Source: Jiangella alkaliphila (GTDB lineage Bacteria > Actinomycetota > Actinomycetes > Jiangellales > Jiangellaceae). Taken from it: a stretch of DNA of 64,000 bases. The position numbers and the translations under genes were made by a program. The notes beneath the pieces are model-generated. The model saw only the letters and a program-made list of their open reading frames with translations, did not search any database and was not told the origin of the DNA. The DNA is taken from the NCBI RefSeq assembly GCF_900105925.1, contig NZ_LT629791.1, positions 5,922,001 to 5,986,000 on the forward strand, given 5' to 3'. Positions 1-64,000 of the stretch are shown here, piece by piece (the first letter of the stretch is position 1; each line of letters begins with the position of its first letter).

Positions 1-892
1 GCGGCACCGGCTTGCCCGCGAGGCCGAGCACCCACCGGGGCCAGATGATGCCCCAGCGCTGGGTGAGCCCGAGTGTCAGCACACCGCCCGCCGCGGCGAA
101 CGTCGCCAAGTAGGCGCCGGCCCACACCAGGCCGCTCTCGTGCAGCTCGTCGAGGAAGTCCTGGCTGATCGTCAGCGGGACGCCCAGCGCCCACGCCCAC
201 CGCACCAGCGCATAGCCGAACGGCATGAGGAAGGCGGCGTACGCGGCCCACCGGCCCCAGCGCCCGGCGCCCGCCGGCGACGTCCAGCCGTGCGCGTGCC
301 CGGCCCGTCGCCCGCAATGGACGCAGGCGCGCACCGTCCGCCGCTGGAACGCCAGCGCCGTCGCCGCCCACAGCAGCCCGCCGACGACGCACACGTAGTG
401 GTTGACGTTCGGCCAGGGGAACATCTTCGCGGCGAACTCGGCGTAACTCATCGGCGGCCAGCCGAACGGGATGCCGACCAGCGCGAGCGGCGTGTACGCG
501 ACCGTGGTGAGGATGCGCTGGTCCGGGACGAGCACGACGAGCAGGACGGCGTTCGCCCAGGCCCAGCCGGCCAGGGCAACCCGGACGACCCCGCGCGCGG
601 ACATCCGGGCAAGCATCAGGGCAACCAGCGCGCCGGTGAGTCCGAGCCCGGCGATCCACGGCCCGGTGCCGGCCGCCGTCGTCGCACCGAGCAGCGACTC
701 CTCGCGGGCGTCCTCGATGTCGCCCGGGCCGAACGGGTAGCCGCCGACGCCGAGCGCCCAGAGCAGGCCGAGCAGTCCGTACGCGGCCGACCAGGCGGCC
801 GCGGCGTACGGGGTCCAGCGCGGCCAGGCGCGGATCGCCCGCCGCACGGGGCCCGGGCGGGCGGGTGTCGTGGTGAGGGTCGCTGTCGTCAT
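1..892 (-). CDS. Polytopic membrane protein, 3' end off the left edge
   Basis: I do not recognise this family. About 297 codons are visible without a stop, starting at the ATG complementary to 890-892 (MTTATLTTTPARPG). The protein is rich in Ala, Leu, Trp and Gly, with several hydrophobic segments (near residues 27-50, 77-97, 102-120, 166-183, 217-235 and 255-275), so it sits in the membrane. A Cys-x-x-Cys pair (ACVHCGRRAGHAH) lies in a cytosolic or extracytosolic loop near residue 190 and could bind metal. The gene is divergent from the two-component system at 1044 with about 150 bp between, so that system might control it. Function is unassigned. Confidence 0.7.
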   Translation of the reverse strand, partial: MTTATLTTTPARPGPVRRAIRAWPRWTPYAAAAWSAAYGLLGLLWALGVGGYPFGPGDIEDAREESLLGATTAAGTGPWIAGLGLTGALVALMLARMSARGVVRVALAGWAWANAVLLVVLVPDQRILTTVAYTPLALVGIPFGWPPMSYAEFAAKMFPWPNVNHYVCVVGGLLWAATALAFQRRTVRACVHCGRRAGHAHGWTSPAGAGRWGRWAAYAAFLMPFGYALVRWAWALGVPLTISQDFLDELHESGLVWAGAYLATFAAAGGVLTLGLTQRWGIIWPRWVLGLAGKPVP

Positions 893-1043
893 GGTCTCGC
901 CTTCCGTCGGGAGCTGTCTCCAGCGTCCCGAGGTGGCCGGCCGTGGCCGAGATGCCGAACGGCGGGTTCGGCGGCGCGATGGCGGGCGTGGATGTGCCGT
1001 TCGGCACGGGTGCGGCCGGGTCCGGCTCCCTAGACTCGACGGC

Positions 1044-2198
1044 ATGCCTGACCAGGTGTGGGTGGTGCCGCTGGGCGTCGCGACGGTCGTCGTCGCCGGC
1101 GTCGCGCTGTGGTGGCCGCGATCGCGCGCCTGGCTGCCGTGGGGGACGGCGGCGGCCGGCGTCGTCTCGCTGGCCACGACCGTCGCGCACCTGGCCGGGC
1201 CGTGGCCGGGCTCGCCGCCGTGGGGCATGGTCGAGTTGCTGCTGCTGTCCGTGCTGGTCGGCGCGTGCGCGCGGTGGGCGCCGGTGCGCGCGGCGGTGCC
1301 GGCCGCCGTCGTCGCCGGGCTGGGCGGTGCGACCAGTCTGCTGCGGGCGACCGACGACGGCGGGAGCGGCGACCTGACGACACTCGAGGCGGTCTACGCG
1401 GTGTCGTTCTGGGCGCTCGCGCCGATCGTGGCCGCGGGCGCCGGGCTGCTGCTGCGACACCAGCACGAGCGTCGGGTCCGCGCCGTCGCCGCCGGTCGCC
1501 GGGCGCAGCGGCTGGAGCTCGCCCGCGACCTGCACGACTACGTCGCCCATGACGTCAGCGAGATGATCGCCCAGGCGCAGGCCGCGGGGACGGTCGCGCC
1601 GCCCGGCACCCCGGCGGGCGACGCGCTGCGGCAGATCGAGGCGGCCGGACTGCGCGCGATGGCGTCGATGGACCGGACCGTGCAAGTCCTCAGCGGCGGC
1701 GACGACGGATCCGGCAGTAGCACCGGCGCCGACGACGCCGTCCGCCCACAGCCGGGGCTGGCCGACCTGCCGGCGCTGGTCGAGCGGTTCGCCGCCTCCG
1801 GGCCGGCCCCCGGGTGCGGCTCGACGCCGAGGGTGACCTGGCCGCGTCGGTGCCCCGCGAGGTCGGCGGCACGGCACACCGGGTGGTCGTCGAGGCGCTC
1901 ACCAACGTCCGCCGGCACGCCCCCGGCGCGACCGCCGTCGAGGTGCGGGTGCGCCGGCGCGATGGCGAACTGGAGGTCTCGGTGACCGACGACGGCGGCG
2001 GTGCGGCGCTCGCGGCAGACGCGTCCGGGCTGGGGCGGACGTCCGGACTGGGAGGGACGTCCGGGCTGGGACGGACCGGCGGGCTCGGGCTGCCCCGGCC
2101 TCGCCGAGCGGGTCGGCGCGCTGGGCGGGAGCCTGCGGGCCGGTCAGGACGGCGCTGGGTGGCGGCTGGTCGCGCGGCTGCCGCTGGGGGCGTCGTGA
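1044..2198 (+). pseudogene. Sensor histidine kinase (HisKA_3/NarL type), two compensating frameshifts
   Basis: N-terminal hydrophobic segments (residues 1-150) precede a HisKA_3 dimerisation box with the phospho-acceptor in LARDLHDYVAHDVSEMI. The reading then leaves frame: near 1807-1813 one G appears missing (CCCCCGGGTG), so the ATPase N-box (VVVEALTNVRRHAPGA) and TDDGGG lie in the +1-shifted frame. Near 2091-2096 one C appears extra (TGCCCCGG), and the original frame resumes with PGLAERVGALGGSLRAG and ends in RLPLGAS. As given, the kinase is truncated before a usable ATPase domain. Its stop overlaps the response-regulator start (GTGA), the normal arrangement for a coupled pair. Either both indels are sequence errors or the kinase is dead. 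Confidence 0.8.
2024..2077 (+). repeat. 18-bp tandem repeat in the kinase G-box region
   Basis: Three direct 18-bp units (starting at 2024, 2042 and 2060, consensus TCCGGGCTGGGACGGACG) and a fourth degenerate unit encode SGLGRT / SGLGGT / SGLGRT / GGLGLP. They sit where NarL-type kinases normally have one short glycine-rich G-box, so this looks like slippage expansion of the ATP lid. The repeat lies between the two frameshifts. Confidence 0.75.
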
Positions 2199-2854
2199 GC
2201 ACCCGCGTCCTCGTGGCCGACGACCAGGAGGCGATCCGCGGCGCCTTCCGGATGGTCATCGACGCGCAGCCGGACATGCACGTCGTCGCCGAGGCGGCCG
2301 ACGGCGACCAGGCGCTGCGGCTGGCCCGCGAGCTGCGCCCCGACGTCGTGCTGGCCGACATCCGGATGCCCGGCATCGACGGCCTCGAGCTGACCCGCCG
2401 CCTGGCCGGCCCGGCGAACCCGGATCCGCTGCGCGTCGTGGTCGTGACGACGTTCGACCTCGACACCTACGTGCACGCGGCGCTGGCCGGCGGCGCGTGC
2501 GGTTTCCTGCTCAAGCGGTCCGGGCCGACGCTGCTCGTCGAGGCGGTCCGCGCGGCGATGGCCGGCGACACGCTGATCAGCCCCCAGGTCACGGTGCGGC
2601 TGCTGCGGCATCTCCGCAACCCTGCCCCCGCGCCGGTGGCCGACGACGTCCTGACCGATCGCGAGCGAGAGGTCGCCCGTCTGGTGGCGCGCGGACTGAG
2701 CAACGCCGAGATCGCCGCCGAGCTGTTCATCAGCGCCGGCACCGCGAAGAACCACCTGGCGAACATCCAGCAGAAGCTCGGTGCCCGCAACCGCGTCGCC
2801 GTCGCCGGCTGGGCCTGGGCCAGCGGCCTGGTCGACACCGCCGGCGACGCCTAA
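2195..2854 (+). CDS. Response regulator, NarL/FixJ (LuxR HTH) family
   Basis: 219 aa. Receiver domain at residues 1-120: acidic pair in VADDQEA, phospho-acceptor Asp in VLADIRMPGIDG, Thr in VVVTTFD, and Lys in FLLKRSGP. LuxR-type HTH at about 148-205 (LTDREREVARLVARGLSNAEIAAEL). The GTG start at 2195 overlaps the kinase stop by the GTGA arrangement, so the two are translationally coupled. It should be a DNA-binding output protein phosphorylated by the upstream kinase. All key residues are present, so it could act without its kinase or through acetyl phosphate. Targets are unknown; the divergent membrane protein at 1-892 is a candidate. Confidence 0.93.
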   Translation: MSTRVLVADDQEAIRGAFRMVIDAQPDMHVVAEAADGDQALRLARELRPDVVLADIRMPGIDGLELTRRLAGPANPDPLRVVVVTTFDLDTYVHAALAGGACGFLLKRSGPTLLVEAVRAAMAGDTLISPQVTVRLLRHLRNPAPAPVADDVLTDREREVARLVARGLSNAEIAAELFISAGTAKNHLANIQQKLGARNRVAVAGWAWASGLVDTAGDA

Positions 2855-2890
2855 CACCCACCCGGCCTGACACTCGCCCGGCCCGGCCGG

Positions 2891-3652
2891 CTACTCGAAC
2901 GGCGCCGGGTCGAGTAACTCCGGCGCACGTCCGCCGCGCAGGACGATGACCCGACCGGCGAGGTCGTCGCGCTCGGCGAGGGTCACGACGGAGGAGGCGA
3001 CGCGTTCCGGCGGGACGAACGGCGGCGCCTGGGCGCGTTCCTCGGGCGGCATCGAGGCCAGCTCGGCGTGGGCGCGGTCGAGCCCGATCCAGCCGGGGAC
3101 GACGCAGTTCACCCGCACGCCGTGGGTCTCGCGCAGTCCGGCGACGGCGGCGGTGAACCGGATCAGCCCGGCGTTCGCGGCCCCGTACTCCGGCGACCGG
3201 TAGGGCGACAGCTCCACCCCCGCGCTCGAGGCCACGTTGACCACCGCGCCGCCGCCCGCAGCCTGCAGCGGCGCCAGCGCGGCCTGGGTGAGCAGCATCG
3301 GCGCGCGCAGGTTGAGGTCCAGCACCCGGTCCCACTCGTCCGGCGCCGCGTCCGGGAACCGCCGCCCCGCGTCGCCCCAGCCGCCGGCGTTGTTCACCAG
3401 CACGCCGAGCGGACCCAGCCGTCGCGCCGCCTCGACCAGCACCTCGGCAGCGTCCTCGTCGCACACGTCGACGACGACCGGCGACGCGCGTCCGCCCGCA
3501 CGCTCGACGTCCGCCACCGCCTCGGCGCAGCTCCCGCCGTCGACGTCGGCCACGAGGACGGCCGCGCCACGACCGGCCAGCGCCGACACGACGACCCGGC
3601 CGGCGCCGGCAGCGCCGCCGGTGACGACGGCCACCCGGTCACGAAGATCCAT
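2891..3652 (-). CDS. SDR-family oxidoreductase-like protein lacking the catalytic Lys
   Basis: 253 aa, Rossmann fold. It shows the dinucleotide-binding TGGAAGAGR motif, LVNNAGGWGDA and the SDR active-site region NVASSAGVEL. The YxxxK motif reads YGAAN, with Asn replacing the catalytic Lys, while the flanking sequence is well conserved. It may therefore be a weak or non-catalytic SDR, or use another proton relay. I chose the ATG at 3652 (MDLRDRVAVVTGG) because it starts right at the Rossmann strand; an upstream in-frame start would add 46 residues without family character. It converges with the response regulator and is probably monocistronic. Confidence 0.85.
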   Translation of the reverse strand: MDLRDRVAVVTGGAAGAGRVVVSALAGRGAAVLVADVDGGSCAEAVADVERAGGRASPVVVDVCDEDAAEVLVEAARRLGPLGVLVNNAGGWGDAGRRFPDAAPDEWDRVLDLNLRAPMLLTQAALAPLQAAGGGAVVNVASSAGVELSPYRSPEYGAANAGLIRFTAAVAGLRETHGVRVNCVVPGWIGLDRAHAELASMPPEERAQAPPFVPPERVASSVVTLAERDDLAGRVIVLRGGRAPELLDPAPFE

Positions 3653-3720
3653 ATCGCCGACGTTAGCCGCCCCCTCCGACACACTCGCGCCAGCAGAAGA
3701 CCGCCGCGGGGCCCGTTCGT

Positions 3721-4662
3721 TCAGTCGGCAGCGGCTGCTCGACGGCCTGCCGCCGGGCCGAGCGCGGCCCAGCTCGCCTCGTCGGCCCACACCGAGCGCG
3801 CGTCGACGTACGGGCGCAGCAGGCCGGCCAGCTCGGGGTCGTGCGCGCCGGCCAGCTCGTCCTCGGCGATGCGCCGGGCGACGCCGGCCAGGAAGTCGGC
3901 GACCTGCACGCGCGGCTCCTCGATCGAGTCGGCGAACCGCAGCCCGGCCAGGCGCCCGTTCAGCGTGCCGAGCGCCGCGATGCGCTCCGGCGTGAGCGTC
4001 CGCTGCTCGTCGTGGAGCACCCGGACCGGCCGGCCGCCGTCGCTCCAGTACCCGACGATGCGCACGAACGCGGGGACGAGCGGGTCCAGCGACTCGACGG
4101 CGCCCGGCGCGCGGCCGGTCCGCAGGGTCTCGACGACGGCGGCGACCGGCCCGGCGGCGGCCAGCCCGGCAGCGCCCGTCAGCCCGTCCACCGCGTGCGC
4201 GAACGCCGCCGCCGGGTCGTCCGGAACCGGCCGGCGCCCAGCCGAGCGCAGCAGGTCGTTGGACGCCGTCAGGAACGCGGTCCAGCGGTCCGCCCCGAAC
4301 GCGGCCGGCCCGGCCCGGTACAGCGTGGCCGCGGCTTCGGCGTCACCCCCTACGACGTGGGTGACCAGCAGGAACGGCTTGTCGACGAGGTAGACGTGGG
4401 CCCGTCCTGTGACCGGGCCGGCCGGGCCGAGGAACCACGCCAGCGCCGCCCGGTGCTTGCGGCGCAGCAGGTGGTTGGCCTTGTACTCGACGGCGGGCGA
4501 GCGGATGCGGGCGCGCAGCTCGGCGACGCACGCGGCGGCCTCGTCGGCGCCGATGCGCACACTGCCGTACCCGAAGACGTCGGTGTTGCCGCCGGCGAGC
4601 CGCTCACCCTCGGAGCCGGACTCGTCGCAGGCGATCTCCACCGCCGCCGGGGACCCGTCCAT
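3721..4662 (-). CDS. DUF3800-like protein
   Basis: 313 aa. The N-terminal IACDESGSEG motif, the VEYKANHLL segment near residue 57 and the C-terminal DSIEEPRVQVADFLAG block are the spaced acidic motifs of DUF3800, a family with a predicted RNase H-like fold. DUF3800 proteins are often found near phage-defence or mobile loci, but no defence partner is adjacent here: the neighbours are an SDR and an MFS exporter. The start at 4662 gives MDGSPAAVEIACDESG, close to the usual family start. The biochemical activity is not established. It follows the MFS gene by 11 bp on the same strand, so the two may be co-transcribed. Confidence 0.7.
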   Translation of the reverse strand: MDGSPAAVEIACDESGSEGERLAGGNTDVFGYGSVRIGADEAAACVAELRARIRSPAVEYKANHLLRRKHRAALAWFLGPAGPVTGRAHVYLVDKPFLLVTHVVGGDAEAAATLYRAGPAAFGADRWTAFLTASNDLLRSAGRRPVPDDPAAAFAHAVDGLTGAAGLAAAGPVAAVVETLRTGRAPGAVESLDPLVPAFVRIVGYWSDGGRPVRVLHDEQRTLTPERIAALGTLNGRLAGLRFADSIEEPRVQVADFLAGVARRIAEDELAGAHDPELAGLLRPYVDARSVWADEASWAALGPAAGRRAAAAD

Positions 4663-4673
4663 GCGCACCGACC

Positions 4674-5906
4674 CTAGTCCCGGCGCAGCACGGCGACGGC
4701 GGCGATCGGCAGGAGCAGCAGCGTCAGCACGCCGGAGAGCACCAGCCCGCCGGTGACCCCGGCCAGCTCGACCAGCGGCCCGCCGGCGAGCAGGCCGAGC
4801 GGCGCGGCCACCGTCGCGCCGGTGGTCCACAGCGTGACGACCGGCTGGTGCTCGTCAGGCTCCAGGCCGGACTGCACGAAGCTGTACGCGACCGGCGTGA
4901 ACGGCGCCCACACGAGACCGCCGAGGCCGAACACGATCATCGCGACGGTGAGGTCGCCGGTGAGGGCGAGCGCGATCGGGCACATCCCCCAGAGCCCGAT
5001 GATCGCGATGAGCAGGTGCCGCTGCGGCAGGTTGCGCAGCTGGTTGACCAGGGCGGCGCCGACGAACGCGCCGGCGCCCAGCGCGCCCCACAGCAGGCCC
5101 AACGCCGACGCGCCCGCGTCGAGCGAGCCGCGGACGTACAGCGGGAGAGCCACCTCGATCGGCATGTAGAAGAAGTTGAAGAAGAACACGACGATCAGCA
5201 GCCGCGCGGCGACCGGCCGGCGGCGCAGGATCCGCCAGCCCGACTCCCCCGCGACGCCGCGCCGCGGCACGCCCCGGCCGGCGTCGCCCCGTGGCACCGA
5301 CACCAGCGTGGCGACGAGCAGGATCAGCGCGCCGGCGGCGTCCGCGAGCAGCGCCACGCCCGCCCCGGCGGACGCGACGACGATGCCGCCCAGCACCGGC
5401 CCGACGACGTACAGCGCGACGGACATGTTCAGGCCGAGCAGCCCGTTGACGGCGAACCGTCCCTCGTCGCCGGCCATCGACGTCGCCAGCAGCCGCCGGC
5501 TGCTCGACCCGGCCAGCCGGAACAGCGACCCGAAGAGCAACCCGGCGAGCAGCACCGGCAGCGTCAGCCGGTCCGTCACAGCCAGCAGGCCGAGCGTCGT
5601 GAACGTCACAGCCCGCAGGACGCAGTCGGCGATCAGCAGCGTCCGCGGCGCCACACCGGCCCGGCCCAGGCCGATGACCGACGCCAGGATCGTCGACAGG
5701 ATGAACGGCGACGCCGCGACCAGCCCGATCGCGACGGCGCGCGGGACGCTCCCGTGGATCGCCAGCGTCTGGACCGGCATCGCGACGAGCAGCATGCCCG
5801 TGCCGGCGCCGGCCAGCAGGTCGCCGGCGAGCAGACCGGCCACGCCCCGGTGCCGCAGCACCTCGCGGTACGACCGGTTCGTCACGGGCGCCCCGGCGGC
5901 CGCCAT
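4674..5906 (-). CDS. MFS transporter
   Basis: 410 aa with 10 to 12 hydrophobic segments and the MFS loop 2-3 region (GLGRAGVAPRTLL). It is likely a proton-coupled efflux pump of the MFS_3/enterobactin-exporter type common in actinomycetes; the substrate cannot be deduced. The ATG at 5906 gives MAAAGAPVTNRSYREVLRHRG; a GTG eight codons in is an alternative. The DUF3800 gene follows after 11 bp, and the VOC gene ends only 8 bp upstream of its start, so VOC, MFS and DUF3800 could share a transcript with the AraC regulator. Confidence 0.85.
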   Translation of the reverse strand: MAAAGAPVTNRSYREVLRHRGVAGLLAGDLLAGAGTGMLLVAMPVQTLAIHGSVPRAVAIGLVAASPFILSTILASVIGLGRAGVAPRTLLIADCVLRAVTFTTLGLLAVTDRLTLPVLLAGLLFGSLFRLAGSSSRRLLATSMAGDEGRFAVNGLLGLNMSVALYVVGPVLGGIVVASAGAGVALLADAAGALILLVATLVSVPRGDAGRGVPRRGVAGESGWRILRRRPVAARLLIVVFFFNFFYMPIEVALPLYVRGSLDAGASALGLLWGALGAGAFVGAALVNQLRNLPQRHLLIAIIGLWGMCPIALALTGDLTVAMIVFGLGGLVWAPFTPVAYSFVQSGLEPDEHQPVVTLWTTGATVAAPLGLLAGGPLVELAGVTGGLVLSGVLTLLLLPIAAVAVLRRD

Positions 5907-5914
5907 GCGTGGGC

Positions 5915-6325
5915 TCAGCGCACTTCGTTGATGCGGATCACGTTGCCCGACGGGTCGCGGAACGCGCAGTCGCGCACGCCGTACGGCTGGTCCGTCGGCT
6001 CCTGCAGAACCTCGGCACCGCTGGCCTGCAGCTTGTCGAACAGGCCGTCGAGGTCGGGCGTGGCCAGCGTGAGCGCGCCGTAGGTGCCCTTGGCGATCAG
6101 CTCGAGGATGGTGCGGCGCTCGTCCTCGCTGATGCCCGGGTCGGCGGCCGGCGGGTGCAGGACGATGGACGTGCCGGGCTGGTTCGGCGGCCCGACGGTG
6201 AGCCAGCGCATCCCCTCGTAGCCGACGTCCATGCGCAGCTCGAAGCCCAGGGTGTCGCGGTAGAAGGCCAGGGCGGCGTCAGGGTCGGTCTGCGGGAGGA
6301 ACGTGTTGTGGATGGTGATGTCCAT
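5915..6325 (-). CDS. VOC (glyoxalase/bleomycin-resistance) family protein
   Basis: 136 aa. It contains the paired beta-alpha-beta-beta-beta modules of the VOC superfamily (DPDAALAFYRDTLGFELR at the N terminus; VRDCAFRDPSGNVIRINEVR at the C terminus). Members are metal-dependent lyases, dioxygenases or drug-binding proteins; which applies is unclear. The ATG at 6325 lies 5 bp after the stop of the AraC-family gene, so the two form an operon. Single VOC proteins paired with an AraC regulator are a common actinobacterial arrangement, and the regulator usually controls the pair. Confidence 0.9.
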   Translation of the reverse strand: MDITIHNTFLPQTDPDAALAFYRDTLGFELRMDVGYEGMRWLTVGPPNQPGTSIVLHPPAADPGISEDERRTILELIAKGTYGALTLATPDLDGLFDKLQASGAEVLQEPTDQPYGVRDCAFRDPSGNVIRINEVR

Positions 6326-6330
6326 GGACG

Positions 6331-6780
<450 letters not shown>

Positions 6781-6901
6781 CCTTCGAATCCTGCCACGCC
6801 GGGTCGTCGTCGGCCAGCAAGGCCGCGCTCGTCGCGGCTGTTCCGGCGGCCGCGACGCCGTCGAGTTGATCTTGTCGGTGGGTCCGGATAGTATCAGTTC
6901 T

Positions 6902-8899
6902 ATGTTCGAAGAAGCCACCTACACTGCGTTGTCGCCCGGCTCCGGCCCGGCGGCGGCGGATCACGTGGTGTGGCATCCGGACCGGGACGAGTGGGTCGCG
7001 CTGACGCGGTGCGAGCGGCCCGCCGGTGCCCTGCCGGCCGGCATCGAGCGCATTCCGGCCGGGCCGAGGCTCGCGGCGGTGCTGGCCCGGTTCGACCCGT
7101 CGACGGCCGACGCCTACGACCTCGTGGAGGCGGCGGCCGCATGGGCTCGGCTGGCGGCGTGGGTTGCCGCGGGCGATGCGCGGTCGCTGGCCGAGCTGGC
7201 GTCGCGTGCGGTCATGCGGCCGGCCGAGACCGGGCACCGGTCGTTGAACCCGGTCACCAACACGGCCATGGATGTCGCCGGACGGTGCCAGGTGACCGCC
7301 CGGCAGGCCGAGCACCAGGTCGGGCACTCACTCCAACTGGTCGAGGACTTCCCCGACACCCACGCCGCGCTGGCGGCGGGACTGATCGACCTACGCCGCG
7401 CCCGGGTCATCACCGACGAACTCGGCGGCCAGGAACCGGCCGTCCGGGCGCGGGTCGAGGCGGCCGTGCTGCCCAAGGCACCCACGATGGACGCCGTCGC
7501 GCTGCGCAAGCTGATCAAGCGGCTGCTGCAGGAACTGGCACCCGTCGAGGCCGCAGACCGCAACCGGCGCGCCCGCGACAGCCGCTACGTCGCCATCACC
7601 CCGGCGTCGGACGGCATGGCCTTCCTCGAAGCGCTGATGCCCGCCGAAGATCTCGCTGCGCTCAACACCGCCCTGAACGTCGCCGCCGCCGACGCCAAGC
7701 GCGCCGACGCCGCCGCCGGGCTGCCGGCTCGTACCAAAGACCACCGCCGCGCCGACACCCTCGCCGACCTCGGCTGGGCCGCACTCGCCGCCTGCGCCGA
7801 CGGCACCATCTCCACCGCCGCCGGCCACGCGCCCCACTCCGTCCCCGCCCGCGACGCCGGCCAGGCGAGCGGCACCGCCAGCCGCGGCACCGGCCGGGGA
7901 AGCAGCGCGGCAACCGACCGCACGGGCGACCTCGCCGGCCATCCAACAGACGCCGGAACCGACCGTACGGACGGCCCCGCCGGCCACGCCGCCAACCACG
8001 CACCCGCCGCCGGCCCCACGCACGACGCCCGCCGGGCCAGCGGCACCGGTCGAGCGAGCAGTTCGGCAACCGCCCGCACGGGCATCGACCTCACCGACGC
8101 GCAGGCCCACAGCCACGGTCAAGGAGCCACCGACGTCGCCGGTGGGCAGCCACGGCGACCCGACGCTTCCGCCACAGCAGCCCTGCCTCCTTCCAGCATG
8201 ACGGCGCGCAGGGCCGGAGCGACGCCACCCACCTCTGGCGCGACGCCGGGCAGCACCGGCACGACGCCATCCACCTCTGGCGCGACGCCGGATAGCGCCG
8301 GCACGACGCCACCCACCGCTGGCACGACGCCGGGCAGCGCCGGCACGACGGCACCCACCTCCGGCACAGCCCCGCGCACCTCTGGCACGACGCCGGGTGG
8401 CGCCGGCACGACACCGCGGCGGCGGCCGGTCGCCGTGCAGGTGACGATCCCGTTCACCGCGCTGGTGGGCCTCGACGACCAGCCCGGCGAGCTGGACGGC
8501 TACGGGCCGATCCCCGCGCACGTCGCCCGCGAGCTCGCTGCCGGCGGCGTCTGGACCTGGCTGCGCACCGACCCGGCCACCGGACAGCTCCTCGACCGCG
8601 GCACCAGCCGGTACCGGCCGACGACGGCGCTCGCCCGGTTCATCACCGCCCGCGACCGCACGTGCGGCGCACCCGGCTGCCACCGGCCCGCCAGGGAGGC
8701 GGACATCGACCACGCCGTGCCGTTCGCCGCCGGCGGGCCGACCAGCGCGGCCAACCTCCAGGTGCTCTGCACCACCCATCACCTGCTCAAACACCGCGGC
8801 GGATGGCGAGTCGCCCGGGAACCCGACGGCACCACGCGATGGCGCAGCCCCACCGGACACCGGTACGACCGGCCGCCGGAACGATTCGACACGAGTTAG
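6902..8899 (+). CDS. DUF222 / HNH endonuclease-like protein
   Basis: 665 aa. The N-terminal half (about residues 60-300) is the DUF222 domain typical of the actinobacterial 13E12-type repeat family. The C terminus (about 585-640) is an HNH nuclease motif (CGAPGCHRPAREADIDHAVP, then NLQVLCTTHHLLKH) with the expected Cys pairs, Asp-His, Asn and His. These proteins occur in many copies per genome and their role is not settled. Between the domains is a long Ala/Thr/Gly/Pro linker that includes a 21-bp coding minisatellite. The start follows a purine-rich stretch 12 bp upstream and gives MFEEATYTALSPG. It converges with the LuxR gene, leaving a 5-bp gap. Confidence 0.88.
   Translation: MFEEATYTALSPGSGPAAADHVVWHPDRDEWVALTRCERPAGALPAGIERIPAGPRLAAVLARFDPSTADAYDLVEAAAAWARLAAWVAAGDARSLAELASRAVMRPAETGHRSLNPVTNTAMDVAGRCQVTARQAEHQVGHSLQLVEDFPDTHAALAAGLIDLRRARVITDELGGQEPAVRARVEAAVLPKAPTMDAVALRKLIKRLLQELAPVEAADRNRRARDSRYVAITPASDGMAFLEALMPAEDLAALNTALNVAAADAKRADAAAGLPARTKDHRRADTLADLGWAALAACADGTISTAAGHAPHSVPARDAGQASGTASRGTGRGSSAATDRTGDLAGHPTDAGTDRTDGPAGHAANHAPAAGPTHDARRASGTGRASSSATARTGIDLTDAQAHSHGQGATDVAGGQPRRPDASATAALPPSSMTARRAGATPPTSGATPGSTGTTPSTSGATPDSAGTTPPTAGTTPGSAGTTAPTSGTAPRTSGTTPGGAGTTPRRRPVAVQVTIPFTALVGLDDQPGELDGYGPIPAHVARELAAGGVWTWLRTDPATGQLLDRGTSRYRPTTALARFITARDRTCGAPGCHRPAREADIDHAVPFAAGGPTSAANLQVLCTTHHLLKHRGGWRVAREPDGTTRWRSPTGHRYDRPPERFDTS
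8219..8407 (+). repeat. 21-bp coding minisatellite, nine units
   Basis: Nine in-frame 21-bp units, each ending in GGC and mostly starting (G/A)CGACGCC, encode seven-residue repeats such as ATPGSTG, TTPSTSG, ATPDSAG and TTPGSAG. Odd units tend to carry PPT/PST/PTS and even units GST/DSA/GSA, so the ancestral unit may have been 42 bp. It forms a flexible Thr/Pro-rich hinge before the HNH domain. Confidence 0.85.
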
Positions 8900-8904
8900 T
8901 CGCG

Positions 8905-11679
8905 TCAGTCACGGGCGAGGGCAGCCAGCTCGGTGCGGTTCGCGACCTGCAGCTTGGCGTACACGTGCGCCAAGTGGGTCTTGACGGTGCCGCGGCTCAT
9001 GAACAGCCGCTCGCCGATCTCCGGGTTCGACAGACCCTGGACGGCGAGGTCGACGACGGAGCGTTCGGTCGGCGTCAGGCTGGCCCAGCCGGTGTCCGGA
9101 CGGCGACGCGGGCCGCGGGCGCGCATGGCGTAGGCGACGGCGTCGGGCAGCGACAGCGCGCGGCCCCGCTCGACGGCGTCGTCGTCGAGCGCGGGGCGGA
9201 GACCGGGGTCGACGCTGGGGTCGACGCCGAGGTCGAGGTCGAGGCCGGGGTCGGGGTCGGGGCCGGGGTCGGGGCCGAGGTCGTCGACACGGTCGGCGAG
9301 GCCGGCCGCGGCGCGGGCCCGTTCCGACGCGCCCGCCAGAACGCCGGCCGCCTCGGCGGCGCCGCGGCGGGCGAGCAGCTCGGCCAGCGCGCCGAGGCTG
9401 TCGACGCAGCCCAGGACGAGGTCGTGGTCGGCGCGCAGCCGCAGCGCCTCGTGGTGCAGCCGCAGCGCGGCATCGAGATCGCCGTCGTCGCCGGCCAGCC
9501 GGGCCTGGAGGTCGAGCAGGCCGGCCTGGATCCGCGGCCGCGCCGCCACGGCGGCACCGTCGGCGGACAGGCCGACGAGCAGCTCGCCCGCCGCGGCACG
9601 ATCTCCGGCCGCGCGCAGCCCGGCGGCGAGCACCAGCCGCGACTCCGGCAACAACAGCTCCGGCCGCGGCTCCGGCAGCCAGCGCAGCTCACGCAGCGAC
9701 CACTCGACGGCCTCGGCCGGCCGGCCCTGCCGCAGGGCGACGAGCGCATGGCCGCGCTCCCAGCCGGGCGCGTACGGCGCCGGATCGGCACCCGCGGCGA
9801 TCTCGTCGATCGGCGCCAGCACCGCGGCCGCGTCGTCCGGGCGGCCCTGCAACGTCAGCAGCTCGGCCAGCGTCGCGGAGGCGAGGCCGATGCGGTGGAA
9901 GTCGTGCAGCGGGCGCGCCGTGGCGACGGCCCGCTCGGCCAGCTCGACCGCCCGGGTGACGTCGCCCAGCTGTGCCGTGCTGACGGCCAGCCAGCTCAGC
10001 GCCGACGACCCCGTGCCGCGATCACCGCGGGCCAGCAGTCCAGCGACGGCCGGCTCGAGGTGCTCGACGGCGTCGCGGTGCTGGTCGCGGAGGAGATGGA
10101 CGAGGCCGACCAGCGCCTCCGACGCATCGGCGACGAACCCGCCGCCGGACGCCCGCGCGTCGTCACGGGACCGGACGGCCTCGGCCATGGCGCGGTCGAG
10201 GTCGGAGCCGATCCAGCCGACCGCCGCCAGCGACCGCGCCAGCTGCTCCGTCGCCGCCAACTCGGGGTCGGACGAGAGATCCAGGTCGGACAGCAGCGTC
10301 AGAGCGTCCCGCGCCGCGACGTAGCCGTCGCCGCCCGGCACCGCGGTGTCGGCGACCAGCGCGAGCGCCGTCAGCACCCTGGCCTTTAAGGAATTGGCCT
10401 GTAGCGGATTCCGCTCGCCGGCGCCGCACTCGACCGCCCGCCGGAGCAGCCTCAGCCCGTCGTCGGCGCGCGCCTCCAGATGCCACAGCCAGGCCAGCCC
10501 GGCGGCCAGCCGGCGCCCGGCGGTGGGGTCGTCGCGGCTCAGGCCCCACTCGACGGCCGCGCGCAGGTTCGGGTACTCGGCGCCGACGGCGGACCGCCAG
10601 GCGTCGCGGTCGGTCTCCAGCAGCGGCGCCAACTCGTCCAGCCGCGCCAGGCACCGCGAGAGATGCCGGTCGCGGACGGCATCGGCCTCGCCCGCCTCGT
10701 CCAGGCGGGCCTGCGCGTACGCCCGGACGACGCCGAGCATGCGGTACCGCGCGACCGGCCCGGCCGGGTCCGCGACAACCAGCGACGTGTCGATCAGCCC
10801 GCGCAGCGTCTTCAACGCCGCGGCCGCGGGCAGGTCCGGCGCGGCCAGCGCGACGACGACGTCCGCGGCGAACCCCGGCTCACACCCCGCCAGCCGGCGG
10901 AACAGCACCCGCTCGTCGTCGTCGAGCAGCGAGTGGCTCCAGCCCATCGACGCCTCGAGCGTCTGCTGCCGGAACACCGCCGTCCGGGCGCCGCCGTCGA
11001 GCAGCGCGTACAGGTCGCTGAGCGAGTCGGCGATCTGCTCCGGCGACAGCGTCCCAGCCCAGCCGGCGGCCAGCTCCAGCGCGAGCGGCAGCCGGTCCAG
11101 GCGGTCGCAGACCCGCCGCGCGCCCGCCGTCGCCGCCGGGTCGCGGCTGCCGCCGGACCGGTCGAGGAACAGCTCCAGCGCATCGGCGAGACTCAGCGGC
11201 GGCACCCGCCAGACCCGCTCCCCCGCGACGCCCAGCGAGGCCCGGCTGGTGGCCAGCAGCGCGACGTCCGGGCAGCGGGACAGCAGCGCCGCGGCCAGCC
11301 GGGCGACACCGTCGACCACGTGCTCGCAGTTGTCCAGCGCCAGCAGCAGCCGCCGGCCCCGCACCACGTGCGCCAGCGCCGCCACCCGGTCCGGCCCGTC
11401 CGGCAGCGGCAGGTCGAGCGCCTGGGCGACGCGCGCCGCGACGCCGTCAGCCGATCCGGCGTCGGCCGGCACGTCCTCCAGCCCCGCCCAGACCACCTCC
11501 GGCCAGGCGCCGGCGAGGTCCTGGCAGACGCGCACGGCCAGCCGGGTCTTCCCGCAACCACCTGGCCCGGCCAGCGTCAGCAGCCGGCCGGCCGTCACGC
11601 CGCCGCCGACGGCGGCCCGTTCCTCGGCGCGGCCGACGAACGACGACAGCTCGGGCGGGAGGTGGCCGACGTCAGACAT
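8905..11679 (-). CDS. Large ATP-binding LuxR-family transcriptional regulator
   Basis: 924 aa. It starts with LPPELSSFVGRAEERAAV, the usual opening of AfsR/LuxR-type STAND ATPases. Walker A is GPGGCGKTRL (about residue 38), Walker B is LLLALDNCEHV, and an NB-ARC-like region follows. The middle is TPR-like helical repeats. The C-terminal LuxR HTH is LTPTERSVVDLAVQGLSNPE followed by FMSRGTVKTHL. Before the HTH lies an Asp-Pro-Gly low-complexity stretch. It is a signal-integrating activator; its ligand is unknown. It is divergent from the DHFR-like reductase gene with 111 bp between, so that gene is a plausible target. Confidence 0.92.
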   Translation of the reverse strand: MSDVGHLPPELSSFVGRAEERAAVGGGVTAGRLLTLAGPGGCGKTRLAVRVCQDLAGAWPEVVWAGLEDVPADAGSADGVAARVAQALDLPLPDGPDRVAALAHVVRGRRLLLALDNCEHVVDGVARLAAALLSRCPDVALLATSRASLGVAGERVWRVPPLSLADALELFLDRSGGSRDPAATAGARRVCDRLDRLPLALELAAGWAGTLSPEQIADSLSDLYALLDGGARTAVFRQQTLEASMGWSHSLLDDDERVLFRRLAGCEPGFAADVVVALAAPDLPAAAALKTLRGLIDTSLVVADPAGPVARYRMLGVVRAYAQARLDEAGEADAVRDRHLSRCLARLDELAPLLETDRDAWRSAVGAEYPNLRAAVEWGLSRDDPTAGRRLAAGLAWLWHLEARADDGLRLLRRAVECGAGERNPLQANSLKARVLTALALVADTAVPGGDGYVAARDALTLLSDLDLSSDPELAATEQLARSLAAVGWIGSDLDRAMAEAVRSRDDARASGGGFVADASEALVGLVHLLRDQHRDAVEHLEPAVAGLLARGDRGTGSSALSWLAVSTAQLGDVTRAVELAERAVATARPLHDFHRIGLASATLAELLTLQGRPDDAAAVLAPIDEIAAGADPAPYAPGWERGHALVALRQGRPAEAVEWSLRELRWLPEPRPELLLPESRLVLAAGLRAAGDRAAAGELLVGLSADGAAVAARPRIQAGLLDLQARLAGDDGDLDAALRLHHEALRLRADHDLVLGCVDSLGALAELLARRGAAEAAGVLAGASERARAAAGLADRVDDLGPDPGPDPDPGLDLDLGVDPSVDPGLRPALDDDAVERGRALSLPDAVAYAMRARGPRRRPDTGWASLTPTERSVVDLAVQGLSNPEIGERLFMSRGTVKTHLAHVYAKLQVANRTELAALARD
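9208..9288 (-). repeat. Six-base low-complexity tract in the LuxR regulator
   Basis: Near-iterations of GGGGTC/GAGGTC (read on the + strand) encode an Asp-Pro-Gly / Asp-Leu run just before the LuxR HTH. It is a likely slippage-prone linker; its length is expected to vary between strains. Confidence 0.6.
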
Positions 11680-11790
11680 CGGCAGCAGGGTCGCACAGAT
11701 CGGCCACCTGGCAGATGTTCCGGCCGCCGGGCGGCGACACGATCGATCCATCGGCGCCGACCGGGCGCCACCGAACCGAAGGAGCCGATC

Positions 11791-12426
11791 ATGACCGAGA
11801 CCAGCGCCCAGGACATCGCACAGGACACCGCCCAGAACACCGGCCGCCGGGTCGTCGCCAACATTTCCCTGTCCCTCGACGGCCGCTACTACGGCCCCGG
11901 CGGCGAGTCGGACATGAGCTGGGTCGGGCCGCACGCGATGACCGACACCGCCCGCGAGCACATGACCCGCGAGACCAGCACCGCCACCACACTGCTGCTG
12001 GGCCGCAAGAACTACGAGGGCTTCGGCGGCTTCTGGCCCACCGTCGTCGACAACGAGCAGTTCGATGCACGCGACCGCGCCTTCGCAGCTTGGCTGAACG
12101 AAGTCGAGAAGGTCGTGTTCTCGACGACGCTCACGGAGACGCCGTGGCAGAACTCCCGCCTGGCCGAGCACGACCCGGCCACCGAAGTGCGCCGGCTGCG
12201 CGCCCAGCCCGGCGGCGACATCGTCGTGCAGAACAGCGCGAGCCTCATCCGCACGCTCCTCGACGCCGGCGAGGTCGACCGGCTGACCCTCAACCTCTGC
12301 CCCGAGCTGGTCGGCGGCGGCGCCCGGCTGTTCGAGGACGGCGTCCCGGTGAGCTCGTGGTCGCTGGCCGACCTGGCGACGTCGGAGTCCGGCGCGATCT
12401 ACCTCACCTACGACCGGAAGCGGTGA
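11791..12426 (+). CDS. Dihydrofolate reductase family protein (RibD C-terminal-like)
   Basis: 211 aa with the RibD_C/DHFR-like fold: [18 protein letters not shown] at the N terminus, [16 protein letters not shown] in the NADPH-binding region, and [20 protein letters not shown] followed by [15 protein letters not shown] at the C terminus. Such stand-alone proteins are NADPH-dependent reductases of unknown substrate, not true folate enzymes. The start is fixed by an AAGGAG ribosome site 8 bp before the ATG at 11791. It is divergent from the giant LuxR regulator. Confidence 0.9.
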
Positions 12427-12431
12427 CGCCC

Positions 12432-12446
12432 TCTGCTGCCAGCAGA
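12432..12446. promoter_or_regulatory. PopR-like palindromic operator upstream of the clpP pair
   Basis: TCTGCT-GCC-AGCAGA is a perfect 15-bp palindrome about 60 bp before the first clpP start. From memory, the Streptomyces lividans PopR site is TCTGCC-N3-GGCAGA; this differs by one base per half-site. That the adjacent PopR-like protein binds here is inference. Confidence 0.7.
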
Positions 12447-12503
12447 TTGTGTTGGAGCGGCCGTCCCGCGCGACGAATGATCGAGGGCAGAAGGGAGAAC
12501 GAC

Positions 12504-13118
12504 ATGACGAACGCGGGACCGATCACCGGGACACTGGACGACCAGCTGGCCACCCGGCTCCTCCACCAACGGATCATCGTCCTGGGCACCGAGGTCGACG
12601 ACCAGATCGCCAACCGGCTCTGCGCACAGCTGCTGCTGTTGTCCGCCGAGGACCCGCGCAGCGACGTCAGCCTCTACATCAACTCCCCCGGCGGCTCGGT
12701 CAGTGCCGGCCTGGCGATCTACGACACCATGCGGCTGATCCCGAACGACGTCAGCACGCTGGCGATGGGGCTGGCGGCCAGCATGGGCCAGTTCCTGCTC
12801 ACCGCCGGCACGCCGGGCAAGCGGTTCAGCCTGCCGCACGCGCAGGTGCTCATGCACCAGGGCTCGGCCGGGTTCGGCGGCACTGCGGCCGACATCGAGA
12901 TCTACTCCGAGCAGCTGGCCTACACGTCGGCGCTGATGACGAAGCTGACGGCGGAGCACACCGGCCAGTCGCCGGAGCGGATCGAGGCCGACAGCCAGCG
13001 CGACCGCTGGTACACCGCCGACGAGGCGCTGGCCTACGGCTTCATCGACCACATCGTCGAGCGCATGGACGACGTCCGGCCGAAGTCGGGCCGGCCGGTC
13101 GTGGGGGTGGGCGCGTGA
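12504..13118 (+). CDS. clpP: ATP-dependent Clp protease proteolytic subunit (ClpP3-like)
   Basis: 204 aa. It is the serine peptidase barrel subunit that works with a Clp ATPase. The catalytic Ser is in [14 protein letters not shown], the His in [13 protein letters not shown] and the Asp in [13 protein letters not shown], so the triad is intact. The handle region and [19 protein letters not shown] are standard. The ATG at 12504 follows the purine-rich GAAGGGAGAA. The second clpP starts inside its stop codon (GTGA), so the two subunits are coupled. A PopR-like palindrome lies upstream, and the pair resembles the stress-controlled clpP3-clpP4 operon of Streptomyces rather than the housekeeping pair; that assignment is inference. 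Confidence 0.93.
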
Positions 13119-13732
13119 CCCAGTACACGATCCCGACCGTCATCGAGAAGACGCCGTCGGGCGAGCGCGCCTTCGACATCTACTCGCGGCTGCTGAACGA
13201 GCGGATCGTGTTCATCGGGACGCCGATCGACGACGGCGTCGCGAACGTCGTCATGGCCCAGCTGCTGCACCTGGAGTCCGAGAGTGCGGACCTGGAGATC
13301 AGGCTGTACATCAACTCCCCCGGCGGGACGTACAGCGCGCTCACCGCGATCTACGACACCATGCAGTTCGTGATCCCGCCGGTCTCGACCACCTGCATGG
13401 GCCAGGCGTCGGAGACGGCGGCCGTGCTGCTGGCCGCCGGAGCGCCGGGGCGCCGGTACGTGCTGCCGCACGCGAAGGTCATGCTGCACCAGCCGTCCAG
13501 CCAGGCCCGCGGCACGCTGCCCGACCTCGCCGTCCAGGCGAAGGAGGTGGCCAAGGTGCGGGCCGAGATGGACGAGGTGCTCAGCCGGCACACCGGGCAC
13601 CCGGTGGAGAAGATCCGCACCGACACCGACCGCCACAAGACGTTCTCCGCGCAGGAGGCGGTCGACTACGGCTTGGCCGACCGGATCATCGCCAGCCGGA
13701 AGGCCATGCCCGCCGGCGCGGTCTACGGCTGA
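13115..13732 (+). CDS. clpP: ClpP-family subunit with altered catalytic-Ser motif (ClpP4-like)
   Basis: 205 aa. The overall ClpP fold is clear ([58 protein letters not shown]). The His and Asp positions are present. The nucleophile motif, normally GxAAS-x-x, reads [14 protein letters not shown]: the Ser sits one position early and Glu occupies the usual Ser position. It could be a non-catalytic ring partner, or use the displaced Ser. The GTG at 13115 overlaps the upstream clpP stop by four bases, so both proteins should be made in equal amounts and probably form mixed rings. Confidence 0.92.
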
Positions 13733-13747
13733 CGGCGGGCGTCACCC

Positions 13748-13781
13748 GACGCGCCCGGCTGCTCGTGAGGCCGGGCGCGTC
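13748..13781. terminator. Bidirectional hairpin between convergent clpP and popR-like genes
   Basis: Perfect 12-bp inverted repeat (GACGCGCCCGGC / GCCGGGCGCGTC) with a 10-nt loop lies 15 bp after the clpP stop and 10 bp before the convergent regulator stop. No long T-run follows, as is usual for actinobacterial terminators. Confidence 0.8.
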
Positions 13782-13791
13782 CGTGCGTGCG

Positions 13792-14250
13792 TCAGGCCGC
13801 GAGCAGCAGGACGCCGCCGTTGCGGCCGGTCGACGTCGGCCGCCGGATCGGGTCGCGGCGACGGAGCGCGCGGACGGTGTCCAGCCGGATGACCGTCGCG
13901 CGGTGCTCGTCGAGATCGTGCCGCACCTCGCCGAGCAGCTCGGACAGCTCCAGCCCGAGCGCGTCACAGACCGCCGCGAGCACCTCGGACGAGGCCTCCT
14001 TGCGGCCGCGCTCGACCTCGGACAGGTACGGCATCGAGACCTTCGCGTCGGACGCGACGTCGGCCAGCGTGCGGCCCTGGTCGCGCCGCGTGCGCCGCAG
14101 CACGTCGCCGACCATCGTCCGCAGCAGCGGCTTCGACCGCAGGTCTCCCCCGCTGCGCGTAGCCTCGCGGCCGGCTATCGGCCCTTTCCCCCCGCTGCGC
14201 GTAGCCTCGCGGCCGGCTATCGCCTCTTGTTGATCCTCCGGGGCGCTCAT
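13792..14250 (-). CDS. XRE-family PopR/ClgR-like regulator with C-terminal LAA degron
   Basis: 152 aa. The HTH core ([49 protein letters not shown]) matches ClgR/PopR regulators of clp genes. The protein ends VLLLAA, an ssrA-like C terminus. PopR and ClgR also end in Ala-Ala and are degraded by ClpP, so this is a likely protease substrate and the circuit would be self-correcting. It lies tail to tail with the clpP pair. The N-terminal 30 residues come from a duplicated 42-bp repeat and look like an insertion; the ATG at 14250 gives [20 protein letters not shown], but a start nearer the HTH is possible. Confidence 0.85.
14147..14222. repeat. Two direct copies of a 34-bp repeat (42-bp period) at the popR-like 5' end
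   Basis: Near-identical copies at 14147-14180 and 14189-14222, each containing GCTGCGCGTAGCCTCGCGG and ending CCGGCTATCG, are spaced 42 bp apart and in frame. They encode [11 protein letters not shown] twice at the N terminus of the regulator. The sequence has the look of an intergenic repeat that was captured by the coding region. Confidence 0.85.
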
Positions 14251-14292
14251 GAGGTCACGGTAGCGGCGCCGGCCCGGGTTCCGGGAGTCGGG

Positions 14293-14307
14293 TTCGCCGC
14301 CGGCGAA
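14293..14307. promoter_or_regulatory. ClgR-box-like palindrome upstream of the popR-like gene
   Basis: TTCGCCGCCGGCGAA is a perfect palindrome 43 bp upstream of the regulator ATG. With the preceding G it reads GTTCGC-N5-GCG, which from memory is the Streptomyces ClgR target. It lies between the divergent popR-like and ArsR genes and could serve either. Confidence 0.6.
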
Positions 14308-14344
14308 AGCGACCCTTGCGCTCACCCTCCACTTCAGCGTAGCG

Positions 14345-14376
14345 TGACACCTGTCAAAGTATTCTGACACGTGTCG
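14345..14376. promoter_or_regulatory. Paired TGACAC boxes upstream of the ArsR-family gene
   Basis: Two similar 12-bp imperfect palindromes, TGACACCTGTCA (14345-14356) and TGACACGTGTCG (14365-14376), have centres 20 bp apart, close to two helical turns. They end 10 bp before the ArsR-family start, which suggests autoregulation by that protein. Confidence 0.65.
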
Positions 14377-14386
14377 AGGAGTCCTG

Positions 14387-14704
14387 ATGGCGGACGGGCC
14401 GAGCGGCGACCAGCTGGTCGAGATGCTCGCCGCGCTCGCCAACCCGATCCGGCTGCGCATCGTCGCGACGCTCGCCGGCGGGCGCGACTACGTCAGCCAC
14501 CTTGCCCGCGAGATCGGCGTCAGCCGCCCGCTGCTGCACATGCACCTGCAGAAGCTCGAGGCGGCGGGGCTGATCGCCGGCCGGTTGGAGCTCTCCGACG
14601 ATGGCAAGGCGATGAAGTACTACGAGGTCACCGACTTCGACCTGCACCTGACCGCGGCGGCGCTGGCCGTCGCGGCCCAGACCCTCACCCCGAAGGAGTC
14701 CTGA
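14387..14704 (+). CDS. ArsR-family winged-helix regulator
   Basis: 105 aa. Compact winged [23 protein letters not shown], then [20 protein letters not shown] and [20 protein letters not shown]. No Cys cluster for metal sensing is present, so it is not an obvious metalloregulator; it resembles the subfamily encoded beside small membrane proteins. The ATG at 14387 lies just after the TGACAC palindromes and a GAGGAG ribosome site. The next gene starts within its stop codon (TGATG), so the two are coupled. Confidence 0.88.
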
Positions 14705-14973
14705 TGGACGACATCACCTGGCCAGAGGCGATGATCTTCCTGGGCGTCATCGTCCTGGTGATCTTCCTCGTCGGAGCGTCGATGGCGACGTACATCGACC
14801 TGCGCAAGGCGCGGCTCGACGCCGAGCAGGAGGCCCAGCTGCGCCAGCTGGTGGGCCGGTACGAACAGCTCGCCGAGAACACGCTCGACGCCCAGCAGCG
14901 CACCGCCGCCGACGTCGCGGAGCTGCGCACGCGCGCCGCGGCGATCGAGCAGATCCTGCGGACCGTGGAGTGA
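14704..14973 (+). CDS. Small single-span membrane protein with coiled coil
   Basis: 89 aa. One hydrophobic helix at about residues 10-30 (AMIFLGVIVLVIFLVGASMA) is followed by a charged, heptad-like region to the C terminus (DLRKARLDAEQEAQLRQLVG, then ENTLDAQQRTAADVAELR). It is anchored in the membrane with a cytosolic coiled coil. I do not recognise a specific family. It overlaps the ArsR stop by one base and is followed 4 bp later by a medium-chain reductase gene, so all three form an operon. It may tether or sense for the regulator; that is speculation. Confidence 0.8.
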   Translation: MDDITWPEAMIFLGVIVLVIFLVGASMATYIDLRKARLDAEQEAQLRQLVGRYEQLAENTLDAQQRTAADVAELRTRAAAIEQILRTVE

Positions 14974-14977
14974 CGCG

Positions 14978-15946
14978 ATGAAGGCCATGGCCAGTCACAC
15001 GTACGGCGACCCGAGCCGATTACGGCTCGTCGAGATCGACCGCCCGTCGCAAGGGCCCGGTGAGGTCCTCGTCCGGGTGCACGCCGCCGGGGTCGACCAG
15101 GGCGTCTGGCACCTCGTCGCCGGACTCCCCTACCCGATCCGGCCGGTCTCCGGGCTGCGCCGGCCGAAGAACCCGGTGCCGGGCCTCGACCTCGCCGGCG
15201 TCGTCGAGGCGATCGGGGCGGACGTCACCGCATTCGCGCCCGGCGACGAGGTGTTCGGCACCGCCGCCGGGACGTTCGCCGAGTACGTCGTCACCCCGGC
15301 CGCCAAGCTGGCCCGCAAGCCCGGCCGGCTGAGCTTCGCCGAAGCGGCCTCCGTGCCCACGTCGGCCTACGCCGCTCTGCAGGCCGCCCGCGACAAGGCG
15401 AAGGTGAAGGACGGCGACCGCGTGCTGGTCATCGGCGCCGGCGGCGGGGTCGGCTCGTACGCCGTGCAGGTCGCGCGGGCGTTCGGCGCCGAGGTCACCG
15501 GCGTCACCAGAACGGCGAAGCTGGACCTCGTCCGCTCGCTCGGCGCCACCCACGTCGTCGACCACACCCGGACCGACGTCACGACCGAGGGCCGCCGCTA
15601 CGACGTCGTGCTCGACTGCGGCGGGCACACCCCGCTGCTGCGGCTGCGCCGGGTGCTGGAGCCGCGCGGCACGCTGGTGCTCGTCGGCTCGGAGGTCGGC
15701 GGCCGCTGGCTGGGCGGCACCGACCGGGCGCTGCGGGCGATGCTGCTGTCCCCCTTCGTGCGGCAGCGCCTGGGCACGTTGCTCTCCACCGACCGGCCGG
15801 CCGACCTCGAGCAGCTCCGCGCCATGCTCGACGACGGCCGCGTCACCCCCGCGCTGGACCGCACGTTCCCGCTCGAGCAGGCCGCCGAGGCGATCCGGTA
15901 CCTGCGCGAAGGCCAGGTGCGCGGCAAGGTCGCCCTCACGCTCTGA
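14978..15946 (+). CDS. NAD(P)-dependent alcohol dehydrogenase / quinone reductase (MDR family)
   Basis: 322 aa, medium-chain dehydrogenase/reductase. N-terminal GroES-like domain (KAMASHTYGDPSRLRLVEID, with VHAAGVDQGVWHLVAG and PGLDLAGVVEAIG) and C-terminal Rossmann domain with VLVIGAGGGVGSYAVQVARA. The catalytic-zinc Cys/His set of true alcohol dehydrogenases is absent, so a zinc-free NADPH:quinone reductase or enoyl-type activity is likely. The C terminus ends in the family signature IRYLREGQVRGKVALTL. It begins 4 bp after the small membrane protein gene and is probably co-transcribed with the ArsR regulator. Confidence 0.9.
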   Translation: MKAMASHTYGDPSRLRLVEIDRPSQGPGEVLVRVHAAGVDQGVWHLVAGLPYPIRPVSGLRRPKNPVPGLDLAGVVEAIGADVTAFAPGDEVFGTAAGTFAEYVVTPAAKLARKPGRLSFAEAASVPTSAYAALQAARDKAKVKDGDRVLVIGAGGGVGSYAVQVARAFGAEVTGVTRTAKLDLVRSLGATHVVDHTRTDVTTEGRRYDVVLDCGGHTPLLRLRRVLEPRGTLVLVGSEVGGRWLGGTDRALRAMLLSPFVRQRLGTLLSTDRPADLEQLRAMLDDGRVTPALDRTFPLEQAAEAIRYLREGQVRGKVALTL

Positions 15947-15966
15947 CCGGGTACTACGGTGGCCCG

Positions 15967-16785
15967 ATGACGCTGCGCTCCGGTCTCTGGCTACCGATCT
16001 TCGACGAGCTCGCCGACCCGGTGGTCGTGTCGCGACTGGCCGCCGAGGCCGAGGAGTCCGGCTGGGACGGTCTGTTCGTCTGGGACCACGTGCGCTGGCG
16101 TGCGCCGATCCGCGCCGTCGCCGACCCATGGATCACGCTGGCCGCCGCCGCGACCGCGACCCAGCGGCTGCGCCTCGGTCCGATGGTCACCCCGATCGCC
16201 CGCCGGCGGCCGGTCAAGCTCGCGCGCGAGACCGCGACGCTGGACCGGCTGTCCGGCGGCCGGCTGATCCTCGGCGCCGGGCTGGGCAGCGACCGGTTCG
16301 GCGAGGAGTACTCCCGCACCGGCGAAGAGCTGGACGACCGGGTGCGGGCGGCCATGCTCGACGAGTCGCTGGCCGTCCTGACCGCCGCATGGACGGGCGA
16401 CCCGGTCCGGCACCGCGGCGAGCACTACGTCGTCGACGACATCGCCTTCGAGCCGACGCCGGTCCAGGCCGGCGGCGTGCCGGTGTGGATCGCCGGCTTC
16501 CCCGGCAACGTCGCGCCGATGCGCCGGGCGGCCCGGCACGACGGGTTCTTCCCGGTGAACCTCCAGGACGCCGACCAACTCGCGGCCGCCGTCGATGCCG
16601 TCCACGGGCTGCGTGCCGAGAGGGGCGCGACCGGCCCGTTCGACGTCGTGGCGGCGCTGGTGCCGGGCACCGATCCGGCGCCGTACGCCGCGGCCGGCGC
16701 GACCTGGTGGCTCACCGACTTCGAGCCCGACGCCGTCACCGTCGACGCCGTCCGCGGCGTCCTCCGCGACGGCCCGGCCGCGTGA
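15967..16785 (+). CDS. LLM-class flavin-dependent oxidoreductase
   Basis: 272 aa, luciferase-like TIM barrel using FMN or F420. Signals: LAAEAEESGWDGLFVWDHV at the N terminus, PMVTPIARRRPVKLARETAT, LDRLSGGRLILGAGLGSD, and VWIAGFPGNVAPMRRAARHD. The substrate is unknown. The ATG at 15967 lies 20 bp after the MDR gene. The last codons overlap the next gene (GTGA), which points to coupled translation with the phosphotransferase. Confidence 0.9.
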   Translation: MTLRSGLWLPIFDELADPVVVSRLAAEAEESGWDGLFVWDHVRWRAPIRAVADPWITLAAAATATQRLRLGPMVTPIARRRPVKLARETATLDRLSGGRLILGAGLGSDRFGEEYSRTGEELDDRVRAAMLDESLAVLTAAWTGDPVRHRGEHYVVDDIAFEPTPVQAGGVPVWIAGFPGNVAPMRRAARHDGFFPVNLQDADQLAAAVDAVHGLRAERGATGPFDVVAALVPGTDPAPYAAAGATWWLTDFEPDAVTVDAVRGVLRDGPAA

Positions 16786-17669
16786 CGGCCGACCGCATGC
16801 ACGCCGATCAGGTCGAGATCGACGATGCGCTGGTGCGCCGGCTGCTGGCCGCGCAGTTCCCGCGGTGGGCCGGGCTGCCGCTGCGGCGGGTGCGGTCAGC
16901 GGGGACGGTCAACGCGATCTACCGGCTCGGCGACGAGCTCGCGGTGCGGCTGCCGCTCGTCCCGGCGTGGGCCGGCGACCTCGAGTCCGAGCTGGAGTGG
17001 CTGCCGCGGCTGGGGCGGGACGGCACGCTGCCGCTGGCGATCCCGGAGCCGGTCGCGGCCGGCGAGCCGGACGAGGGCTACGCGCTGCGCTGGGCGGTCT
17101 ACCGCTGGCTGGACGGCGAGCCGCCGGCGCCGGGGTCGCTGGCCGGCGACGTCGAGGCGGCCGCCCGACTGGCGGGCTTCGTCCGCGCGCTGCGGGACGT
17201 CTCCCCCGAAGGCGCACCGGTCGGGAAGGGCCACCAGCCGCTCGCCGACGACGACGACGCGGTGCGGGCGGCCGTCGCGGCGCTGGCCGGCACCGTCGAC
17301 GCGGCCGCCGCGACCGCCGTCTGGGCCGAGGCGCTGGCGGCCGACACCTGGGACGGCCGCCGAATCTGGGTGCACGGCGACCTGCTGCCGGTGAACCTGC
17401 TGATCCGCGGCGGCGAGCTGAGCGCCGTCCTCGACTTCGGGTCCGTCGGCGCCGGCGACGGCGCCTACGACCTGCTGCCCGCGTGGAGCCTGTTCACCGG
17501 CGCCGCCCGCGACGTGTTCCGGGCCGAGCTGGCGCCCGACGACGACGCGTGGGCGCGCGGCCGCGGTTACGCGCTGGTCAAGGGCCTGATGGCGCTGCCG
17601 TACTACCGCGAGACCAACCCGGAGTTCGCCGCGCTCGCCGCCCGGCTGGTCGACGCGGCCCTCGCGTAG
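16782..17669 (+). CDS. Aminoglycoside phosphotransferase (APH) family protein
   Basis: 295 aa, kinase-like fold of the APH/choline kinase family. Catalytic loop VHGDLLPVNLL (Asp, then Asn) near residue 200, Mg-binding VLDFGSVGAGDGAYDLLP, and an N-terminal ATP-binding lobe with VNAIYRLGDELAVRLPL. Most actinobacterial members of this type phosphorylate small molecules other than antibiotics, so resistance should not be assumed. The GTG at 16782 overlaps the LLM oxidoreductase stop by four bases. Confidence 0.88.
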   Translation: MTADRMHADQVEIDDALVRRLLAAQFPRWAGLPLRRVRSAGTVNAIYRLGDELAVRLPLVPAWAGDLESELEWLPRLGRDGTLPLAIPEPVAAGEPDEGYALRWAVYRWLDGEPPAPGSLAGDVEAAARLAGFVRALRDVSPEGAPVGKGHQPLADDDDAVRAAVAALAGTVDAAAATAVWAEALAADTWDGRRIWVHGDLLPVNLLIRGGELSAVLDFGSVGAGDGAYDLLPAWSLFTGAARDVFRAELAPDDDAWARGRGYALVKGLMALPYYRETNPEFAALAARLVDAALA

Positions 17670-17856
17670 CCCGTCGCCCGGTGGTATTTTTGCGGTGTGG
17701 CGCCGTCCCGCGCCCAACCCTCGGTTCCGGTGCTCACGCCATCGGCGATTGCGGGGGCAAAGGGGGCTCGAGCCCTCGGGATGCCGGTTCGGTGTGTCCT
17801 TTCCGGCGGACGTCGCGAGCGTGAGTCGCGTCGCGCCGCCGACGAGAGGAACACCG

Positions 17857-18534
17857 ATGACCAGGCAACGATCCTTCAAACACCTCGTGCGCACGCGCAT
17901 GACCAAGACCGGCGAGAGCTACACCGCCGCCCGCGCCGTCCTGCTCGCCGCGCAGGAGGTCCCCGGCGCCGCGCAGCCCGTCCTCGCGACGTCCGACGAG
18001 ACCATCCGCGAGCGCACCGGCCGCGGCTGGGAGGAGTGGTTCGACCTGCTCGACGAGTGGGGCGCCGCCGAGAAGTCGCACCGCGAGACCGCCCGCTGGG
18101 TGGCCGGCCAGCTCGGCGTCGTGCCGCTGGCGTGGAACGCGCAGGCGGTCGTCGGCAGCTACGAGCGGGCTCGGCTCGGCCGCGCTGTCGGCGAGCACGA
18201 GGACGGCTTCACCGTCAACGTCTCGCGCACCGTCGCCGTCAGCGCCGAGCGCCTCTACGACGCCGTCGTCGACGAGTCGCAGCGGACGGCATGGCTTCCG
18301 GACGGGAAGCTCACCGAGCGAACGGCGACCCGGCCCGCGTCGGCCCGGTTCGACTGGGACGGCGGCCCGACCCGCGTGCACGTCGTGTTCGACGTCAGGG
18401 ACGCAGGCAAGTCGCGGATCACCGTGTCGCACGTCCGCCTCGCCGACGCCGACGCGGCGGCCGCGATGAAGGCGTTCTGGCGCGAGCGGCTCGACGGCCT
18501 CAAGGCGCGGCTGGAGGGCGGTTCCGATGCCTGA
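17857..18534 (+). CDS. DUF4287 plus SRPBCC/AHSA1 domain protein
   Basis: 225 aa. The N-terminal half (residues 1-100) is DUF4287-like (TGRGWEEWFDLLDEWGAAEK, then HRETARWVAGQLGVVPLAWN). The C-terminal half (about 115-220) is an SRPBCC/AHSA1 helix-grip domain (TVNVSRTVAVSAERLYDAVV, then RITVSHVRLADADAAAAMKA). Both are small-molecule-binding or hydrolase-regulating folds without a proven reaction here. The ATG at 17857 follows GAGAGGA. The 187 bp before it hold no gene I recognise. The DUF1761 gene starts 8 bp before its stop. Confidence 0.85.
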   Translation: MTRQRSFKHLVRTRMTKTGESYTAARAVLLAAQEVPGAAQPVLATSDETIRERTGRGWEEWFDLLDEWGAAEKSHRETARWVAGQLGVVPLAWNAQAVVGSYERARLGRAVGEHEDGFTVNVSRTVAVSAERLYDAVVDESQRTAWLPDGKLTERTATRPASARFDWDGGPTRVHVVFDVRDAGKSRITVSHVRLADADAAAAMKAFWRERLDGLKARLEGGSDA

Positions 18535-18922
18535 CGTCTCGCTGCTCGCCGTCGCCGTCGGCACCGTCGCGGCGTTCGTGATCGGGTTCGTCTACTACGG
18601 GGCGGTGGGGGTGCCCGCGGCTGCGGGGGACGGCGCCGGCGCCGTGGCTGTCCGGCGGCCGGCGTGGCAGCTGCCGGTGGTCGAGCTGGCCCGCAACCTC
18701 GTCCTCGCCGCCGTCGTCGTCGGGGTCGCGGCCGCGGCGGATGTCTCGTCCGCCGGCGGCGGACTGCTGCTCGGCCTGGTGCTGTGGATCGGCTTCCCGC
18801 TGGTGCTGTGGACCGGCGCGCTGTTCCACGAGGGCGTCCCGCCCCGCACCGCCCTCGTCCACGGCGGCGACTGGCTGCTGAAGCTGCTGGCGATCGGCCT
18901 GATCGCCGGCCTGCTCGGCTGA
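18527..18922 (+). CDS. DUF1761-type membrane protein
   Basis: 131 aa with four hydrophobic segments: AVAVGTVAAFVIGFVYYGAV at the start, a second after residue 45, then GGGLLLGLVLWIGFPLVLWT, and a last one beginning WLLKLLAIGLIAGLLG. Segment spacing and the FVYYG motif fit DUF1761, a small family of unknown function. It overlaps the preceding SRPBCC gene, and such gene pairs are seen in other actinomycetes. Confidence 0.78.
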   Translation: MPDVSLLAVAVGTVAAFVIGFVYYGAVGVPAAAGDGAGAVAVRRPAWQLPVVELARNLVLAAVVVGVAAAADVSSAGGGLLLGLVLWIGFPLVLWTGALFHEGVPPRTALVHGGDWLLKLLAIGLIAGLLG

Positions 18923-19027
18923 CGCACGGGGCAGGGCGCCAAGATCACACCGAGGACAACGCGCCGGCGAATGTGACATATTGCGGCCCATGCCGGCCCG
19001 CCGTCCCCTCCCGACGGGCCCGCGCCC

Positions 19028-19855
19028 GTGAGCCGGGTGGCGGGGCGGTTCGTGCTGCCGGCGCTGGTCGCCGCGCTGTTCGCCGCCCCGCTGTGGTTCA
19101 TGGTGGTCGGCTCGCTGCGGCCGACGAGCATGCCGCCGCCTCGGACGTTGGAGTTGCTGCCGCCGGAGCCGACGCTCGAGGCGTACCGGCGGCTGCCCGA
19201 GCTGATCCCGGTGTTCACCTACCTGGCCAACTCGGCGGTAGTGGCCGCCGTCGCCGTGCCGCTGACCGTCGTGGTCGCGGCGCTGACCGGCTTCGGCGTG
19301 CGGCTGCTGACCCCGGCGGCGCGGAGGCGAGCGGTCATCGCGCTGCTGGTCGTCCTGCTGGTCCCGGTGACCGCGGTCTGGGCGACCCGGTTCGAGGTGT
19401 TCCGGCTGGCCGGCGTCGTCGACACGATCGTGCCGCTGCTGGCGCCGGCGCTGCTCGCCGTCAGCCCGTTCCTCGTGCTGCTCTACGCGTGGAGCTTCGG
19501 CGGCATCCCGGCCAGCCAGTTGCAGTCGGCGCGGCTCGAAGGGGCGAGCTGGCTGACCATCTGGCGGCGGGTCGCGCTGCCGCAGGTCCGCCCGGCCACG
19601 CTCGCCGTCGCCGTGCTGGCCTTCACGTTCCACTGGGCCAACTTCATCGATCCGTTGCTCTACCTGCACAGCGGCGACCGCTACACGTTCCCGCTGGCGC
19701 TGCGCTTCCTCCTGTTGCTCAACCCGACCGACTGGCCGCTGCTGATGGCCGGCTGCGTCATCGCGACCGTGCCCTGCGTGGTCGTGTTCCTGCTCGCCCA
19801 GCGCGTGCTGCTGAGCGACGACCCCCTGGCCGCCCTGCGGAGAGGACGCCCATGA
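19028..19855 (+). CDS. Carbohydrate ABC transporter permease (MalG type)
   Basis: 275 aa, six predicted membrane spans. The EAA loop that contacts the ATPase is SARLEGASWLTIWRRVALPQ (about residues 160-180). The GTG at 19028 gives VSRVAGRFVLPALVAAL. It is the first gene of a five-gene operon; the solute-binding protein begins within its stop (ATGA). Placing the MalG-type permease first, apart from the MalF-type permease at 22169, is an unusual order. The substrate is probably a sugar or oligosaccharide. Confidence 0.92.
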   Translation: MSRVAGRFVLPALVAALFAAPLWFMVVGSLRPTSMPPPRTLELLPPEPTLEAYRRLPELIPVFTYLANSAVVAAVAVPLTVVVAALTGFGVRLLTPAARRRAVIALLVVLLVPVTAVWATRFEVFRLAGVVDTIVPLLAPALLAVSPFLVLLYAWSFGGIPASQLQSARLEGASWLTIWRRVALPQVRPATLAVAVLAFTFHWANFIDPLLYLHSGDRYTFPLALRFLLLLNPTDWPLLMAGCVIATVPCVVVFLLAQRVLLSDDPLAALRRGRP

Positions 19856-21153
19856 CCCGGATGCCGCGCTGGGCCGGAGCCCTCGCCCTGGCCGCGCTGC
19901 TCGCCACCGCCTGCGGCAGCGAGGCCGGCCCCGGCGACGACGGTGACGCGGCGAGCGACCGCGACATCACCGTGATGCTGTTCGGCGACGCCGAGGAGGT
20001 CGCCGGGTACACGACGCTGGTCGAGGCGTTCGAGACGTCCAGCGACGTCGGCGTCACGCTCTCCCCCGTCGCCGGCCAGGACGAACTGATGGCCCGGTTG
20101 ACGACGGCGTTCGCCGGCGGCGCCCCGCCGGACGTGTTCCTGCTCAACTTCCGCCGCTACGGGCAGTTCGCCGCGCAGGACGTCATCGAGCCGGTCCAGA
20201 GCTACCTCGACGACAGCGACGTCCTCGCCGAGGACGACTTCAGCCCGCGGGCGCTCGACGCGTTCCGATTCGACGGCGACGAGCTCACCTGCATGCCGCA
20301 GAACCTCTCGTCGCTGGTCGTCTACTACAACCAGGACCTGTTCGACACCGCCGGCCTCGACGCCCCGCAGCAGGGCTGGACCTGGGACGACTTCCTCGCG
20401 GCGGCCACCGCGCTGACCGGGGGCGGCACGTACGGCGCGGGCGTCGAGCCGTCGATCATCCGGGTGGCGCCGTTCGCCTGGTCCAACGGCGGCGACATCG
20501 TCGACGACCCGGACGATCCCAGCACCTTCACCCTCACCGGCGACCCCGCCACCAGGGCCGCGGTCGACTGGTTCCTGGACCTGCAGCTCGTGCACGGTGT
20601 CGTCCCGCCCGACGCCGAGGAGCAGAGCGAGTCGAGCGAGGCCCGGTTCCTGCGCGGCACCCTCGGCATGTACCTGAACAGCCGGGTCGCCGTGCCGACG
20701 CTGCGCACCATCGAGGGGTTCGAGTGGGACGTCGCGCCGCTGCCGATGGCGCCGGGCGGTGAGCCGGCGTCGATCCTGCACAGCGACGCCTACTGCATGA
20801 GCGCCGGCCTCGACGTCCACGCCGCGGCCTGGGAGTTCATCGAGTTCGCCATGGGTGTGGAGGGCCAGACGATCCTCGCCGAGTCCGGCCGGACGGTCCC
20901 GTCGCGGCTCGACGTCGCGAACTCCGACGTCTTCCTGGCGCCGGCCGAGCCGCCGGCGTCGTCGCGGGTCTACCTCGACATCGAGCCGCACCTGCGGGCC
21001 ACGCCGCGCACCGCGAGCTGGTCGCGCATCGAGGGCGAGGCGAACGACCTGCTCGCCGAGGTGTTCTACGGCCGGGTCGAGCGGGAGGAGGGGCTGCGGC
21101 GGCTCGAGGACGAGTTGCGGCCGCTGTTCGAGGCGCCCGCGGGCGGGTCCTGA
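19852..21153 (+). CDS. Extracellular sugar-binding lipoprotein of ABC transporter
   Basis: 433 aa. Lipoprotein signal peptide with lipobox LLATAC at residue 22. The mature part has the cluster-B sugar-binding fold: FETSSDVGVTLSPVAGQDEL, LTTAFAGGAPPDVFLLN, NLSSLVVYYNQDLFDTAGLD and GWTWDDFLAAATALT. It captures substrate outside the membrane and delivers it to the permeases at 19028 and 22169. The ATG overlaps the preceding permease stop; the ATPase gene follows after 2 bp. Sugar specificity cannot be read from sequence. Confidence 0.92.
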   Translation: MTRMPRWAGALALAALLATACGSEAGPGDDGDAASDRDITVMLFGDAEEVAGYTTLVEAFETSSDVGVTLSPVAGQDELMARLTTAFAGGAPPDVFLLNFRRYGQFAAQDVIEPVQSYLDDSDVLAEDDFSPRALDAFRFDGDELTCMPQNLSSLVVYYNQDLFDTAGLDAPQQGWTWDDFLAAATALTGGGTYGAGVEPSIIRVAPFAWSNGGDIVDDPDDPSTFTLTGDPATRAAVDWFLDLQLVHGVVPPDAEEQSESSEARFLRGTLGMYLNSRVAVPTLRTIEGFEWDVAPLPMAPGGEPASILHSDAYCMSAGLDVHAAAWEFIEFAMGVEGQTILAESGRTVPSRLDVANSDVFLAPAEPPASSRVYLDIEPHLRATPRTASWSRIEGEANDLLAEVFYGRVEREEGLRRLEDELRPLFEAPAGGS

Positions 21154-21155
21154 CG

Positions 21156-22172
21156 GTGGCCGACGGCAGCGGCGTCCGGCTCACCGGGCTGGTCAAGGCG
21201 TACGGCCCGGTGCGCGCCGTCGACGGTGTCGACCTCGACGTCCCGGCGGGCGAGCTGGTCACCGTCGTGGGGCCGTCGGGGTCCGGGAAGTCGACGGTGC
21301 TGCGGCTCATCGCCGGGCTCGAGCGGCCCGACGCCGGCACCGTCGCCGTCGGCGGGCAGGACCTGCGCGACGTGCCGCCGCACCGGCGCGCGGTCGCGAT
21401 GGTGTTCCAGGACTATGCGCTCTACCCGCACCTCACCGTGCGCGAGAACATCATGTTCGGCCTGCGGGTGCGCAAGGTGCCCAAGGACGAGGCCCGGCGG
21501 CAGGCGGCCGCGGCGGCGGACCAGCTCGGCATCGCCGACCTGCTCGACCGCTACCCCGACCAGGCCTCCGGCGGCCAGCGGCAGCGGGTCGCACTGGCCC
21601 GCGCGCTGGTCCGGGCGCCCGGCGTGTACCTGCTCGACGAGCCGCTGGCCAGCCTCGACGCGCAGCTGCGGCTCACCACCCGGGCCGACCTCGTGGCGCT
21701 GCACCGGCAGCTCGGCTCCACGACCCTGCACGTCACGCACGACCAGGCCGAGGCGATGACGCTGGGCGATCGCGTGGTCGTGATGGACGCCGGCCGCGTC
21801 CGCCAGGCCGGTCCGCCGCAGGAGGTGTACGACGCGCCGGCCGACACCTTCGTCGCCCGGTTCCTCGGCAGCCCGCCGATGAACCTCGTCCCCGGCGGCG
21901 GCGTGCTCGGCGGCACCGGCGGCGACGGCGGCGGCACGGTCGGGATCCGCCCCGAGGACCTCGCCCTCGATCCCGACGGGCCGATCGAGGCCACCGTCGA
22001 GGCGGTCGAGACGCTCGGCAGCGAGGCCGTCCTGCTGACCCGGTGTCCCGACGGCGTCCGGCTCACCGTCCGCACGCCGCCGCGGCTGGGGCTGCGATCC
22101 GGCGACGGTGTCAGGCTGCGGCCCGACCCGCAGCGGCTGCACCGGTTCGACGGATCCGGACGGCGGCAGTGA
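21156..22172 (+). CDS. ABC transporter ATP-binding protein (UgpC/MsmK-like)
   Basis: 338 aa. Walker A GPSGSGKST (residues 40-48), Q-loop VFQDYALYPHLT, signature ASGGQRQRVALA in place of the usual LSGGQ, Walker B VYLLDEPLASLD, and the switch His in LHVTHDQAEA. The C-terminal 90 residues form the TOBE/regulatory part seen in sugar importers, interrupted by a Gly-rich stretch. The GTG at 21156 is 2 bp after the binding-protein gene. Having its own dedicated ATPase is notable, since many actinobacterial sugar importers share one MsiK-type ATPase. Confidence 0.93.
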   Translation: MADGSGVRLTGLVKAYGPVRAVDGVDLDVPAGELVTVVGPSGSGKSTVLRLIAGLERPDAGTVAVGGQDLRDVPPHRRAVAMVFQDYALYPHLTVRENIMFGLRVRKVPKDEARRQAAAAADQLGIADLLDRYPDQASGGQRQRVALARALVRAPGVYLLDEPLASLDAQLRLTTRADLVALHRQLGSTTLHVTHDQAEAMTLGDRVVVMDAGRVRQAGPPQEVYDAPADTFVARFLGSPPMNLVPGGGVLGGTGGDGGGTVGIRPEDLALDPDGPIEATVEAVETLGSEAVLLTRCPDGVRLTVRTPPRLGLRSGDGVRLRPDPQRLHRFDGSGRRQ

Positions 22173-23050
22173 CCCGGGTCGGCCGCGGCGGCTCGCTGTC
22201 GGGCTGGGCCTTCCTCGCGCCGTACGCCGTCGCCGTCGTCCTGCTGATCGCCGTCCCCGCGCTGCTCAACGTCGGCTACGCGTTCACCGACCACACCGGG
22301 CTGACCCGCGACCCGCAGTTCACCGGGCTGGACAACGTGCGCCGCCTCGCCGAGGACGGATTCCTGGCGGACAGCCTCGAGGCATCGCTCTTCCACGTCG
22401 CGCTGTCGGTGCCGCTGCGGCTGATCGCGGCCGTCGGGCTGGGACTGCTCCTGGCGGCGCCCCGGCCGGGTGGGCGGTGGTTCCGCACCGCCGTCTACCT
22501 GCCGACCGTCGTCCCCGACGTCGCGCTGGCCGTGCTGTTCCTCTGGGTGCTGAACCCGCTGTACGGGCCGCTGAACCAGCTGCTCGGACTGTTCGGCCAC
22601 CCCGGCTACACCTGGCTGTCGGACCCGGCGACGGCGCGGATCGGCGTCGTGCTGATGCTGCTGTTCCCGATCGGCGAGGGGTTCGTGGTGGTGCTGGCGG
22701 CGCGCCGGCTGCTGGACGGCCGGCTGTACGAGGCGGCCGCGCTGGAGGGCTGCGGGCCGTTCGGGCAGCTGCGCCGCATCACGCTCCCGCTGCTCGCGCC
22801 GGTGCTCGTGCTGCTCGCCGTCCGCGACACCATCATGACGCTGCAGGTGAACTTCGTGCCGGCCTACGTGCTGACCGACGGGCGACCCGCCAACGCGACG
22901 CTGTACCTGCCGGTGTACATCTTCGACCATGCCTTCGAGTTCTCCGGGTTCGCCTACGCCGCGCTCATCACGATCGTGCTGATGCTGATCACGGCGGCGA
23001 TCATCACCGTGCAACTGCTGGCCGTCCGGCGCTGGCGGGTGCTGCGATGA
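22169..23050 (+). CDS. Carbohydrate ABC transporter permease (MalF type)
   Basis: 293 aa, six spans. The EAA loop is AAALEGCGPFGQLRRITLPL. N-terminal FLAPYAVAVVLLIAVPALLN and the FTGLDNVRRL motif are typical of MalF-type subunits. It pairs with the MalG-type permease at 19028. The GTG at 22169 overlaps the ATPase stop by four bases, and its own stop overlaps the lipoprotein start at 23047. Confidence 0.92.
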   Translation: MTRVGRGGSLSGWAFLAPYAVAVVLLIAVPALLNVGYAFTDHTGLTRDPQFTGLDNVRRLAEDGFLADSLEASLFHVALSVPLRLIAAVGLGLLLAAPRPGGRWFRTAVYLPTVVPDVALAVLFLWVLNPLYGPLNQLLGLFGHPGYTWLSDPATARIGVVLMLLFPIGEGFVVVLAARRLLDGRLYEAAALEGCGPFGQLRRITLPLLAPVLVLLAVRDTIMTLQVNFVPAYVLTDGRPANATLYLPVYIFDHAFEFSGFAYAALITIVLMLITAAIITVQLLAVRRWRVLR

Positions 23051-23520
23051 CCGGCGCGCGTCGCTTCATCGCCGTCGTCGTCGCGGTGGCGCTGGCCGGG
23101 TGCGGCGGCGCCGACGACCCGGCGACGTCGGGCAACCCCGGCGACGCCATGCTGGCCAACCTGCCCTCCTGCGACCGGGTGCCGCTGGACGAGGCGCCGG
23201 AGCTGGGCGACGTGGTCGACGGGCTGGTGTTCCCCGACGGCGCCCGCGTGACCTCCGTGGTCGAGCAGGGTGCGCTGGTGACCGTCGAGGGCTCGATCCG
23301 GATGACGCCGCTGGAGCTGCGCGCCGACTACGAGGGCCGGTCCGACGTCGAGCTGCTGCGCATCGAGGACGAGGTGTTCGAGACCGAGGTGCTGCTGCGT
23401 TCGGCGGGCCGGCGGATGTACCTGCGGGCCACCGCCCTGTGCGCCGACGGCACGGCGCTCATGGCCGTCGTGGGGCCGGACTCCGAGGACGCCGGACTGC
23501 CGGAGTTCCAGAGCGACTGA
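23047..23520 (+). CDS. Small lipoprotein at the end of the ABC operon
   Basis: 157 aa. Signal peptide with lipobox ALAGC at residue 19, so it is lipid-anchored outside the membrane. The mature domain is acidic with short strands (GALVTVEGSIRMTPLELRAD) and two further Cys residues (at PSCDRV and ALCADG) that could form a disulfide. I do not recognise the family. Its ATGA overlap with the permease stop makes it part of the transporter operon; it may assist substrate capture or complex stability. Confidence 0.85.
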   Translation: MTGARRFIAVVVAVALAGCGGADDPATSGNPGDAMLANLPSCDRVPLDEAPELGDVVDGLVFPDGARVTSVVEQGALVTVEGSIRMTPLELRADYEGRSDVELLRIEDEVFETEVLLRSAGRRMYLRATALCADGTALMAVVGPDSEDAGLPEFQSD

Positions 23521-23605
23521 CCCCGTCCGACACCTGTCGTGACAGATCGTCGAAACTCTCGGCACATTACCCGGTGACATATCACTCTCCGGTGCCTATT
23601 CTTCG

Positions 23606-23632
23606 CACACGGCCCTCCCCCGAGGCCGTGTG
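23606..23632. terminator. Hairpin between the ABC operon and the Asp-box gene
   Basis: Perfect 9-bp stem (CACACGGCC / GGCCGTGTG) with a 9-nt loop is followed by TTTCCC. It lies 85 bp after the lipoprotein stop and 28 bp before the next start. It could end the transporter transcript or structure the leader of the downstream gene. Confidence 0.6.
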
Positions 23633-23659
23633 TTTCCCGTGCGGAGAGGGAGCCCCGGC

Positions 23660-26050
23660 ATGATCGCCAGACTCGCCCGCTATCGCCGAACCGTCCGGAC
23701 CGCCGCCGTCGCCACCCCCGTCGCCGTCGTCGCCCTGGTCGCCGCCATGGTCTACGGCGACGACCGGACACCGCAGCTGAGCACGAGCACCGCGACCGGG
23801 CCCATGGAGCTGCCCGACGAGTGGATGACGGCCCAGCGCATGAGCGACGGCCGCACCGAACTGTCGGCCGAGACGTACGCCGCGGCGCACACCACGGCGC
23901 GCAACATCGAGCTGCGCACCCGCAGCATGTACCGCCACCTGGCCGGCCTGGAGTGGGAGTTCTTCGGCCCCAGCGACATCGGCGGGCGGGTCGTCGACAT
24001 CGCCATCGATCCGCAGGTCGACGACCAGATCTTCGTCGCGGCGGCGTCCGGCGGCGTGTGGAGGTCCAGCGACGCCGGCATGACCTACGAGACCGCCTGG
24101 CCCGACGACTGGGTCCAGGGCATGGGCTCCGTCGCCATGACCACCGACGGCGTGCTGTTCGCCGGCACGGGCGAGGCCCAGCCCGGCGGCGGCTCCATCA
24201 CGTTCGGCGGCGACGGCATCTACCGCTCCCTCGACCGCGGCGAGACCTGGGAGCACGTCGGCCTGGCCGACAGCCACGCCATCGCCCGGTTCGCCGTCGA
24301 CCCCAGCGACCAGGACCGCATCTTCGCCGCGGCCGCCGGCAACCTGTTCGTCCCCGGCGGCGAGCGCGGCGTCTACCTCACCGAGGACGGCGGCGACACC
24401 TGGGACCGGGTACTCGCGCCGCTGAACGAGACCACCGGCGCCACCGAGGTGCTGATCGACCCCACGAACCCGGACCGCGTCTACGCCGCCATGTGGGACC
24501 ACCGGCGCGAGCCGCACCAGCGCACCTACGGCGGGCCCGGCTCCAGCCTGTGGCGCTCCGACGACGGCGGCGCCACTTGGGAGCGCATGACCGACGGCCT
24601 GCCCACCGACCCCGACCAGGGCCGCTGGGGCCTCGCGCTCGCACCCAGCAACCCGGACCGGCTCTACGCCTACGTCGGCACCGCGCTCGGGCCGTTCCGG
24701 GCGTTCTACCGCTCCGACGACGGCGGCGACAGCTGGCAGCAGACGCCCGTCACCGCGAGCGGGGCGTCGCAGTCCACGTTCAGCTGGTGGTTCGGCAAGC
24801 TCTTCGTCGACCCACAGGATCCGGACCACGTCTTCCTCACCGGTGTCGACCTGCGCGAATCGACGAACGGCGCGATGTCGTTCGAGATCTCGGAAGGGCC
24901 GCATGCCGACCAGCACAAGCTGGCGTGGGACCCGAAGGTGCCGAACCGGGTCTACCTGGGCAACGACGGCGGCATGTACCGCTCCGACACGAACGGCGCT
25001 TCCGAGTCGTGGTCCAAGGCCACCTACGAGCCGTACACGCAGTTCTACTCCGTCGACGTCGCCGAGACCGACACCGATCTCAAGGTCGGCGGCGCGCAGG
25101 ACAACGGCTGCAATCGCGGCTACAACGGCGTCGGCGGCGGGTGGGACGCGATCGGCTGCGGCGACGGCCTGCAGGTGATCATCCATCCCGAGAACCCGGC
25201 CATCGTCTTCGGCTGCAGCCAGTACGGCTCGTGCTACCGCTCCGAGAACAGCGGCAGCCCCCCGCGGCAGAACTTCGGCACCGGCCAGACGACGTCAGAG
25301 CGGCGCAACTGGTTCACGCCGCTGCAGTTCGACCCCAGCGACCCCGACGTCATGTACTACGCCGGCAACCGGCTGAACCGGTCCACGGACAACGGCCGCA
25401 CCTGGACCGCCATCAGCCCCGACCTCACCGACGGCGGCCCCAACGACCCCAACGGCTATCCGTGGGGCACCATCACGGCCGTCGCCGCCGCACCCACCGA
25501 CGGCGACACCATCTACGCCGGCACCGACGACGGCAACCTGTGGTGGACCGACGACCTCGGCGGCACCTGGAACGAGGTCGACGCCGGTCAGCTGCCCGGC
25601 ACCTGGGTGACCCGCATCGCCGTCAGCCCGGCCGACGAGGACGTCGCGTACGTCACCTTCTCCGGCTTCCGGTCCGGCAGCGACCGCCCGCACGTCATGG
25701 TCACCCAGGACGGCGGCGTCACCTGGACGAACATCGGGCAGGGGTTGCCGGATGCGCCGGTCAACTCCATCGTCCCGACGCCGGACGGGCTGCTGCTCGC
25801 CGGCACCGACGTCGGCGTGTTCGTGTCGGCGTGGAACGGTGGCGAATGGGCCGCGCTCGGCACGGATCTGCCGAACGCCCCCGTCATGTACATGCGCTAC
25901 CACGAGACGGACCGCCAGCTCAGCGTCGCCACCTTCGGCCGCGGCATCTACCAGGTCGACGTACCGACGTGCCGCGGCACGTCCACCCGGCTGCCGCTGC
26001 GCGAACCCGGCGTCGGCGTCGGCGGTGCGCTGGTGTCCTGCCGGCCATGA
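23660..26050 (+). CDS. Secreted or membrane-anchored BNR/Asp-box beta-propeller protein
   Basis: 796 aa. N-terminal hydrophobic segment (residues 13-32) is a signal peptide or anchor. The rest carries at least eight Asp-box motifs (S/T-x-D-x-G-x-T/S-W), for example RSLDRGETWE, LTEDGGDTWD, RSDDGGATWE, RSDDGGDSWQ, RSTDNGRTWT and VTQDGGVTWT. This arrangement suggests two seven-bladed propellers of the sortilin/VPS10 or GH74 type. No GH74 catalytic acid pair was confirmed, so glycosidase activity is not claimed. The Cys residues at the C terminus could form a disulfide. I chose the ATG at 23660 after GGAGAGGGAG; it appears to be a single gene. Confidence 0.88.
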   Translation: MIARLARYRRTVRTAAVATPVAVVALVAAMVYGDDRTPQLSTSTATGPMELPDEWMTAQRMSDGRTELSAETYAAAHTTARNIELRTRSMYRHLAGLEWEFFGPSDIGGRVVDIAIDPQVDDQIFVAAASGGVWRSSDAGMTYETAWPDDWVQGMGSVAMTTDGVLFAGTGEAQPGGGSITFGGDGIYRSLDRGETWEHVGLADSHAIARFAVDPSDQDRIFAAAAGNLFVPGGERGVYLTEDGGDTWDRVLAPLNETTGATEVLIDPTNPDRVYAAMWDHRREPHQRTYGGPGSSLWRSDDGGATWERMTDGLPTDPDQGRWGLALAPSNPDRLYAYVGTALGPFRAFYRSDDGGDSWQQTPVTASGASQSTFSWWFGKLFVDPQDPDHVFLTGVDLRESTNGAMSFEISEGPHADQHKLAWDPKVPNRVYLGNDGGMYRSDTNGASESWSKATYEPYTQFYSVDVAETDTDLKVGGAQDNGCNRGYNGVGGGWDAIGCGDGLQVIIHPENPAIVFGCSQYGSCYRSENSGSPPRQNFGTGQTTSERRNWFTPLQFDPSDPDVMYYAGNRLNRSTDNGRTWTAISPDLTDGGPNDPNGYPWGTITAVAAAPTDGDTIYAGTDDGNLWWTDDLGGTWNEVDAGQLPGTWVTRIAVSPADEDVAYVTFSGFRSGSDRPHVMVTQDGGVTWTNIGQGLPDAPVNSIVPTPDGLLLAGTDVGVFVSAWNGGEWAALGTDLPNAPVMYMRYHETDRQLSVATFGRGIYQVDVPTCRGTSTRLPLREPGVGVGGALVSCRP

Positions 26051-26164
26051 CCTGAAAACGCTCGGCCGGAACCGGTCGCGGGGCGGGCGGTGCGGCGGCA
26101 TACTCGACGCAGATTGGCGACGACTGCCGACGCACCGCCGGCCCGGACGACCGAGAGGCACATC

Positions 26165-26725
26165 ATGGACATCGACGACCTGCTGGCCCGGCTACCGATC
26201 GACCAGCTCGCCGCCTCGCTCGGGGTCGACGAGAAGACCGCCGAGCAGGCGACCCGGCAGGCGCTGCCGGCGCTGATCGGCGGCATGCAGGCGAACGCGC
26301 AGGACGCGGACGGCGCGGCGTCGCTGACGAAGGCCCTCGACGACCACGACGACGAGCTCGTCAAGGGCGGCGTGAACCTCGCCGACGTCGACACGAACGA
26401 CGGCGAGAAGATCGTCAGCAACGTCTTCGGCGGCAACCGCGACCAGGTCGTCAACCAGCTCGCCGGGTTCAACAGCAAGGCCGGCGGCTCGGACCTCATC
26501 GGCAAGCTGCTGCCCATGCTCGCGCCGATCGTGCTGTCCTACCTCGCCGGCCAGCTCAAGGGCGGCGACAAGGCGGCGGCGCCGTCGCAGCAGGCGCAGT
26601 CCGGCGGCGGACTGGGCGACCTCCTCGGCGGGCTGCTCGGAGGCGGGAGCGGCGGCGGCTCGGGCGGCGGCCTGGGCGACCTGCTCGGCAGCCTCGGCGG
26701 CCTGCTCGGCGGCGGCAAGCGCTGA
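26165..26725 (+). CDS. DUF937 domain protein
   Basis: 186 aa. Helical N-terminal part (DDLLARLPIDQLAASLGVDE, then ALPALIGGMQANAQD) and the central NVFGGNRDQVVNQLAG are characteristic of DUF937. The C terminus is a Gly/Leu/Ser-rich repeat (GGGLGDLLGGLLGGGSGGG). The function of the family is not established; there is no clear signal peptide. The ATG at 26165 follows GAGAGGCACATC. It converges with the phosphoesterase-propeller gene. Confidence 0.85.
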   Translation: MDIDDLLARLPIDQLAASLGVDEKTAEQATRQALPALIGGMQANAQDADGAASLTKALDDHDDELVKGGVNLADVDTNDGEKIVSNVFGGNRDQVVNQLAGFNSKAGGSDLIGKLLPMLAPIVLSYLAGQLKGGDKAAAPSQQAQSGGGLGDLLGGLLGGGSGGGSGGGLGDLLGSLGGLLGGGKR

Positions 26726-26749
26726 CGCCGCCGAGCACGCCTCAGCCGG

Positions 26750-29317
26750 TCAGCGCGCGGTCTCGCTGAACGCGTAGAGGTTGCCGTCCCAGGCTCCGAC
26801 GACCAGCGTGTTGCCGCTGACGGCCGGGGTGGACGCGACCCAGGTGCCGATCTCGTAGCGCCACTCCACCGCGCCGGTGGCCCGGTCGAACCCGTAGACG
26901 AACCCGTCGTTGGAGCCGACGTAGACGGTGTCGCCGCTGACGATCGGTGACGACGTGATGCCGCCGCCGGTCCGGTGGGTCCACAGCAGCGCACCGGTCC
27001 TGGCGTCGAGCGCCGTCACGTTGCCGTCGGAGAAGCCCATGTACGCGACCCCGTCGGCGATCGCCGGCGACGAGCCGGTGGGCGTGCCCCGGATGAACGA
27101 CACGTCCGGGCTGGAGTAGCGCCAGACCGCGGCGCCCGTCGCGGCGTCACGGACGACCAGGTCGTCGCCCTGGCAGCCCATGTACAGCAGCTCGTCGGAG
27201 TACACCGGGGTGGTGTTGGTGCACGGCATACCGCTGACGCGCCACTCCTCGGCGCCGGTCTCGGCGTTCACCGACACCAGCCAGCTGCCGTCGCCGTCGA
27301 CGTAGAGCCGTCCGCCACCGAGCGCGGCCGGCGTCTCGGAGATCCAGCCGCCGTTGAGGCGGACGTTCCACAGCTCGGCGCCGGTCTCGGCGTCCAGCGC
27401 CATCAGGCGCCGCTCGCCGATGCTGTAGACCTGGTAGACGATGCCGTCCTCGTAGTTCGGCTGCTCGTACATCCAGCCGCGGTGCACGCCGTCGCCGACC
27501 TCGTCGCCCTTCGTGATCGACCAGAGCTTCTCGCCGGTGGCGGCGTCGAGCGCGAACAGCGTGCCGCGAACGGTCGCGGCGTAGACCTTGCCCTCGGCGA
27601 CGACCGGGGTGCCTTCGGCCTGGCCGTCGGTCTGGAAGCGCCACAGCTGCTCCCCCGTCGCGAGGTCCACGGCATGGACGGCGTGGTTCGCGGCGCCGTC
27701 CTCGTCGCGGGTGCCGGCGTAGACGACTCCGTCGACGATCGCCGGGGACGACGTGAGGATGGTGCCGGGCGTCCGGTAGCTCCAGGCGGGCTGCAGCCGC
27801 GCCGGGTCCAGCACGTCCTGGGCCACACCGGTGTAGGCGGAGTTCCCCTTGAACATCGCCCAGTCGGCGCCGGAGCGCGGCGCGTCGAGGACACCATCAG
27901 GCACGACGGTGAAGGCCGAGGTCTCGCTCCAGGTCTCGCCCCCGTCGTCGGTCGCGCGCACCTCGATGGCGTGCTCGCCGGCCGTGAGGCCGCGACCCCG
28001 GACGTCCGCCGCCCAGGTGAAGTGGCTGCTCTGCCGGAGGTTCCGCCACGGGCCGCCGTCGAGGCGGTAGCTGACGTCGGTGACGGTCGACGTCGTGTCG
28101 TACGCGTTGATCTGCACCGTGGCGTCGCCCTCGGCGACCAGGGCGCCGGGCGCCGGGTTGGTGACCGTGAGGCTCTGCCGGACCCCGTACATCTTGAACG
28201 GGTACTCGTTCTTCCGGCCCTCGAACGTGACGACCCGGAACCCGTTCGGGGTCTGGTCGAGGGTGCCGGAGGTCGCGTTGGTCACGACGTGGGCGGCGCC
28301 GCCGACCACCGAGAGGTCGACGTCGTTCTTGTGGGTGTGCCCGGCCAGGACCAGCTTGGTGTTGTACTGGTCCAGCAGCTCGATGTACCGCGCGGGGCCG
28401 TTGGCGCCGCCGGCCGTCGGAGGCGAGTCCATCGGGCGGTGCACGACCACGACGACCTCCTTGTCGTCCTGGGCGTTCGCCGCGAGGTCCTGCCGCAGCC
28501 ACTCCAGCTGCGCGGTGTCGGCGAACCCGGAGTTGTTCTCCAGGACGACGAAGTGCCGGCTGCCGTAGTCGAACGAGTACCACTCCGGCCCGAGGTACTT
28601 GCGGTAGTTGTCGTAGCCGGTGTCGTCGGTGATGTCGTGGTTGCCGACGGCCGGCCAGACCGGCACCCGCGAGGTCGCCGTCGTCGCGTTGTACCTGACG
28701 AACTCGGGCTCCGTGGCGTTCTGCGTGAGGTCGCCGGCCACGAGCAGGAAGTCCGGTTCGGCGGTGAGCTCGTTGACCTCGCCCAGCAGCCCCTGGAAGA
28801 TGGCGCGGCTCTCCTCGGTCAGCAGCAGGGTCTGCGGGTCGGCCAGCAGGCCGACGCTGAAGTTCGGGTTCCTGCTCCACGGCGACGGGACCAGCCCGAA
28901 CGAGGCATCGGCCTCCTCGCCCGGCTCGAGCTCACCCAGCTGCCGGTAGAAGCTGGGGACCATCGACTCGTCGGGCGCAGCCGTGTACCCGGCCGGCTGG
29001 GTGACGAACACGATCTCCGCGGTCCGCCGCGCCGGGTCGGTCTCGAGCGTGTACCGGCCGTCGCTGTCCGTCCGCACGATGGTGACGCCGTCCGACACGT
29101 CCACGCCGGCGAGGCCGCGCTCGCCGCGGTCCTGGTCGCCGTCGCCGTTGCGGTCGGCGAACACCGTTCCGGTCACGACGGCACCGCCGTCGGCCCGGGC
29201 GTCGTCGACGGCCAGGGTCGCCGTGAGCGCGGCCGCGAGGGCGGTCGTCACCGCTCCCAGCGCCAGCCATGCCGTCGCGCGCGGGCGACGGCCCGCGAGT
29301 CTCCCTAAGTGGGGCAT
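26750..29317 (-). CDS. Secreted metallophosphoesterase fused to a PQQ-like beta-propeller
   Basis: 855 aa. Signal peptide (residues 1-43), then a Cna-B/SdrD-like domain with an EF-hand-like loop (FADRNGDGDQDRGERGLAGV), then a calcineurin-like phosphoesterase with VAGDLTQNA, AVGNHDITDD, VVVVHRPMD and LVLAGHTHKND. The first metal motif is LLADPQ, with Gln in place of the usual His. An Ig-like domain (about 430-530) precedes seven or so PQQ/WD-type blades (AGTRDEDGAANHAVHAVDLA, LFALDAATGEKLWSI, LMALDAETGAELWNV). It is likely an extracellular phosphodiesterase or phosphatase. The ATG at 29317 follows GGGAGGACC; the longer upstream reading has no signal-peptide character. Confidence 0.9.
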   Translation of the reverse strand: MPHLGRLAGRRPRATAWLALGAVTTALAAALTATLAVDDARADGGAVVTGTVFADRNGDGDQDRGERGLAGVDVSDGVTIVRTDSDGRYTLETDPARRTAEIVFVTQPAGYTAAPDESMVPSFYRQLGELEPGEEADASFGLVPSPWSRNPNFSVGLLADPQTLLLTEESRAIFQGLLGEVNELTAEPDFLLVAGDLTQNATEPEFVRYNATTATSRVPVWPAVGNHDITDDTGYDNYRKYLGPEWYSFDYGSRHFVVLENNSGFADTAQLEWLRQDLAANAQDDKEVVVVVHRPMDSPPTAGGANGPARYIELLDQYNTKLVLAGHTHKNDVDLSVVGGAAHVVTNATSGTLDQTPNGFRVVTFEGRKNEYPFKMYGVRQSLTVTNPAPGALVAEGDATVQINAYDTTSTVTDVSYRLDGGPWRNLRQSSHFTWAADVRGRGLTAGEHAIEVRATDDGGETWSETSAFTVVPDGVLDAPRSGADWAMFKGNSAYTGVAQDVLDPARLQPAWSYRTPGTILTSSPAIVDGVVYAGTRDEDGAANHAVHAVDLATGEQLWRFQTDGQAEGTPVVAEGKVYAATVRGTLFALDAATGEKLWSITKGDEVGDGVHRGWMYEQPNYEDGIVYQVYSIGERRLMALDAETGAELWNVRLNGGWISETPAALGGGRLYVDGDGSWLVSVNAETGAEEWRVSGMPCTNTTPVYSDELLYMGCQGDDLVVRDAATGAAVWRYSSPDVSFIRGTPTGSSPAIADGVAYMGFSDGNVTALDARTGALLWTHRTGGGITSSPIVSGDTVYVGSNDGFVYGFDRATGAVEWRYEIGTWVASTPAVSGNTLVVGAWDGNLYAFSETAR

Positions 29318-29482
29318 CAAGGTCCTCCCTCTCGTCGGACCGACGCTAGGGCGGACGACCGATCGTATACAGTCGCGCAGATGCTGGGCATATGACCGGA
29401 AAGTGACGTTCCGACGACCGATGTTGCGCCGTGCAAACGCATCGGTGACGACGTCGTCATCGGGGTGGGCGAGGGTGGCCGG

Positions 29483-29926
29483 ATGAGCGCACGCCGACAC
29501 ATCGCCCTCGTGGCGCACGACAACAAGAAGGTCGAGCTGCTGAGCTGGGCCGCGTTCAACCGCGACACGCTGGCCCGGCATCAGCTGTACGCGACCGGCA
29601 CCACCGGCACCATGCTCGAGTACGAGCTCGGTCTGCCGGTGACGCGGTTCCTGTCCGGCCCGGTCGGCGGCGACCAGCAGATCGGCGCGAAGATCGCCGA
29701 GGGGGTCGTCGACCTGCTGATCTTCTTCTGGGACCCGCTGGAGCCGCAGCCGCACGACCCGGACGTGCGGGCGCTGCTGCGGCTGGCGGCGGTGTGGAAC
29801 ATCGGCGTCGCGTGCAACGTGATGAGCGCCGACCTGATGATCTCGTCGCCGCTGCTGTCCGGCTTCTACCAGCGCATGCGGCCCGACTTCGGCGACCGCG
29901 ACTGGCAGGCGGCGGAGGCCGGCTGA
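29483..29926 (+). CDS. mgsA: Methylglyoxal synthase
   Basis: 147 aa. It converts dihydroxyacetone phosphate to methylglyoxal and phosphate in the cytoplasm, a bypass that relieves sugar-phosphate stress. Conserved motifs: IALVAHDNKKVELLSWA (phosphate binding), LYATGTTGTMLE, LSGPVGGDQQIGAKIAEG, FFWDPLEPQPHDPDVRALLR (with the catalytic Asp region) and NIGVACNVMSADLMISSPL. The length fits the family. The ATG at 29483 gives MSARRHIALVAHDNK. It is divergent from the phosphoesterase gene and ends in a strong hairpin that overlaps its stop codon. Confidence 0.95.
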   Translation: MSARRHIALVAHDNKKVELLSWAAFNRDTLARHQLYATGTTGTMLEYELGLPVTRFLSGPVGGDQQIGAKIAEGVVDLLIFFWDPLEPQPHDPDVRALLRLAAVWNIGVACNVMSADLMISSPLLSGFYQRMRPDFGDRDWQAAEAG

Positions 29927-29948
29927 CGGTGCGTCAGCCGGCCTCCGC
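29912..29948. terminator. 16-bp perfect hairpin overlapping the mgsA stop
   Basis: Arms at 29912-29927 and 29933-29948 are exact reverse complements (GCGGAGGCCGGCTGAC) with a 5-nt loop. The left arm contains the mgsA stop codon. It probably stops both mgsA and the convergent hydrolase transcript whose gene ends at 29964. Confidence 0.85.
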
Positions 29949-29963
29949 GACGAGTCGATGCCG

Positions 29964-32846
29964 TCAGCGCGACGCGACCACCAGCTGACCTGTGGCGGTC
30001 AGGCCTGTGCCGGCGCCGACCCCGGTGACGACGAGGTAGCGGGCGTCGACGACGGCGGGGACGGCGACGGTGTGGGCGACGGCTCCGCGCGCATCGGCCA
30101 CGACGTCGACCGGCGCGAAGCCCTCGACGGCGATCGTCACCGTCTCGCCGGCTCGGAAGCCCGCCGCCGTCACCAGCGCGGACGCACCCGCCCGCACGAC
30201 CCCGCGGGCGCCGATGCGGACGCCCGCCTGGACGCGAGCCAGCTCGTCGCAGGCCGAGTCCGGTGTCCCGTACGACGCCAGCGGCGCGCCGCCGTCGAGC
30301 ACCCCGTCGTCCTCGCGCAGCCAGGTGAAGCCGATGGCCCGGCCGCCCATCACGGCGCCGGAGGTGTTGATCACGCTGGCCTTGACCTGGGTCCCGGCGC
30401 TCGTGCTCGGCGCGGTGTCGCCCTGCCGGGACGCGGTGACCACCTGGCAGGTCTCGCCCGGCGCGAAGGTGACCTCCCGCATGGTCGCGCCGAACCGGCT
30501 GGTCGCGGAGCCGAGCACGGAGACGTACCCGGTCACCGGCACCGGCGACGGCCGGTCGAGATAGACGGCGACCTCCGCGCTGCCCGGTCCGTCGCCCTCG
30601 TCGGTGTTCGGCGCGTAGACGTCGATCGTCGGCCAGGTGCGCGCACGGGCCTGCCCGACCGCCGACGACTCGAACGCCAGGTCCGACACGTACGCCGCGC
30701 CGGCCGCGGTGCCCACCAGCCGGATCGCCGCGAGCCGGGTGACGTCCAGCCCGGCGGCGGCCAGCTCCGCGATCGGCACGTCGACCTGCTGCAGCACGAT
30801 CTTCTTCAGCGTGCTGGCCGCCGCGTCGGTGGCCGACGTCGGCAGCCGGACCAGCGCGTACGGGTTCAGCTCGGACACGGGCGCCGACCACGTCGCACCG
30901 TCGCCGTCGGCCACCGACAGCACCAGGTCGGTGCCGGCGGCGACCGTCTCGTCGGCGGCCAGCTTGACCGAGAGCCGCTCGAACCGGCTCGCGTTCCGCT
31001 GGGCGTCCGGCACCGCGACCGCCAGCCCGTCGCCGGCCGCTGTCCAGGTCAGCCTGGTCAGAGGCGTCGCCGGGACGTTGCCGCCGTTGGAGGCCGGAGT
31101 CCAGTGCGGTGCAACGGCGCTGGGCGTCGACGCGCATGGAGGCAACTGCTGCGGCACGGTGCGGTCGCCGAGGCTGGCGCACACCTGCGCCGTCGCCCCG
31201 CCGACGGTCGTCACCAGCGGCGACGTCTCCTCGAACGTCGCCAGTGCCGACCGCGACCCGGCCGGCGCCGTCGACACGCTGCGCACGTCCGCCCCGCCGA
31301 GGGACGCCGGCACCGCGCCGGACCCGTCGAACATCGGCAGGAACTGCTCCTCGCCGCCCATCGTCAGCCGGAACCAGGCCGACATGTAGGCGGTGCCGAC
31401 GTCGTACTGCTCGGCCGGGGTCAGCCGGATCGAGGTCGCCGCGACGGACGGATCGGTGCCGCAGATCGGCTCGACCCGCCGCGCCGCGCTCCCCCAGTCG
31501 TCGCTGACGCTGAACGAGAACAGGCCCGGCGTCCAGACGGTGTTGAAGAAGTTGTGGTTGGCGCCCATGACCCAGACGCCGCTGCGAAGCACGTCGTCGT
31601 CGAATGCGTACCGGGAGTCGTCGAGCAGGTGCTGTCCCTGCTGGTTGGAGACGTCGCCGTCGCAGTAGGGAAGGATCACGTTCATCGGGACGTCGGGCAC
31701 CGTCATGCGGCCGAAGTCGACCGGAGCGAGCGGCAGGATCGACTCGATCGCCCGCGGGTTCGGCAGCGCCTGGTTCAGCACCGTCGCCGACGTCACGCCC
31801 TCGCCGCCGCGCGAGTGCCCCATCAGGCCGATGTGGCTCAGGTCGAAGCGCCCGCGCAGATCGGCGGCCCGGACGGTGTCGAGGGCATCGACGCCGCCAG
31901 GGAAGGCATCGGCCCTCGCGGCGAGGGCTGCGGTCCCCGCCGCGAGGGCCTGGTTCAGGGTGACCTCCCGGTCCGTCCAGGCGTCCTGGTACGCGACCCG
32001 GCGGCCCTTCGTCGCGTTGTCCAGCATGGTCAGGGTGTCGAGGATCAGCTGCCCGCGGGCTTGGGCGCCCTGGTCGGCGGCGAGCTGGTTGTCGTTCGCG
32101 TTGACCGCGTTGGCCGAGATCGACACGACGGCGTAGCCCTGGCTCGCCAGCGCCCGCGCGGTGCCGTCGTAGCCCAGGTAGCTGGGGATCGACAGCCGCG
32201 CCGGGCTCGCGTCCGGCGACGGAGCGCACGGCCAGCGGGCCGGGTTGGCCTCGCCCTCGCCGTAACAGGAGCCGTGCCGGCCGTGCAGCAGGATCACCGT
32301 GGGCCGGGCGCCGCCGGTCGTGGGCAGGTAGAGCTTGCCCTCCAGCTCGCCGCGGATGCCGCCGATGGCCGCGAGCGGGACGGCCTGGTCGCCGAAGGCG
32401 TAGATCGACTCGGTCCAGTCGTACGGACCCGGCTCCAGCGGGTCGGCGGCGAGCTGCGCGACGGCCGCGTCCGGCACCGCGGTGGGTGCGCCCGCGGTCG
32501 TCGCCGCGGGCCCGGCCGACTCGCTGGACCACCCGGCCTCGACGGTGTTCGCGGCGGCGACCGCCGGGTCGGCCGTGACGACGGTCAGCGACCGGCCGTC
32601 GCCGGACTCGGTGGCCAGGCCGATCGGCTCCCCGTCGACGACGATCGTCGGGGCGTCGCCGCGGATCGGCAGCGCCTCGTCCAGCTCGACGGTGACCTGG
32701 TAGCCGCCGGGAGCGCGTTCGACCGACCAGTCCGGGCCGGACGCGACCTCGGCGGCGGGAGAGGGAACTGCCAGCGCGGCGAGCAGCGCGGACGACAGCA
32801 CGGCCGTCGCGCCGGGGATGATCCCACGGCGAGCAGACTTGCCCAC
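29964..32846 (-). CDS. Large secreted alpha/beta-hydrolase
   Basis: 960 aa. Signal peptide (residues 1-32, MGKSARRGII start at 32846). After an Ig-like segment, a hydrolase domain at about 150-520 shows PTVILLHGRHGSC (oxyanion region), the nucleophile elbow IGLMGHSRGGEG near residue 345 and a likely acid/base loop VMGANHNFFN. About 440 C-terminal residues are beta-rich modules (FERLSVKLAADETVAAGTDL, AEVAVYLDRPSPVPVTGYVS), probably for adhesion or carbohydrate binding. It is an extracellular esterase or lipase-like enzyme of unknown substrate. It converges with mgsA. Confidence 0.85.
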   Translation of the reverse strand: MGKSARRGIIPGATAVLSSALLAALAVPSPAAEVASGPDWSVERAPGGYQVTVELDEALPIRGDAPTIVVDGEPIGLATESGDGRSLTVVTADPAVAAANTVEAGWSSESAGPAATTAGAPTAVPDAAVAQLAADPLEPGPYDWTESIYAFGDQAVPLAAIGGIRGELEGKLYLPTTGGARPTVILLHGRHGSCYGEGEANPARWPCAPSPDASPARLSIPSYLGYDGTARALASQGYAVVSISANAVNANDNQLAADQGAQARGQLILDTLTMLDNATKGRRVAYQDAWTDREVTLNQALAAGTAALAARADAFPGGVDALDTVRAADLRGRFDLSHIGLMGHSRGGEGVTSATVLNQALPNPRAIESILPLAPVDFGRMTVPDVPMNVILPYCDGDVSNQQGQHLLDDSRYAFDDDVLRSGVWVMGANHNFFNTVWTPGLFSFSVSDDWGSAARRVEPICGTDPSVAATSIRLTPAEQYDVGTAYMSAWFRLTMGGEEQFLPMFDGSGAVPASLGGADVRSVSTAPAGSRSALATFEETSPLVTTVGGATAQVCASLGDRTVPQQLPPCASTPSAVAPHWTPASNGGNVPATPLTRLTWTAAGDGLAVAVPDAQRNASRFERLSVKLAADETVAAGTDLVLSVADGDGATWSAPVSELNPYALVRLPTSATDAAASTLKKIVLQQVDVPIAELAAAGLDVTRLAAIRLVGTAAGAAYVSDLAFESSAVGQARARTWPTIDVYAPNTDEGDGPGSAEVAVYLDRPSPVPVTGYVSVLGSATSRFGATMREVTFAPGETCQVVTASRQGDTAPSTSAGTQVKASVINTSGAVMGGRAIGFTWLREDDGVLDGGAPLASYGTPDSACDELARVQAGVRIGARGVVRAGASALVTAAGFRAGETVTIAVEGFAPVDVVADARGAVAHTVAVPAVVDARYLVVTGVGAGTGLTATGQLVVASR

Positions 32847-32941
32847 GGATGGCTCCTCAGGGGTAGGGGAGCCACAGTCTGTCCGGCGTTCCTTTCCGTA
32901 CTATTTCATTGCCTTAGCCTGCATATTTCGTATTCAACCCA

Positions 32942-33142
32942 GCCGGGCCAGCTGGTCGTCGGTCATCGGCCGGCTCTGGGTGGTCTGCGGCCGCTTTGCA
33001 ATGAGCACCTCTACGCACCACCGCGGCCGGCGCAGCTTGGGAAGGCTGGTCGCCGCCGGAACCGGGCATTCCGGACGCCGGGACGGTGACCAGCCGTGCC
33101 AAGGCGATGGTCAGCCGAGCCGGGCCAGCTGGTCGTCGGTCA
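32942..33142. repeat. 24-bp direct repeat, duplicate of a gene 3' end
   Basis: The same 24 bp occurs at 32942-32965 and 33119-33142 (GCCGGGCCAGCTGGTCGTCG followed by GTCA). The second copy is the end of the dehydrogenase gene (TDDQLARLG then stop). The first copy, on the same strand, also reads M-TDDQLARLG-stop. So a fragment of that gene end, or of a paralogue, is duplicated 177 bp downstream. The gap between the large hydrolase and the dehydrogenase (32847-33110) holds no other gene I can support. Confidence 0.85.
33035..33104. repeat. Long palindrome with the conserved CGG-CAT-CCGG loop (copy 1)
   Basis: Imperfect 20-bp arms (33035-33054 and 33085-33104, 16 of 20 pairs match, sharing AAGGCTGGTC / GACCAGCC) enclose a 30-nt loop that contains CGGGCATTCCGGACGC. 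Arms and loop resemble the palindrome at 41864-41934. It lies between the two copies of the 24-bp repeat. Confidence 0.7.
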
Positions 33143-34127
33143 CCTCGTGCTGCAGCGGCGCGCCGGCGAGGAACCGGCCGATCTCGGCGGCGACGAGGCG
33201 GCCGCCGCGCACTCGCGCCTCCACCGTGCCGCCGGCCTCGTGCGGGGTGAGCAGGACGTTCGGCAGCGACCGCAGCGGGTGGTCCACCGGCAGCGGCTCC
33301 TCGTCGTACACGTCGATCGCTGCGTCGATGCGGCCGGCCCGCAGCTCGGCCAGCAGCGCGTCACCGTCGATCAGCGCCGACCGGGCGGTGTTGACCAGCA
33401 GCGCGTCGTCGGGCAGCAGCGCCAGCTCGCGGGCGCCGATCATCCGCCGCGTCTCCGGCAGCACCGGCGCGTGCAGCGCCAGCACCCGCGAGCCACGCAG
33501 GACGGTGTCCAGGTCGGCCACGCCGACGCCCAGGGCGGCGGCCTCGGCGTCGGACAGATACGGGTCCGCGACGGTGACGACGCCGCCGAGCGCCCGCACC
33601 AGCTCGACGTAGGCGCGCCCGGTCCGCGACGCCCCGACGACGCCGACGGGGCTGCCGGCCAGCTCGTGCCGGGGCGGCGCCGCGGCCTTCGCGTCGGCCC
33701 ACGAGACCCCGGTGCGCAGCGCGTGGTCGAACCGGTGCACGCGGTGCAGCAGCGCCAGCGTCAACGCGAGCGCCTGCTCGCCGACGGCGCGGGCCATCGG
33801 CGCGCCGGCCTGGGTGACGCGGACGCCGCGGGCGAACGCGTCGAGCCCGACGTACGGCTTCACCGACGCGCCGGTGTGGGCGATCAGCCGCAGCCGCGGC
33901 GCCGCGTCCAGCACCGGCCCGGTGACGGACGCGCACGGCCAGCTGGTCACCAGCACGTCGGCCGGCCCGGCGAGCGCCGCGAGCACCTCGGCCGAGCCCA
34001 GCGCAACCTCGTCCGCCGAGGACACCACCCGCAGCTCGCCCAGCCCGCCCAGCGCGACGTCCACCCCGTCCGGGAAGAACAGCGCCCGCAGGTCTTCCGG
34101 CACCGCGACCGCGACGACCGGGCTCAC
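33111..34127 (-). CDS. D-2-hydroxyacid dehydrogenase family protein
   Basis: 338 aa. The substrate domain opens with VSPVVAVAVPEDLRALFF; the NAD-binding motif is degenerate at VGVVGASRTGRAYVELVRAL. Family signatures ALHAPVLPETRRMIGARELA, LPDDALLVNTARSALIDGDA and IDVYDEEPLPVDHPLRSLPN are followed by LLTPHEAGGT; the catalytic Arg (ARSALID), Glu (YDEEPL) and His (PHEAGG) are present. It is an NAD(P)-dependent 2-ketoacid reductase or hydroxyacid dehydrogenase. It is the last gene of the leftward sugar operon; its GTG at 34127 overlaps the permease stop by four bases. Confidence 0.92.
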   Translation of the reverse strand: MSPVVAVAVPEDLRALFFPDGVDVALGGLGELRVVSSADEVALGSAEVLAALAGPADVLVTSWPCASVTGPVLDAAPRLRLIAHTGASVKPYVGLDAFARGVRVTQAGAPMARAVGEQALALTLALLHRVHRFDHALRTGVSWADAKAAAPPRHELAGSPVGVVGASRTGRAYVELVRALGGVVTVADPYLSDAEAAALGVGVADLDTVLRGSRVLALHAPVLPETRRMIGARELALLPDDALLVNTARSALIDGDALLAELRAGRIDAAIDVYDEEPLPVDHPLRSLPNVLLTPHEAGGTVEARVRGGRLVAAEIGRFLAGAPLQHEVTDDQLARLG

Positions 34128-35017
34128 CCCTTGACTCCGGTCATCGTGACGCCCTCGGTGAAGTACCGCTGCCCGACGAGGTAGGCCATGAAGATCGGCA
34201 CGAACGCCACCACCGACCCGGCCAGCACGACGTTGAGCGGCGCGTTCTCGGCGTTCAGCGACGCCAGGCCGGTCGTCAGCGTGCGCATGTCGGTGCTCTG
34301 CCCGACGATCAGCGGCCAGAGGAAGTCGTTCCAGTGCCACAGGAACACGAACACGCCCAGCGTCGCCAGGATCGGCTTGATCAGCGGCAGCACCATGGAC
34401 ACGTACATGCGCCACTCAGAGCAGCCGTCCAGCATGGCCGCCTCGAACAGCTCGTCGGGCAGCGACTTGATGAACTGCCGCATGAGGAAGACGGCCTGCG
34501 CGTTGGCCAGCGTCGGCAGGATCAGCCCCCAGTACGTGTTCACGCCGCCGGCCTCGGAGATGACGATGAAGCTCGGGATCAGTGTGACGTGGTACGGGAC
34601 CATGATCATCGCGATGAACGACCAGAACATCACCTCCTTGCCCGGGAACCGCTTGCGCGCGAACGCGTACCCGGCCAGCGAGGCGAGGAACAGCACCGCC
34701 ACGACCGACACCACCGCGTAGACGGCGGTGTTCAGCGTCCAGCGCAGCACCGACTCCGCGCTCAGCACCCGCTCGTACGCCTCGGTCGAGACCGGCCACG
34801 GCAGCAGGCTGTCCGGCATGGTGATGGCGCCGGACGGCTTCAGCGACAGCACGACCATCGCGTAGAACGGGAACAGCGTCACGACGGCGGCCAGGAACAG
34901 CAGCACCGCCCGCACCGCCTTGCCCGCGCGGCTGGGCTGCAGCGCCCGGTACGCCTTGCGCCGCACGGGGGCGACGGGTTCGGCCTCCACCGCCGCCGGG
35001 GTGCTCAGCGCGGTCAT
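34124..35017 (-). CDS. Carbohydrate ABC transporter permease (MalG type)
   Basis: 297 aa with six spans after a 30-residue cytosolic N terminus. The EAA loop is EAAMLDGCSEWRMYVSMVLP. The C-terminal FTEGVTMTGVKG tail is typical of MalG-type permeases. The ATG at 35017 overlaps the stop of the MalF-type permease (ATGA), and its own stop overlaps the dehydrogenase start. No ATPase gene is in this operon, so it probably uses a shared MsiK-like ATPase encoded elsewhere, or the one at 21156. Confidence 0.94.
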   Translation of the reverse strand: MTALSTPAAVEAEPVAPVRRKAYRALQPSRAGKAVRAVLLFLAAVVTLFPFYAMVVLSLKPSGAITMPDSLLPWPVSTEAYERVLSAESVLRWTLNTAVYAVVSVVAVLFLASLAGYAFARKRFPGKEVMFWSFIAMIMVPYHVTLIPSFIVISEAGGVNTYWGLILPTLANAQAVFLMRQFIKSLPDELFEAAMLDGCSEWRMYVSMVLPLIKPILATLGVFVFLWHWNDFLWPLIVGQSTDMRTLTTGLASLNAENAPLNVVLAGSVVAFVPIFMAYLVGQRYFTEGVTMTGVKG

Positions 35018-35925
35018 CGGTCCCTCCCCAGGGTCAGCCGCTGGATCACCGCGACGATCAGCGTCATCACGAACAGCGCCAGCCCGATCGCGCTCGCGTA
35101 CCCGAAGTCGAAGTACCGGAACGCCTGGTCGTAGAGCTGGAAGACGAGCATGTAGCTGGACTGCGCCGGCCCGCCGCCGGTCATCACGTAGACCGTGTCG
35201 AACACCTGGAACGACACCGTCGTCTCGATGACCGCGAGGAAGAACAGCGCGGGCCGCAGCTCCGGCAGGACGATGTAGCGGAACCGGTGCCAGGCGCCGG
35301 CGCCGTCGGTGAGCGCCGCCTCCTCCAGCTCGCGCGGGATGTCCTGCAGCCGTGCCAGCAGGATCAGCATCCCGAACCCGAACCGCGTCCACACCGCGAC
35401 GATCACCAGCGCCGGCACCACCAGCGCGGTGTCGGACAGCCACGACTGATCCGGCAGGCCGACGGCGCCCAGCAGCGACGACCACGGCCCGTCCTCGGAG
35501 AAGATCCAGGTGAACACGATGCCGGCCAGCACCAGGCTGGTCACGACCGGCAGGAAGAAGATCGACCGGAACAGCCGGACCCCGCGGAAGGACCGCCGCA
35601 CCAGCAGCGCCATGCCCAGCGCGGCCAGGATCGACAGCGGCACCGCCAGCACCGAGTAGACCAGCGTCGTGCGCAGCGCCCGCCAGAACAGCGGGTCGTC
35701 GACCATCCGCTGCAGGTTGTCCAGGCCGGTCCAGCTGGTCTCCGCGCCGATCGTGTAGTCGGTGAACGCGAGCACGCCGCCCGCGATCGCCGGCCCGAAC
35801 CGGAACGCGAGGAACAGCAGCAGGACCGGCAGGACGAACAGCAGCCCGACGCGGGCCTCCCGCCGGCGCATCGCGCGCCGGGAGGAGGCCGCACGGGAGG
35901 CGACCGCGGTTCCGCTCACCGTCAT
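35014..35925 (-). CDS. Carbohydrate ABC transporter permease (MalF type)
   Basis: 303 aa. Six spans begin with VGLLFVLPVLLLFLAFRFGP; FTDYTIGAETSWTGLDNLQR and the EAA loop EAALTDGAGAWHRFRYIVLP are typical, as is YVMTGGGPAQSSYMLVFQLY. The ATG at 35925 overlaps the binding-protein stop (35922) by four bases. It forms the membrane channel together with the MalG-type permease. Confidence 0.94.
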   Translation of the reverse strand: MTVSGTAVASRAASSRRAMRRREARVGLLFVLPVLLLFLAFRFGPAIAGGVLAFTDYTIGAETSWTGLDNLQRMVDDPLFWRALRTTLVYSVLAVPLSILAALGMALLVRRSFRGVRLFRSIFFLPVVTSLVLAGIVFTWIFSEDGPWSSLLGAVGLPDQSWLSDTALVVPALVIVAVWTRFGFGMLILLARLQDIPRELEEAALTDGAGAWHRFRYIVLPELRPALFFLAVIETTVSFQVFDTVYVMTGGGPAQSSYMLVFQLYDQAFRYFDFGYASAIGLALFVMTLIVAVIQRLTLGRDR

Positions 35926-37193
35926 CCGAGGAGCGCGTTCGCCGCGTCGGCGGCGTCGTCGAGCGCCTGCTGCGGCTCCTTGTCACCGACGAGGACGGCC
36001 TGGATCTCCGGCGCCAGCACACCCATGACCTCGCGGGCGTGCTCGTTCAGCGGGCCGACGGTGGTGAGGCCGGCGAACTGCTCCAGCTCGCCCAGGATCG
36101 GGTCGCCCTCGTACAGCGCGCCGACGGACTCCTTGGTGGAGAAGAACCGGCCGGCGGTGTCGTACTCGGAGGCCTGCTCGGCGGACGTCACGAAGTCGAT
36201 CCAGGCGCCGGCGGCGTCCTTGTCCTCCGACGTGCGCAGCATCGACAGCGAGCCGACGGTGCCGTACTGGATCTGCTCGGCGTCCTTCAGCGGCGGCCGG
36301 ACGATGACGTTCTCGGCGCCCCAGAAGTCGACGAGGTACTGCGGCTCCATGTGCCAGACGCAGGCGACCTTGTTCTGCGCGATGCGGGTCTGCTCCAGCG
36401 GCGGCTCGGTGGTGAGCTGGGCGGAGTCGACGTACCCGTCCTCGACCAGCTGCTGGACGAACTCCAGCGCGCGCACGCCCTCGTCGCTGTTGAACGCGAC
36501 CTCGGTGCCGTCGTCGTTGAAGACGTCGCCGCCGGCCTGCCAGAGCAGCGGGTAGAACGACAGGTTCAGCGAGTTGGCGACGTCGCCGCCATAGGCCGTC
36601 ATGTCGAAGCCTGCCGCCTGGAACGTCGGCGCCATGTCGAGCAGGTCGTCCCACGTCTCCGGGTACTCCGTCTGCCCGACGGCGTCGAAGACCTGCTTGT
36701 TGCAGACCAGCGCGAGGACGCTCTGCAGGATCGGCGCGCCCATCATCTGGCCGTCGATGCTGACGGAGTCGACGACGTTGGGCCGGTAGTCGGCCTTCTC
36801 GTCCTCGCTCAGGTAGTCGTCGATCGGCTCGATGTTGCGCGCGTAGGCCGGCAGCTGGTCCGGGATCAGGTAGACGACGTCAGGGGCGCTGTTGCCGGCG
36901 ATGGCGGTGGTCAGCGCCTGGTCGCGGTCGGCCCAGGGGAAGATCTCGACCGTCACGTCGACGTCCGGGAACTCCGCGTTGAACGCCGCGATGGTGTCGT
37001 CCCAGAACGCCCGGTGGGTGGGCTCGTCGGCGATCGCCGGGTAGGTCCACATGGTGACCTCACCCGAGACGGAGCCGCTGTCACCGCCCTCGCCACCCGC
37101 GGTGTCGGTGTCGTCGTCGCCACCGCAGGCGGTGGCCAGCAGCCCGAGGCTCAAGGCCAGCACGGCTGCGGTCGGAGCGTTGCGTGTACGCAT
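35922..37193 (-). CDS. Extracellular sugar-binding lipoprotein
   Basis: 423 aa. Signal peptide MRTRNAPTAAVLALSLGLLA leads to the lipobox ATACGGDDD (Cys 23). The mature part is a cluster-B solute-binding protein: FNAEFPDVDVTVEIFPWADR, GNSAPDVVYLIPDQLPAYAR, LVCNKQVFDAVGQTEYPETW and FNDDGTEVAFNSDEGVRALE. It delivers a sugar or sugar acid to the two permeases immediately downstream. The ATG at 37193 follows the purine-rich GAAGGAGACGGAGAG. The 44-bp gap to the FAD enzyme gene is the largest within this operon and could hold an internal promoter. Confidence 0.93.
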   Translation of the reverse strand: MRTRNAPTAAVLALSLGLLATACGGDDDTDTAGGEGGDSGSVSGEVTMWTYPAIADEPTHRAFWDDTIAAFNAEFPDVDVTVEIFPWADRDQALTTAIAGNSAPDVVYLIPDQLPAYARNIEPIDDYLSEDEKADYRPNVVDSVSIDGQMMGAPILQSVLALVCNKQVFDAVGQTEYPETWDDLLDMAPTFQAAGFDMTAYGGDVANSLNLSFYPLLWQAGGDVFNDDGTEVAFNSDEGVRALEFVQQLVEDGYVDSAQLTTEPPLEQTRIAQNKVACVWHMEPQYLVDFWGAENVIVRPPLKDAEQIQYGTVGSLSMLRTSEDKDAAGAWIDFVTSAEQASEYDTAGRFFSTKESVGALYEGDPILGELEQFAGLTTVGPLNEHAREVMGVLAPEIQAVLVGDKEPQQALDDAADAANALLG

Positions 37194-37237
37194 CTCTCCG
37201 TCTCCTTCTCTCTGTCGCTGTCTTCGTGGGTGTGGGG

Positions 37238-38521
37238 TCAGAGCACGGCGCCGTCGGCGGTCAGCCGGTCGCGCAGCACCGCCGCGTCCAGCTCGCCGAC
37301 GGCGCCGTCCGGGGCGAGTGCGGCCGCGGTGCCGGCCGCCTGTCCGAGCGCCATGCACTGGGCCATCGAGCGCACCGAGGCGTGCGCGTCGTGCGTGGCG
37401 GACAGGCAGCGGCCGGCGACGGCCAGGTTGTCCAGTTCTCCAGGTAGCAGGCAGCGGTAGGGCACGCCGTAGCTGCGTCCGGACCGGTGCCCGCCGACGT
37501 ACTCCCAGATGGTCGACTCGCCGTCGTCGTGGTCCTCGACGGGAGCGCCGCAGCGGGCGACGGCGTCCGGGAACTCGCGCGCCGCCAGCACGTCGTCACG
37601 CGTGAGCACGTACCGCCCGATCAGCCGGCGGGTCTCGCGCACGCCGATGCGCACCGAGGTCGACAGCAGGTAGGCGTCCTCGTACCCCGGCACCTCCTCG
37701 GTGAGGAAGCGGACGTACTCGGCCACCTGGGCCCGTCCCTCGGCCTCCGCCGCCGAGAGCTGCCACGGGTCGGTCGGATCTACGCCGCCGACCCGGGTCA
37801 GGTTCGTGTGCACGACGCCGGGCAGCACGGTGCGGTGCACCGAGCCTTCGCGCCGCGGCAGCCGGTAGCGGCCGGACTCGGCTGCCTTCGCCAGCCGCTC
37901 GTGCAGGTCCTTCGTGCTGATGACGCCGGTGTCGACGCCGCCGAGCCGGAACGTCGCGGTGAGCGGCTGGGTCTTCTGGTCTCGTGCCGGACGTTCGAGC
38001 GCGGCGCTCGCGCGCCAGGCGACCTCGGCGTCGCCGCTGGCGTCGACGACGGTGTTCGCCCGGACGGTGTGGGTGCCGGCCTTGGTCACCACCGTGAGTT
38101 CGGTGATCCGTCTCGCGGTGGTCGTGACGTCGACCAGCATCGTGTGCAGCAGCGTGGCGACGCCGGCGTCGTGCGTCAGACGGTCCCAGACGCGCTTGAG
38201 CGCCTCGGGTTCGTAGGTGACGCCGGTGCCGGCGCCGTAGCTGTTCGGCCGCTCGAACGCCTGGCCGCCGGCGAGCAGCGCGGCCGCGACCTCCCAGCCG
38301 ACGCCGCCGACGACCCTGCTGTCCGCGGTGCCGTCGCCGCCCGGCGCGTAGAAGCCGTAGAACGTGTCGAGCACCGCCGCGCCGGTGCCGCCGAGGAAGC
38401 CGGCCGCCTCGATCAGCAGCGTCCGCGCACCCGCCCGGGCCGCCGCGACCGCCGCGGCGCAACCGGCCGACCCGCCGCCGACCACGACGACGTCGCCGTC
38501 CCAGAGCAGCGGGGCGCTCAT
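37238..38521 (-). CDS. FAD-dependent oxidoreductase
   Basis: 427 aa, FAD_oxidored type. N-terminal ADP-binding GGGSAGCAAAVAAARAG, FAD contact TLLIEAAGFLGGTGAAVLDT, and NTVVDASGDAEVAWRASAAL. The C-terminal FAD motif is LDNLAVAGRCLSATHDAHAS with VRSMAQCMALGQAAGTAAAL. This family is often encoded beside sugar ABC transporters and probably oxidises an imported sugar or a derivative. The ATG at 38521 overlaps the preceding SDR stop (ATGA). Confidence 0.9.
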   Translation of the reverse strand: MSAPLLWDGDVVVVGGGSAGCAAAVAAARAGARTLLIEAAGFLGGTGAAVLDTFYGFYAPGGDGTADSRVVGGVGWEVAAALLAGGQAFERPNSYGAGTGVTYEPEALKRVWDRLTHDAGVATLLHTMLVDVTTTARRITELTVVTKAGTHTVRANTVVDASGDAEVAWRASAALERPARDQKTQPLTATFRLGGVDTGVISTKDLHERLAKAAESGRYRLPRREGSVHRTVLPGVVHTNLTRVGGVDPTDPWQLSAAEAEGRAQVAEYVRFLTEEVPGYEDAYLLSTSVRIGVRETRRLIGRYVLTRDDVLAAREFPDAVARCGAPVEDHDDGESTIWEYVGGHRSGRSYGVPYRCLLPGELDNLAVAGRCLSATHDAHASVRSMAQCMALGQAAGTAAALAPDGAVGELDAAVLRDRLTADGAVL

Positions 38522-39216
38522 CGCAGGCTCCAGCCGCCGTCGGCGGGCAGCACAGCGCCGGTGACCTGGCTCGACGCGGGCGAGAGCAGCCACTCGACGG
38601 CAGCGGCGACGGCGTCCGGGTCGGACGCGCGCCCGCCGCCGAGCGGCATCAGCTCGGGCAGCCGGCCATTGATGGCCGGGTCGGTCAGCGCGCGGGCCGC
38701 CATCGGGGTGTCGACCAGGCCGGGCGCCACGACGTTGACGCGGACGCCGTCGGGCGCGCCCTCGTAGGCGGCCGCCCGGACCAGCGTCTCGACGGCGCTC
38801 TTGCTGGTGAGGTAGGCGGCGGTGAGGAAGTCGCGGTCCAACGTCCGGGCCAGCGCCGACCCGACCACGACGACCGAGCCGCCGCCGTCGTTGCCGCGCA
38901 GCACCGGCAGCGCGGCCCGCAGCAGCCAGAACACCGAGTCGAGGTTGACCCGGTGCACCTCGCGCCAGGCCTCGTCCGTGCACGTGCTGACCGGGCCGTC
39001 GCCGAGCCGCCGGCCGGACCGTCCGACCGCATGCACGACGCCGTCGAGGCCCTGGAGCGTGTCGACGGCCTGCGCGACCGCCTTCTCGGCGCCGCCGGGT
39101 TGGGTGATGTCGACGCTGTCGCGGTCGACGGCGTGCACCTGGTGGCCGGCCGCGACCAGGGCGGCGGCACTGGCCGACCCGATGCCGCCGGACCCGCCGC
39201 AGACCAGGACCCTCAT
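38518..39216 (-). CDS. SDR-family oxidoreductase
   Basis: 232 aa. Rossmann motif VLVCGGSGGIGSASAAALVA, active-site Ser in VVVGSALARTLDRDF and an intact catalytic pair in YLTSK, then VRVNVVAPGLVDTPMAARAL and GAVLPADGGWSLR. It is a likely sugar alcohol or sugar dehydrogenase. The ATG at 39216 overlaps the SIS-domain gene stop. Within the operon it could work before or after the FAD enzyme; the order of reactions is not known. Confidence 0.93.
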   Translation of the reverse strand: MRVLVCGGSGGIGSASAAALVAAGHQVHAVDRDSVDITQPGGAEKAVAQAVDTLQGLDGVVHAVGRSGRRLGDGPVSTCTDEAWREVHRVNLDSVFWLLRAALPVLRGNDGGGSVVVVGSALARTLDRDFLTAAYLTSKSAVETLVRAAAYEGAPDGVRVNVVAPGLVDTPMAARALTDPAINGRLPELMPLGGGRASDPDAVAAAVEWLLSPASSQVTGAVLPADGGWSLR

Positions 39217-39980
39217 GGCGTGCCCCGCAGCACCTCGGCGGCGCGGCGGCCGTGGTCGAGATAGGCCGCCTCGAACCGGGCGGCGGACTCCTCCGGGCCG
39301 ACCAGCGCCTTGCTGGTGAGCACCGGCGGCATGGTGCCGGCAGCCGTCAGCAGCTCCGCGACCCGCACCTTGATCTCGTTGACGATCGCGACGGCAGCCA
39401 GCGTGCTGCCCGGCCCGACCGGGACGTCGAGCCCGTCGACGGCGCACAGGGCGTCGCCGGGCGGCGTGCACAGGTCGATGACGACGTCGGCGTGGTCGGC
39501 CAGCCGGGTGCCGGAGCTGTGCCGGACCGGCGCCGAGCGCGACTCCGCCAGCGCAGTCACCGCGACGACCTTGAGGCCGGCCTTGCGGGCCTGCTGAGCG
39601 ATCTCGATCGGGACCGCGTTGAGGCCGCTGGCGCTGAAGACGATCAGCGCGTCGGTCTCGCGCAGGGTGAAGTTCGCCAGGATCTGCTCGGCCAGCCCCT
39701 CGACCCGCTCGATGAACATCGCCTGCCGCTGCCCGTTCGCGCCCACCACCTGGGTGTGGAACGTCATGGACAGCTCGACGATCGGGTGGAAGCCGGGATA
39801 CGAGCCGTAGCGCGGGAAGAGCTCCTCGACCGGGATGCGCGAGTGGCCGGTGCCGAACGTGTGCACCACCCCGCCGCCGCCGATCGAGTCCGCGCAGAAC
39901 CGGCTGGCCGTCTCGATGGCCTCACCCTGGGTCCGCGCGATCGTGTCGAGCACCTCATGCGCTCGCCTGATCCAGCTCAC
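39213..39980 (-). CDS. SIS-domain sugar isomerase-like protein
   Basis: 255 aa. The SIS fold binds phosphosugars: GGGGVVHTFGTGHSRIPVEE, then TDALIVFSASGLNAVPIEIA and ALAESRSAPVRHSSGTRLAD. Close relatives are annotated as sugar isomerase domain proteins and usually accompany ROK kinases. The GTG at 39980 (VSWIRRAHEVLDTIART) is preceded by GGAGG at 5-bp spacing, so I prefer it over the GTG two codons upstream. The start lies inside the ROK kinase gene (26-bp overlap). Confidence 0.88.
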   Translation of the reverse strand: MSWIRRAHEVLDTIARTQGEAIETASRFCADSIGGGGVVHTFGTGHSRIPVEELFPRYGSYPGFHPIVELSMTFHTQVVGANGQRQAMFIERVEGLAEQILANFTLRETDALIVFSASGLNAVPIEIAQQARKAGLKVVAVTALAESRSAPVRHSSGTRLADHADVVIDLCTPPGDALCAVDGLDVPVGPGSTLAAVAIVNEIKVRVAELLTAAGTMPPVLTSKALVGPEESAARFEAAYLDHGRRAAEVLRGTP

Positions 39981-40905
39981 GTCCACCTCCGTCCGTCGTG
40001 GTCGAATCGCGTACGTCCAACGCGGCCAGGGCGGCGCCGACGGCTCCGGCGTCGGGTCCGAGCCCGGCCGCGACGACGTCGACCACGCCGATGAAGTCGC
40101 GTCGCTCAGCAAGTGCGATCTCGATGTACGGGCGCAGCCGCGGCAGCCCGGCCGCGACCCCGCCGCCGACGACCAGCAGGCCGGCCGGCAGGACGGCGCA
40201 CAGGCTGGCGACCGTCTCGCCGATGGCCCGGCCCGCGGTCGCGACCGCCATCCGGGCGTCGAGGTCGCCGGGCGCGAGGAAGGCGTCCTCGGCGGTGGCC
40301 CGCCCGGCGGCGCGGGCGATCGCCGTCGCGCTGGCGAAGGTCTCGAGGCAGCCGCGGTGGCCGCAGCCACAGGCCGGGCCGCGCCGGTCGTAGACCAGGT
40401 GCCCGATCTCGCCCAGCCGGTCGTCCGGGCCGGTCAGCAGCCGGCCGCCGCTCACGACGCCGCCGCCGACCCCGGTGCCCAGCGTCAGGAACAGCACGTC
40501 GTCGTGGCCGCGGGCCGCGCCCAGCCGCCACTCCGCCTGGCAGAACGCGCGCGCGTCGTTGAGGACGGTGACCGGCCGGCCGGTCGCCGCGCGCAGCGTG
40601 CCGGCCAGCGGGAAGCCGGGCCAGCCGCCGGGCACGTTCGGCAGGAACCGGACGACGCCGGTCCGCCGGTCGACATGGCCGGGGACACCGACGCCGATCG
40701 CGCCGATGCGCGCGTCGCCGCCGGCGACGTCATCGGCCAGGTACTCGGCACGGACGACCAGTGCGGCGAGGTCGGCGGCGACGGCGTGCGGGTCGGCCGC
40801 GGTCGGGACGGCGCCCCGGACCAGCACCGTGGTGGTCAGCGCGTCGAGCACGACCCATTTGACCGTGGTGCCGCCGACGTCGATGCCCAGGACCCGCTCG
40901 TGCAC
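39955..40905 (-). CDS. ROK-family sugar kinase
   Basis: 316 aa. The ATP-binding LGIDVGGTTVKWVVLDA comes first, then the sugar-binding VLNDARAFCQAEWRLG, LTLGTGVGGGVVSGGRLL, GEIGHLVYD and the zinc-binding CGCGHRGCLE. Full-length kinases of this type phosphorylate glucose, ManNAc or related sugars; no N-terminal HTH is present, so it is an enzyme and not a ROK repressor. It is the first gene of the leftward operon. The GTG at 40905 lies about 35 bp from the palindromic operator. Confidence 0.93.
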   Translation of the reverse strand: MHERVLGIDVGGTTVKWVVLDALTTTVLVRGAVPTAADPHAVAADLAALVVRAEYLADDVAGGDARIGAIGVGVPGHVDRRTGVVRFLPNVPGGWPGFPLAGTLRAATGRPVTVLNDARAFCQAEWRLGAARGHDDVLFLTLGTGVGGGVVSGGRLLTGPDDRLGEIGHLVYDRRGPACGCGHRGCLETFASATAIARAAGRATAEDAFLAPGDLDARMAVATAGRAIGETVASLCAVLPAGLLVVGGGVAAGLPRLRPYIEIALAERRDFIGVVDVVAAGLGPDAGAVGAALAALDVRDSTTTDGGGRELDQASA

Positions 40906-40939
40906 GCGACATCCTCTCCGGGAATCAACCTGACTGGCT

Positions 40940-40964
40940 GTCTAGATAGGCAGAGTATCTATAC
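40940..40964. promoter_or_regulatory. GntR-type operator between ROK operon and gntR
   Basis: GTCTAGATA (40940-40948) and TATCTATAC (40956-40964) form an inverted repeat with 8 of 9 positions paired and a 7-nt spacer. It sits in the divergent promoter region and resembles the GT-N-TA-N-AC half-sites of GntR/HutC proteins. A related site lies at 48562-48587. Confidence 0.75.
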
Positions 40965-41018
40965 TGCTAGTGAGTTCGTCAACCACGCAGCGACATCAAC
41001 CACAGCGACGGGGACCGG

Positions 41019-41735
41019 ATGAAGACGACAACACCGCCCGCGTACGTGATCATCGAGCGCGAGCTGCGGAAGACGATCGCGAAGGCCCAGCCGGGCGACC
41101 CGCTGCCCTCCGACGCCGAACTGTGCCGGCGCTTCGGCGTCAGCCGCATGACCGCCCGCCAGGCGGTGCAGCGGCTGGCCGCCGACGGCCTGCTGTACCG
41201 GGTGTCCGGCCGCGGCACGTTCGTCGCGCAGACGCCCGTGCACCGGCGCATCAACACGCTGCTCTCGTTCACCGAGGAGATGCGCCGCCGCGGCCTGAAG
41301 GCCGGCTCGCGCATGCTCGAGTCCGGCGTCCGCGCCGGCACCGACCACGAGGTCGTCGCACTGCAGCTGCCGGTCGGCGGGCTGGTGGTGGCCATCCAGC
41401 GGCTCCGGCTGGCCGACGGCGTCCCCATGGCGGTCGAGAACGTCCGGCTGCCGGCCGTCTGCGCCGGCGTGCTGGAGGCCGACCTGGAGGAGACGTCGCT
41501 GTTCGTGGCGCTGGAGGCGATCGGGCGGACGCCGACGCGCGCGCACGGCACGCTGACGGCCGCCGCCGCCGACGTCCAAGAGGCCCAGTGGCTGAACGTG
41601 CCGACCGGCGCGCCGCTGCTGATCGAGCAGCGCACCATCCACGACCAGGCCGACGCTCCGGTCGAGTTCACCGAGTCCCGCTACGTCGGCGGCCGCTACC
41701 TGTTCGACCTGGAGCTGCTCCGCCAGCCCGGCTGA
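41019..41735 (+). CDS. GntR-family (HutC/UTRA) transcriptional regulator
   Basis: 238 aa. The N-terminal winged HTH reads QPGDPLPSDAELCRRFGVSR, then MTARQAVQRLAADGLLYRVS and GRGTFVA. The UTRA ligand domain (about residues 85-235) includes LQLPVGGLVVAIQRLRLADG and FTESRYVGGRYLFDLELLRQ. Repressors of this type usually bind a phosphosugar or an amino-acid-like ligand. It is divergent from the ROK-led operon across a palindrome, so it probably represses that operon and itself. A similar palindrome before the beta-helix gene at 48547 suggests that it also controls the distal operon. Confidence 0.94.
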   Translation: MKTTTPPAYVIIERELRKTIAKAQPGDPLPSDAELCRRFGVSRMTARQAVQRLAADGLLYRVSGRGTFVAQTPVHRRINTLLSFTEEMRRRGLKAGSRMLESGVRAGTDHEVVALQLPVGGLVVAIQRLRLADGVPMAVENVRLPAVCAGVLEADLEETSLFVALEAIGRTPTRAHGTLTAAAADVQEAQWLNVPTGAPLLIEQRTIHDQADAPVEFTESRYVGGRYLFDLELLRQPG

Positions 41736-41750
41736 CGCAGCGGCGACCGT

Positions 41751-42047
41751 TCCATGATCATCGGCGATCCACCCCGCTCTGGAGCCTGTTGCGCTTTCGG
41801 CTGTCGCCGCGCTGGGCCGGGAGATCTTCCTGTGCGCGTCTCGCACTGTCGGCCAGGTGCCGCCCTTGGCAAGGCTGGTCGTCGTGATTGCGCCCGATAT
41901 GCCCGGCCTCGTTCGACGACCAGCCTAGCCAAGGCGGTCGGGCGTCGGGGCGGGAACGGCGGCCGCCGAAGATTCTTCGGCAACGCCCGCGCCGCACGCC
42001 ATTCCGCAACAGGCTCTCTGACGTGGGCGATAGCCGATGATCATGGA
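41751..42047. mobile_element. MITE-like element A (297 bp) with about 41-bp terminal inverted repeats
   Basis: The terminal repeats (41752-41792 and 42006-42046) match at about 32 of 41 positions, sharing the outer CCATGATCATCGGC and the inner GGAGCCTGTTGC. There is no transposase inside. The core holds a long hairpin (41864-41934). Element B at 56837 has the same ends but an unrelated core. It probably spreads by using a transposase encoded elsewhere. A target duplication is not clear. Confidence 0.8.
41864..41934. repeat. Long palindrome with the conserved CGG-CAT-CGG loop (copy 2)
   Basis: Arms of 21 bp at 41864-41884 and 41914-41934 pair at 20 of 21 positions (CCTTGGC, then AGGCTGGTCGTCG). 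The 29-nt loop, on the minus strand, reads CGGGCATATCGGGCGC at its centre, close to the loops of the palindromes at 33035 and 53530. It lies inside element A. Confidence 0.8.
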
Positions 42048-42281
42048 GTACTGGTCCGTCGTCACTCCGGGACGGCGTACCTCACTCGCGTGGGGACCGG
42101 ATGGTGGGCAGATCGGCGCCGGATGTGGTCCTACGGCGGGTGAGGTGTATCGGTGACGGGTGAGGTCACACCGTCGTACTGGTGAAACCGGCGGATCCGT
42201 GCACAACGGTGGGCCGGGACGACGGCCGCGAACCCCGAGGCGTGCCCAGTTCTTCCCCGTCCCCCTGATAGCTGCCAGTTC
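42048..42281. other. Intergenic stretch with no gene recognised
   Basis: The 234 bp between MITE-like element A and the insertion sequence hold no convincing open reading frame, RNA or operator. With the two elements, this makes the region 41736-43493 a mobile-element pocket between the two sugar operons. Confidence 0.6.
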
Positions 42282-42284
42282 TTA

Positions 42285-43359
42285 CGACGTTGTGCGCAAT
42301 AGGGATCGGGGCGTCCTCGGCTGAGGTGTCGGCTGTTTCGGCTACCGGGCGGCGGCGCGGTCGGAGACCAGCGATGCGACGGCGGCGATCGTCTCGGGTA
42401 GGTCGTCGCGGCGGCCGATCCAGCGTTGCAGGGGGCGCCAGTGCTTGAGTTCGCCGATGCCGTGCTCGACACAGATCCGGGTCGATGACTGGGCGTGGCG
42501 GGCTGCTCGCCAGGCGGCGAGGTCGTTCTCGGTGGCGTCGCCGCCAGGCTTCTTCGGTGGGATGCGCACCTGGCCAGGGTGGGCCTTGGCCAGGCCTTTG
42601 TAGCCATCGTCGAGTTCGGCTTCGACCCCCGGGTACAGGTCGAGCAGCTCGTCGATGCCGTCGGTTTTGACCGCGGTCTGGTCATGCATCCGGCCCGGCC
42701 GATACCCGCCGGCGAACAAGGTCCGCCCATGGGCGTCGGTGATCTGGCGTGAACTTGATCGTGTTCTGCCGCTTCTTCCCGGACACGAACGCCCGCCGCC
42801 CGGGCCGGTTCGCTCTCGGGCGGCGGACCTGGATCTCCGAGCCGTCGATTCGCAGCGTGACCCCGTGATGGGCGGCGTAGGCGAACACGTCGGCCAGGGT
42901 GCGCAGCCGGACCCCGGCCGGGGCGGCGTACCCGCGACCGGCCAGCAGCGGACGGACCTGACGCACCGCCCGGGTGATCGTGGACCGGTCGACCCCATAC
43001 AGCCGGGCCAGCGCGGCATGCGGCAGCTGCAGCCGCAGCACGACCAGCGTGACGATCACCCGGTCGACGAAGACCAGCTCGTGCTTGCGCCCAGCCCCTT
43101 CGGCGCGGCCACGGCGTTGTCGGCCACGGCGCTGGGCCAGCTCAGACTCCCGCCGGCCCGCCCATGGCCCGGCCAGCTCGGCCACGAGGCGACCCAGGTG
43201 GTGACGGGAGATCCCGATGAAGGCAGAATGAACCAAGGCCGCACGAGCCCATGATCGACTAGACACCGCTTCATGATCTTGTGCGGCCGCCCATCAGCTC
43301 CGCAGCGACGCGCCGTGACCAGCAATCACCTGCCGTCACCTCTATTGCGCACCAAGTCG
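42285..43359 (-). mobile_element. IS5-family insertion sequence (IS1031-group-like), 1075 bp
   Basis: Terminal inverted repeats of 18 bp (16 match): CGACGTTGTGCGCAATAG on the left and, on the other strand at the right, CGACTTGGTGCGCAATAG. Both ends are flanked by TTA (42282-42284 and 43360-43362), a 3-bp target duplication that fits the TNA rule of the IS1031 group. The single transposase gene is leftward and frameshifted. Confidence 0.85.
42342..43266 (-). pseudogene. IS5-family DDE transposase, frameshifted
   Basis: The N-terminal half reads from the GTG at 43266 and includes an HTH (ALARLYGVDRSTITRAVRQV) and the first catalytic Asp in TLRIDGSEIQVRRP. Near 42745 one extra C (ACGCCAGATC) shifts the frame. 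The C-terminal half continues in another frame: ITDAHGRTLFAGGYRPGRMH, then VEAELDDGYKGL (second Asp) and CVEHGIGELKHW (Glu). Corrected length is about 300 aa. The indel is not in an A-rich slippery heptamer, so programmed frameshifting is unlikely; the element is probably inactive unless this is a sequence error. Confidence 0.85.
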
Positions 43360-43493
43360 TTAGACCGCGGGCCCGCGGGTCAAGCGGTCATCGACGGCGC
43401 GAAGCGCCCATCAGTCCGCTTGAGGCGCGGGTGCGCGGCCAAGACAATGGGCAGCAGGGGGACGGCGAACGGTACACCCCCCGGCTGACCGGA

Positions 43494-44447
43494 CTAGGAG
43501 GCGGGCGCAGCCCAGGTCAGGGCGCGCTGGGGGTTGGCGCGCAGGATCGCGTCGGCGGCGTCCAGCCCGAGCCGCGACCGCAGCCGCGGCACGAACGTCT
43601 CCCCCAGCACCGCCATGCCCGGCCCGCCGCCGTACGCGCGCAGCTGCGACCGCCGCCCGACGTCGGTGCCGAGCAGCAGGCGGTCGCCGTGCCCGTCGGC
43701 GACCATGCGGGCGATGAGGTCGAGCAGGTCGGAGTCGGGCCGGTACTTGATCCGCCCGACGGTGTCGTACAGCAGGTACGCGCCTCGGGCGGCCAGTTCG
43801 CCGTGCAGGCCCGGGTCCGGGTTGCGGTCCAGGTGCGCCAGCAGCACACGGCCGGCCGGCACGCCGTCCTCCGCCAGTAGGTCGAGCAGCTCCGGCCCCA
43901 TGGTGCCGATCTCGCAGTGGACGGCGACCGGCGCACCCGTCCGCCGCGCCGCCGCGGCCCCAGCGGCAAGCCGGGTCCGTTCGGCCGGCGACGCCCGCTG
44001 GTAGGAGGCGCCGAGCTTGACGATCCCGGCTCGGTGCGATGACGGCGCAGGCAGCGGCCCCTGCCAGTCGCGCTCGTCGATGCCGCTGGTCAGATCGGCC
44101 AGGAGCACCTCCTCCAGCACCGACGCCGGCTCGCGGTAGACCCAGTGCCCCGACGGATAGTGCGCGTCGCGGTGGTAGCCGGTCGCGGCGACGACGTGCA
44201 CCCCCGTCCGCCGGCTCACCGCGGCCAGCCCGGTCGCCGAGCGGCCCAGCCCGACCGGCGTCAGGTCGACGATCGTGTCGACCCCGGCCGCCCGCACCGA
44301 CTCCACCTCGGCGGTCATCGCCTCGACGTCGCCGAAGTCGTCGCCAGGCAGCGCGGGCGAGCGCAGGAACAGGTGCTCGTGGGCGTCGACAGCGCCCAGC
44401 CCGGCCGGATCGGCCGGGCCGAGCACCGTCATGACGTGACCGTTCAC
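43494..44447 (-). CDS. Phosphotriesterase-family (lactonase-like) amidohydrolase
   Basis: 317 aa, TIM-barrel with a binuclear metal site: GAVDAHEHLFLR (HxH), the bridging Lys in AGIVKLGASYQ, VAVHCEIG, LLAHLDRNPD and LLGTDVGRR. Members outside the pesticide-degrading group are mostly lactonases, including sugar-lactonases, so a role in opening a sugar lactone made by an oxidoreductase fits this locus. The GTG at 44447 overlaps the preceding propeller gene stop (GTGA); an ATG five codons downstream is the alternative. Confidence 0.9.
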   Translation of the reverse strand: MNGHVMTVLGPADPAGLGAVDAHEHLFLRSPALPGDDFGDVEAMTAEVESVRAAGVDTIVDLTPVGLGRSATGLAAVSRRTGVHVVAATGYHRDAHYPSGHWVYREPASVLEEVLLADLTSGIDERDWQGPLPAPSSHRAGIVKLGASYQRASPAERTRLAAGAAAARRTGAPVAVHCEIGTMGPELLDLLAEDGVPAGRVLLAHLDRNPDPGLHGELAARGAYLLYDTVGRIKYRPDSDLLDLIARMVADGHGDRLLLGTDVGRRSQLRAYGGGPGMAVLGETFVPRLRSRLGLDAADAILRANPQRALTWAAPAS

Positions 44448-46438
44448 GGCACCAGCTTGTGCAACACGGCGCCCTTGGACAGGTACAACGCGCCGTCGCC
44501 GCCCAGCACCACCGCCGACACCCCGGACGTCACCGTCGTCACCGTTCCGGTCACGACGTCGGCGCGCAGCAGCTGCCCGCCGACCACCGCGTAGACCGTG
44601 CCGTCCGGCAGCACCGCGAGCCGCTGACCCTCGGACCACACGTGGTCGACGTTCGCCCAGTCCTCGGCCGGCACCGGGATCTCCCGCAGCACCTGCCGCG
44701 TGGCGACGTCCAGCTCGAACAACCGGCCCTGCGTCAACCCCCAGAGCGTGCCGGACGGCGACACCGCCAGCTCCGTCACCGCGGGCAGGCCGGGGAACGG
44801 CGTCACCTCCCACAGCTTCGTCCGCGTCACGGGGTCGTAGGCGAACACCCGCCCGTCGTCGTCCGGCGGGACGATGCCGAGGCCGGCCCACTTCGACGTG
44901 CTCGCGTAGACGACGTCGCCGATCGCGACCGCGGACACGACGCTGCCGGTCCCGGCCACACCACGGTCGACGTGCACAGACCCCGTCGCCGGGTCGTAGA
45001 CGCTGATCGCGCCGGTCAGCTGGCCGTAGTTCGGCACCGTCCCGATGACGACCCGGCCGGCCGCCGACGCCAGCGCCATCGGCCGGTCCTGGCCCTGCGC
45101 CGACAGGTTCGCGACCGGGCCGGGGTTGCTGCCCCACACGAACGACTCGGACGGGTCGTAGCGCAGTACCGTCCCCGCCGGGTAGGTGCCGAGGTAGAGA
45201 TCGGAGCCGACGGCGAGCATCTCGTCGGTCTGCCCGACGGTGCCGCGCGGCACCTGCTCCATGCCACCCGTCGCCGGGTCGTACCAGGACAGCCCGCCGG
45301 AGCCGAGCCCGCCGGCCCAGACGCGCCCGTCCGGCCCGACCCCCAGCGACCGGATGTGCACCGGCTCGCCGACGATCTCGAGCTGGTCGACGCGCGACTC
45401 GCCGGTGCGCGGGTTGTGCACCCAGAGCCGGCCGATGTAGTCCGTCATCACCAGCGACTCGCCCGGGTAGCCGTCCTCCTCCATGTCGATCCAGGCGAAC
45501 CCGCGCGAGGTGAACATCGACGGGAACGCACCGGTCTCGCGGATCCGCCCGGTGAGCGTGCTCAACGCGCGCAGCCGCCCGTTCGTCCCGACGAAGTAGA
45601 CCTCCTTGCGCATCGGCGAGATCGCCGAGACGTCCAGCCCGCCGGCCGGGCCGAGCGGCGTCAGCCACGCCTGTTCGCGCAGGTCGTAGCGGAGCATCGT
45701 CCGCGACGCGGTCAGGTGCACGTACGCGACGTCGTCGCGGACGCTGACCTGGTTGACCTCGTGCTCGGCGTCGTACGGCGCCGGCAGCGGGATCGGCGTG
45801 ACAACGCCGGACGCGATGTCGACTCGGACGAACCGGGCCCGCTGCGTGCCGAGCCCGGCGTAGACGTCGTCGCCCCAGACGACGACGCTGCGCAGGTACT
45901 GCGAGTCCGGCGCGAGGTTGCCGTAGTCGCGGAACGTCCCGGCGTCCGGGTCGTAGGCGAACAGCTGCCCGGTCGGGTAGCCGCCGAAGAACACCGTCCC
46001 GTCCGGGTGGATGCCCAGCCCGTAGAGGTACGTGACGGAGGTGGACGGCCGTCCCAGGTCGGTCAGCGTGTCCGTCGCGTAGTCGTAGGAGTACAGGCGG
46101 CCCTGCTGGAACGTCGCGATGTACACGGTGCCGTCCGGCGCGACGGCGAGGTCGCGCGAGCCGATCGCGCCGGGCAGCCGCACCGACCGGATCGACCGGC
46201 GCTCGCGGACGTCGATGACGTGCAGGCTGGTGGTCCCGGAGCCGAGCAGCACCGTGTAGATCACCGGCGTGCCGTCGGGCAGGGCACCGTAGGCGACCTT
46301 GTCGATGGCGACGTTCGTGATGGGGGTGCCGACCTCGGTGAGCGTGAGGTCGGCCGCCGGGGCGGGTGCCGCCGCGCCGCCGGCCACGAGGGCCACGGCG
46401 GCGGCGAGCGTCAGGACCCGGCGAACGAGTCGTGGCAT
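44444..46438 (-). CDS. Secreted seven-bladed-type propeller protein
   Basis: 664 aa. Signal peptide MPRLVRRVLTLAAAVALVAG with a cleavage site after APAPAA. The mature protein is built of repeated blades: LAVAPDGTVYIATFQQGRLY, LGIHPDGTVFFGGYPTGQLF, LGVGPDGRVWAGGLGSGGLS and LAVSPSGTLWGLTQGRLFEL, about 10 to 14 in all, so one or two propellers. It has no identifiable catalytic residues and could bind or cleave a polysaccharide outside the cell. It lies between the beta-helix protein and the lactonase-like gene in one leftward operon. Confidence 0.85.
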   Translation of the reverse strand: MPRLVRRVLTLAAAVALVAGGAAAPAPAADLTLTEVGTPITNVAIDKVAYGALPDGTPVIYTVLLGSGTTSLHVIDVRERRSIRSVRLPGAIGSRDLAVAPDGTVYIATFQQGRLYSYDYATDTLTDLGRPSTSVTYLYGLGIHPDGTVFFGGYPTGQLFAYDPDAGTFRDYGNLAPDSQYLRSVVVWGDDVYAGLGTQRARFVRVDIASGVVTPIPLPAPYDAEHEVNQVSVRDDVAYVHLTASRTMLRYDLREQAWLTPLGPAGGLDVSAISPMRKEVYFVGTNGRLRALSTLTGRIRETGAFPSMFTSRGFAWIDMEEDGYPGESLVMTDYIGRLWVHNPRTGESRVDQLEIVGEPVHIRSLGVGPDGRVWAGGLGSGGLSWYDPATGGMEQVPRGTVGQTDEMLAVGSDLYLGTYPAGTVLRYDPSESFVWGSNPGPVANLSAQGQDRPMALASAAGRVVIGTVPNYGQLTGAISVYDPATGSVHVDRGVAGTGSVVSAVAIGDVVYASTSKWAGLGIVPPDDDGRVFAYDPVTRTKLWEVTPFPGLPAVTELAVSPSGTLWGLTQGRLFELDVATRQVLREIPVPAEDWANVDHVWSEGQRLAVLPDGTVYAVVGGQLLRADVVTGTVTTVTSGVSAVVLGGDGALYLSKGAVLHKLVP

Positions 46439-46471
46439 GAGCGGGGTTCTCCTAGGGACTGGGATGCGGGC

Positions 46472-48547
46472 TCAGGTGAAGACGAAGTGCCGGCCCTCGA
46501 GCGACTCCGAGACGCCGACCTGGGCGATCACGTCGTTCGTCGCGACCGCCGTGGCGGTGGTCTTGACGATGATCTGTGCGTTGCTGGGCTGTGCCGTGGT
46601 GCCGGCGGCGATCCCGGCGACGGTGGGTGCGCCCGACCCGGCGGTGTCGCACTCGATCAGCCGGACCGTGTACCGCTGGCTCGGCACGGTGGGCGTCGGC
46701 GCGATCGCGATCAGCACGACCTCGACCTGCCAGGCGCCGTCGATGCCCGGCGTCAGCGACTTCGTCATGACGGGTTCGGATCCGATCCACACCTTCAGCG
46801 TCTTCGCGTTCGCGTTGCTCTTCGTCGTGCCGGTGAACGTCGTGCGCACGGCGGCGCCGGGCGTGTTCAGGTTGAACGGCGGGATCGCGTGGGTGTGCAG
46901 GTTGTCCTCGCCACCGGTGACGTTGCCGACGTCGGTCGTGGTGAGCAGCGGCCGCAGGTGGTGGCCCTGGTTCTGGTAGAGCGCGACCCCGGTGGCCCCG
47001 GTCCGCACCGGGATGGTGCCCGCGGGCGCCCGGTTGTTGCGGGCGAACCCGGTCGCGCTCGCGTTCAGCAGGTCGATGAAGACCGTCGAATGCGTGGTGT
47101 TCTCCGGGACCAGCACGTTGCCGGGGTCGATCCGCATCACGCGCAGCAGCGTGTTGTCGTAGATCTCCAGGTTGCTGAAGTTGTCGATCCGGCCACAGCG
47201 GCCCAGCACCGACAACGCATCCGGCGTGCGGGTGTGGACCTTGTTGCCGGACAGCTCGAGGAAGTCCCGGGCCTGCGAGCTGCCGCCCTGGAACCACAGC
47301 TCCACCGGGTCCTCGATGGTGTTGCCGACGACGCGGTTGCGCTGGCCCTGCACGACGATCGCGCGGGAGAAGCCCTTGACGACGCAGTCGCGGATCTCGC
47401 TCTCGTTCTCCGTCGGCGCGGCGAAGAACCCCATCGTCTGGATGTCCTGCGGGACCGTCGGCGCCTCGGGGTTGTTGCGGATCGCGTGCTTGCGCCCGCC
47501 GACGATCGTCGTGTTGTCGACGATCACCTTGCCCAGCGGGCCGATCGTGTGCGAGACGCCGACGACGTACCCCGTCGCGTCGATGAAGCTGCCGGACAGC
47601 CGGACGGTGCCGCCGAGCGAGCCGGCGAAGTCGATGCAGTTGAGGTTCTGCTCCCCCACGTCGGTGTTCGCCGACACGGCGACGAAGTCCGGGCCGCGGT
47701 AGCAGTGGATGTCACGCAGGCTCCAGTTGCCGCCCTGGAACTTCATGCACCGGCGGGTCTGCCCGTTGTAGAGGAAGCGGCAGTTCTCGAACGAGCCGTG
47801 CATGGTCGGCGTCGCGCGCTGGTCCAGCATGTGCACGAAGTCGTTGTCCTCGCCCTCGCCGCCCGACGTGGTGAGGTTGCGCACCGTCACCCGCTCGCAC
47901 TCGTAGACGAACAGGTGGTTCACCTTGCCGGCCTGGTTGGCGTAGACGCCGTCCTTGCGGCCGACGAAGTCGCGGCCCACGTAGCCGTCGACGACCACCT
48001 CCTGCACGTTCTTGACGGTGATGCCGAACGTGCCCAGCGACGTCGAGTTGCCGGTGAGGTCGAGGAAGCCCAGGTTCGTCATGCGGGTGTCGTACATGCG
48101 CAGCTCGCCGCCGTCGGAGCGCCAGCAGCCCTCGGGGATGTTCTGCCCGTCGACCACCAGCCCGTGCAGCCGGGTGTCGCAGTTCGTGGCCTGGAACCAC
48201 TTCCCGGCCGGGCCGACGGCGTGCAGGCTCGCGGCCGGGACGAGCAGCGTCCCCGGCATGAACCGCACGTCGATCGTCTCGCCGGTGATCGCCACCTGGC
48301 CGACGGTGTACGTCCCCGGCGGCACGACGATCTGCCGCCCCTCCGCGGACGCGACGTCGGCCATGAACGCGGCCGCGTTGGCCGCGCCGGTGGCGGCCGG
48401 GTCCATGGTGGTCTCGACCTCGCCGACGGCGAAGACGCTCCTCGGGCCTGGCCTGGCGGCCGCGGCCGGTGGTGCGCTCGCGACGACTCCGGCCGCTGCG
48501 CCGGCCGTGGCGGCGGTGACCAACGCTCGGCGGGTGAAGGTGCTCAT
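46472..48547 (-). CDS. Secreted right-handed beta-helix (pectate-lyase-like) protein
   Basis: 691 aa. The N terminus STFTRRALVTAATAGAAAG has a twin Arg and looks like a Tat signal. The main part (about residues 50-480) is a parallel beta-helix with irregular repeats such as GITVKNVQEVVVDGYVGR, LFVYECERVTVRNLTTSGGE and SIRDCVVKGFSR-like turns, the fold of pectate lyases and other polysaccharide-cleaving enzymes. The C-terminal 200 residues are a beta-sandwich. Substrate and active site are not identified. A GTCTA-type palindrome lies 15 bp upstream of the ATG at 48547, which links it to the GntR regulator at 41019. Confidence 0.85.
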   Translation of the reverse strand: MSTFTRRALVTAATAGAAAGVVASAPPAAAARPGPRSVFAVGEVETTMDPAATGAANAAAFMADVASAEGRQIVVPPGTYTVGQVAITGETIDVRFMPGTLLVPAASLHAVGPAGKWFQATNCDTRLHGLVVDGQNIPEGCWRSDGGELRMYDTRMTNLGFLDLTGNSTSLGTFGITVKNVQEVVVDGYVGRDFVGRKDGVYANQAGKVNHLFVYECERVTVRNLTTSGGEGEDNDFVHMLDQRATPTMHGSFENCRFLYNGQTRRCMKFQGGNWSLRDIHCYRGPDFVAVSANTDVGEQNLNCIDFAGSLGGTVRLSGSFIDATGYVVGVSHTIGPLGKVIVDNTTIVGGRKHAIRNNPEAPTVPQDIQTMGFFAAPTENESEIRDCVVKGFSRAIVVQGQRNRVVGNTIEDPVELWFQGGSSQARDFLELSGNKVHTRTPDALSVLGRCGRIDNFSNLEIYDNTLLRVMRIDPGNVLVPENTTHSTVFIDLLNASATGFARNNRAPAGTIPVRTGATGVALYQNQGHHLRPLLTTTDVGNVTGGEDNLHTHAIPPFNLNTPGAAVRTTFTGTTKSNANAKTLKVWIGSEPVMTKSLTPGIDGAWQVEVVLIAIAPTPTVPSQRYTVRLIECDTAGSGAPTVAGIAAGTTAQPSNAQIIVKTTATAVATNDVIAQVGVSESLEGRHFVFT

Positions 48548-48561
48548 CGTGCCTCCCGGTT

Positions 48562-48587
48562 GTCTAGCGGTATAGACAGATAGACAC
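48562..48587. promoter_or_regulatory. GntR-type operator before the beta-helix gene
   Basis: GTCTAGCGGTATAGAC (48562-48577) is a palindrome with perfect GTCTA/TAGAC ends, followed by a third half-site (ATAGACAC). It shares its half-site with the gntR-ROK intergenic palindrome at 40940 and sits just upstream of the ATG at 48547, where binding would block expression. Confidence 0.72.
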
Positions 48588-48723
48588 TTGTGGCGGCACA
48601 GTAGCCGCACGCCGGGAGACGGGTCAATGGTGGATTCCGAGGACGATCACGGCGGTTCCGGGCGCGCGACAGCGGCGACGCCGGGTAGTGCAGGCGTCGC
48701 CGCTGCCGGTCGTTCGGACGGGG

Positions 48724-51606
48724 TTAGTCCGTGATGCGGATCAAGGCCCGCTGGTAGTTCTCGCGGGTCCCGCCCGGCTGGTAGTTGTTCTGGATGTTGC
48801 CGGCCGCGTCGACGGCGAACCACTTGACCGTCGTCGTCTCACTGATCGTGATCGGCTCCTGACCCTGACGCGGTCCGGTGAACTCGATCCGCGGCGAGTC
48901 GAACGTCGGCCTGCTGCCGTCGAGCGTGTAGTAGACGTCGGACGGCTCGCTGAGCTCGAACGTGACGTCCACCGGTGCGTCGTAGCTGCCCCGGCCCGGC
49001 TCGAGTGTCGATCTGGGCAGGACGTTGTCCAGGCTGTACATCTGCGCGACCTCGAGGATGCCGAGCCAGCCGTGCGCAAACTCCATGGCCTCCTCGTGGC
49101 CCTCCTCGTAGGGCGGCGTGAACCCGACGTCGGTCCACTCCTCCCCGTTCCAGGTCGGAGAGCCCGCCTCGAAGCTCCAGGCGAAGATGCCGTTGTTGTA
49201 GAAGTGGTCGTCGGCGGAGTTGCCGGCCGCCGAGTAGAGGACGTCGCTGATCGGTCCCACCCGGCTCGGCCACACGCTGGTCCCGCGGTGTTCCTTGATC
49301 CGGTTGAGGATGACGTCGGACGCCTCGTAGAAGTAGCTCTCGACGCCGTAGCTGGGCCGCTCCAGCCCATCCCGGGTGGGCAGCCGGTAGGCGCCCGGGG
49401 ACCACATGAAGTAGCCGCCGTGCGTGTGGGTGTTCATGGCGAACCGGATGTTCGGGTTGTTCTCCACCAGCCAGATCTCGTTGCGCGACTCCGGCTCGGA
49501 CAACGGCGACGGCCCGCTGAAGGTGTCGCTGGTGCACGACGCGGAGGCGCCGGTGAAGCCCTGCTCCCGGTTGCCGGTGCGGAAGTTCCGGTTCAGGTCG
49601 ACGCCCCAGCCGTTCCTCGCCCGCAGGTCCGACGCGCCGGCCTGCGTGCAGTGGTTCGTCATGTTGCGGCGCTGCAGGGTGAAGTCGTGGATCGAGTAGT
49701 GCGTGCCGTCCGGGTTCACCGTCGGGATGATGAAGATGTCGAGGTTCCTGACCAGCTGCCGGATGAACGGGTTCGACCGGTAGTTCCGCAGCAGCCGCTC
49801 GGCGGTCTCGATGGCGACCAGCGGCGTCACCCACTCCCGGGCGTGTTCCTGCGAGTACAGCAGCACGCCGGTCTGCGAGCCGTCGCGGTCGGTGCCGATC
49901 CGGATGGCCTTGACGGTGAACGGGTCGCGCGACACGGTGTCCGGCGCCGACAGGTTGTCGGTCAGCTGCCGTGGCAGCGCAGGCGCGACCACGCCGTTGC
50001 CCGCGTTGCCCCGCCAGGTGTACGCCTTCACCAGCGCGTTCGCCCCGGGGTGGGCGTTCAGGGCGGCGACGACCTGCGCGGCCGTGCTGCTGATCGCGCC
50101 GGTCGCGTCGGTGGCGAGCTGGGCGCGGACCGCGTCGCCGGCGACGCTGACGGTCAGCGGCTGGCTGGCGGCCCGGGGGTCGGCGAGCTCGACGGTGACG
50201 TCGTTGCCGCCCTCGTGGCCCCAGACCTGTGAGTCGATGCCGACACGGTGCTCGTTGGGTGCGCCGTGCACCCGGCCGGTCGCGGGCAGACCGGGCTTGA
50301 CGACCTCGCCGTCCTCCATCGAGATCATCACCGACGGGATGGTGGTCGCCGGCGCCGTGCCCGTCATCGTGACCGGGTCGCCGGGGACGTTGTTGACGAC
50401 GACGACCGCGACGGCGCCCGCGGCCTGGGCGTTGAGGACCTTGACGGCGTAGTTGCAGGTGCCGCGGTCGACCACGGCGACGTCGCCGGCCGGGAAGCCG
50501 ACCAGCGCCTCACAGCCGTCGAGCGGATCGCCGGTGCCGTCGGCGACGCGCGTCAGGTCGCCCGAGATCCCCTGAGCGGCCGGGTGCCGCCCGAAGGACG
50601 CGGCGACCGCCTCGTACTCGCCGGCACCGGTGGACGGTGCGTCGACGACGATCTTCTCGGCGAACAGGGCCTGCGCCGGCCGCCGGTAGCCGTTGGTCTG
50701 GTAGGGCAGCTCGACGATCTCGGCGAGCTCGGGGAACTCCGCGGCCAGCGACTCGATCCGCTCCGTGGCCTCGGTCGCGTCGACGTAGTGGTCGACGAAC
50801 CCGGTCGCCAGGTTCCCCCACTCCCTGGGAGCGCCGCGCCCGCTCGGGTACTCGCCGTCGAGGAACTCGGTGAACGGCCGCTCGACCTGGCCGACCACCT
50901 CGCCATTGAGGATGCTGCGCACGCGCATCCGCGACGGCACCGGGTCGGCCGGCACCGGATCGCCGGTGCGGTGGTACATGTAGTGGCCGCCGTCGACGAA
51001 CCGCGAGAGGTTGAACGTCCCCCCGGCGCCGATCGGGGTGCCCGGTCCCGCGTCGAGGCTCACCTCCAGCAGCACGTTCGCCGAGCTCGAACCGGCCTCC
51101 GAGAAGACCTCGATCTGGATGAACGTCTCGCCGAGGTTCTCGAACCAGGCGGCTCGCTGCACGTTCAGGTCGTCGCCGACGTCCAGCGCCGCCTCCTCGG
51201 CGACCTCGATCTCGGCGACGGTGTCCTCGCGCTCCTCCTGCAGCGCGGTGAACTCCTCGTCGGTGAGCACCGGCTCGCCGACGGCGAACCCCGCGTCGGC
51301 CAGCCACTGCTGCTCCGACGGCGTGATGATGGCCTCGACCCGCAGGCCGTCGCCGGTGTCGTCGACCTTCTCGGCCAGATCGACGCCGGTGGCCACCAGC
51401 TGGTCGAGCGCCGTCCGGTCGGCGACCGTGATGGGGACGAGCTCCGGCAGCTCGTAGCCGTCGAACTGCAACGACTCGGCGTTCAGCTCCGGCTCGGGTG
51501 CCGTCGCCGTGACCTGCATCGCGAGCGGCACCACGAGGAGCGCCGCCGGAACGGCCACGACACAGGCCAAGCCCACGCCGCGGCGGGAGAGAGAGGGGCG
51601 AGCCAC
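48724..51606 (-). CDS. Secreted M14 zinc carboxypeptidase with PA and chitobiase-like domains
   Basis: 960 aa. Signal peptide at the N terminus (VARPSLSRRGVGLACVVAVP). After a long propeptide-like region, a PA domain is inserted at about 380-445 (ALVGFPAGDVAVVDRGTCNY). The M14 core shows SQEHAREWVTPLVAIE (zinc ligands near 586-589), PTVNPDGTHYS, GVDLNRNFRTGN, THTHGGYF (third zinc ligand near 725) and the catalytic Glu in FAWSFEAGSP (near 814). The C terminus carries a chitobiase-type domain (YYTLDGSRPTFDSPR). It degrades peptides outside the cell. Leaderless of neighbours, it appears monocistronic. Confidence 0.92.
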   Translation of the reverse strand: MARPSLSRRGVGLACVVAVPAALLVVPLAMQVTATAPEPELNAESLQFDGYELPELVPITVADRTALDQLVATGVDLAEKVDDTGDGLRVEAIITPSEQQWLADAGFAVGEPVLTDEEFTALQEEREDTVAEIEVAEEAALDVGDDLNVQRAAWFENLGETFIQIEVFSEAGSSSANVLLEVSLDAGPGTPIGAGGTFNLSRFVDGGHYMYHRTGDPVPADPVPSRMRVRSILNGEVVGQVERPFTEFLDGEYPSGRGAPREWGNLATGFVDHYVDATEATERIESLAAEFPELAEIVELPYQTNGYRRPAQALFAEKIVVDAPSTGAGEYEAVAASFGRHPAAQGISGDLTRVADGTGDPLDGCEALVGFPAGDVAVVDRGTCNYAVKVLNAQAAGAVAVVVVNNVPGDPVTMTGTAPATTIPSVMISMEDGEVVKPGLPATGRVHGAPNEHRVGIDSQVWGHEGGNDVTVELADPRAASQPLTVSVAGDAVRAQLATDATGAISSTAAQVVAALNAHPGANALVKAYTWRGNAGNGVVAPALPRQLTDNLSAPDTVSRDPFTVKAIRIGTDRDGSQTGVLLYSQEHAREWVTPLVAIETAERLLRNYRSNPFIRQLVRNLDIFIIPTVNPDGTHYSIHDFTLQRRNMTNHCTQAGASDLRARNGWGVDLNRNFRTGNREQGFTGASASCTSDTFSGPSPLSEPESRNEIWLVENNPNIRFAMNTHTHGGYFMWSPGAYRLPTRDGLERPSYGVESYFYEASDVILNRIKEHRGTSVWPSRVGPISDVLYSAAGNSADDHFYNNGIFAWSFEAGSPTWNGEEWTDVGFTPPYEEGHEEAMEFAHGWLGILEVAQMYSLDNVLPRSTLEPGRGSYDAPVDVTFELSEPSDVYYTLDGSRPTFDSPRIEFTGPRQGQEPITISETTTVKWFAVDAAGNIQNNYQPGGTRENYQRALIRITD

Positions 51607-51781
51607 GATCCACCTCCGGGTCTCGAGGCCCGGCCCGGAGCGCTCACCCTGCCGTTCGCCTCTGAGTCAGAAAAGGGGGGAATGTAATGTGACACTTCGG
51701 CCCAAACGGAACGATCGGACTGTAATACCCGCCGGTCGACTTGTCCAGGGTGCGGCCGCAGGCCGGTCGGTCCGGGTAGTA

Positions 51782-51796
51782 CCGAGTTATACTCGG
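51782..51796. promoter_or_regulatory. Palindromic operator of the mazEF-like pair
   Basis: CCGAGT-TAT-ACTCGG is a perfect palindrome that ends 3 bp before the antitoxin GTG at 51800. Its position fits autoregulation by the ribbon-helix-helix antitoxin, alone or with toxin. Confidence 0.72.
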
Positions 51797-51799
51797 GGC

Positions 51800-52045
51800 G
51801 TGAAGACCGCGATCTCGCTGCCCGACGCCACCTTCGAGCGCGCCACCCGCCGAGCCGCCGAGCTGGGCATGAGCCGCTCGGAGTTCTTCGCGCGCGCCGC
51901 CGAGCAGTACCTGCGCCAGCTCGACGACGCGTCGCTCACCGCCCAGATCGACGCGGCCCTCGACCGCGGCGGCGACGACGACTCCGCCGGCGCCGCGGTG
52001 GCGGCCGGCCGGCGCACGCTCACCGCCGCCGAGTCCGACTGGTGA
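51800..52045 (+). CDS. Ribbon-helix-helix antitoxin
   Basis: 81 aa. The N-terminal RHH motif (VKTAISLPDATFERATRRAA, then MSRSEFFARAAEQYLRQL) binds DNA; the acidic C-terminal part (ALDRGGDDDSAG to AAESDW) would wrap the toxin. I chose the GTG at 51800 because the RHH strand begins there. It overlaps the toxin gene by four bases (GTGA). It is not the AbrB-type MazE of E. coli but the RHH type common beside actinobacterial MazF. Confidence 0.9.
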   Translation: MKTAISLPDATFERATRRAAELGMSRSEFFARAAEQYLRQLDDASLTAQIDAALDRGGDDDSAGAAVAAGRRTLTAAESDW

Positions 52046-52383
52046 TCGCCCGGGGCGACCTCTACTGGGTCGACCTCGGCGCACCGCGCGGCAGCCGCCC
52101 GGCCAAGCGGCGCCCGGTGCTGATCGTCCAGGCCGACCCCTACAACGCCAGCCGCCTGGCCACCACGCTCGCCGCCGTCGTCACCTCGAACACCGCCCGC
52201 GCCGAGCTGCCCGGCAACGTCTTCCTCCCGGCCGCCGCCACCGGGCTGCCCCGCGACTCCGTCGTCAACGTCACCGCCCTGGTCACGGTCGACAAGCGGG
52301 ACCTGCGCGAGCGTGCCGGCCGCGTCCCGCCCCACCTCATGCCCGCCATCGACGACGGCCTGCGCCGCATCCTCGGCGTGTGA
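52042..52383 (+). CDS. mazF: MazF/PemK-family mRNA interferase toxin
   Basis: 113 aa. Family motifs: IARGDLYWVDLGAPRGSRPA, KRRPVLIVQADPYNASRLAT, then TLAAVVTSNTARAELPGNVF and DSVVNVTALVTVDKRDL. The Arg in KRRPVLIV and the Thr/Ser in VVTSN are the active-site positions of MazF ribonucleases. It should cut mRNA at a short motif and be neutralised by the upstream antitoxin. The GTG at 52042 overlaps the antitoxin stop. Confidence 0.92.
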   Translation: MIARGDLYWVDLGAPRGSRPAKRRPVLIVQADPYNASRLATTLAAVVTSNTARAELPGNVFLPAAATGLPRDSVVNVTALVTVDKRDLRERAGRVPPHLMPAIDDGLRRILGV

Positions 52384-52388
52384 GCCTC

Positions 52389-52814
52389 CTAGACGAGTGA
52401 GTCCGATTGATCTGCGGGCTCGTCGACCGGTTCCGTGGGCCGGGGAAAGGCGGGCACGTCTCGCGGTGTCACCTTCGCCGGTCGTCGATGGCCGCAGCTG
52501 ACTTCCATTGCCAGAACCGTGCTCCGCGCCCCGGAACGCGAGCCTCGCTATCGAAGACGGCCGCGCCTATTGACGTCGGCGCCCACGCCTGCTGGTCTGG
52601 CGTCACGTCCTGGTATCCCGTCACGTTCTCCGGCCAGAGTCAGGCGTTTCGCGTGACACAGGACCACGACGTCACGCCAGACCAGGACCCCGGCCAACGC
52701 GCCTCCTGGCTCTGAGGCGCGTCCTGGGTGTCGGGCGCGCGAAACATCCGAATCGGGCCCGGAAACGCACCTCAGACCCAGGACGCGCCCGGCGCTTCGG
52801 ACTCACCCATCTAG
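52389..52814. repeat. Palindrome-rich cassette bounded by 20-bp inverted repeats, between two TA systems
   Basis: Imperfect inverted repeats (52389-52408 and 52795-52814, 16 of 20 match, sharing GTGAGTCCGA) lie at the 3' ends of the convergent mazF and vapC genes; the right one overlaps the vapC stop. Inside are a long hairpin (52592-52685) and a 13-bp perfect inverted repeat (GCGCGTCCTGGGT at 52717, complement at 52776-52788). No coding region is convincing. It could be a MITE remnant or a structured terminator or RNA region. Confidence 0.65.
52592..52685. repeat. 34-bp-arm imperfect hairpin
   Basis: Arms at 52592-52625 and 52652-52685 pair at 27 of 34 positions; the outer part is nearly perfect (CTGGTCTGGCGTCACGT with ACGTCACGCCAGACCAG, apart from one mismatch). 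The 26-nt loop contains CTCCGGCCAGAG. The transcribed form would be a very stable stem. Confidence 0.75.
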
Positions 52815-53263
52815 TCCGGCGCGATCAACCGTAGCCGGGGGAAGTAGGTGCGGAAGCGCGCCGTATCGCGGGTGAGCAGGTGGTACGAACGCACAGCGGC
52901 GTGCGCGCCGACGTAGAAGTCCGGGAGCGGCGAACGCTTCTGGCCGCCACGGCGGCGGTACGCCAGGAACGCCTTGCCGGCGAGGAATCCCGCCTCGTAC
53001 GGCAGCTGTTCACGCTCGTAGTCACCGGGCGACAGGACCCGGTCGAGCTCCTCGACGGTGTCGTAGCCGATCGACACCTCGGCGTAGACGATCGGGTTGA
53101 CGACGACCCGGCCGCCGTCGAGAGCTCGCCCGAGCGCACCCTCGGACCACTCCGCCCACTGCGGATCGGCGGTGGCGACGTCGAGGAGGACGCAGGAGTC
53201 GACGAGCGTCACCGGCTGCGGTGTTGCGGACTCGACCAGGCGCAGGGACGCCTCATTCATCAC
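52811..53263 (-). CDS. vapC: PIN-domain ribonuclease toxin (VapC-like)
   Basis: 150 aa. The PIN fold has acidic residues in VTLVDSCVLLDVATAD, then VVVNPIVYAEVSIGYD and LPDFYVGAHAAVRSYHLLTR followed by DTARFRTYFPRLRLIAPD. It is a magnesium-dependent RNase, often specific for tRNA or rRNA. The ATG at 53263 overlaps the antitoxin gene by 11 bp. Its stop lies in the right arm of the inverted repeat that ends the palindrome-rich cassette. Confidence 0.92.
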   Translation of the reverse strand: MMNEASLRLVESATPQPVTLVDSCVLLDVATADPQWAEWSEGALGRALDGGRVVVNPIVYAEVSIGYDTVEELDRVLSPGDYEREQLPYEAGFLAGKAFLAYRRRGGQKRSPLPDFYVGAHAAVRSYHLLTRDTARFRTYFPRLRLIAPD

Positions 53264-53480
53264 GCAGGAGCGCCATGATCTCGTCGGTGCTCATGTCGGT
53301 GGTCGCCGTGCCGCGCAGACGCCGGGCAGCCCGCTCTCCCCTGGTGGGAGCGCCATGCCGGCGGACGATCTGCAGCGTCCCGCCAGCGTCGACGACATCG
53401 ACCTCGTCCCCTTCGCGCAAGCCGAACTGCCGGCGCAGCTCAGCGGGGACGGTGACCTGACCCTTGCTGTTGAGCCGCAC
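53253..53480 (-). CDS. vapB: AbrB/MazE-type antitoxin (VapB-like)
   Basis: 75 aa. N-terminal swapped-hairpin AbrB domain: RLNSKGQVTVPAELRRQFGL and REGDEVDVVDAGGTLQIVRR. The C terminus (TTDMSTDEIMALLRDE) is the toxin-binding tail. The GTG at 53480 gives VRLNSKGQ. It overlaps vapC by 11 bp, the usual TA layout, and is preceded by a 15-bp palindrome. Confidence 0.92.
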   Translation of the reverse strand: MRLNSKGQVTVPAELRRQFGLREGDEVDVVDAGGTLQIVRRHGAPTRGERAARRLRGTATTDMSTDEIMALLRDE

Positions 53481-53496
53481 TGTCGCCTCCCTTGTG

Positions 53497-53511
53497 ACAC
53501 GTATTACGTGT
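53497..53511. promoter_or_regulatory. vapBC operator
   Basis: ACACGT-ATT-ACGTGT is a perfect palindrome 16 bp upstream of the vapB start, followed by the A/T-richer stretch TACAACGTATCACG that likely holds the promoter. Its place fits VapB-VapC autoregulation. Confidence 0.72.
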
Positions 53512-53529
53512 ACAACGTATCACGAGCGC

Positions 53530-53601
53530 GTTGATCTTGGAGTTGTTCGGCCATCTATCGGACATTCCGGACGGCAATTGCCGAACAACTCCAAGATCAA
53601 C
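53530..53601. repeat. Long palindrome with the conserved CGG-CAT-CCGG loop (copy 3)
   Basis: Perfect 21-bp arms (53530-53550 and 53581-53601; GTTGATCTTGGAGTTGTTCG plus one base) enclose a 30-nt loop with CGGACATTCCGGACGG at its centre. The arms differ from those at 33035 and 41864, but loop length and loop motif agree. The right arm contains the stop codon of the TetR gene, so it may also end that transcript. Confidence 0.85.
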
Positions 53602-54172
53602 TTCGGGGTGGGGGGCGGAGGGCGCGGTCGAACAGGCGGGCCAGGCGGCCGGCGTCGATGGGGTCGTCGGAGAGCAGCGCCAGCAGGCCGGCGCCGTCGA
53701 GGATGCTGACGAACGCGTCGACGGCGACCGGGTCGTCGGTGTAGCGGCGGGCCAGCTCGGCCGTCCACCGCGACCAGGTCAGCGCCGCCTCGCGTAGAGC
53801 CGGTCGGCGCGCGGCGTGCAGCAGCAGCTCGTACGAGCCCAGCCACTCCGCGCGGCCCTCGTTGAAGCACGCGGCCAGGTAGCCGGCCAGCTCGGCCGGG
53901 GTGGCGGCGGCGGGCAGCGAGTCGGCCAGCTCGCGCGCGTACTGCTCGGTGCCCTCGGCCAGCGCGGCCACCAGCAGCTCGTCGATGGTGGCGAAGTGGT
54001 AGGTAGCCAGCGACTTCGCCAGGCCGGCCTCGGCCGCGACGGAGCGGTGGGTCACGCCGGCCGGGCCGTCGCGGCCGACCACGCGGACGGTCGCCTCGAG
54101 CAGCCGCCGCCGGGTCTGCTGTCCGCGCGTACGGCGGCCGTCCGCCGTCGCACGCGCGGTCTCAGTGGGCAC
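53597..54172 (-). CDS. TetR-family regulator
   Basis: 191 aa. The N-terminal HTH is TRRRLLEATVRVVGRDGPAG, then VTHRSVAAEAGLAKSLATYH. The C-terminal ligand domain has a TetR_C-like helix bundle. The GTG at 54172 overlaps the SMR gene stop by 11 bp, so the two are one operon with the transporter first. It probably binds the perfect palindrome at 54511 and is released by a substrate of the pump. Confidence 0.92.
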   Translation of the reverse strand: MPTETARATADGRRTRGQQTRRRLLEATVRVVGRDGPAGVTHRSVAAEAGLAKSLATYHFATIDELLVAALAEGTEQYARELADSLPAAATPAELAGYLAACFNEGRAEWLGSYELLLHAARRPALREAALTWSRWTAELARRYTDDPVAVDAFVSILDGAGLLALLSDDPIDAGRLARLFDRALRPPPRS

Positions 54173-54485
54173 CGCCCAACTCTAGGGCCAGCACGCCGCC
54201 GATGATCAGCGCGATGCCACCCACCTGCACGGTCGTCAGCGGCTCACTCAGGAACGCCGCGCCGATCAGCGCCACCAGCGCGACCCCGGCGGCCGCCCAC
54301 ACGCCGTAGGCGACGCCGATGCGCATGCCCCGCTCGAGAGCGAGCGACAGCATCGCGAACGCGCCGAGATAACCCACCACCAGCACGATGCTCGGCACCA
54401 GCTTGGTGAACCCCTCGGAGGCCCGCAGCGCGAGCGTCGCGGTCACCTCCGCCGCGATGGCCAACGCCAGAAACACCCAGGTCAT
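54162..54485 (-). CDS. Small multidrug resistance (SMR) transporter
   Basis: 107 aa, four spans. The essential membrane Glu is in WVFLALAIAAEVTATLALRA (position 14-15), followed by GFTKLVPSIVLVVGYLGAFA, GMRIGVAYGVWAAAGVALVA and LSEPLTTVQVGGIALIIGGV. It exchanges cationic compounds, or guanidinium-type substrates, for protons. It is upstream of its TetR regulator and downstream of a 24-bp perfect palindrome. Confidence 0.93.
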   Translation of the reverse strand: MTWVFLALAIAAEVTATLALRASEGFTKLVPSIVLVVGYLGAFAMLSLALERGMRIGVAYGVWAAAGVALVALIGAAFLSEPLTTVQVGGIALIIGGVLALELGGAH

Positions 54486-54510
54486 GCTCCACGTCCTCAC
54501 TGCGAACCAA

Positions 54511-54534
54511 CTATCTGGACTTTTGTCCAGATAG
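54511..54534. promoter_or_regulatory. TetR operator
   Basis: CTATCTGGAC-TTTT-GTCCAGATAG is a perfect 10-bp inverted repeat, 26 bp upstream of the SMR start and 27 bp before the divergent lipoprotein gene. It is the best candidate site for the TetR protein encoded in the SMR operon; it could also control the lipoprotein. Confidence 0.85.
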
Positions 54535-54560
54535 AAGCGTAGCGCACTACACTGACGGGC

Positions 54561-55058
54561 ATGGCGCACCGGACGCCCGCCGCCGTCGCCGTCGCCGCGG
54601 CCATGCTGATCGCCGCCTGCTCCGGCGGGGGGCACGAGGCGCACGACCGGCTGCCGCCCACGTCGCCCGCGGCAGCGCCGTCGGGAACGCCGTCCGGCTC
54701 CGCGGACCGGTCCGAGCCGGTGCTCGCGCACGGCGTCATCACCAGCCCGGACGGCACCCCGGTGGCCGACGCGGTCGTGCAGCTGACCACCGAGCCGACC
54801 GACGCCCAGCTGGCCACCATCGACCCGTTCGAGTACCCGCTCACTCCGGTCGCCGAGACCAGGACCGGCCCGGACGGCCGGTACGAGCTGCGCATCCCGG
54901 CCGACAAGCGCGCGGAGCTGCCGGTCGACGCGTCCGGGCAGGTCCAGTACGTCGTGATCGTCGACTCCCCCGACGGCGGCGCCATGGAGTTCTGGACCGG
55001 GCCGGGCGCGCCGACCCATCCGCACAGCCTCGACCTCGAGCTGATCCCGGGCGCCTAG
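54561..55058 (+). CDS. Lipoprotein with carboxypeptidase-regulatory-like domain
   Basis: 165 aa. Signal peptide with lipobox LIAAC (Cys 20), then a Ser/Pro/Gly-rich linker, then an Ig-like, CarboxypepD_reg-type fold (HGVITSPDGTPVADAVVQLT, TGPDGRYELRIPADKRAELP). It is anchored outside the membrane. The function is not known. It is divergent from the SMR-TetR operon and may share its operator. Confidence 0.82.
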   Translation: MAHRTPAAVAVAAAMLIAACSGGGHEAHDRLPPTSPAAAPSGTPSGSADRSEPVLAHGVITSPDGTPVADAVVQLTTEPTDAQLATIDPFEYPLTPVAETRTGPDGRYELRIPADKRAELPVDASGQVQYVVIVDSPDGGAMEFWTGPGAPTHPHSLDLELIPGA

Positions 55059-55135
55059 GGGTGTGTCTCCCTGTCGGGAACGGCGCTGCCCGTTCGACGT
55101 CAAGGCGAGAGAATGCCGTCGGAAGGGAGCCAGCC

Positions 55136-55525
55136 ATGCGGTTCGTGTCGTTCGTCCGGTCCGAGGAGCCCAACCCCGCGGGTCAGCCGCCGCCGGAGCT
55201 GTTCGACGCGGTTGCCGAGCTCGCGCATGAGATGAGCGTGTCGGGCGTGCTGGTCGAGATGGGCGGGCTGCTGCCCAGCTCCGCGGGCGCCCTCGTGTCG
55301 CTGGTCGACGGCCGCATCAGCGCCGTCGACGGGCCGTTCACCGAGGCCAAGGAGCTGATCGGCGGGTTCGCCATCCTGGACGTGCGGTCCCGCGAGGAGG
55401 CGGTCGAGCTGGCCCGGCGGCTGCTGCGGGTGCATCAGCGGCACTGGCCGGCCTGGCAGGGCACCTGCGAGCTGCGCCAGCTCGAGGACGACGACCACCC
55501 GCACCCGGGCCTCCCGCGGCCGTAG
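55136..55525 (+). CDS. YCII-related DGPF-domain protein
   Basis: 129 aa. The family motif is VDGPFTEAKELIGGFAILD, preceded by VEMGGLLPSSAGALVSLVDG. DGPF proteins are dimeric alpha-beta barrels of unknown catalysis, typically encoded next to ECF42-type sigma factors, as here. The ATG at 55136 follows GGAAGGGAG. The sigma gene begins 37 bp downstream. Confidence 0.9.
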   Translation: MRFVSFVRSEEPNPAGQPPPELFDAVAELAHEMSVSGVLVEMGGLLPSSAGALVSLVDGRISAVDGPFTEAKELIGGFAILDVRSREEAVELARRLLRVHQRHWPAWQGTCELRQLEDDDHPHPGLPRP

Positions 55526-55562
55526 CCCGCGCCTCGCGGGGCGAGTGTGGTCTCATCGTCGG

Positions 55563-56816
55563 GTGAGCGAGGAGACCACGCGCGCCGCGGTCGAGGCCGT
55601 CTGGCGGCTGGAGTCGACGCGGCTGGTGGCCGGGCTGGTGCGCATCGTGCGCGACGTCGGCCTGGCCGAGGACCTCGCGCAGGACGCGCTCGTCGCCGCG
55701 CTCGACTCGTGGCCCCGGTCGGGCATCCCGGACCGGCCGGCCGCCTGGCTGATGACGATCGCCAAGCGGCGCGCCGTCGACCAGTTCCGCCGGCACGAGC
55801 GCCGCGACGTCCTCTACGCGGCCATCGCCCGCGACCGCGGCGCGGACGTCGTCGAGCCCGACCTCGCCGCGGCGGTCGACCACGTCGAGGACGACGTGCT
55901 GCGGCTGATGTTCGTCTGCTGCCACCCGTCGCTGACGCCGGAGGCGCAGACGACGCTGACGCTCAAGCTGGTCGGCGGGCTGAGCAGCCGCGAGATCGCC
56001 CGCGCCTACCTGACGTCGGAGGCGACGATCACCCAGCGGGTCGTCCGGGCCAAGCGGACGCTCACCGAGGCGCGGGCGGCGCTGGACGAACCGGCCGGCG
56101 CCGACCGCGCGGCCCGGCTGGCCACCGTCCTGGGCGTCGTGTACCTGCTGTTCAACGAGGGGTACTCGGCCACCGAGGGCAGCGACTGGACCCGGCCCGA
56201 CCTCTGCGCCGAAGCGGTCCGGCTGGGCCGCATCCTGGCGTCGCTGGTGCCGGACGACCCCGAGGTGCACGGGCTGTCCGCGCTGATGGAGCTGCAGTCG
56301 TCGCGGCTGCGCGCCCGGGTGGGTCCGGACGGCGAGCCGGTGCTGCTGCTCGACCAGGACCGCGGCCGCTGGGACCACGCCCGCATCCGCCGCGGCCTGG
56401 CCGACCTGGCGCGGGCCGAGGCGCTGACGCCACAGCCCGGGCCGTACACGCTGCAGGCCGCGATCGCCGCCTGTCACGCCCGCGCGGCCCGCGCCGAGGA
56501 CACCGACTGGCCGGCCATCGCCGCGCTGTACGAGCGGCTCGGCCGGGTGAACGGCACGCCGGTCGTCGAGCTCAACCGCGCCGTCGCGCTGGGCATGGCC
56601 TACGGGCCGCAGGCGGGGCTGGCGCTGCTGGACCAGATCGCCGACGCCCCGGCCATGCGCGGCTACCACCTGCTGCCCAGCGTCCGCGGCGACCTGCTGG
56701 AACGCATCGGCCGTCCGGACGAGGCGCGCGCGGAGTTCGAGCGCGCGGCCGGCCTGACCCGCAACGACCGCGAGCGGCGCCTGCTGCTCGACCGCGCCCG
56801 GCGGCTCGCCCCCTGA
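55563..56816 (+). CDS. ECF RNA polymerase sigma factor with C-terminal TPR-like extension (ECF42-like)
   Basis: 417 aa. Region 2 is LVRIVRDVGLAEDLAQDALV followed by WLMTIAKRRAVDQFRRHERR; region 4 is LTLKLVGGLSSREIARAYLT, then SEATITQRVVRAKRTLTEAR. A 230-residue helical extension (LFNEGYSATEGSDWTRPDLC, then AALYERLGRVNGTPVVELNR) is typical of the ECF42 group and replaces a separate anti-sigma factor. The DGPF gene upstream is the usual partner. Start is GTG at 55563. MITE-like element B lies 20 bp downstream. Confidence 0.93.
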   Translation: MSEETTRAAVEAVWRLESTRLVAGLVRIVRDVGLAEDLAQDALVAALDSWPRSGIPDRPAAWLMTIAKRRAVDQFRRHERRDVLYAAIARDRGADVVEPDLAAAVDHVEDDVLRLMFVCCHPSLTPEAQTTLTLKLVGGLSSREIARAYLTSEATITQRVVRAKRTLTEARAALDEPAGADRAARLATVLGVVYLLFNEGYSATEGSDWTRPDLCAEAVRLGRILASLVPDDPEVHGLSALMELQSSRLRARVGPDGEPVLLLDQDRGRWDHARIRRGLADLARAEALTPQPGPYTLQAAIAACHARAARAEDTDWPAIAALYERLGRVNGTPVVELNRAVALGMAYGPQAGLALLDQIADAPAMRGYHLLPSVRGDLLERIGRPDEARAEFERAAGLTRNDRERRLLLDRARRLAP

Positions 56817-56836
56817 ACCCCACCCAGCCCCTCCCG

Positions 56837-57088
56837 CCCATGATCATCGGCGATCGACCACACCCCGGAGCCTGTTGCTGAATGAGGCTCCGTCCAGGCG
56901 AGGTGGGGGGAACAACGCGAAAACGGGCTGAAAATAGGCCCAAGTGGAGGGCCCTTGATCAAATGGCGAAAGCCCACCTCGCTGACCAGCGCCTTTGCAG
57001 CGGCCAAGTTGCCCCGTGGATGAACATCGTTCTCATCTTTCAAAAAGCAACAGGCTCCCCGACGTGGTGGATCGCCGATGATCATGGG
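56837..57088. mobile_element. MITE-like element B (252 bp) with about 43-bp terminal inverted repeats
   Basis: Ends at 56837-56879 and 57046-57088 match at about 38 of 43 positions and share CCCATGATCATCGGC and GGAGCCTGTTGCT with element A at 41751. The core is unlike that of element A and is A/T-richer than the surroundings (with CAAAAAGCAAC at the right junction). It has no coding capacity. It lies between the sigma gene and the end of the fructokinase gene; its right end is 12 bp from that gene stop. Confidence 0.82.
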
Positions 57089-57099
57089 GCGGGGCATGA

Positions 57100-58050
57100 T
57101 CAGGAGGGGCTGACGGCGTCCAGCTCGGCGCGGGTGGGCGGGTTGGCGCCGGCCCGCGAGACGGTGACGGCGGCGGCCAGCGTCGCCCGCCGCACGACGC
57201 GCTCGACCACGTCGGCGGGGACAGCGCGCAGGCGAGCCCGGGCGGCGCCGCCGAGCAGGTCCTCGTGCCACAGCCCGTCGAGCAGGCCGGCCGTGAACGA
57301 GTCGCCGGCACCGACGGTGTCGGCGACGGTGACCGGCGCGGCCGGCACGTGCACCTCTCCCCCGGCCGTGACCGCGACCGCGCCGTCGCCGCCCAGTGTG
57401 ACGACGACCAGCGCTGGGCCGAGCCGCAACCAGTCGCGCGCGACGTCGAGCGGGTCGCGGCCGGGCGCGAGGAACGCGGTGTCCTGGTCGCTGGCCTTGA
57501 CGACGTCGCTGCCGGCCACCAGGTGCTCCACCCGTTCGCGCAACGAGCCGGCCGGGCCCATCAGCGCCGGCCGGATGTTCGGGTCGTAGCTGACGGTGCT
57601 CGCCGGCCGCACGTCGTCGACCAGCCGCTCGACCGCCGCCGCGCCGGGCGCGACCGTCGTCGCCAGCGAGCCGGTGTGCAGCACCACCGGAGCGTCGGTC
57701 AGCACCACCGGCCCGAGGTCCCAGGTCAGGTCGAACCGGTAGTCCGCCGACCCGTCCGCGCCGAGGCGGGCGACCGCCGACGACGTCCGGGCAGCGGCGC
57801 CCTGGGTCCGGACCTCGACGCCGGCGGAGGCCAGGTGCGCGCGGATCGCGTCGCCGTCGGCGTCAGCGCCCAGCTCGGTGACCAGCGCGGTCCGCCGGCC
57901 GAGCCGCCCGAGCCCGTACGCGACGTTCGCCGGGCTGCCGCCCGGGTGCCGGGCCTCGGTGCCGTCGCGCTCGACGATGACGTCGGTGAGCGCCTCGCCC
58001 ACGACGACGGCGAGACCGGGCGGCCCCGCGCCGTCGCCCGCCCCCGTCAT
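57100..58050 (-). CDS. PfkB-family carbohydrate kinase (fructokinase-like)
   Basis: 316 aa. N-terminal VVVGEALTDVIVERDG, sugar-binding RHPGGSPANVAYGLGRLG, and the C-terminal anion hole DTVGAGDSFTAGLLDGL. It phosphorylates a ketose or nucleoside; with a LacI repressor and a levanase beside it, fructose is the likely substrate. The ATG at 58050 overlaps the LacI stop by four bases. MITE-like element B ends just after its stop. Confidence 0.92.
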   Translation of the reverse strand: MTGAGDGAGPPGLAVVVGEALTDVIVERDGTEARHPGGSPANVAYGLGRLGRRTALVTELGADADGDAIRAHLASAGVEVRTQGAAARTSSAVARLGADGSADYRFDLTWDLGPVVLTDAPVVLHTGSLATTVAPGAAAVERLVDDVRPASTVSYDPNIRPALMGPAGSLRERVEHLVAGSDVVKASDQDTAFLAPGRDPLDVARDWLRLGPALVVVTLGGDGAVAVTAGGEVHVPAAPVTVADTVGAGDSFTAGLLDGLWHEDLLGGAARARLRAVPADVVERVVRRATLAAAVTVSRAGANPPTRAELDAVSPS

Positions 58051-59099
58051 CGGCCCTCCGGCGAGATCTCGCCCGAGCCGCGCGGCACGGTCGTCGTCGG
58101 CAGGACGATGCGCCGCGGCCGGCCGCGTTCGCCGTCGAGCCGCTGGAACAGCAGCTCCGCGGCGGCCCGGCCCATGGCGGCGGGGTCCTGCGCGATGACG
58201 CTGACCCCCGGCTTCAGCAGGTCGGCCAGCGGGAAGTCGTCGAAGCCGATGAGCGCGACGGTCCGCTCCAGCCCGAGCTCCTGCAACGCGGTGATGGCGC
58301 CGATGGTGACCAGGTTCTGGCCGGCGAACAGAGCAGTCGGAGCGCCATCAGCACGCAGCAGCGCGGTCGTCGCGCGCGCGGCGTCGTCGACGGTGTGCAG
58401 GTCGTGGACGACGTGCGCGGGGTCCAGCGCCAGCCCGCGCTCCAGCAGCGCCCGCTGGTAGCCGGCGAAGCGCTGCTGGGCGGTCGGGATGAGCGCGAGG
58501 TCGCCGAGGAAGGCGATGCGCCGGTGCCCGACGTCGGCGAGCTGGTGGACGGCCTGCCGCGCGCCCGCCTCGTTGTCGGACAGCACGCAGTCGGCGAGCA
58601 GCCCCTGCGGCTGGCGGTCGACGAACACCAGCGGCGTGCCGGCCTCCATCTCCGCCCGCAGATAGCCCTGGTCCTCGCCGACCGGCGCGATGATGAGGCC
58701 GTCGACCCGGCGCTCGGTGAACGCGTGCACCAGCGCCCGCTCGCGCTGCTGGTCCTCGTCGACGCTGCCGGCGAGGATGAGCACGCGCTGCTCGTTGGCG
58801 ACGTCCTCGACGGCGCGCAGCAGCGCGCTGGAGAACGGGTTGGCGAGATCCTCGAGCACGGTACCGATGGCGGCGGTGCGCCGGCTGGACCGGCGCAGCG
58901 CGCTGGCCGACACGTTCGGCCGGTAGTCGAGCCGGCCGATGGCCACCCGCACGGCGTCGACCTTCTGTGCCGTGACGCCGGCCTCGCCGTTGACCACCCG
59001 GGACACCGTCTTCATGCTGACGCCGGCCATGGCGGCGACGTCGCGCAGCGTCGCCCGCGGCCGGTACGGCGTGATCGCCGGATCGGCGTGTTCGGTCAT
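58047..59099 (-). CDS. LacI-family transcriptional repressor
   Basis: 350 aa. The HTH is TLRDVAAMAGVSMKTVSRVV at about residues 18-37, then a periplasmic-binding-type ligand domain (IGTVLEDLANPFSSALLRAV, VDGLIIAPVGEDQGYLRAEM, GHRRIAFLGDLALIPTAQQR, TALFAGQNLVTIGAITALQE). The ligand is probably fructose or a phosphate of it. It precedes the kinase gene in one operon and is divergent from the GH32-transporter operon. Two TGACAA-N2-TTGTCA palindromes lie between. Confidence 0.94.
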   Translation of the reverse strand: MTEHADPAITPYRPRATLRDVAAMAGVSMKTVSRVVNGEAGVTAQKVDAVRVAIGRLDYRPNVSASALRRSSRRTAAIGTVLEDLANPFSSALLRAVEDVANEQRVLILAGSVDEDQQRERALVHAFTERRVDGLIIAPVGEDQGYLRAEMEAGTPLVFVDRQPQGLLADCVLSDNEAGARQAVHQLADVGHRRIAFLGDLALIPTAQQRFAGYQRALLERGLALDPAHVVHDLHTVDDAARATTALLRADGAPTALFAGQNLVTIGAITALQELGLERTVALIGFDDFPLADLLKPGVSVIAQDPAAMGRAAAELLFQRLDGERGRPRRIVLPTTTVPRGSGEISPEGR

Positions 59100-59153
59100 G
59101 TGCCCCCTCCGATCGAACAATACCGGACCATCACCCGTCCTCCACGCCGGCTT

Positions 59154-59167
59154 TGACAACATTGTCA
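59154..59167. promoter_or_regulatory. LacI-type operator 1
   Basis: TGACAACATTGTCA, a near-perfect 14-bp palindrome 55 bp upstream of the lacI start, is positioned to control the repressor-kinase operon. It shares its half-sites with the site at 59253. Confidence 0.85.
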
Positions 59168-59252
59168 GGGCACCACTTGCGGCGGCATCATCGCCCCGTA
59201 GCACCGCAGAAAGCAAGTATTGACACGTAGGTCGCGAACCTCCAGACTCCCC

Positions 59253-59266
59253 TGACAAGGTTGTCA
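59253..59266. promoter_or_regulatory. LacI-type operator 2
   Basis: TGACAAGGTTGTCA, 14 bp, lies 42 bp before the GH32 gene start and 99 bp from operator 1. Paired sites at this distance allow looping by a tetrameric or bridged repressor. Confidence 0.85.
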
Positions 59267-59307
59267 GAGCGCACCCAAGACGATCACTGGCAAGGGAGCT
59301 GGGACGT

Positions 59308-61267
59308 ATGCGCAGGAGAGTGCGGTCCGCTGTGGCGACGCTCGCCGCAGCCGCCGGCATCGCGGGTGTGATGGTCCAGACCGGGTCCGCCGGGACGGTG
59401 CAGGACTACCCGGAGTTCCCCTACCCCGTCACGAACTACCAGGAGGACAACCGCGGCCAGTTCCACTTCAGCTCGCGCGGCGGCTGGATCAACGACGTCA
59501 ACGCGCCGCTCTACTACGACGGCGAGTACCACCTCTACTACCAGCACAACCCGCACGGCCTGCAGTGGGACACCATGCACTGGGGCCACGCGACGAGCAC
59601 CGACCTGGTGCACTGGAAGCAGCAGCCGATCGCGCTGGAGCCCGGCGTCCACCCCGGCGACCTGTGGTCCGGCGGCGGCGTCGTCGACACCGGCAACGTC
59701 AGCGGCCTGAAGGACGGCGACGACGACCCGATCGTCGTCTACTCCGGCACCAACGGCGTCCAGATCTTCTACTCCACCGACGGCGGCGACACGTTCCAGA
59801 CCTACGACGGCGGCCGGAAGGTCGTCGTCCCACAGGGCACCAGCCGCGACCCGAAGGTCTTCTGGGACGAGGCGACCGGCACCTGGGGCCTGGTGGTCTG
59901 GTCCGACGCGCCGGGCGGCAACGGCGTCGACTTCTACACGTCCGACGACCTGCTGACCTGGACGCACGCCTCGCGGTACAACGCCGGCTGGCTGTTCGAG
60001 TGCCCCGACTTCGTCCCGATGCCGCTCGACGGCGACCCCGCGAACGTCAAGTGGGTGCTCAACGACGGCGCCGGCGAGTACGTCGTCGGCGAGTGGGACG
60101 GCACCGGCTTCACCGCCGACGACCCCGCGCCGCAGAAGTTCAACCAGGTCGACACGTTCGCCGGCAGCAGCTACTACGCCGGCCTGACCTTCACGAACCT
60201 GCCCGACGACCGCGTCGTCTCGATGGCCTGGCAGGGCCAGAACGGCGGCACCGTCTGGACCGGCAACCACACGTTCCCGGTCGAGATGCGGCTGGAGACG
60301 GTGGACGGCCGGCCGGCCGTGCTCAGCACGCCGGTCGACGAGATCGAGACGCTGCGCTCGGACACACAGACCTGGAAGGCGCGCATGCTCGACGGCCCGC
60401 GCGCGGCCGAGCTGCTGGCCGGCGTCGAGGCCGACACCGTCGAGATCGAGGCCGAGTTCGAGGTCGTCGGCCGGACGCCGGCCCGGTTCGGGTTCCGCCT
60501 CGGCACCGGCGAGGACGGCTGGTTCGACCACGAGGTGATCTACGACTCCGCGACGCAGACCCTCGACGGCGTGCCACTGCCGCTCGAGGACGGCAAAGTG
60601 AAGCTGCGGCTGCTGGTCGACCGCGGCCAGCTGGAGATCTTCGGCAACGACGGACGGCTCTACCGCAGCCTCAACGTCAACTTCGACAGCATGCCCGGCG
60701 ACGACGCCATGGAGCTCTACGTCGACGGCCGGGTGCGGCTGGCGAGCCTGGCCGTCCACCAGCTCGACTCGATCTGGGGCGGCGAGTCCACGCTCGAGTC
60801 CAACCTCGGCGGCCGGTGGTACTCCGACTCCGGCGTCTGGTCCGACGCGTCCGGCGGCAAGCAGGGCGCCAGCGGCGGCGACGCGTTCTACCTCAACACC
60901 ACCACCGGCACCGACTTCACCTACGAGGCCGACGTCACGCTGAACTCCGGCGTCGCCGCCGCCCTCACGTTCCGCTCCAACCGCGACGCGAGCCGGCACT
61001 ACACCGCCAACGTCGACGCGACGGCGAACGTGATCAAGCTCTGGCGGCCCGGCCCGCGACATCGCCACCTATCCGCTCGACGTCGAGCACGGACGCACCT
61101 ATCACCTCAAAGTGGTGGCCGTGGGCCCGCGGATCCGGGTATACCTCGACGACGCCGCGGAGCCGGTCATCGACGCCGTCGACGACACCATCACCAGCGG
61201 CCAGTTCGGCCTGAACGTGTTCAACGGCACCGCCGTGATCGACAACGTGCAGGTGAGCGAACCGTGA
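59308..61267 (+). CDS. Secreted GH32 levanase/fructanase, C-terminal frameshift
   Basis: Signal peptide (residues 1-29), then a GH32 five-bladed propeller: the nucleophile Asp in GWINDVNAPLYY (near residue 60), the transition-state Asp in SRDPKVFWDE (near 180) and the acid/base Glu in FECPDFVPM (near 231). The GH32 C-terminal beta-sandwich ends near residue 500, and a concanavalin-like domain follows (SGVAAALTFRSNRDASRHYT). At 61053-61055 one extra C in GGCCCGCG shifts the frame; in the other frame the domain continues RDIATYPLDVEHGRTYHLKV to VQVSEP and stops at 61267. As given, the reading frame instead runs on into the next gene (to 62385). The catalytic domain is intact. It releases fructose or fructo-oligosaccharides from levan or inulin outside the cell. 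Confidence 0.88.
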
Positions 61268-61293
61268 GCCGCCGCTACACAGGAGGAACCGTC

Positions 61294-62385
61294 ATGACCG
61301 CATTCCGACCGAGCCGGCGCCGGTTCGCCGGAGCCGTCGCCCTCACCGCCGCACTGCTCACGGCGAGCGCCTGTGGCTCCGACGACGACGGCGGCGACAC
61401 CACGGCCGGCGAGGGCGACTCCGTCGCCGTCACACTCATCACCAAGGACTCGATCAACCCGTTCTTCGTCGCCATGCAGGACGGCGCGAAGGAGGTGGCC
61501 GAGGACGAGAACGTCGACCTCACCATCGCGGCAGGCGCCGAGGACGGTGACGAGGAGGGCCAGATCCAGGCCATCGAGAACGCCATCGCCGCCGGTGAGC
61601 AGGGCATCCTCATCGTGCCCAACGGCCCGGGCGTGAACCCGGCGATCGAGCAGGCCCGCGACTCCGGCCTGTTCGTCATCGCGCTGGACACCCCGCCCGA
61701 CCCGGCCGACATCGTCGACATCACCTTCGCCACCGACAACTTCGAGGCCGGCGAGCTGATCGGCCAGTGGGCGGCGGCGCAGCTGGGCGGCCAGCCGGCG
61801 ACCATCGCGCTGCTCGACCTGTTCAACGACAAGATCGTCTCGGTCGACTACAACCGCGACCAGGGCTTCCTGTCCGGCATGGGCATCGACATCGCCGACG
61901 ACAAGCGCAACGGCGACGAGGCGGCCACCGGCGACTACTCCGGCGGCACGTACGAGATCGTCTGCAACGAGCCGACGGGCGGGGCCGAGGACGGCGGCCG
62001 CACGGCCATGGAGAACTGCCTGACCCGCAACCCGGACATCAACGTCGTCTACACGATCAACGAACCGTCCGCCGCCGGCGCGTACGCCGCCCTGGAGGCG
62101 GCCGGCGCGGCCGAGGACGTGCTGATCGTCTCCGTCGACGGCGGCTGCGACGGCGTCCAGGCGGTCGCGGACGGGCGGATCGGCGCCACCGCACAGCAGT
62201 ACCCGCTGCTGATGGCCTCGGAAGGGGTCAAGGCGATCGCCGACATCGCTCGTGGCGGCGAGCCGCCGACGCCCAGCGACGGCCTCGACTTCTTCAACAC
62301 CGGGGTGGCGCTGGTGACGGACACGCCGGCCGACGGCGTCGAGAGCATCGACACCACCGAGGGCGCGAACCTGTGCTGGGGCTGA
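61294..62385 (+). CDS. Sugar-binding lipoprotein of a ribose/fructose-type ABC transporter
   Basis: 363 aa. Signal peptide RRRFAGAVALTAALLTASAC with lipobox Cys near 27. The mature domain is RbsB/FrcB-like: VTLITKDSINPFFVAMQDGA, AIENAIAAGEQGILIVPNGP, FVIALDTPPDP, and VYTINEPSAAGAYAALEAAG. The AGGAGG ribosome site at 61281-61286 fixes the ATG at 61294. After a levanase and a fructokinase-like gene, fructose is the likely ligand. The permease gene begins inside its last codons. Confidence 0.92.
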   Translation: MTAFRPSRRRFAGAVALTAALLTASACGSDDDGGDTTAGEGDSVAVTLITKDSINPFFVAMQDGAKEVAEDENVDLTIAAGAEDGDEEGQIQAIENAIAAGEQGILIVPNGPGVNPAIEQARDSGLFVIALDTPPDPADIVDITFATDNFEAGELIGQWAAAQLGGQPATIALLDLFNDKIVSVDYNRDQGFLSGMGIDIADDKRNGDEAATGDYSGGTYEIVCNEPTGGAEDGGRTAMENCLTRNPDINVVYTINEPSAAGAYAALEAAGAAEDVLIVSVDGGCDGVQAVADGRIGATAQQYPLLMASEGVKAIADIARGGEPPTPSDGLDFFNTGVALVTDTPADGVESIDTTEGANLCWG

Positions 62386-63400
62386 GCACCGAACCGGGCG
62401 GGGCGGCGGCGGAGCTGGAGCGCCGCCGCCACTCCCCCGCCCAGCGCGTCCAGCACCTGCTGCACACCCACCCGGCGCTCAGCCCGGCGATCATCCTGCT
62501 GGTGACGTGCGTCGTGTTCACGCTGCTCAACGACCGGTTCGCCGCGCCGGGGGCGCTGTCGCTGCTGATCCAGCAGACGGCGATCGTGGCAGCGCTGGCG
62601 ATCGGGCAGACGCTGATCATCCTGACCGCCGGCATCGACCTGTCGGTCGGCGCGATCGCGGTGGGCTCGTCCATGCTGGCCGCGATGCTCGCCGCCGAGC
62701 AGGGCGTGCCGGCGCCGCTGGCACTGGTCGTCGGCATCGCGGCCGGGCTGGCTGCTGGGAGCGTCAACGGGGTGCTGGTCACCCGGGTCGGGCTGCCGCC
62801 GTTCATCGTCACGCTCGGCACGCTGAGCGTGTTCACCGCCGTCGTGCTGATCTACACCGGCGGGCAGAGCGTGCCCGGCGCCGATCTGCCCGACGTGCTC
62901 ACCTGGACCGGGACGACGTTCCCGCTCGGCGACTTCCGGCTCACCTACGGCGTGATCATGGTCGCGCTGATGTACCTGGTGGTCGGGTGGGCGCTGAGCC
63001 AGACCGCGTGGGGCCGGCACGTGTACGCCGTCGGCGACGACTCCGACGCGGCGCGGCTGGCCGGCATCCGGGTGAACCGGGTGCTGTTCAGCGTGTACGC
63101 GGTCGCCGGCCTGATCTACGGGCTGGCCGCGTGGGTGCTGATCGGGCGGGCCGGCGCGGCCAGCCCAAACGCGATCGCCGACGCCAACCTCGAGTCGATC
63201 ACCGCGGTCGTCATCGGCGGGACCAGCCTGTTCGGCGGCCGCGGCGGCATCCTGGGGACGCTGCTCGGCGCGCTGATCGTCCAGTCCTTCGCCGTCGGGC
63301 TGTCGCTGGCCGGCGTCGACGACCAGTACCGCCTGCTCGCCGTCGGCGTCCTCGTCATCGCCGCGGTGTCGGTGGACCAGTGGATCAGGAGGGTGCGGGC

Positions 63401-63404
<4 letters not shown>
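62373..63404 (+). CDS. ABC transporter permease (RbsC/FrcC type)
   Basis: 343 aa with eight to ten spans. Family motifs: QTLIILTAGIDLSVGAIAVG, VTRVGLPPFIVTLGTLSVFT, HVYAVGDDSDAARLAGIRVN, and ITAVVIGGTSLFGGRGGILG. The GTG at 62373 (VLGLSTEPGG) overlaps the binding-protein gene by 13 bp; an ATG start closer to the first span is not available. Its stop overlaps the ATPase start (ATGA). Confidence 0.92.

Positions 63405-64000
<596 letters not shown>

Follow-up and report, generated by a model that had tools for sequence, protein, structure and literature searches.

A PopR/clpP3P4-type backup protease module in Jiangella with a ClgR-type box before the regulator gene and altered catalytic residues in ClpP4

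Results

Genes and sites at the locus

The window (the whole stretch of DNA that was analyzed, 64,000 nucleotides) corresponds to bases 5,922,001-5,986,000 of a 7.7 Mb single-contig Jiangella genome, and positions below are those of the window unless a contig prefix is given. Two clpP genes lie on the plus strand, clpP3 at 12504-13118 and clpP4 at 13115-13732, and they are coupled by a 4-base overlap. Both products match PF00574 (CLP_protease; 234 bits for ClpP3 and 235 bits for ClpP4). ClpP3 has an intact Ser-His-Asp triad, a Ser-Tyr-Leu docking pocket, and is the predicted cutting subunit, whereas ClpP4 has Glu-His-His (EHH) at the triad positions and an Arg-Tyr-Phe (RYF) pocket. Convergent with this pair, after a gap of 59 bases, is a popR-type gene (13792-14250, minus strand) encoding a 152-residue regulator with an XRE-type helix-turn-helix (HTH) that ends in GGVLLLAA; the C-terminal LLLAA codons (13795-13809, minus strand) specify a candidate ClpXP degron.

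Each transcription unit is preceded by a perfect 7-1-7 palindrome. The PopR-type operator TCTGCT-GCC-AGCAGA (TCTGCTGCCAGCAGA; 12432-12446, plus strand) is centered 65 bases upstream of the clpP3 start codon, and the ClgR-type box TTCGCC-GCC-GGCGAA (TTCGCCGCCGGCGAA; 14293-14307, no strand assigned) is centered 50 bases upstream of the regulator start codon, where it overlaps a GTTCGC-N5-GCG sequence at 14292-14305. An initial annotation of this DNA had described the two palindromes, the coupled clpP pair, and the tail-to-tail regulator ending in LLLAA, and the coordinates, the PF00574 matches, and the HTH placed all of them where it had located them.

That annotation had also called for a search of the genome for a second clpP pair and for clgR, and both were found. 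A separate housekeeping clpP1P2 pair is present at C1:3062513/3063165, and a canonical clgR lies elsewhere, beside pgsA- and cinA-like frames (neighbors identified by reading). A fifth ClpP match (C1:1729133) was considered as a ClpP5 and set aside, as it reads like a phage protease of the prohead type. The locus in the window is a PopR/clpP3P4 backup-protease module, as known from Streptomyces.

The regulator, its C-terminal tail, and ClgR

According to the accessible parts of two papers, Streptomyces PopR is a ClgR paralogue that turns on clpP3clpP4 and is itself degraded by ClpP1P2; the second pair is thus made only on failure of the first (PMC9765437, PMC12607617). The best NCBIfam model for the window regulator was the ClgR equivalog, which gave 99.3 bits against a cut-off of 170. 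Because about 99 bits falls below that cut-off, the regulator is a ClgR paralogue rather than ClgR. Its best-matching named relatives are from Jiangella species. The idea that it is the genome's own ClgR was ruled out by this score and by the canonical clgR found elsewhere.

The comparison set for the genus consisted of 12 Jiangella genomes, the window genome included, 11 of which have the module and one of which (G006) lacks it. All 11 regulators end in LLLAA, which resembles a ClpXP-type tail since the tmRNA tag of the window genome, ANVKRTDFALAA, ends similarly in ALAA, and the part of a review available to us describes two terminal alanines as a likely degradation signal (PMC9775585). The initial annotation had attributed an Ala-Ala end to both PopR and ClgR; this is true of the regulator and fails for ClgR, which ends in VKVG in this genome. 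Among 17 Jiangellaceae ClgR rows, 16 end in VG and one in AV, and the 12 from Jiangella all end in DVV[KR]VG, while seven Streptomyces-like rows read as ClgR (L075-L080 and L122) end in VVAA. Given the Val-Gly end, ClgR turnover that depends on Ala-Ala is not a safe assumption here, and the wiring may differ in the ClgR half of the published feedback.

Distribution of the module

The regulator and the second clpP pair were found together in 17 of 20 Jiangellaceae genomes and were both absent from the other 3 (cut-off 1e-40 in one of the searches; the incomplete genomes G014 and G015 lie outside the pair test). A ClpP4 profile scan gave at least 590 loci, of which the best 80 were kept, leaving 78 after the removal of two duplicates. 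Streptomyces was the commonest genus among these best 80, which also included Actinoplanes, Nocardioides, Rhodococcus, Cellulomonas, Kineosporia, Nocardiopsis, and others, and so the arrangement is not peculiar to this locus outside Streptomyces. The regulator was recognized in 71 of the 78 loci drawn from the best 80 of at least 590, on the opposite strand in 71/71, and its ends were AA in 63, VA in 7, and AG in 1. Four of the seven remaining loci in that sample are incomplete. Regulators of family f18 were mostly uncounted as PopR, as no clpP4 or AA tail was recognized beside them. The PopR/clpP3P4 module is widespread.

The PopR-type operator and chance tests on the palindromes

The proposed PopR-like operator was borne out by comparison: the box is exact in 11/11 Jiangella loci, and a score of 12/12 was obtained in all five other Jiangellaceae promoters scanned, with 10/12 in a sixth non-Jiangella promoter of the family, that of the divergent locus L125. 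Over the 78 loci (from the best 80 of at least 590), the best PopR-box score was 12/12 in 45, 11/12 in 22, 10/12 in 10, and 9/12 in 1, whereas shuffled promoters reached 12/12 in 0.06% of draws and 11/12 in 0.13%.

Neither palindrome is significant by itself. The window contains 19 perfect 7-1-7 palindromes, and palindromy alone is therefore uninformative; GTTCGC-N5-GCG occurs six times in the window compared to 3.7 expected. The pattern TCTGCY-N3-RGCAGA was found at three places in the 7.7 Mb genome as against nine for the backwards pattern, which is a weak control, and so rarity is no proof of the PopR box. The two further genomic sites are within a 186-residue reading frame and about 44 bases upstream of an epimerase-like frame. 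What takes both sites beyond chance is position together with conservation, that is, the PopR box in 11/11 loci and, on the regulator side, TTCGCY-N3-RGCGAA (TTCGCYNNNRGCGAA) with six genomic occurrences against zero for its backwards pattern, again a weak control.

The ClgR-type box before popR

Upstream of popR, an exact copy of the box was found in 10/11 Jiangella loci and a copy with one mismatch in the eleventh. The six genomic places of TTCGCYNNNRGCGAA are upstream of clpC, upstream of popR, in three copied stretches, and inside one long reading frame; the three copies appear to be upstream of an rpoB-like start (gene name by reading) near the contig ends. A box of the same kind was present upstream of clpC in 12/12 Jiangella genomes, and GTTCGCT[GC]ACGGCG was present upstream of clpP1 in 12/12, the latter being a good match to the palindrome on one half only. 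Both boxes are found in G006, the genome without PopR and clpP3P4, and are therefore independent of PopR. No exact ClgR-type box was found within 400 bases upstream of clgR in 17 Jiangellaceae loci.

In 108 rows surveyed for exact patterns up to about 330 bases from the HTH, the ClgR box stood before popR in 16, namely, 10/11 Jiangella, 5/5 Nocardioides (one of the five matching on one strand only), and 1/1 Sanguibacter, compared to a shuffle rate of 0.012 per promoter. It was found in 0/49 Streptomyces rows (43 from Streptomyces and 6 from a group read as Streptomyces) and in 0/5 other Jiangellaceae, three of which show an 11/12 match. A PopR-like box before popR was found in 7/108 rows, comprising 6/12 of family f17 and 1/4 Actinoplanes. 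We read this as lineage-specific wiring of the popR promoter. The earlier proposal that the regulator is under ClgR control gains from the match of its box to those at clpP1 and clpC in Jiangella; the Streptomyces rows gave no exact box of this type.

Catalytic residues of ClpP3 and ClpP4

The initial annotation was right in outline and did not notice that the ClpP4 active site has decayed. ClpP4 of the window retains the ClpP fold (PF00574 and a structure model), but alignment to a solved ClpP showed that it departs from the Ser-His-Asp triad, with Glu100 (codon GAG, 13412-13414, plus strand) at the catalytic-serine position and His174 (codon CAC, 13634-13636, plus strand) at the catalytic-aspartate position. 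The Glu-for-Ser change and the loss of Asp were each found in 11/11 Jiangella genomes.

Each row was assigned to ClpP3 or ClpP4 according to which protein of the window or of Streptomyces it matched best, rather than by neighborhood, and distinct counts drop L108, L141, and L186, which are the same loci as L033, L117, and L093. The ClpP4 triad was intact in 31 of 116 distinct rows (119 in total), whereas that of ClpP3 was intact in 120 of 122, with apparent frame or contig-end errors in the other two (L165 and L184). The housekeeping triads were intact throughout, in ClpP1 of 37/37 and ClpP2 of 38/38 rows (34 genomes, four counted twice). A single Streptomyces/Kitasatospora change accounts for 53 of the 85 altered ClpP4 rows, in which His is replaced by Gly. 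The Asp is changed in Jiangellaceae, in Actinoplanes and relatives, and in a few others, and the Ser in Jiangella, in G019, and in one Nocardioides.

In a quick tree of 78 pairs, for which the triad columns had been removed, at least four changes between an intact and a lost ClpP4 triad were required; backbone support in this tree is mixed and L125 is a very long branch. The tree left out L108, L141, L186, L165, and L184, rows without both subunits, and the Streptomyces-type His-to-Gly rows past the first 12. One changed row in it, from Actinopolymorpha, has only Asp replaced by Glu.

The possibility that ClpP4 is a decaying pseudogene was rejected. Its reading frame contained no stop over 525 bases in 10 Jiangella genomes, and codon comparison of these genomes gave a median dN/dS of 0.144 for ClpP4 and 0.156 for ClpP3, the value for ClpP4 indicating that it is kept by selection.

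The ATPase-docking pocket

In the ClpP1P2 core of Streptomyces, as described in the accessible part of the source, ClpP1 cuts, the serine of ClpP2 is dispensable, and the ATPases dock on a ClpP2 pocket formed by S94, Y96, and Y116 (PMC9765437). In ClpP4 the pocket Tyr was found in 116/116 rows and an aromatic residue at the third position in 116/116, compared to a Tyr in 100/120 and an aromatic third residue in 21/120 for ClpP3, in which the third residue is mostly Leu. The ClpP4 of the window has Arg in the first of the three positions. Because the loss of the triad and the loss of the pocket mirror each other between the two subunits, we propose that ClpP3 cuts and ClpP4 docks, and we infer from these residues a backup core in which a cutting ring is paired with a docking ring. 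Some residual docking on ClpP3 is possible, given the one pocket Tyr and the Leu that it keeps.

Discussion

By analogy with Streptomyces, a working housekeeping ClpXP1P2 would destroy the regulator through its LLLAA tail, and on failure of ClpXP1P2 the regulator would accumulate, bind to 12432-12446, and turn on clpP3-clpP4. In Jiangella, the box before popR suggests that ClgR probably sets the supply of PopR, which would give a cascade from ClgR to PopR to clpP3P4. The product would be an asymmetric core in which ClpP3 is predicted to cut and ClpP4, judged from its residues, to serve only as a docking and structural ring for ClpX or ClpC. As an explanation of the whole locus, the combination of backup module, cascade, and asymmetric core is the one we hold probable. 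We lean, with less assurance, toward a wider evolutionary reading in which the backup Clp core became one-sided, with ClpP3 keeping its active site while its pocket decays and ClpP4 keeping its pocket while repeatedly becoming a pseudo-protease, and in which the module is also wired to ClgR in Jiangella and Nocardioides, so that PopR supply (by ClgR) and PopR stability (by ClpP1P2) are controlled separately.

The two palindromes might be taken for chance features of GC-rich DNA, given the 19 of this form in the window, the lack of clear enrichment of GTTCGC-N5-GCG, and a PopR pattern no rarer in the genome than its control. This has next to no probability and is already refuted by conservation, as both sites are kept in the same place across the genus and a 12/12 PopR score is so much rarer in shuffles than in the 45 of 78 loci taken from the best 80 of at least 590. 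A rival reading of 14293-14307 is more probable. The part of the review that we could consult gives the ClgR motif as GTTCGC-5N-GCG and the PopR region as TCTGCC-3N-GGCGAATCTGCC-3N-GGCAGA (PMC9775585); PopR may thus accept a GGCGAA half-site, and 14293-14307 could then be an autoregulatory site of PopR, for which there is precedent in the PopR-like boxes before popR in half of the f17 rows and in one Actinoplanes row. We regard this as unlikely, though a serious contender, when the same kind of box stands at clpC in every Jiangella genome, including the one without PopR, and the Jiangella clpP3 operator is purely TCTGCY/RGCAGA with no GGCGAA half. ClgR control of popR appears to be the better reading, and the parts of the Streptomyces literature that we examined contained no mention of it.

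Two rivals concern what the proteins do. ClpP3P4 could be a specialized protease with its own substrates, responding to some other signal through PopR rather than serving as a stress backup, and the accessible part of one paper does call P1P2 and P3P4 non-isofunctional and suggest different substrate ranges (PMC12607617). The degron-like tail and the PopR box are nevertheless kept, and these are the parts that tie expression to failure of ClpP1P2; we give the specialized role a rather low probability. Lower still is that of an active ClpP4, in which a neighboring serine or residual residues would sustain peptidase activity and there would be no dead ring. Ser99 adjoins Glu100 in 10/11 Jiangella genomes, and Listeria ClpP1 within a mixed complex tolerates a non-standard residue at the Asp position, according to the portion of the source available (PMC9765437). 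However, the remaining Jiangella locus (L030) has Gly at position 99, the Asp is lost along with the Ser throughout the genus, and N, S, H, and R all occur at that position in the clade with a non-standard Asp, a pattern suggestive of relaxed constraint. We continue to favor a backup module with a predicted docking-only ClpP4.

The PopR/clpP3P4 circuit itself is known and common. Two features are new as far as the literature was searched: popR is preceded by a ClgR-type box in Jiangella and Nocardioides, and the active site of ClpP4 has been lost repeatedly. In the open literature we found no report of ClpP4 triad loss and none of popR wiring outside Streptomyces; either may already appear in the original publications from 2000, 2002, and 2004. 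The circuit illustrates how a bacterium detects that its main protease has failed, which is of interest for ClpP-targeting drugs. Were ClpP4 a docking-only ring, cutting by the backup core would be confined to one side, and the core would offer a natural way to test why two kinds of ring are kept in mixed Clp cores. Such a ring might also help to explain the insensitivity of ClpP3P4 to acyldepsipeptides that is reported in the part of a paper available to us (PMC12607617). Promoter wiring that differs by lineage around the same regulator would also be a clean example of how a conserved degron switch can be rewired.

The locus is closest to the PopR/clpP3clpP4 system of Streptomyces lividans, with which it shares a ClgR-paralogue regulator, an operator of the TCTGCY-N3-RGCAGA type before clpP3, a C-terminal Ala-Ala, and a separate clpP1P2 pair and clgR; the regulator gene is convergent with the pair in Jiangella and in the Streptomyces loci examined. 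The operator of the window is of the TCTGCC-N3-GGCAGA type with a symmetric change to TCTGCT/AGCAGA, and Jiangella has one such operator, whereas many Streptomyces loci have two sites at a distance of 15 bases, and the distal site often has GGCGAA at its end. The two also differ in the ClgR-type box before popR (10/11 in Jiangella and 0/49 in Streptomyces) and in the residues lost from ClpP4, which are Ser and Asp in Jiangella and His in Streptomyces. Compared to the actinobacterial ClgR regulon, there are similar GTTCGC-N5-GCG or TTCGCY-N3-RGCGAA boxes at clpP1, clpC, and popR, but the 17 Jiangellaceae ClgR rows end in VG or AV instead of AA, and their clgR genes have no exact box within 400 bases upstream.

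The predicted division into a cutting and a docking ring is the same as that of the Streptomyces ClpP1P2 core, as far as the accessible part of its description goes (PMC9765437). In ClpP1P2, however, neither triad is altered in sequence and the division is a functional one, whereas in ClpP3P4 the split is written in the residues themselves. The ClpR-type inactive ClpP paralogues of cyanobacteria and plastids have the ClpP fold and no working triad and are part of a mixed core. By that general description ClpP4 resembles ClpR in kind, here within an inducible actinobacterial backup pair.

Sequence features in and next to the regulator gene

A divergently oriented gene for an ArsR-type regulator (14387-14704), preceded by two TGACAC-TGTC-like repeats at 14345-14376, adjoins the gene popR, which encodes the XRE-type ClgR paralogue, and this ArsR-type gene was found next to popR in 6 of the 11 Jiangella loci. 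Within the N-terminal coding region of popR itself, a 29-base core is repeated with a step of 42 bases (14152-14222), such that an 11-residue stretch of the protein is encoded twice. The doubled form was absent from the 12 relatives that were viewed (P0002-P0013).

Variant loci in other genomes

A very divergent PopR/clpP pair locus is present in a Jiangellaceae genome (L125, genome G019), in which the serine of ClpP4 is replaced by Ala and a PopR box scoring 12/12 stands before the regulator gene and not before clpP3. In six loci of family f18 (L082, L083, L088, L109, L127, and L128), a clpP3-like gene is accompanied by a pair of perfect PopR boxes with a spacing of 15 bases and by a regulator-like frame whose end is not AA; clpP4 was not recognised beside it. 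The clpP3P4 proteins of loci L160 and L169 are almost identical, and these records are labelled Sphaerisporangium and Cellulosimicrobium; this may be due to a mislabelled or contaminated record, or to transfer.

Other loci in the Jiangella alkaliphila genome

One rpoB-like start region is present in three copies in all, one of them inverted, close to the two contig ends (L281, L285, and L286; G000 C1 near 9373, 7708839, and 7712047). These copies may reflect either a genuine terminal repeat or an error in the assembly. The fifth ClpP-family match in this genome (L005, G000 C1:1729133) looks like a phage prohead-type protease and not like a ClpP5.
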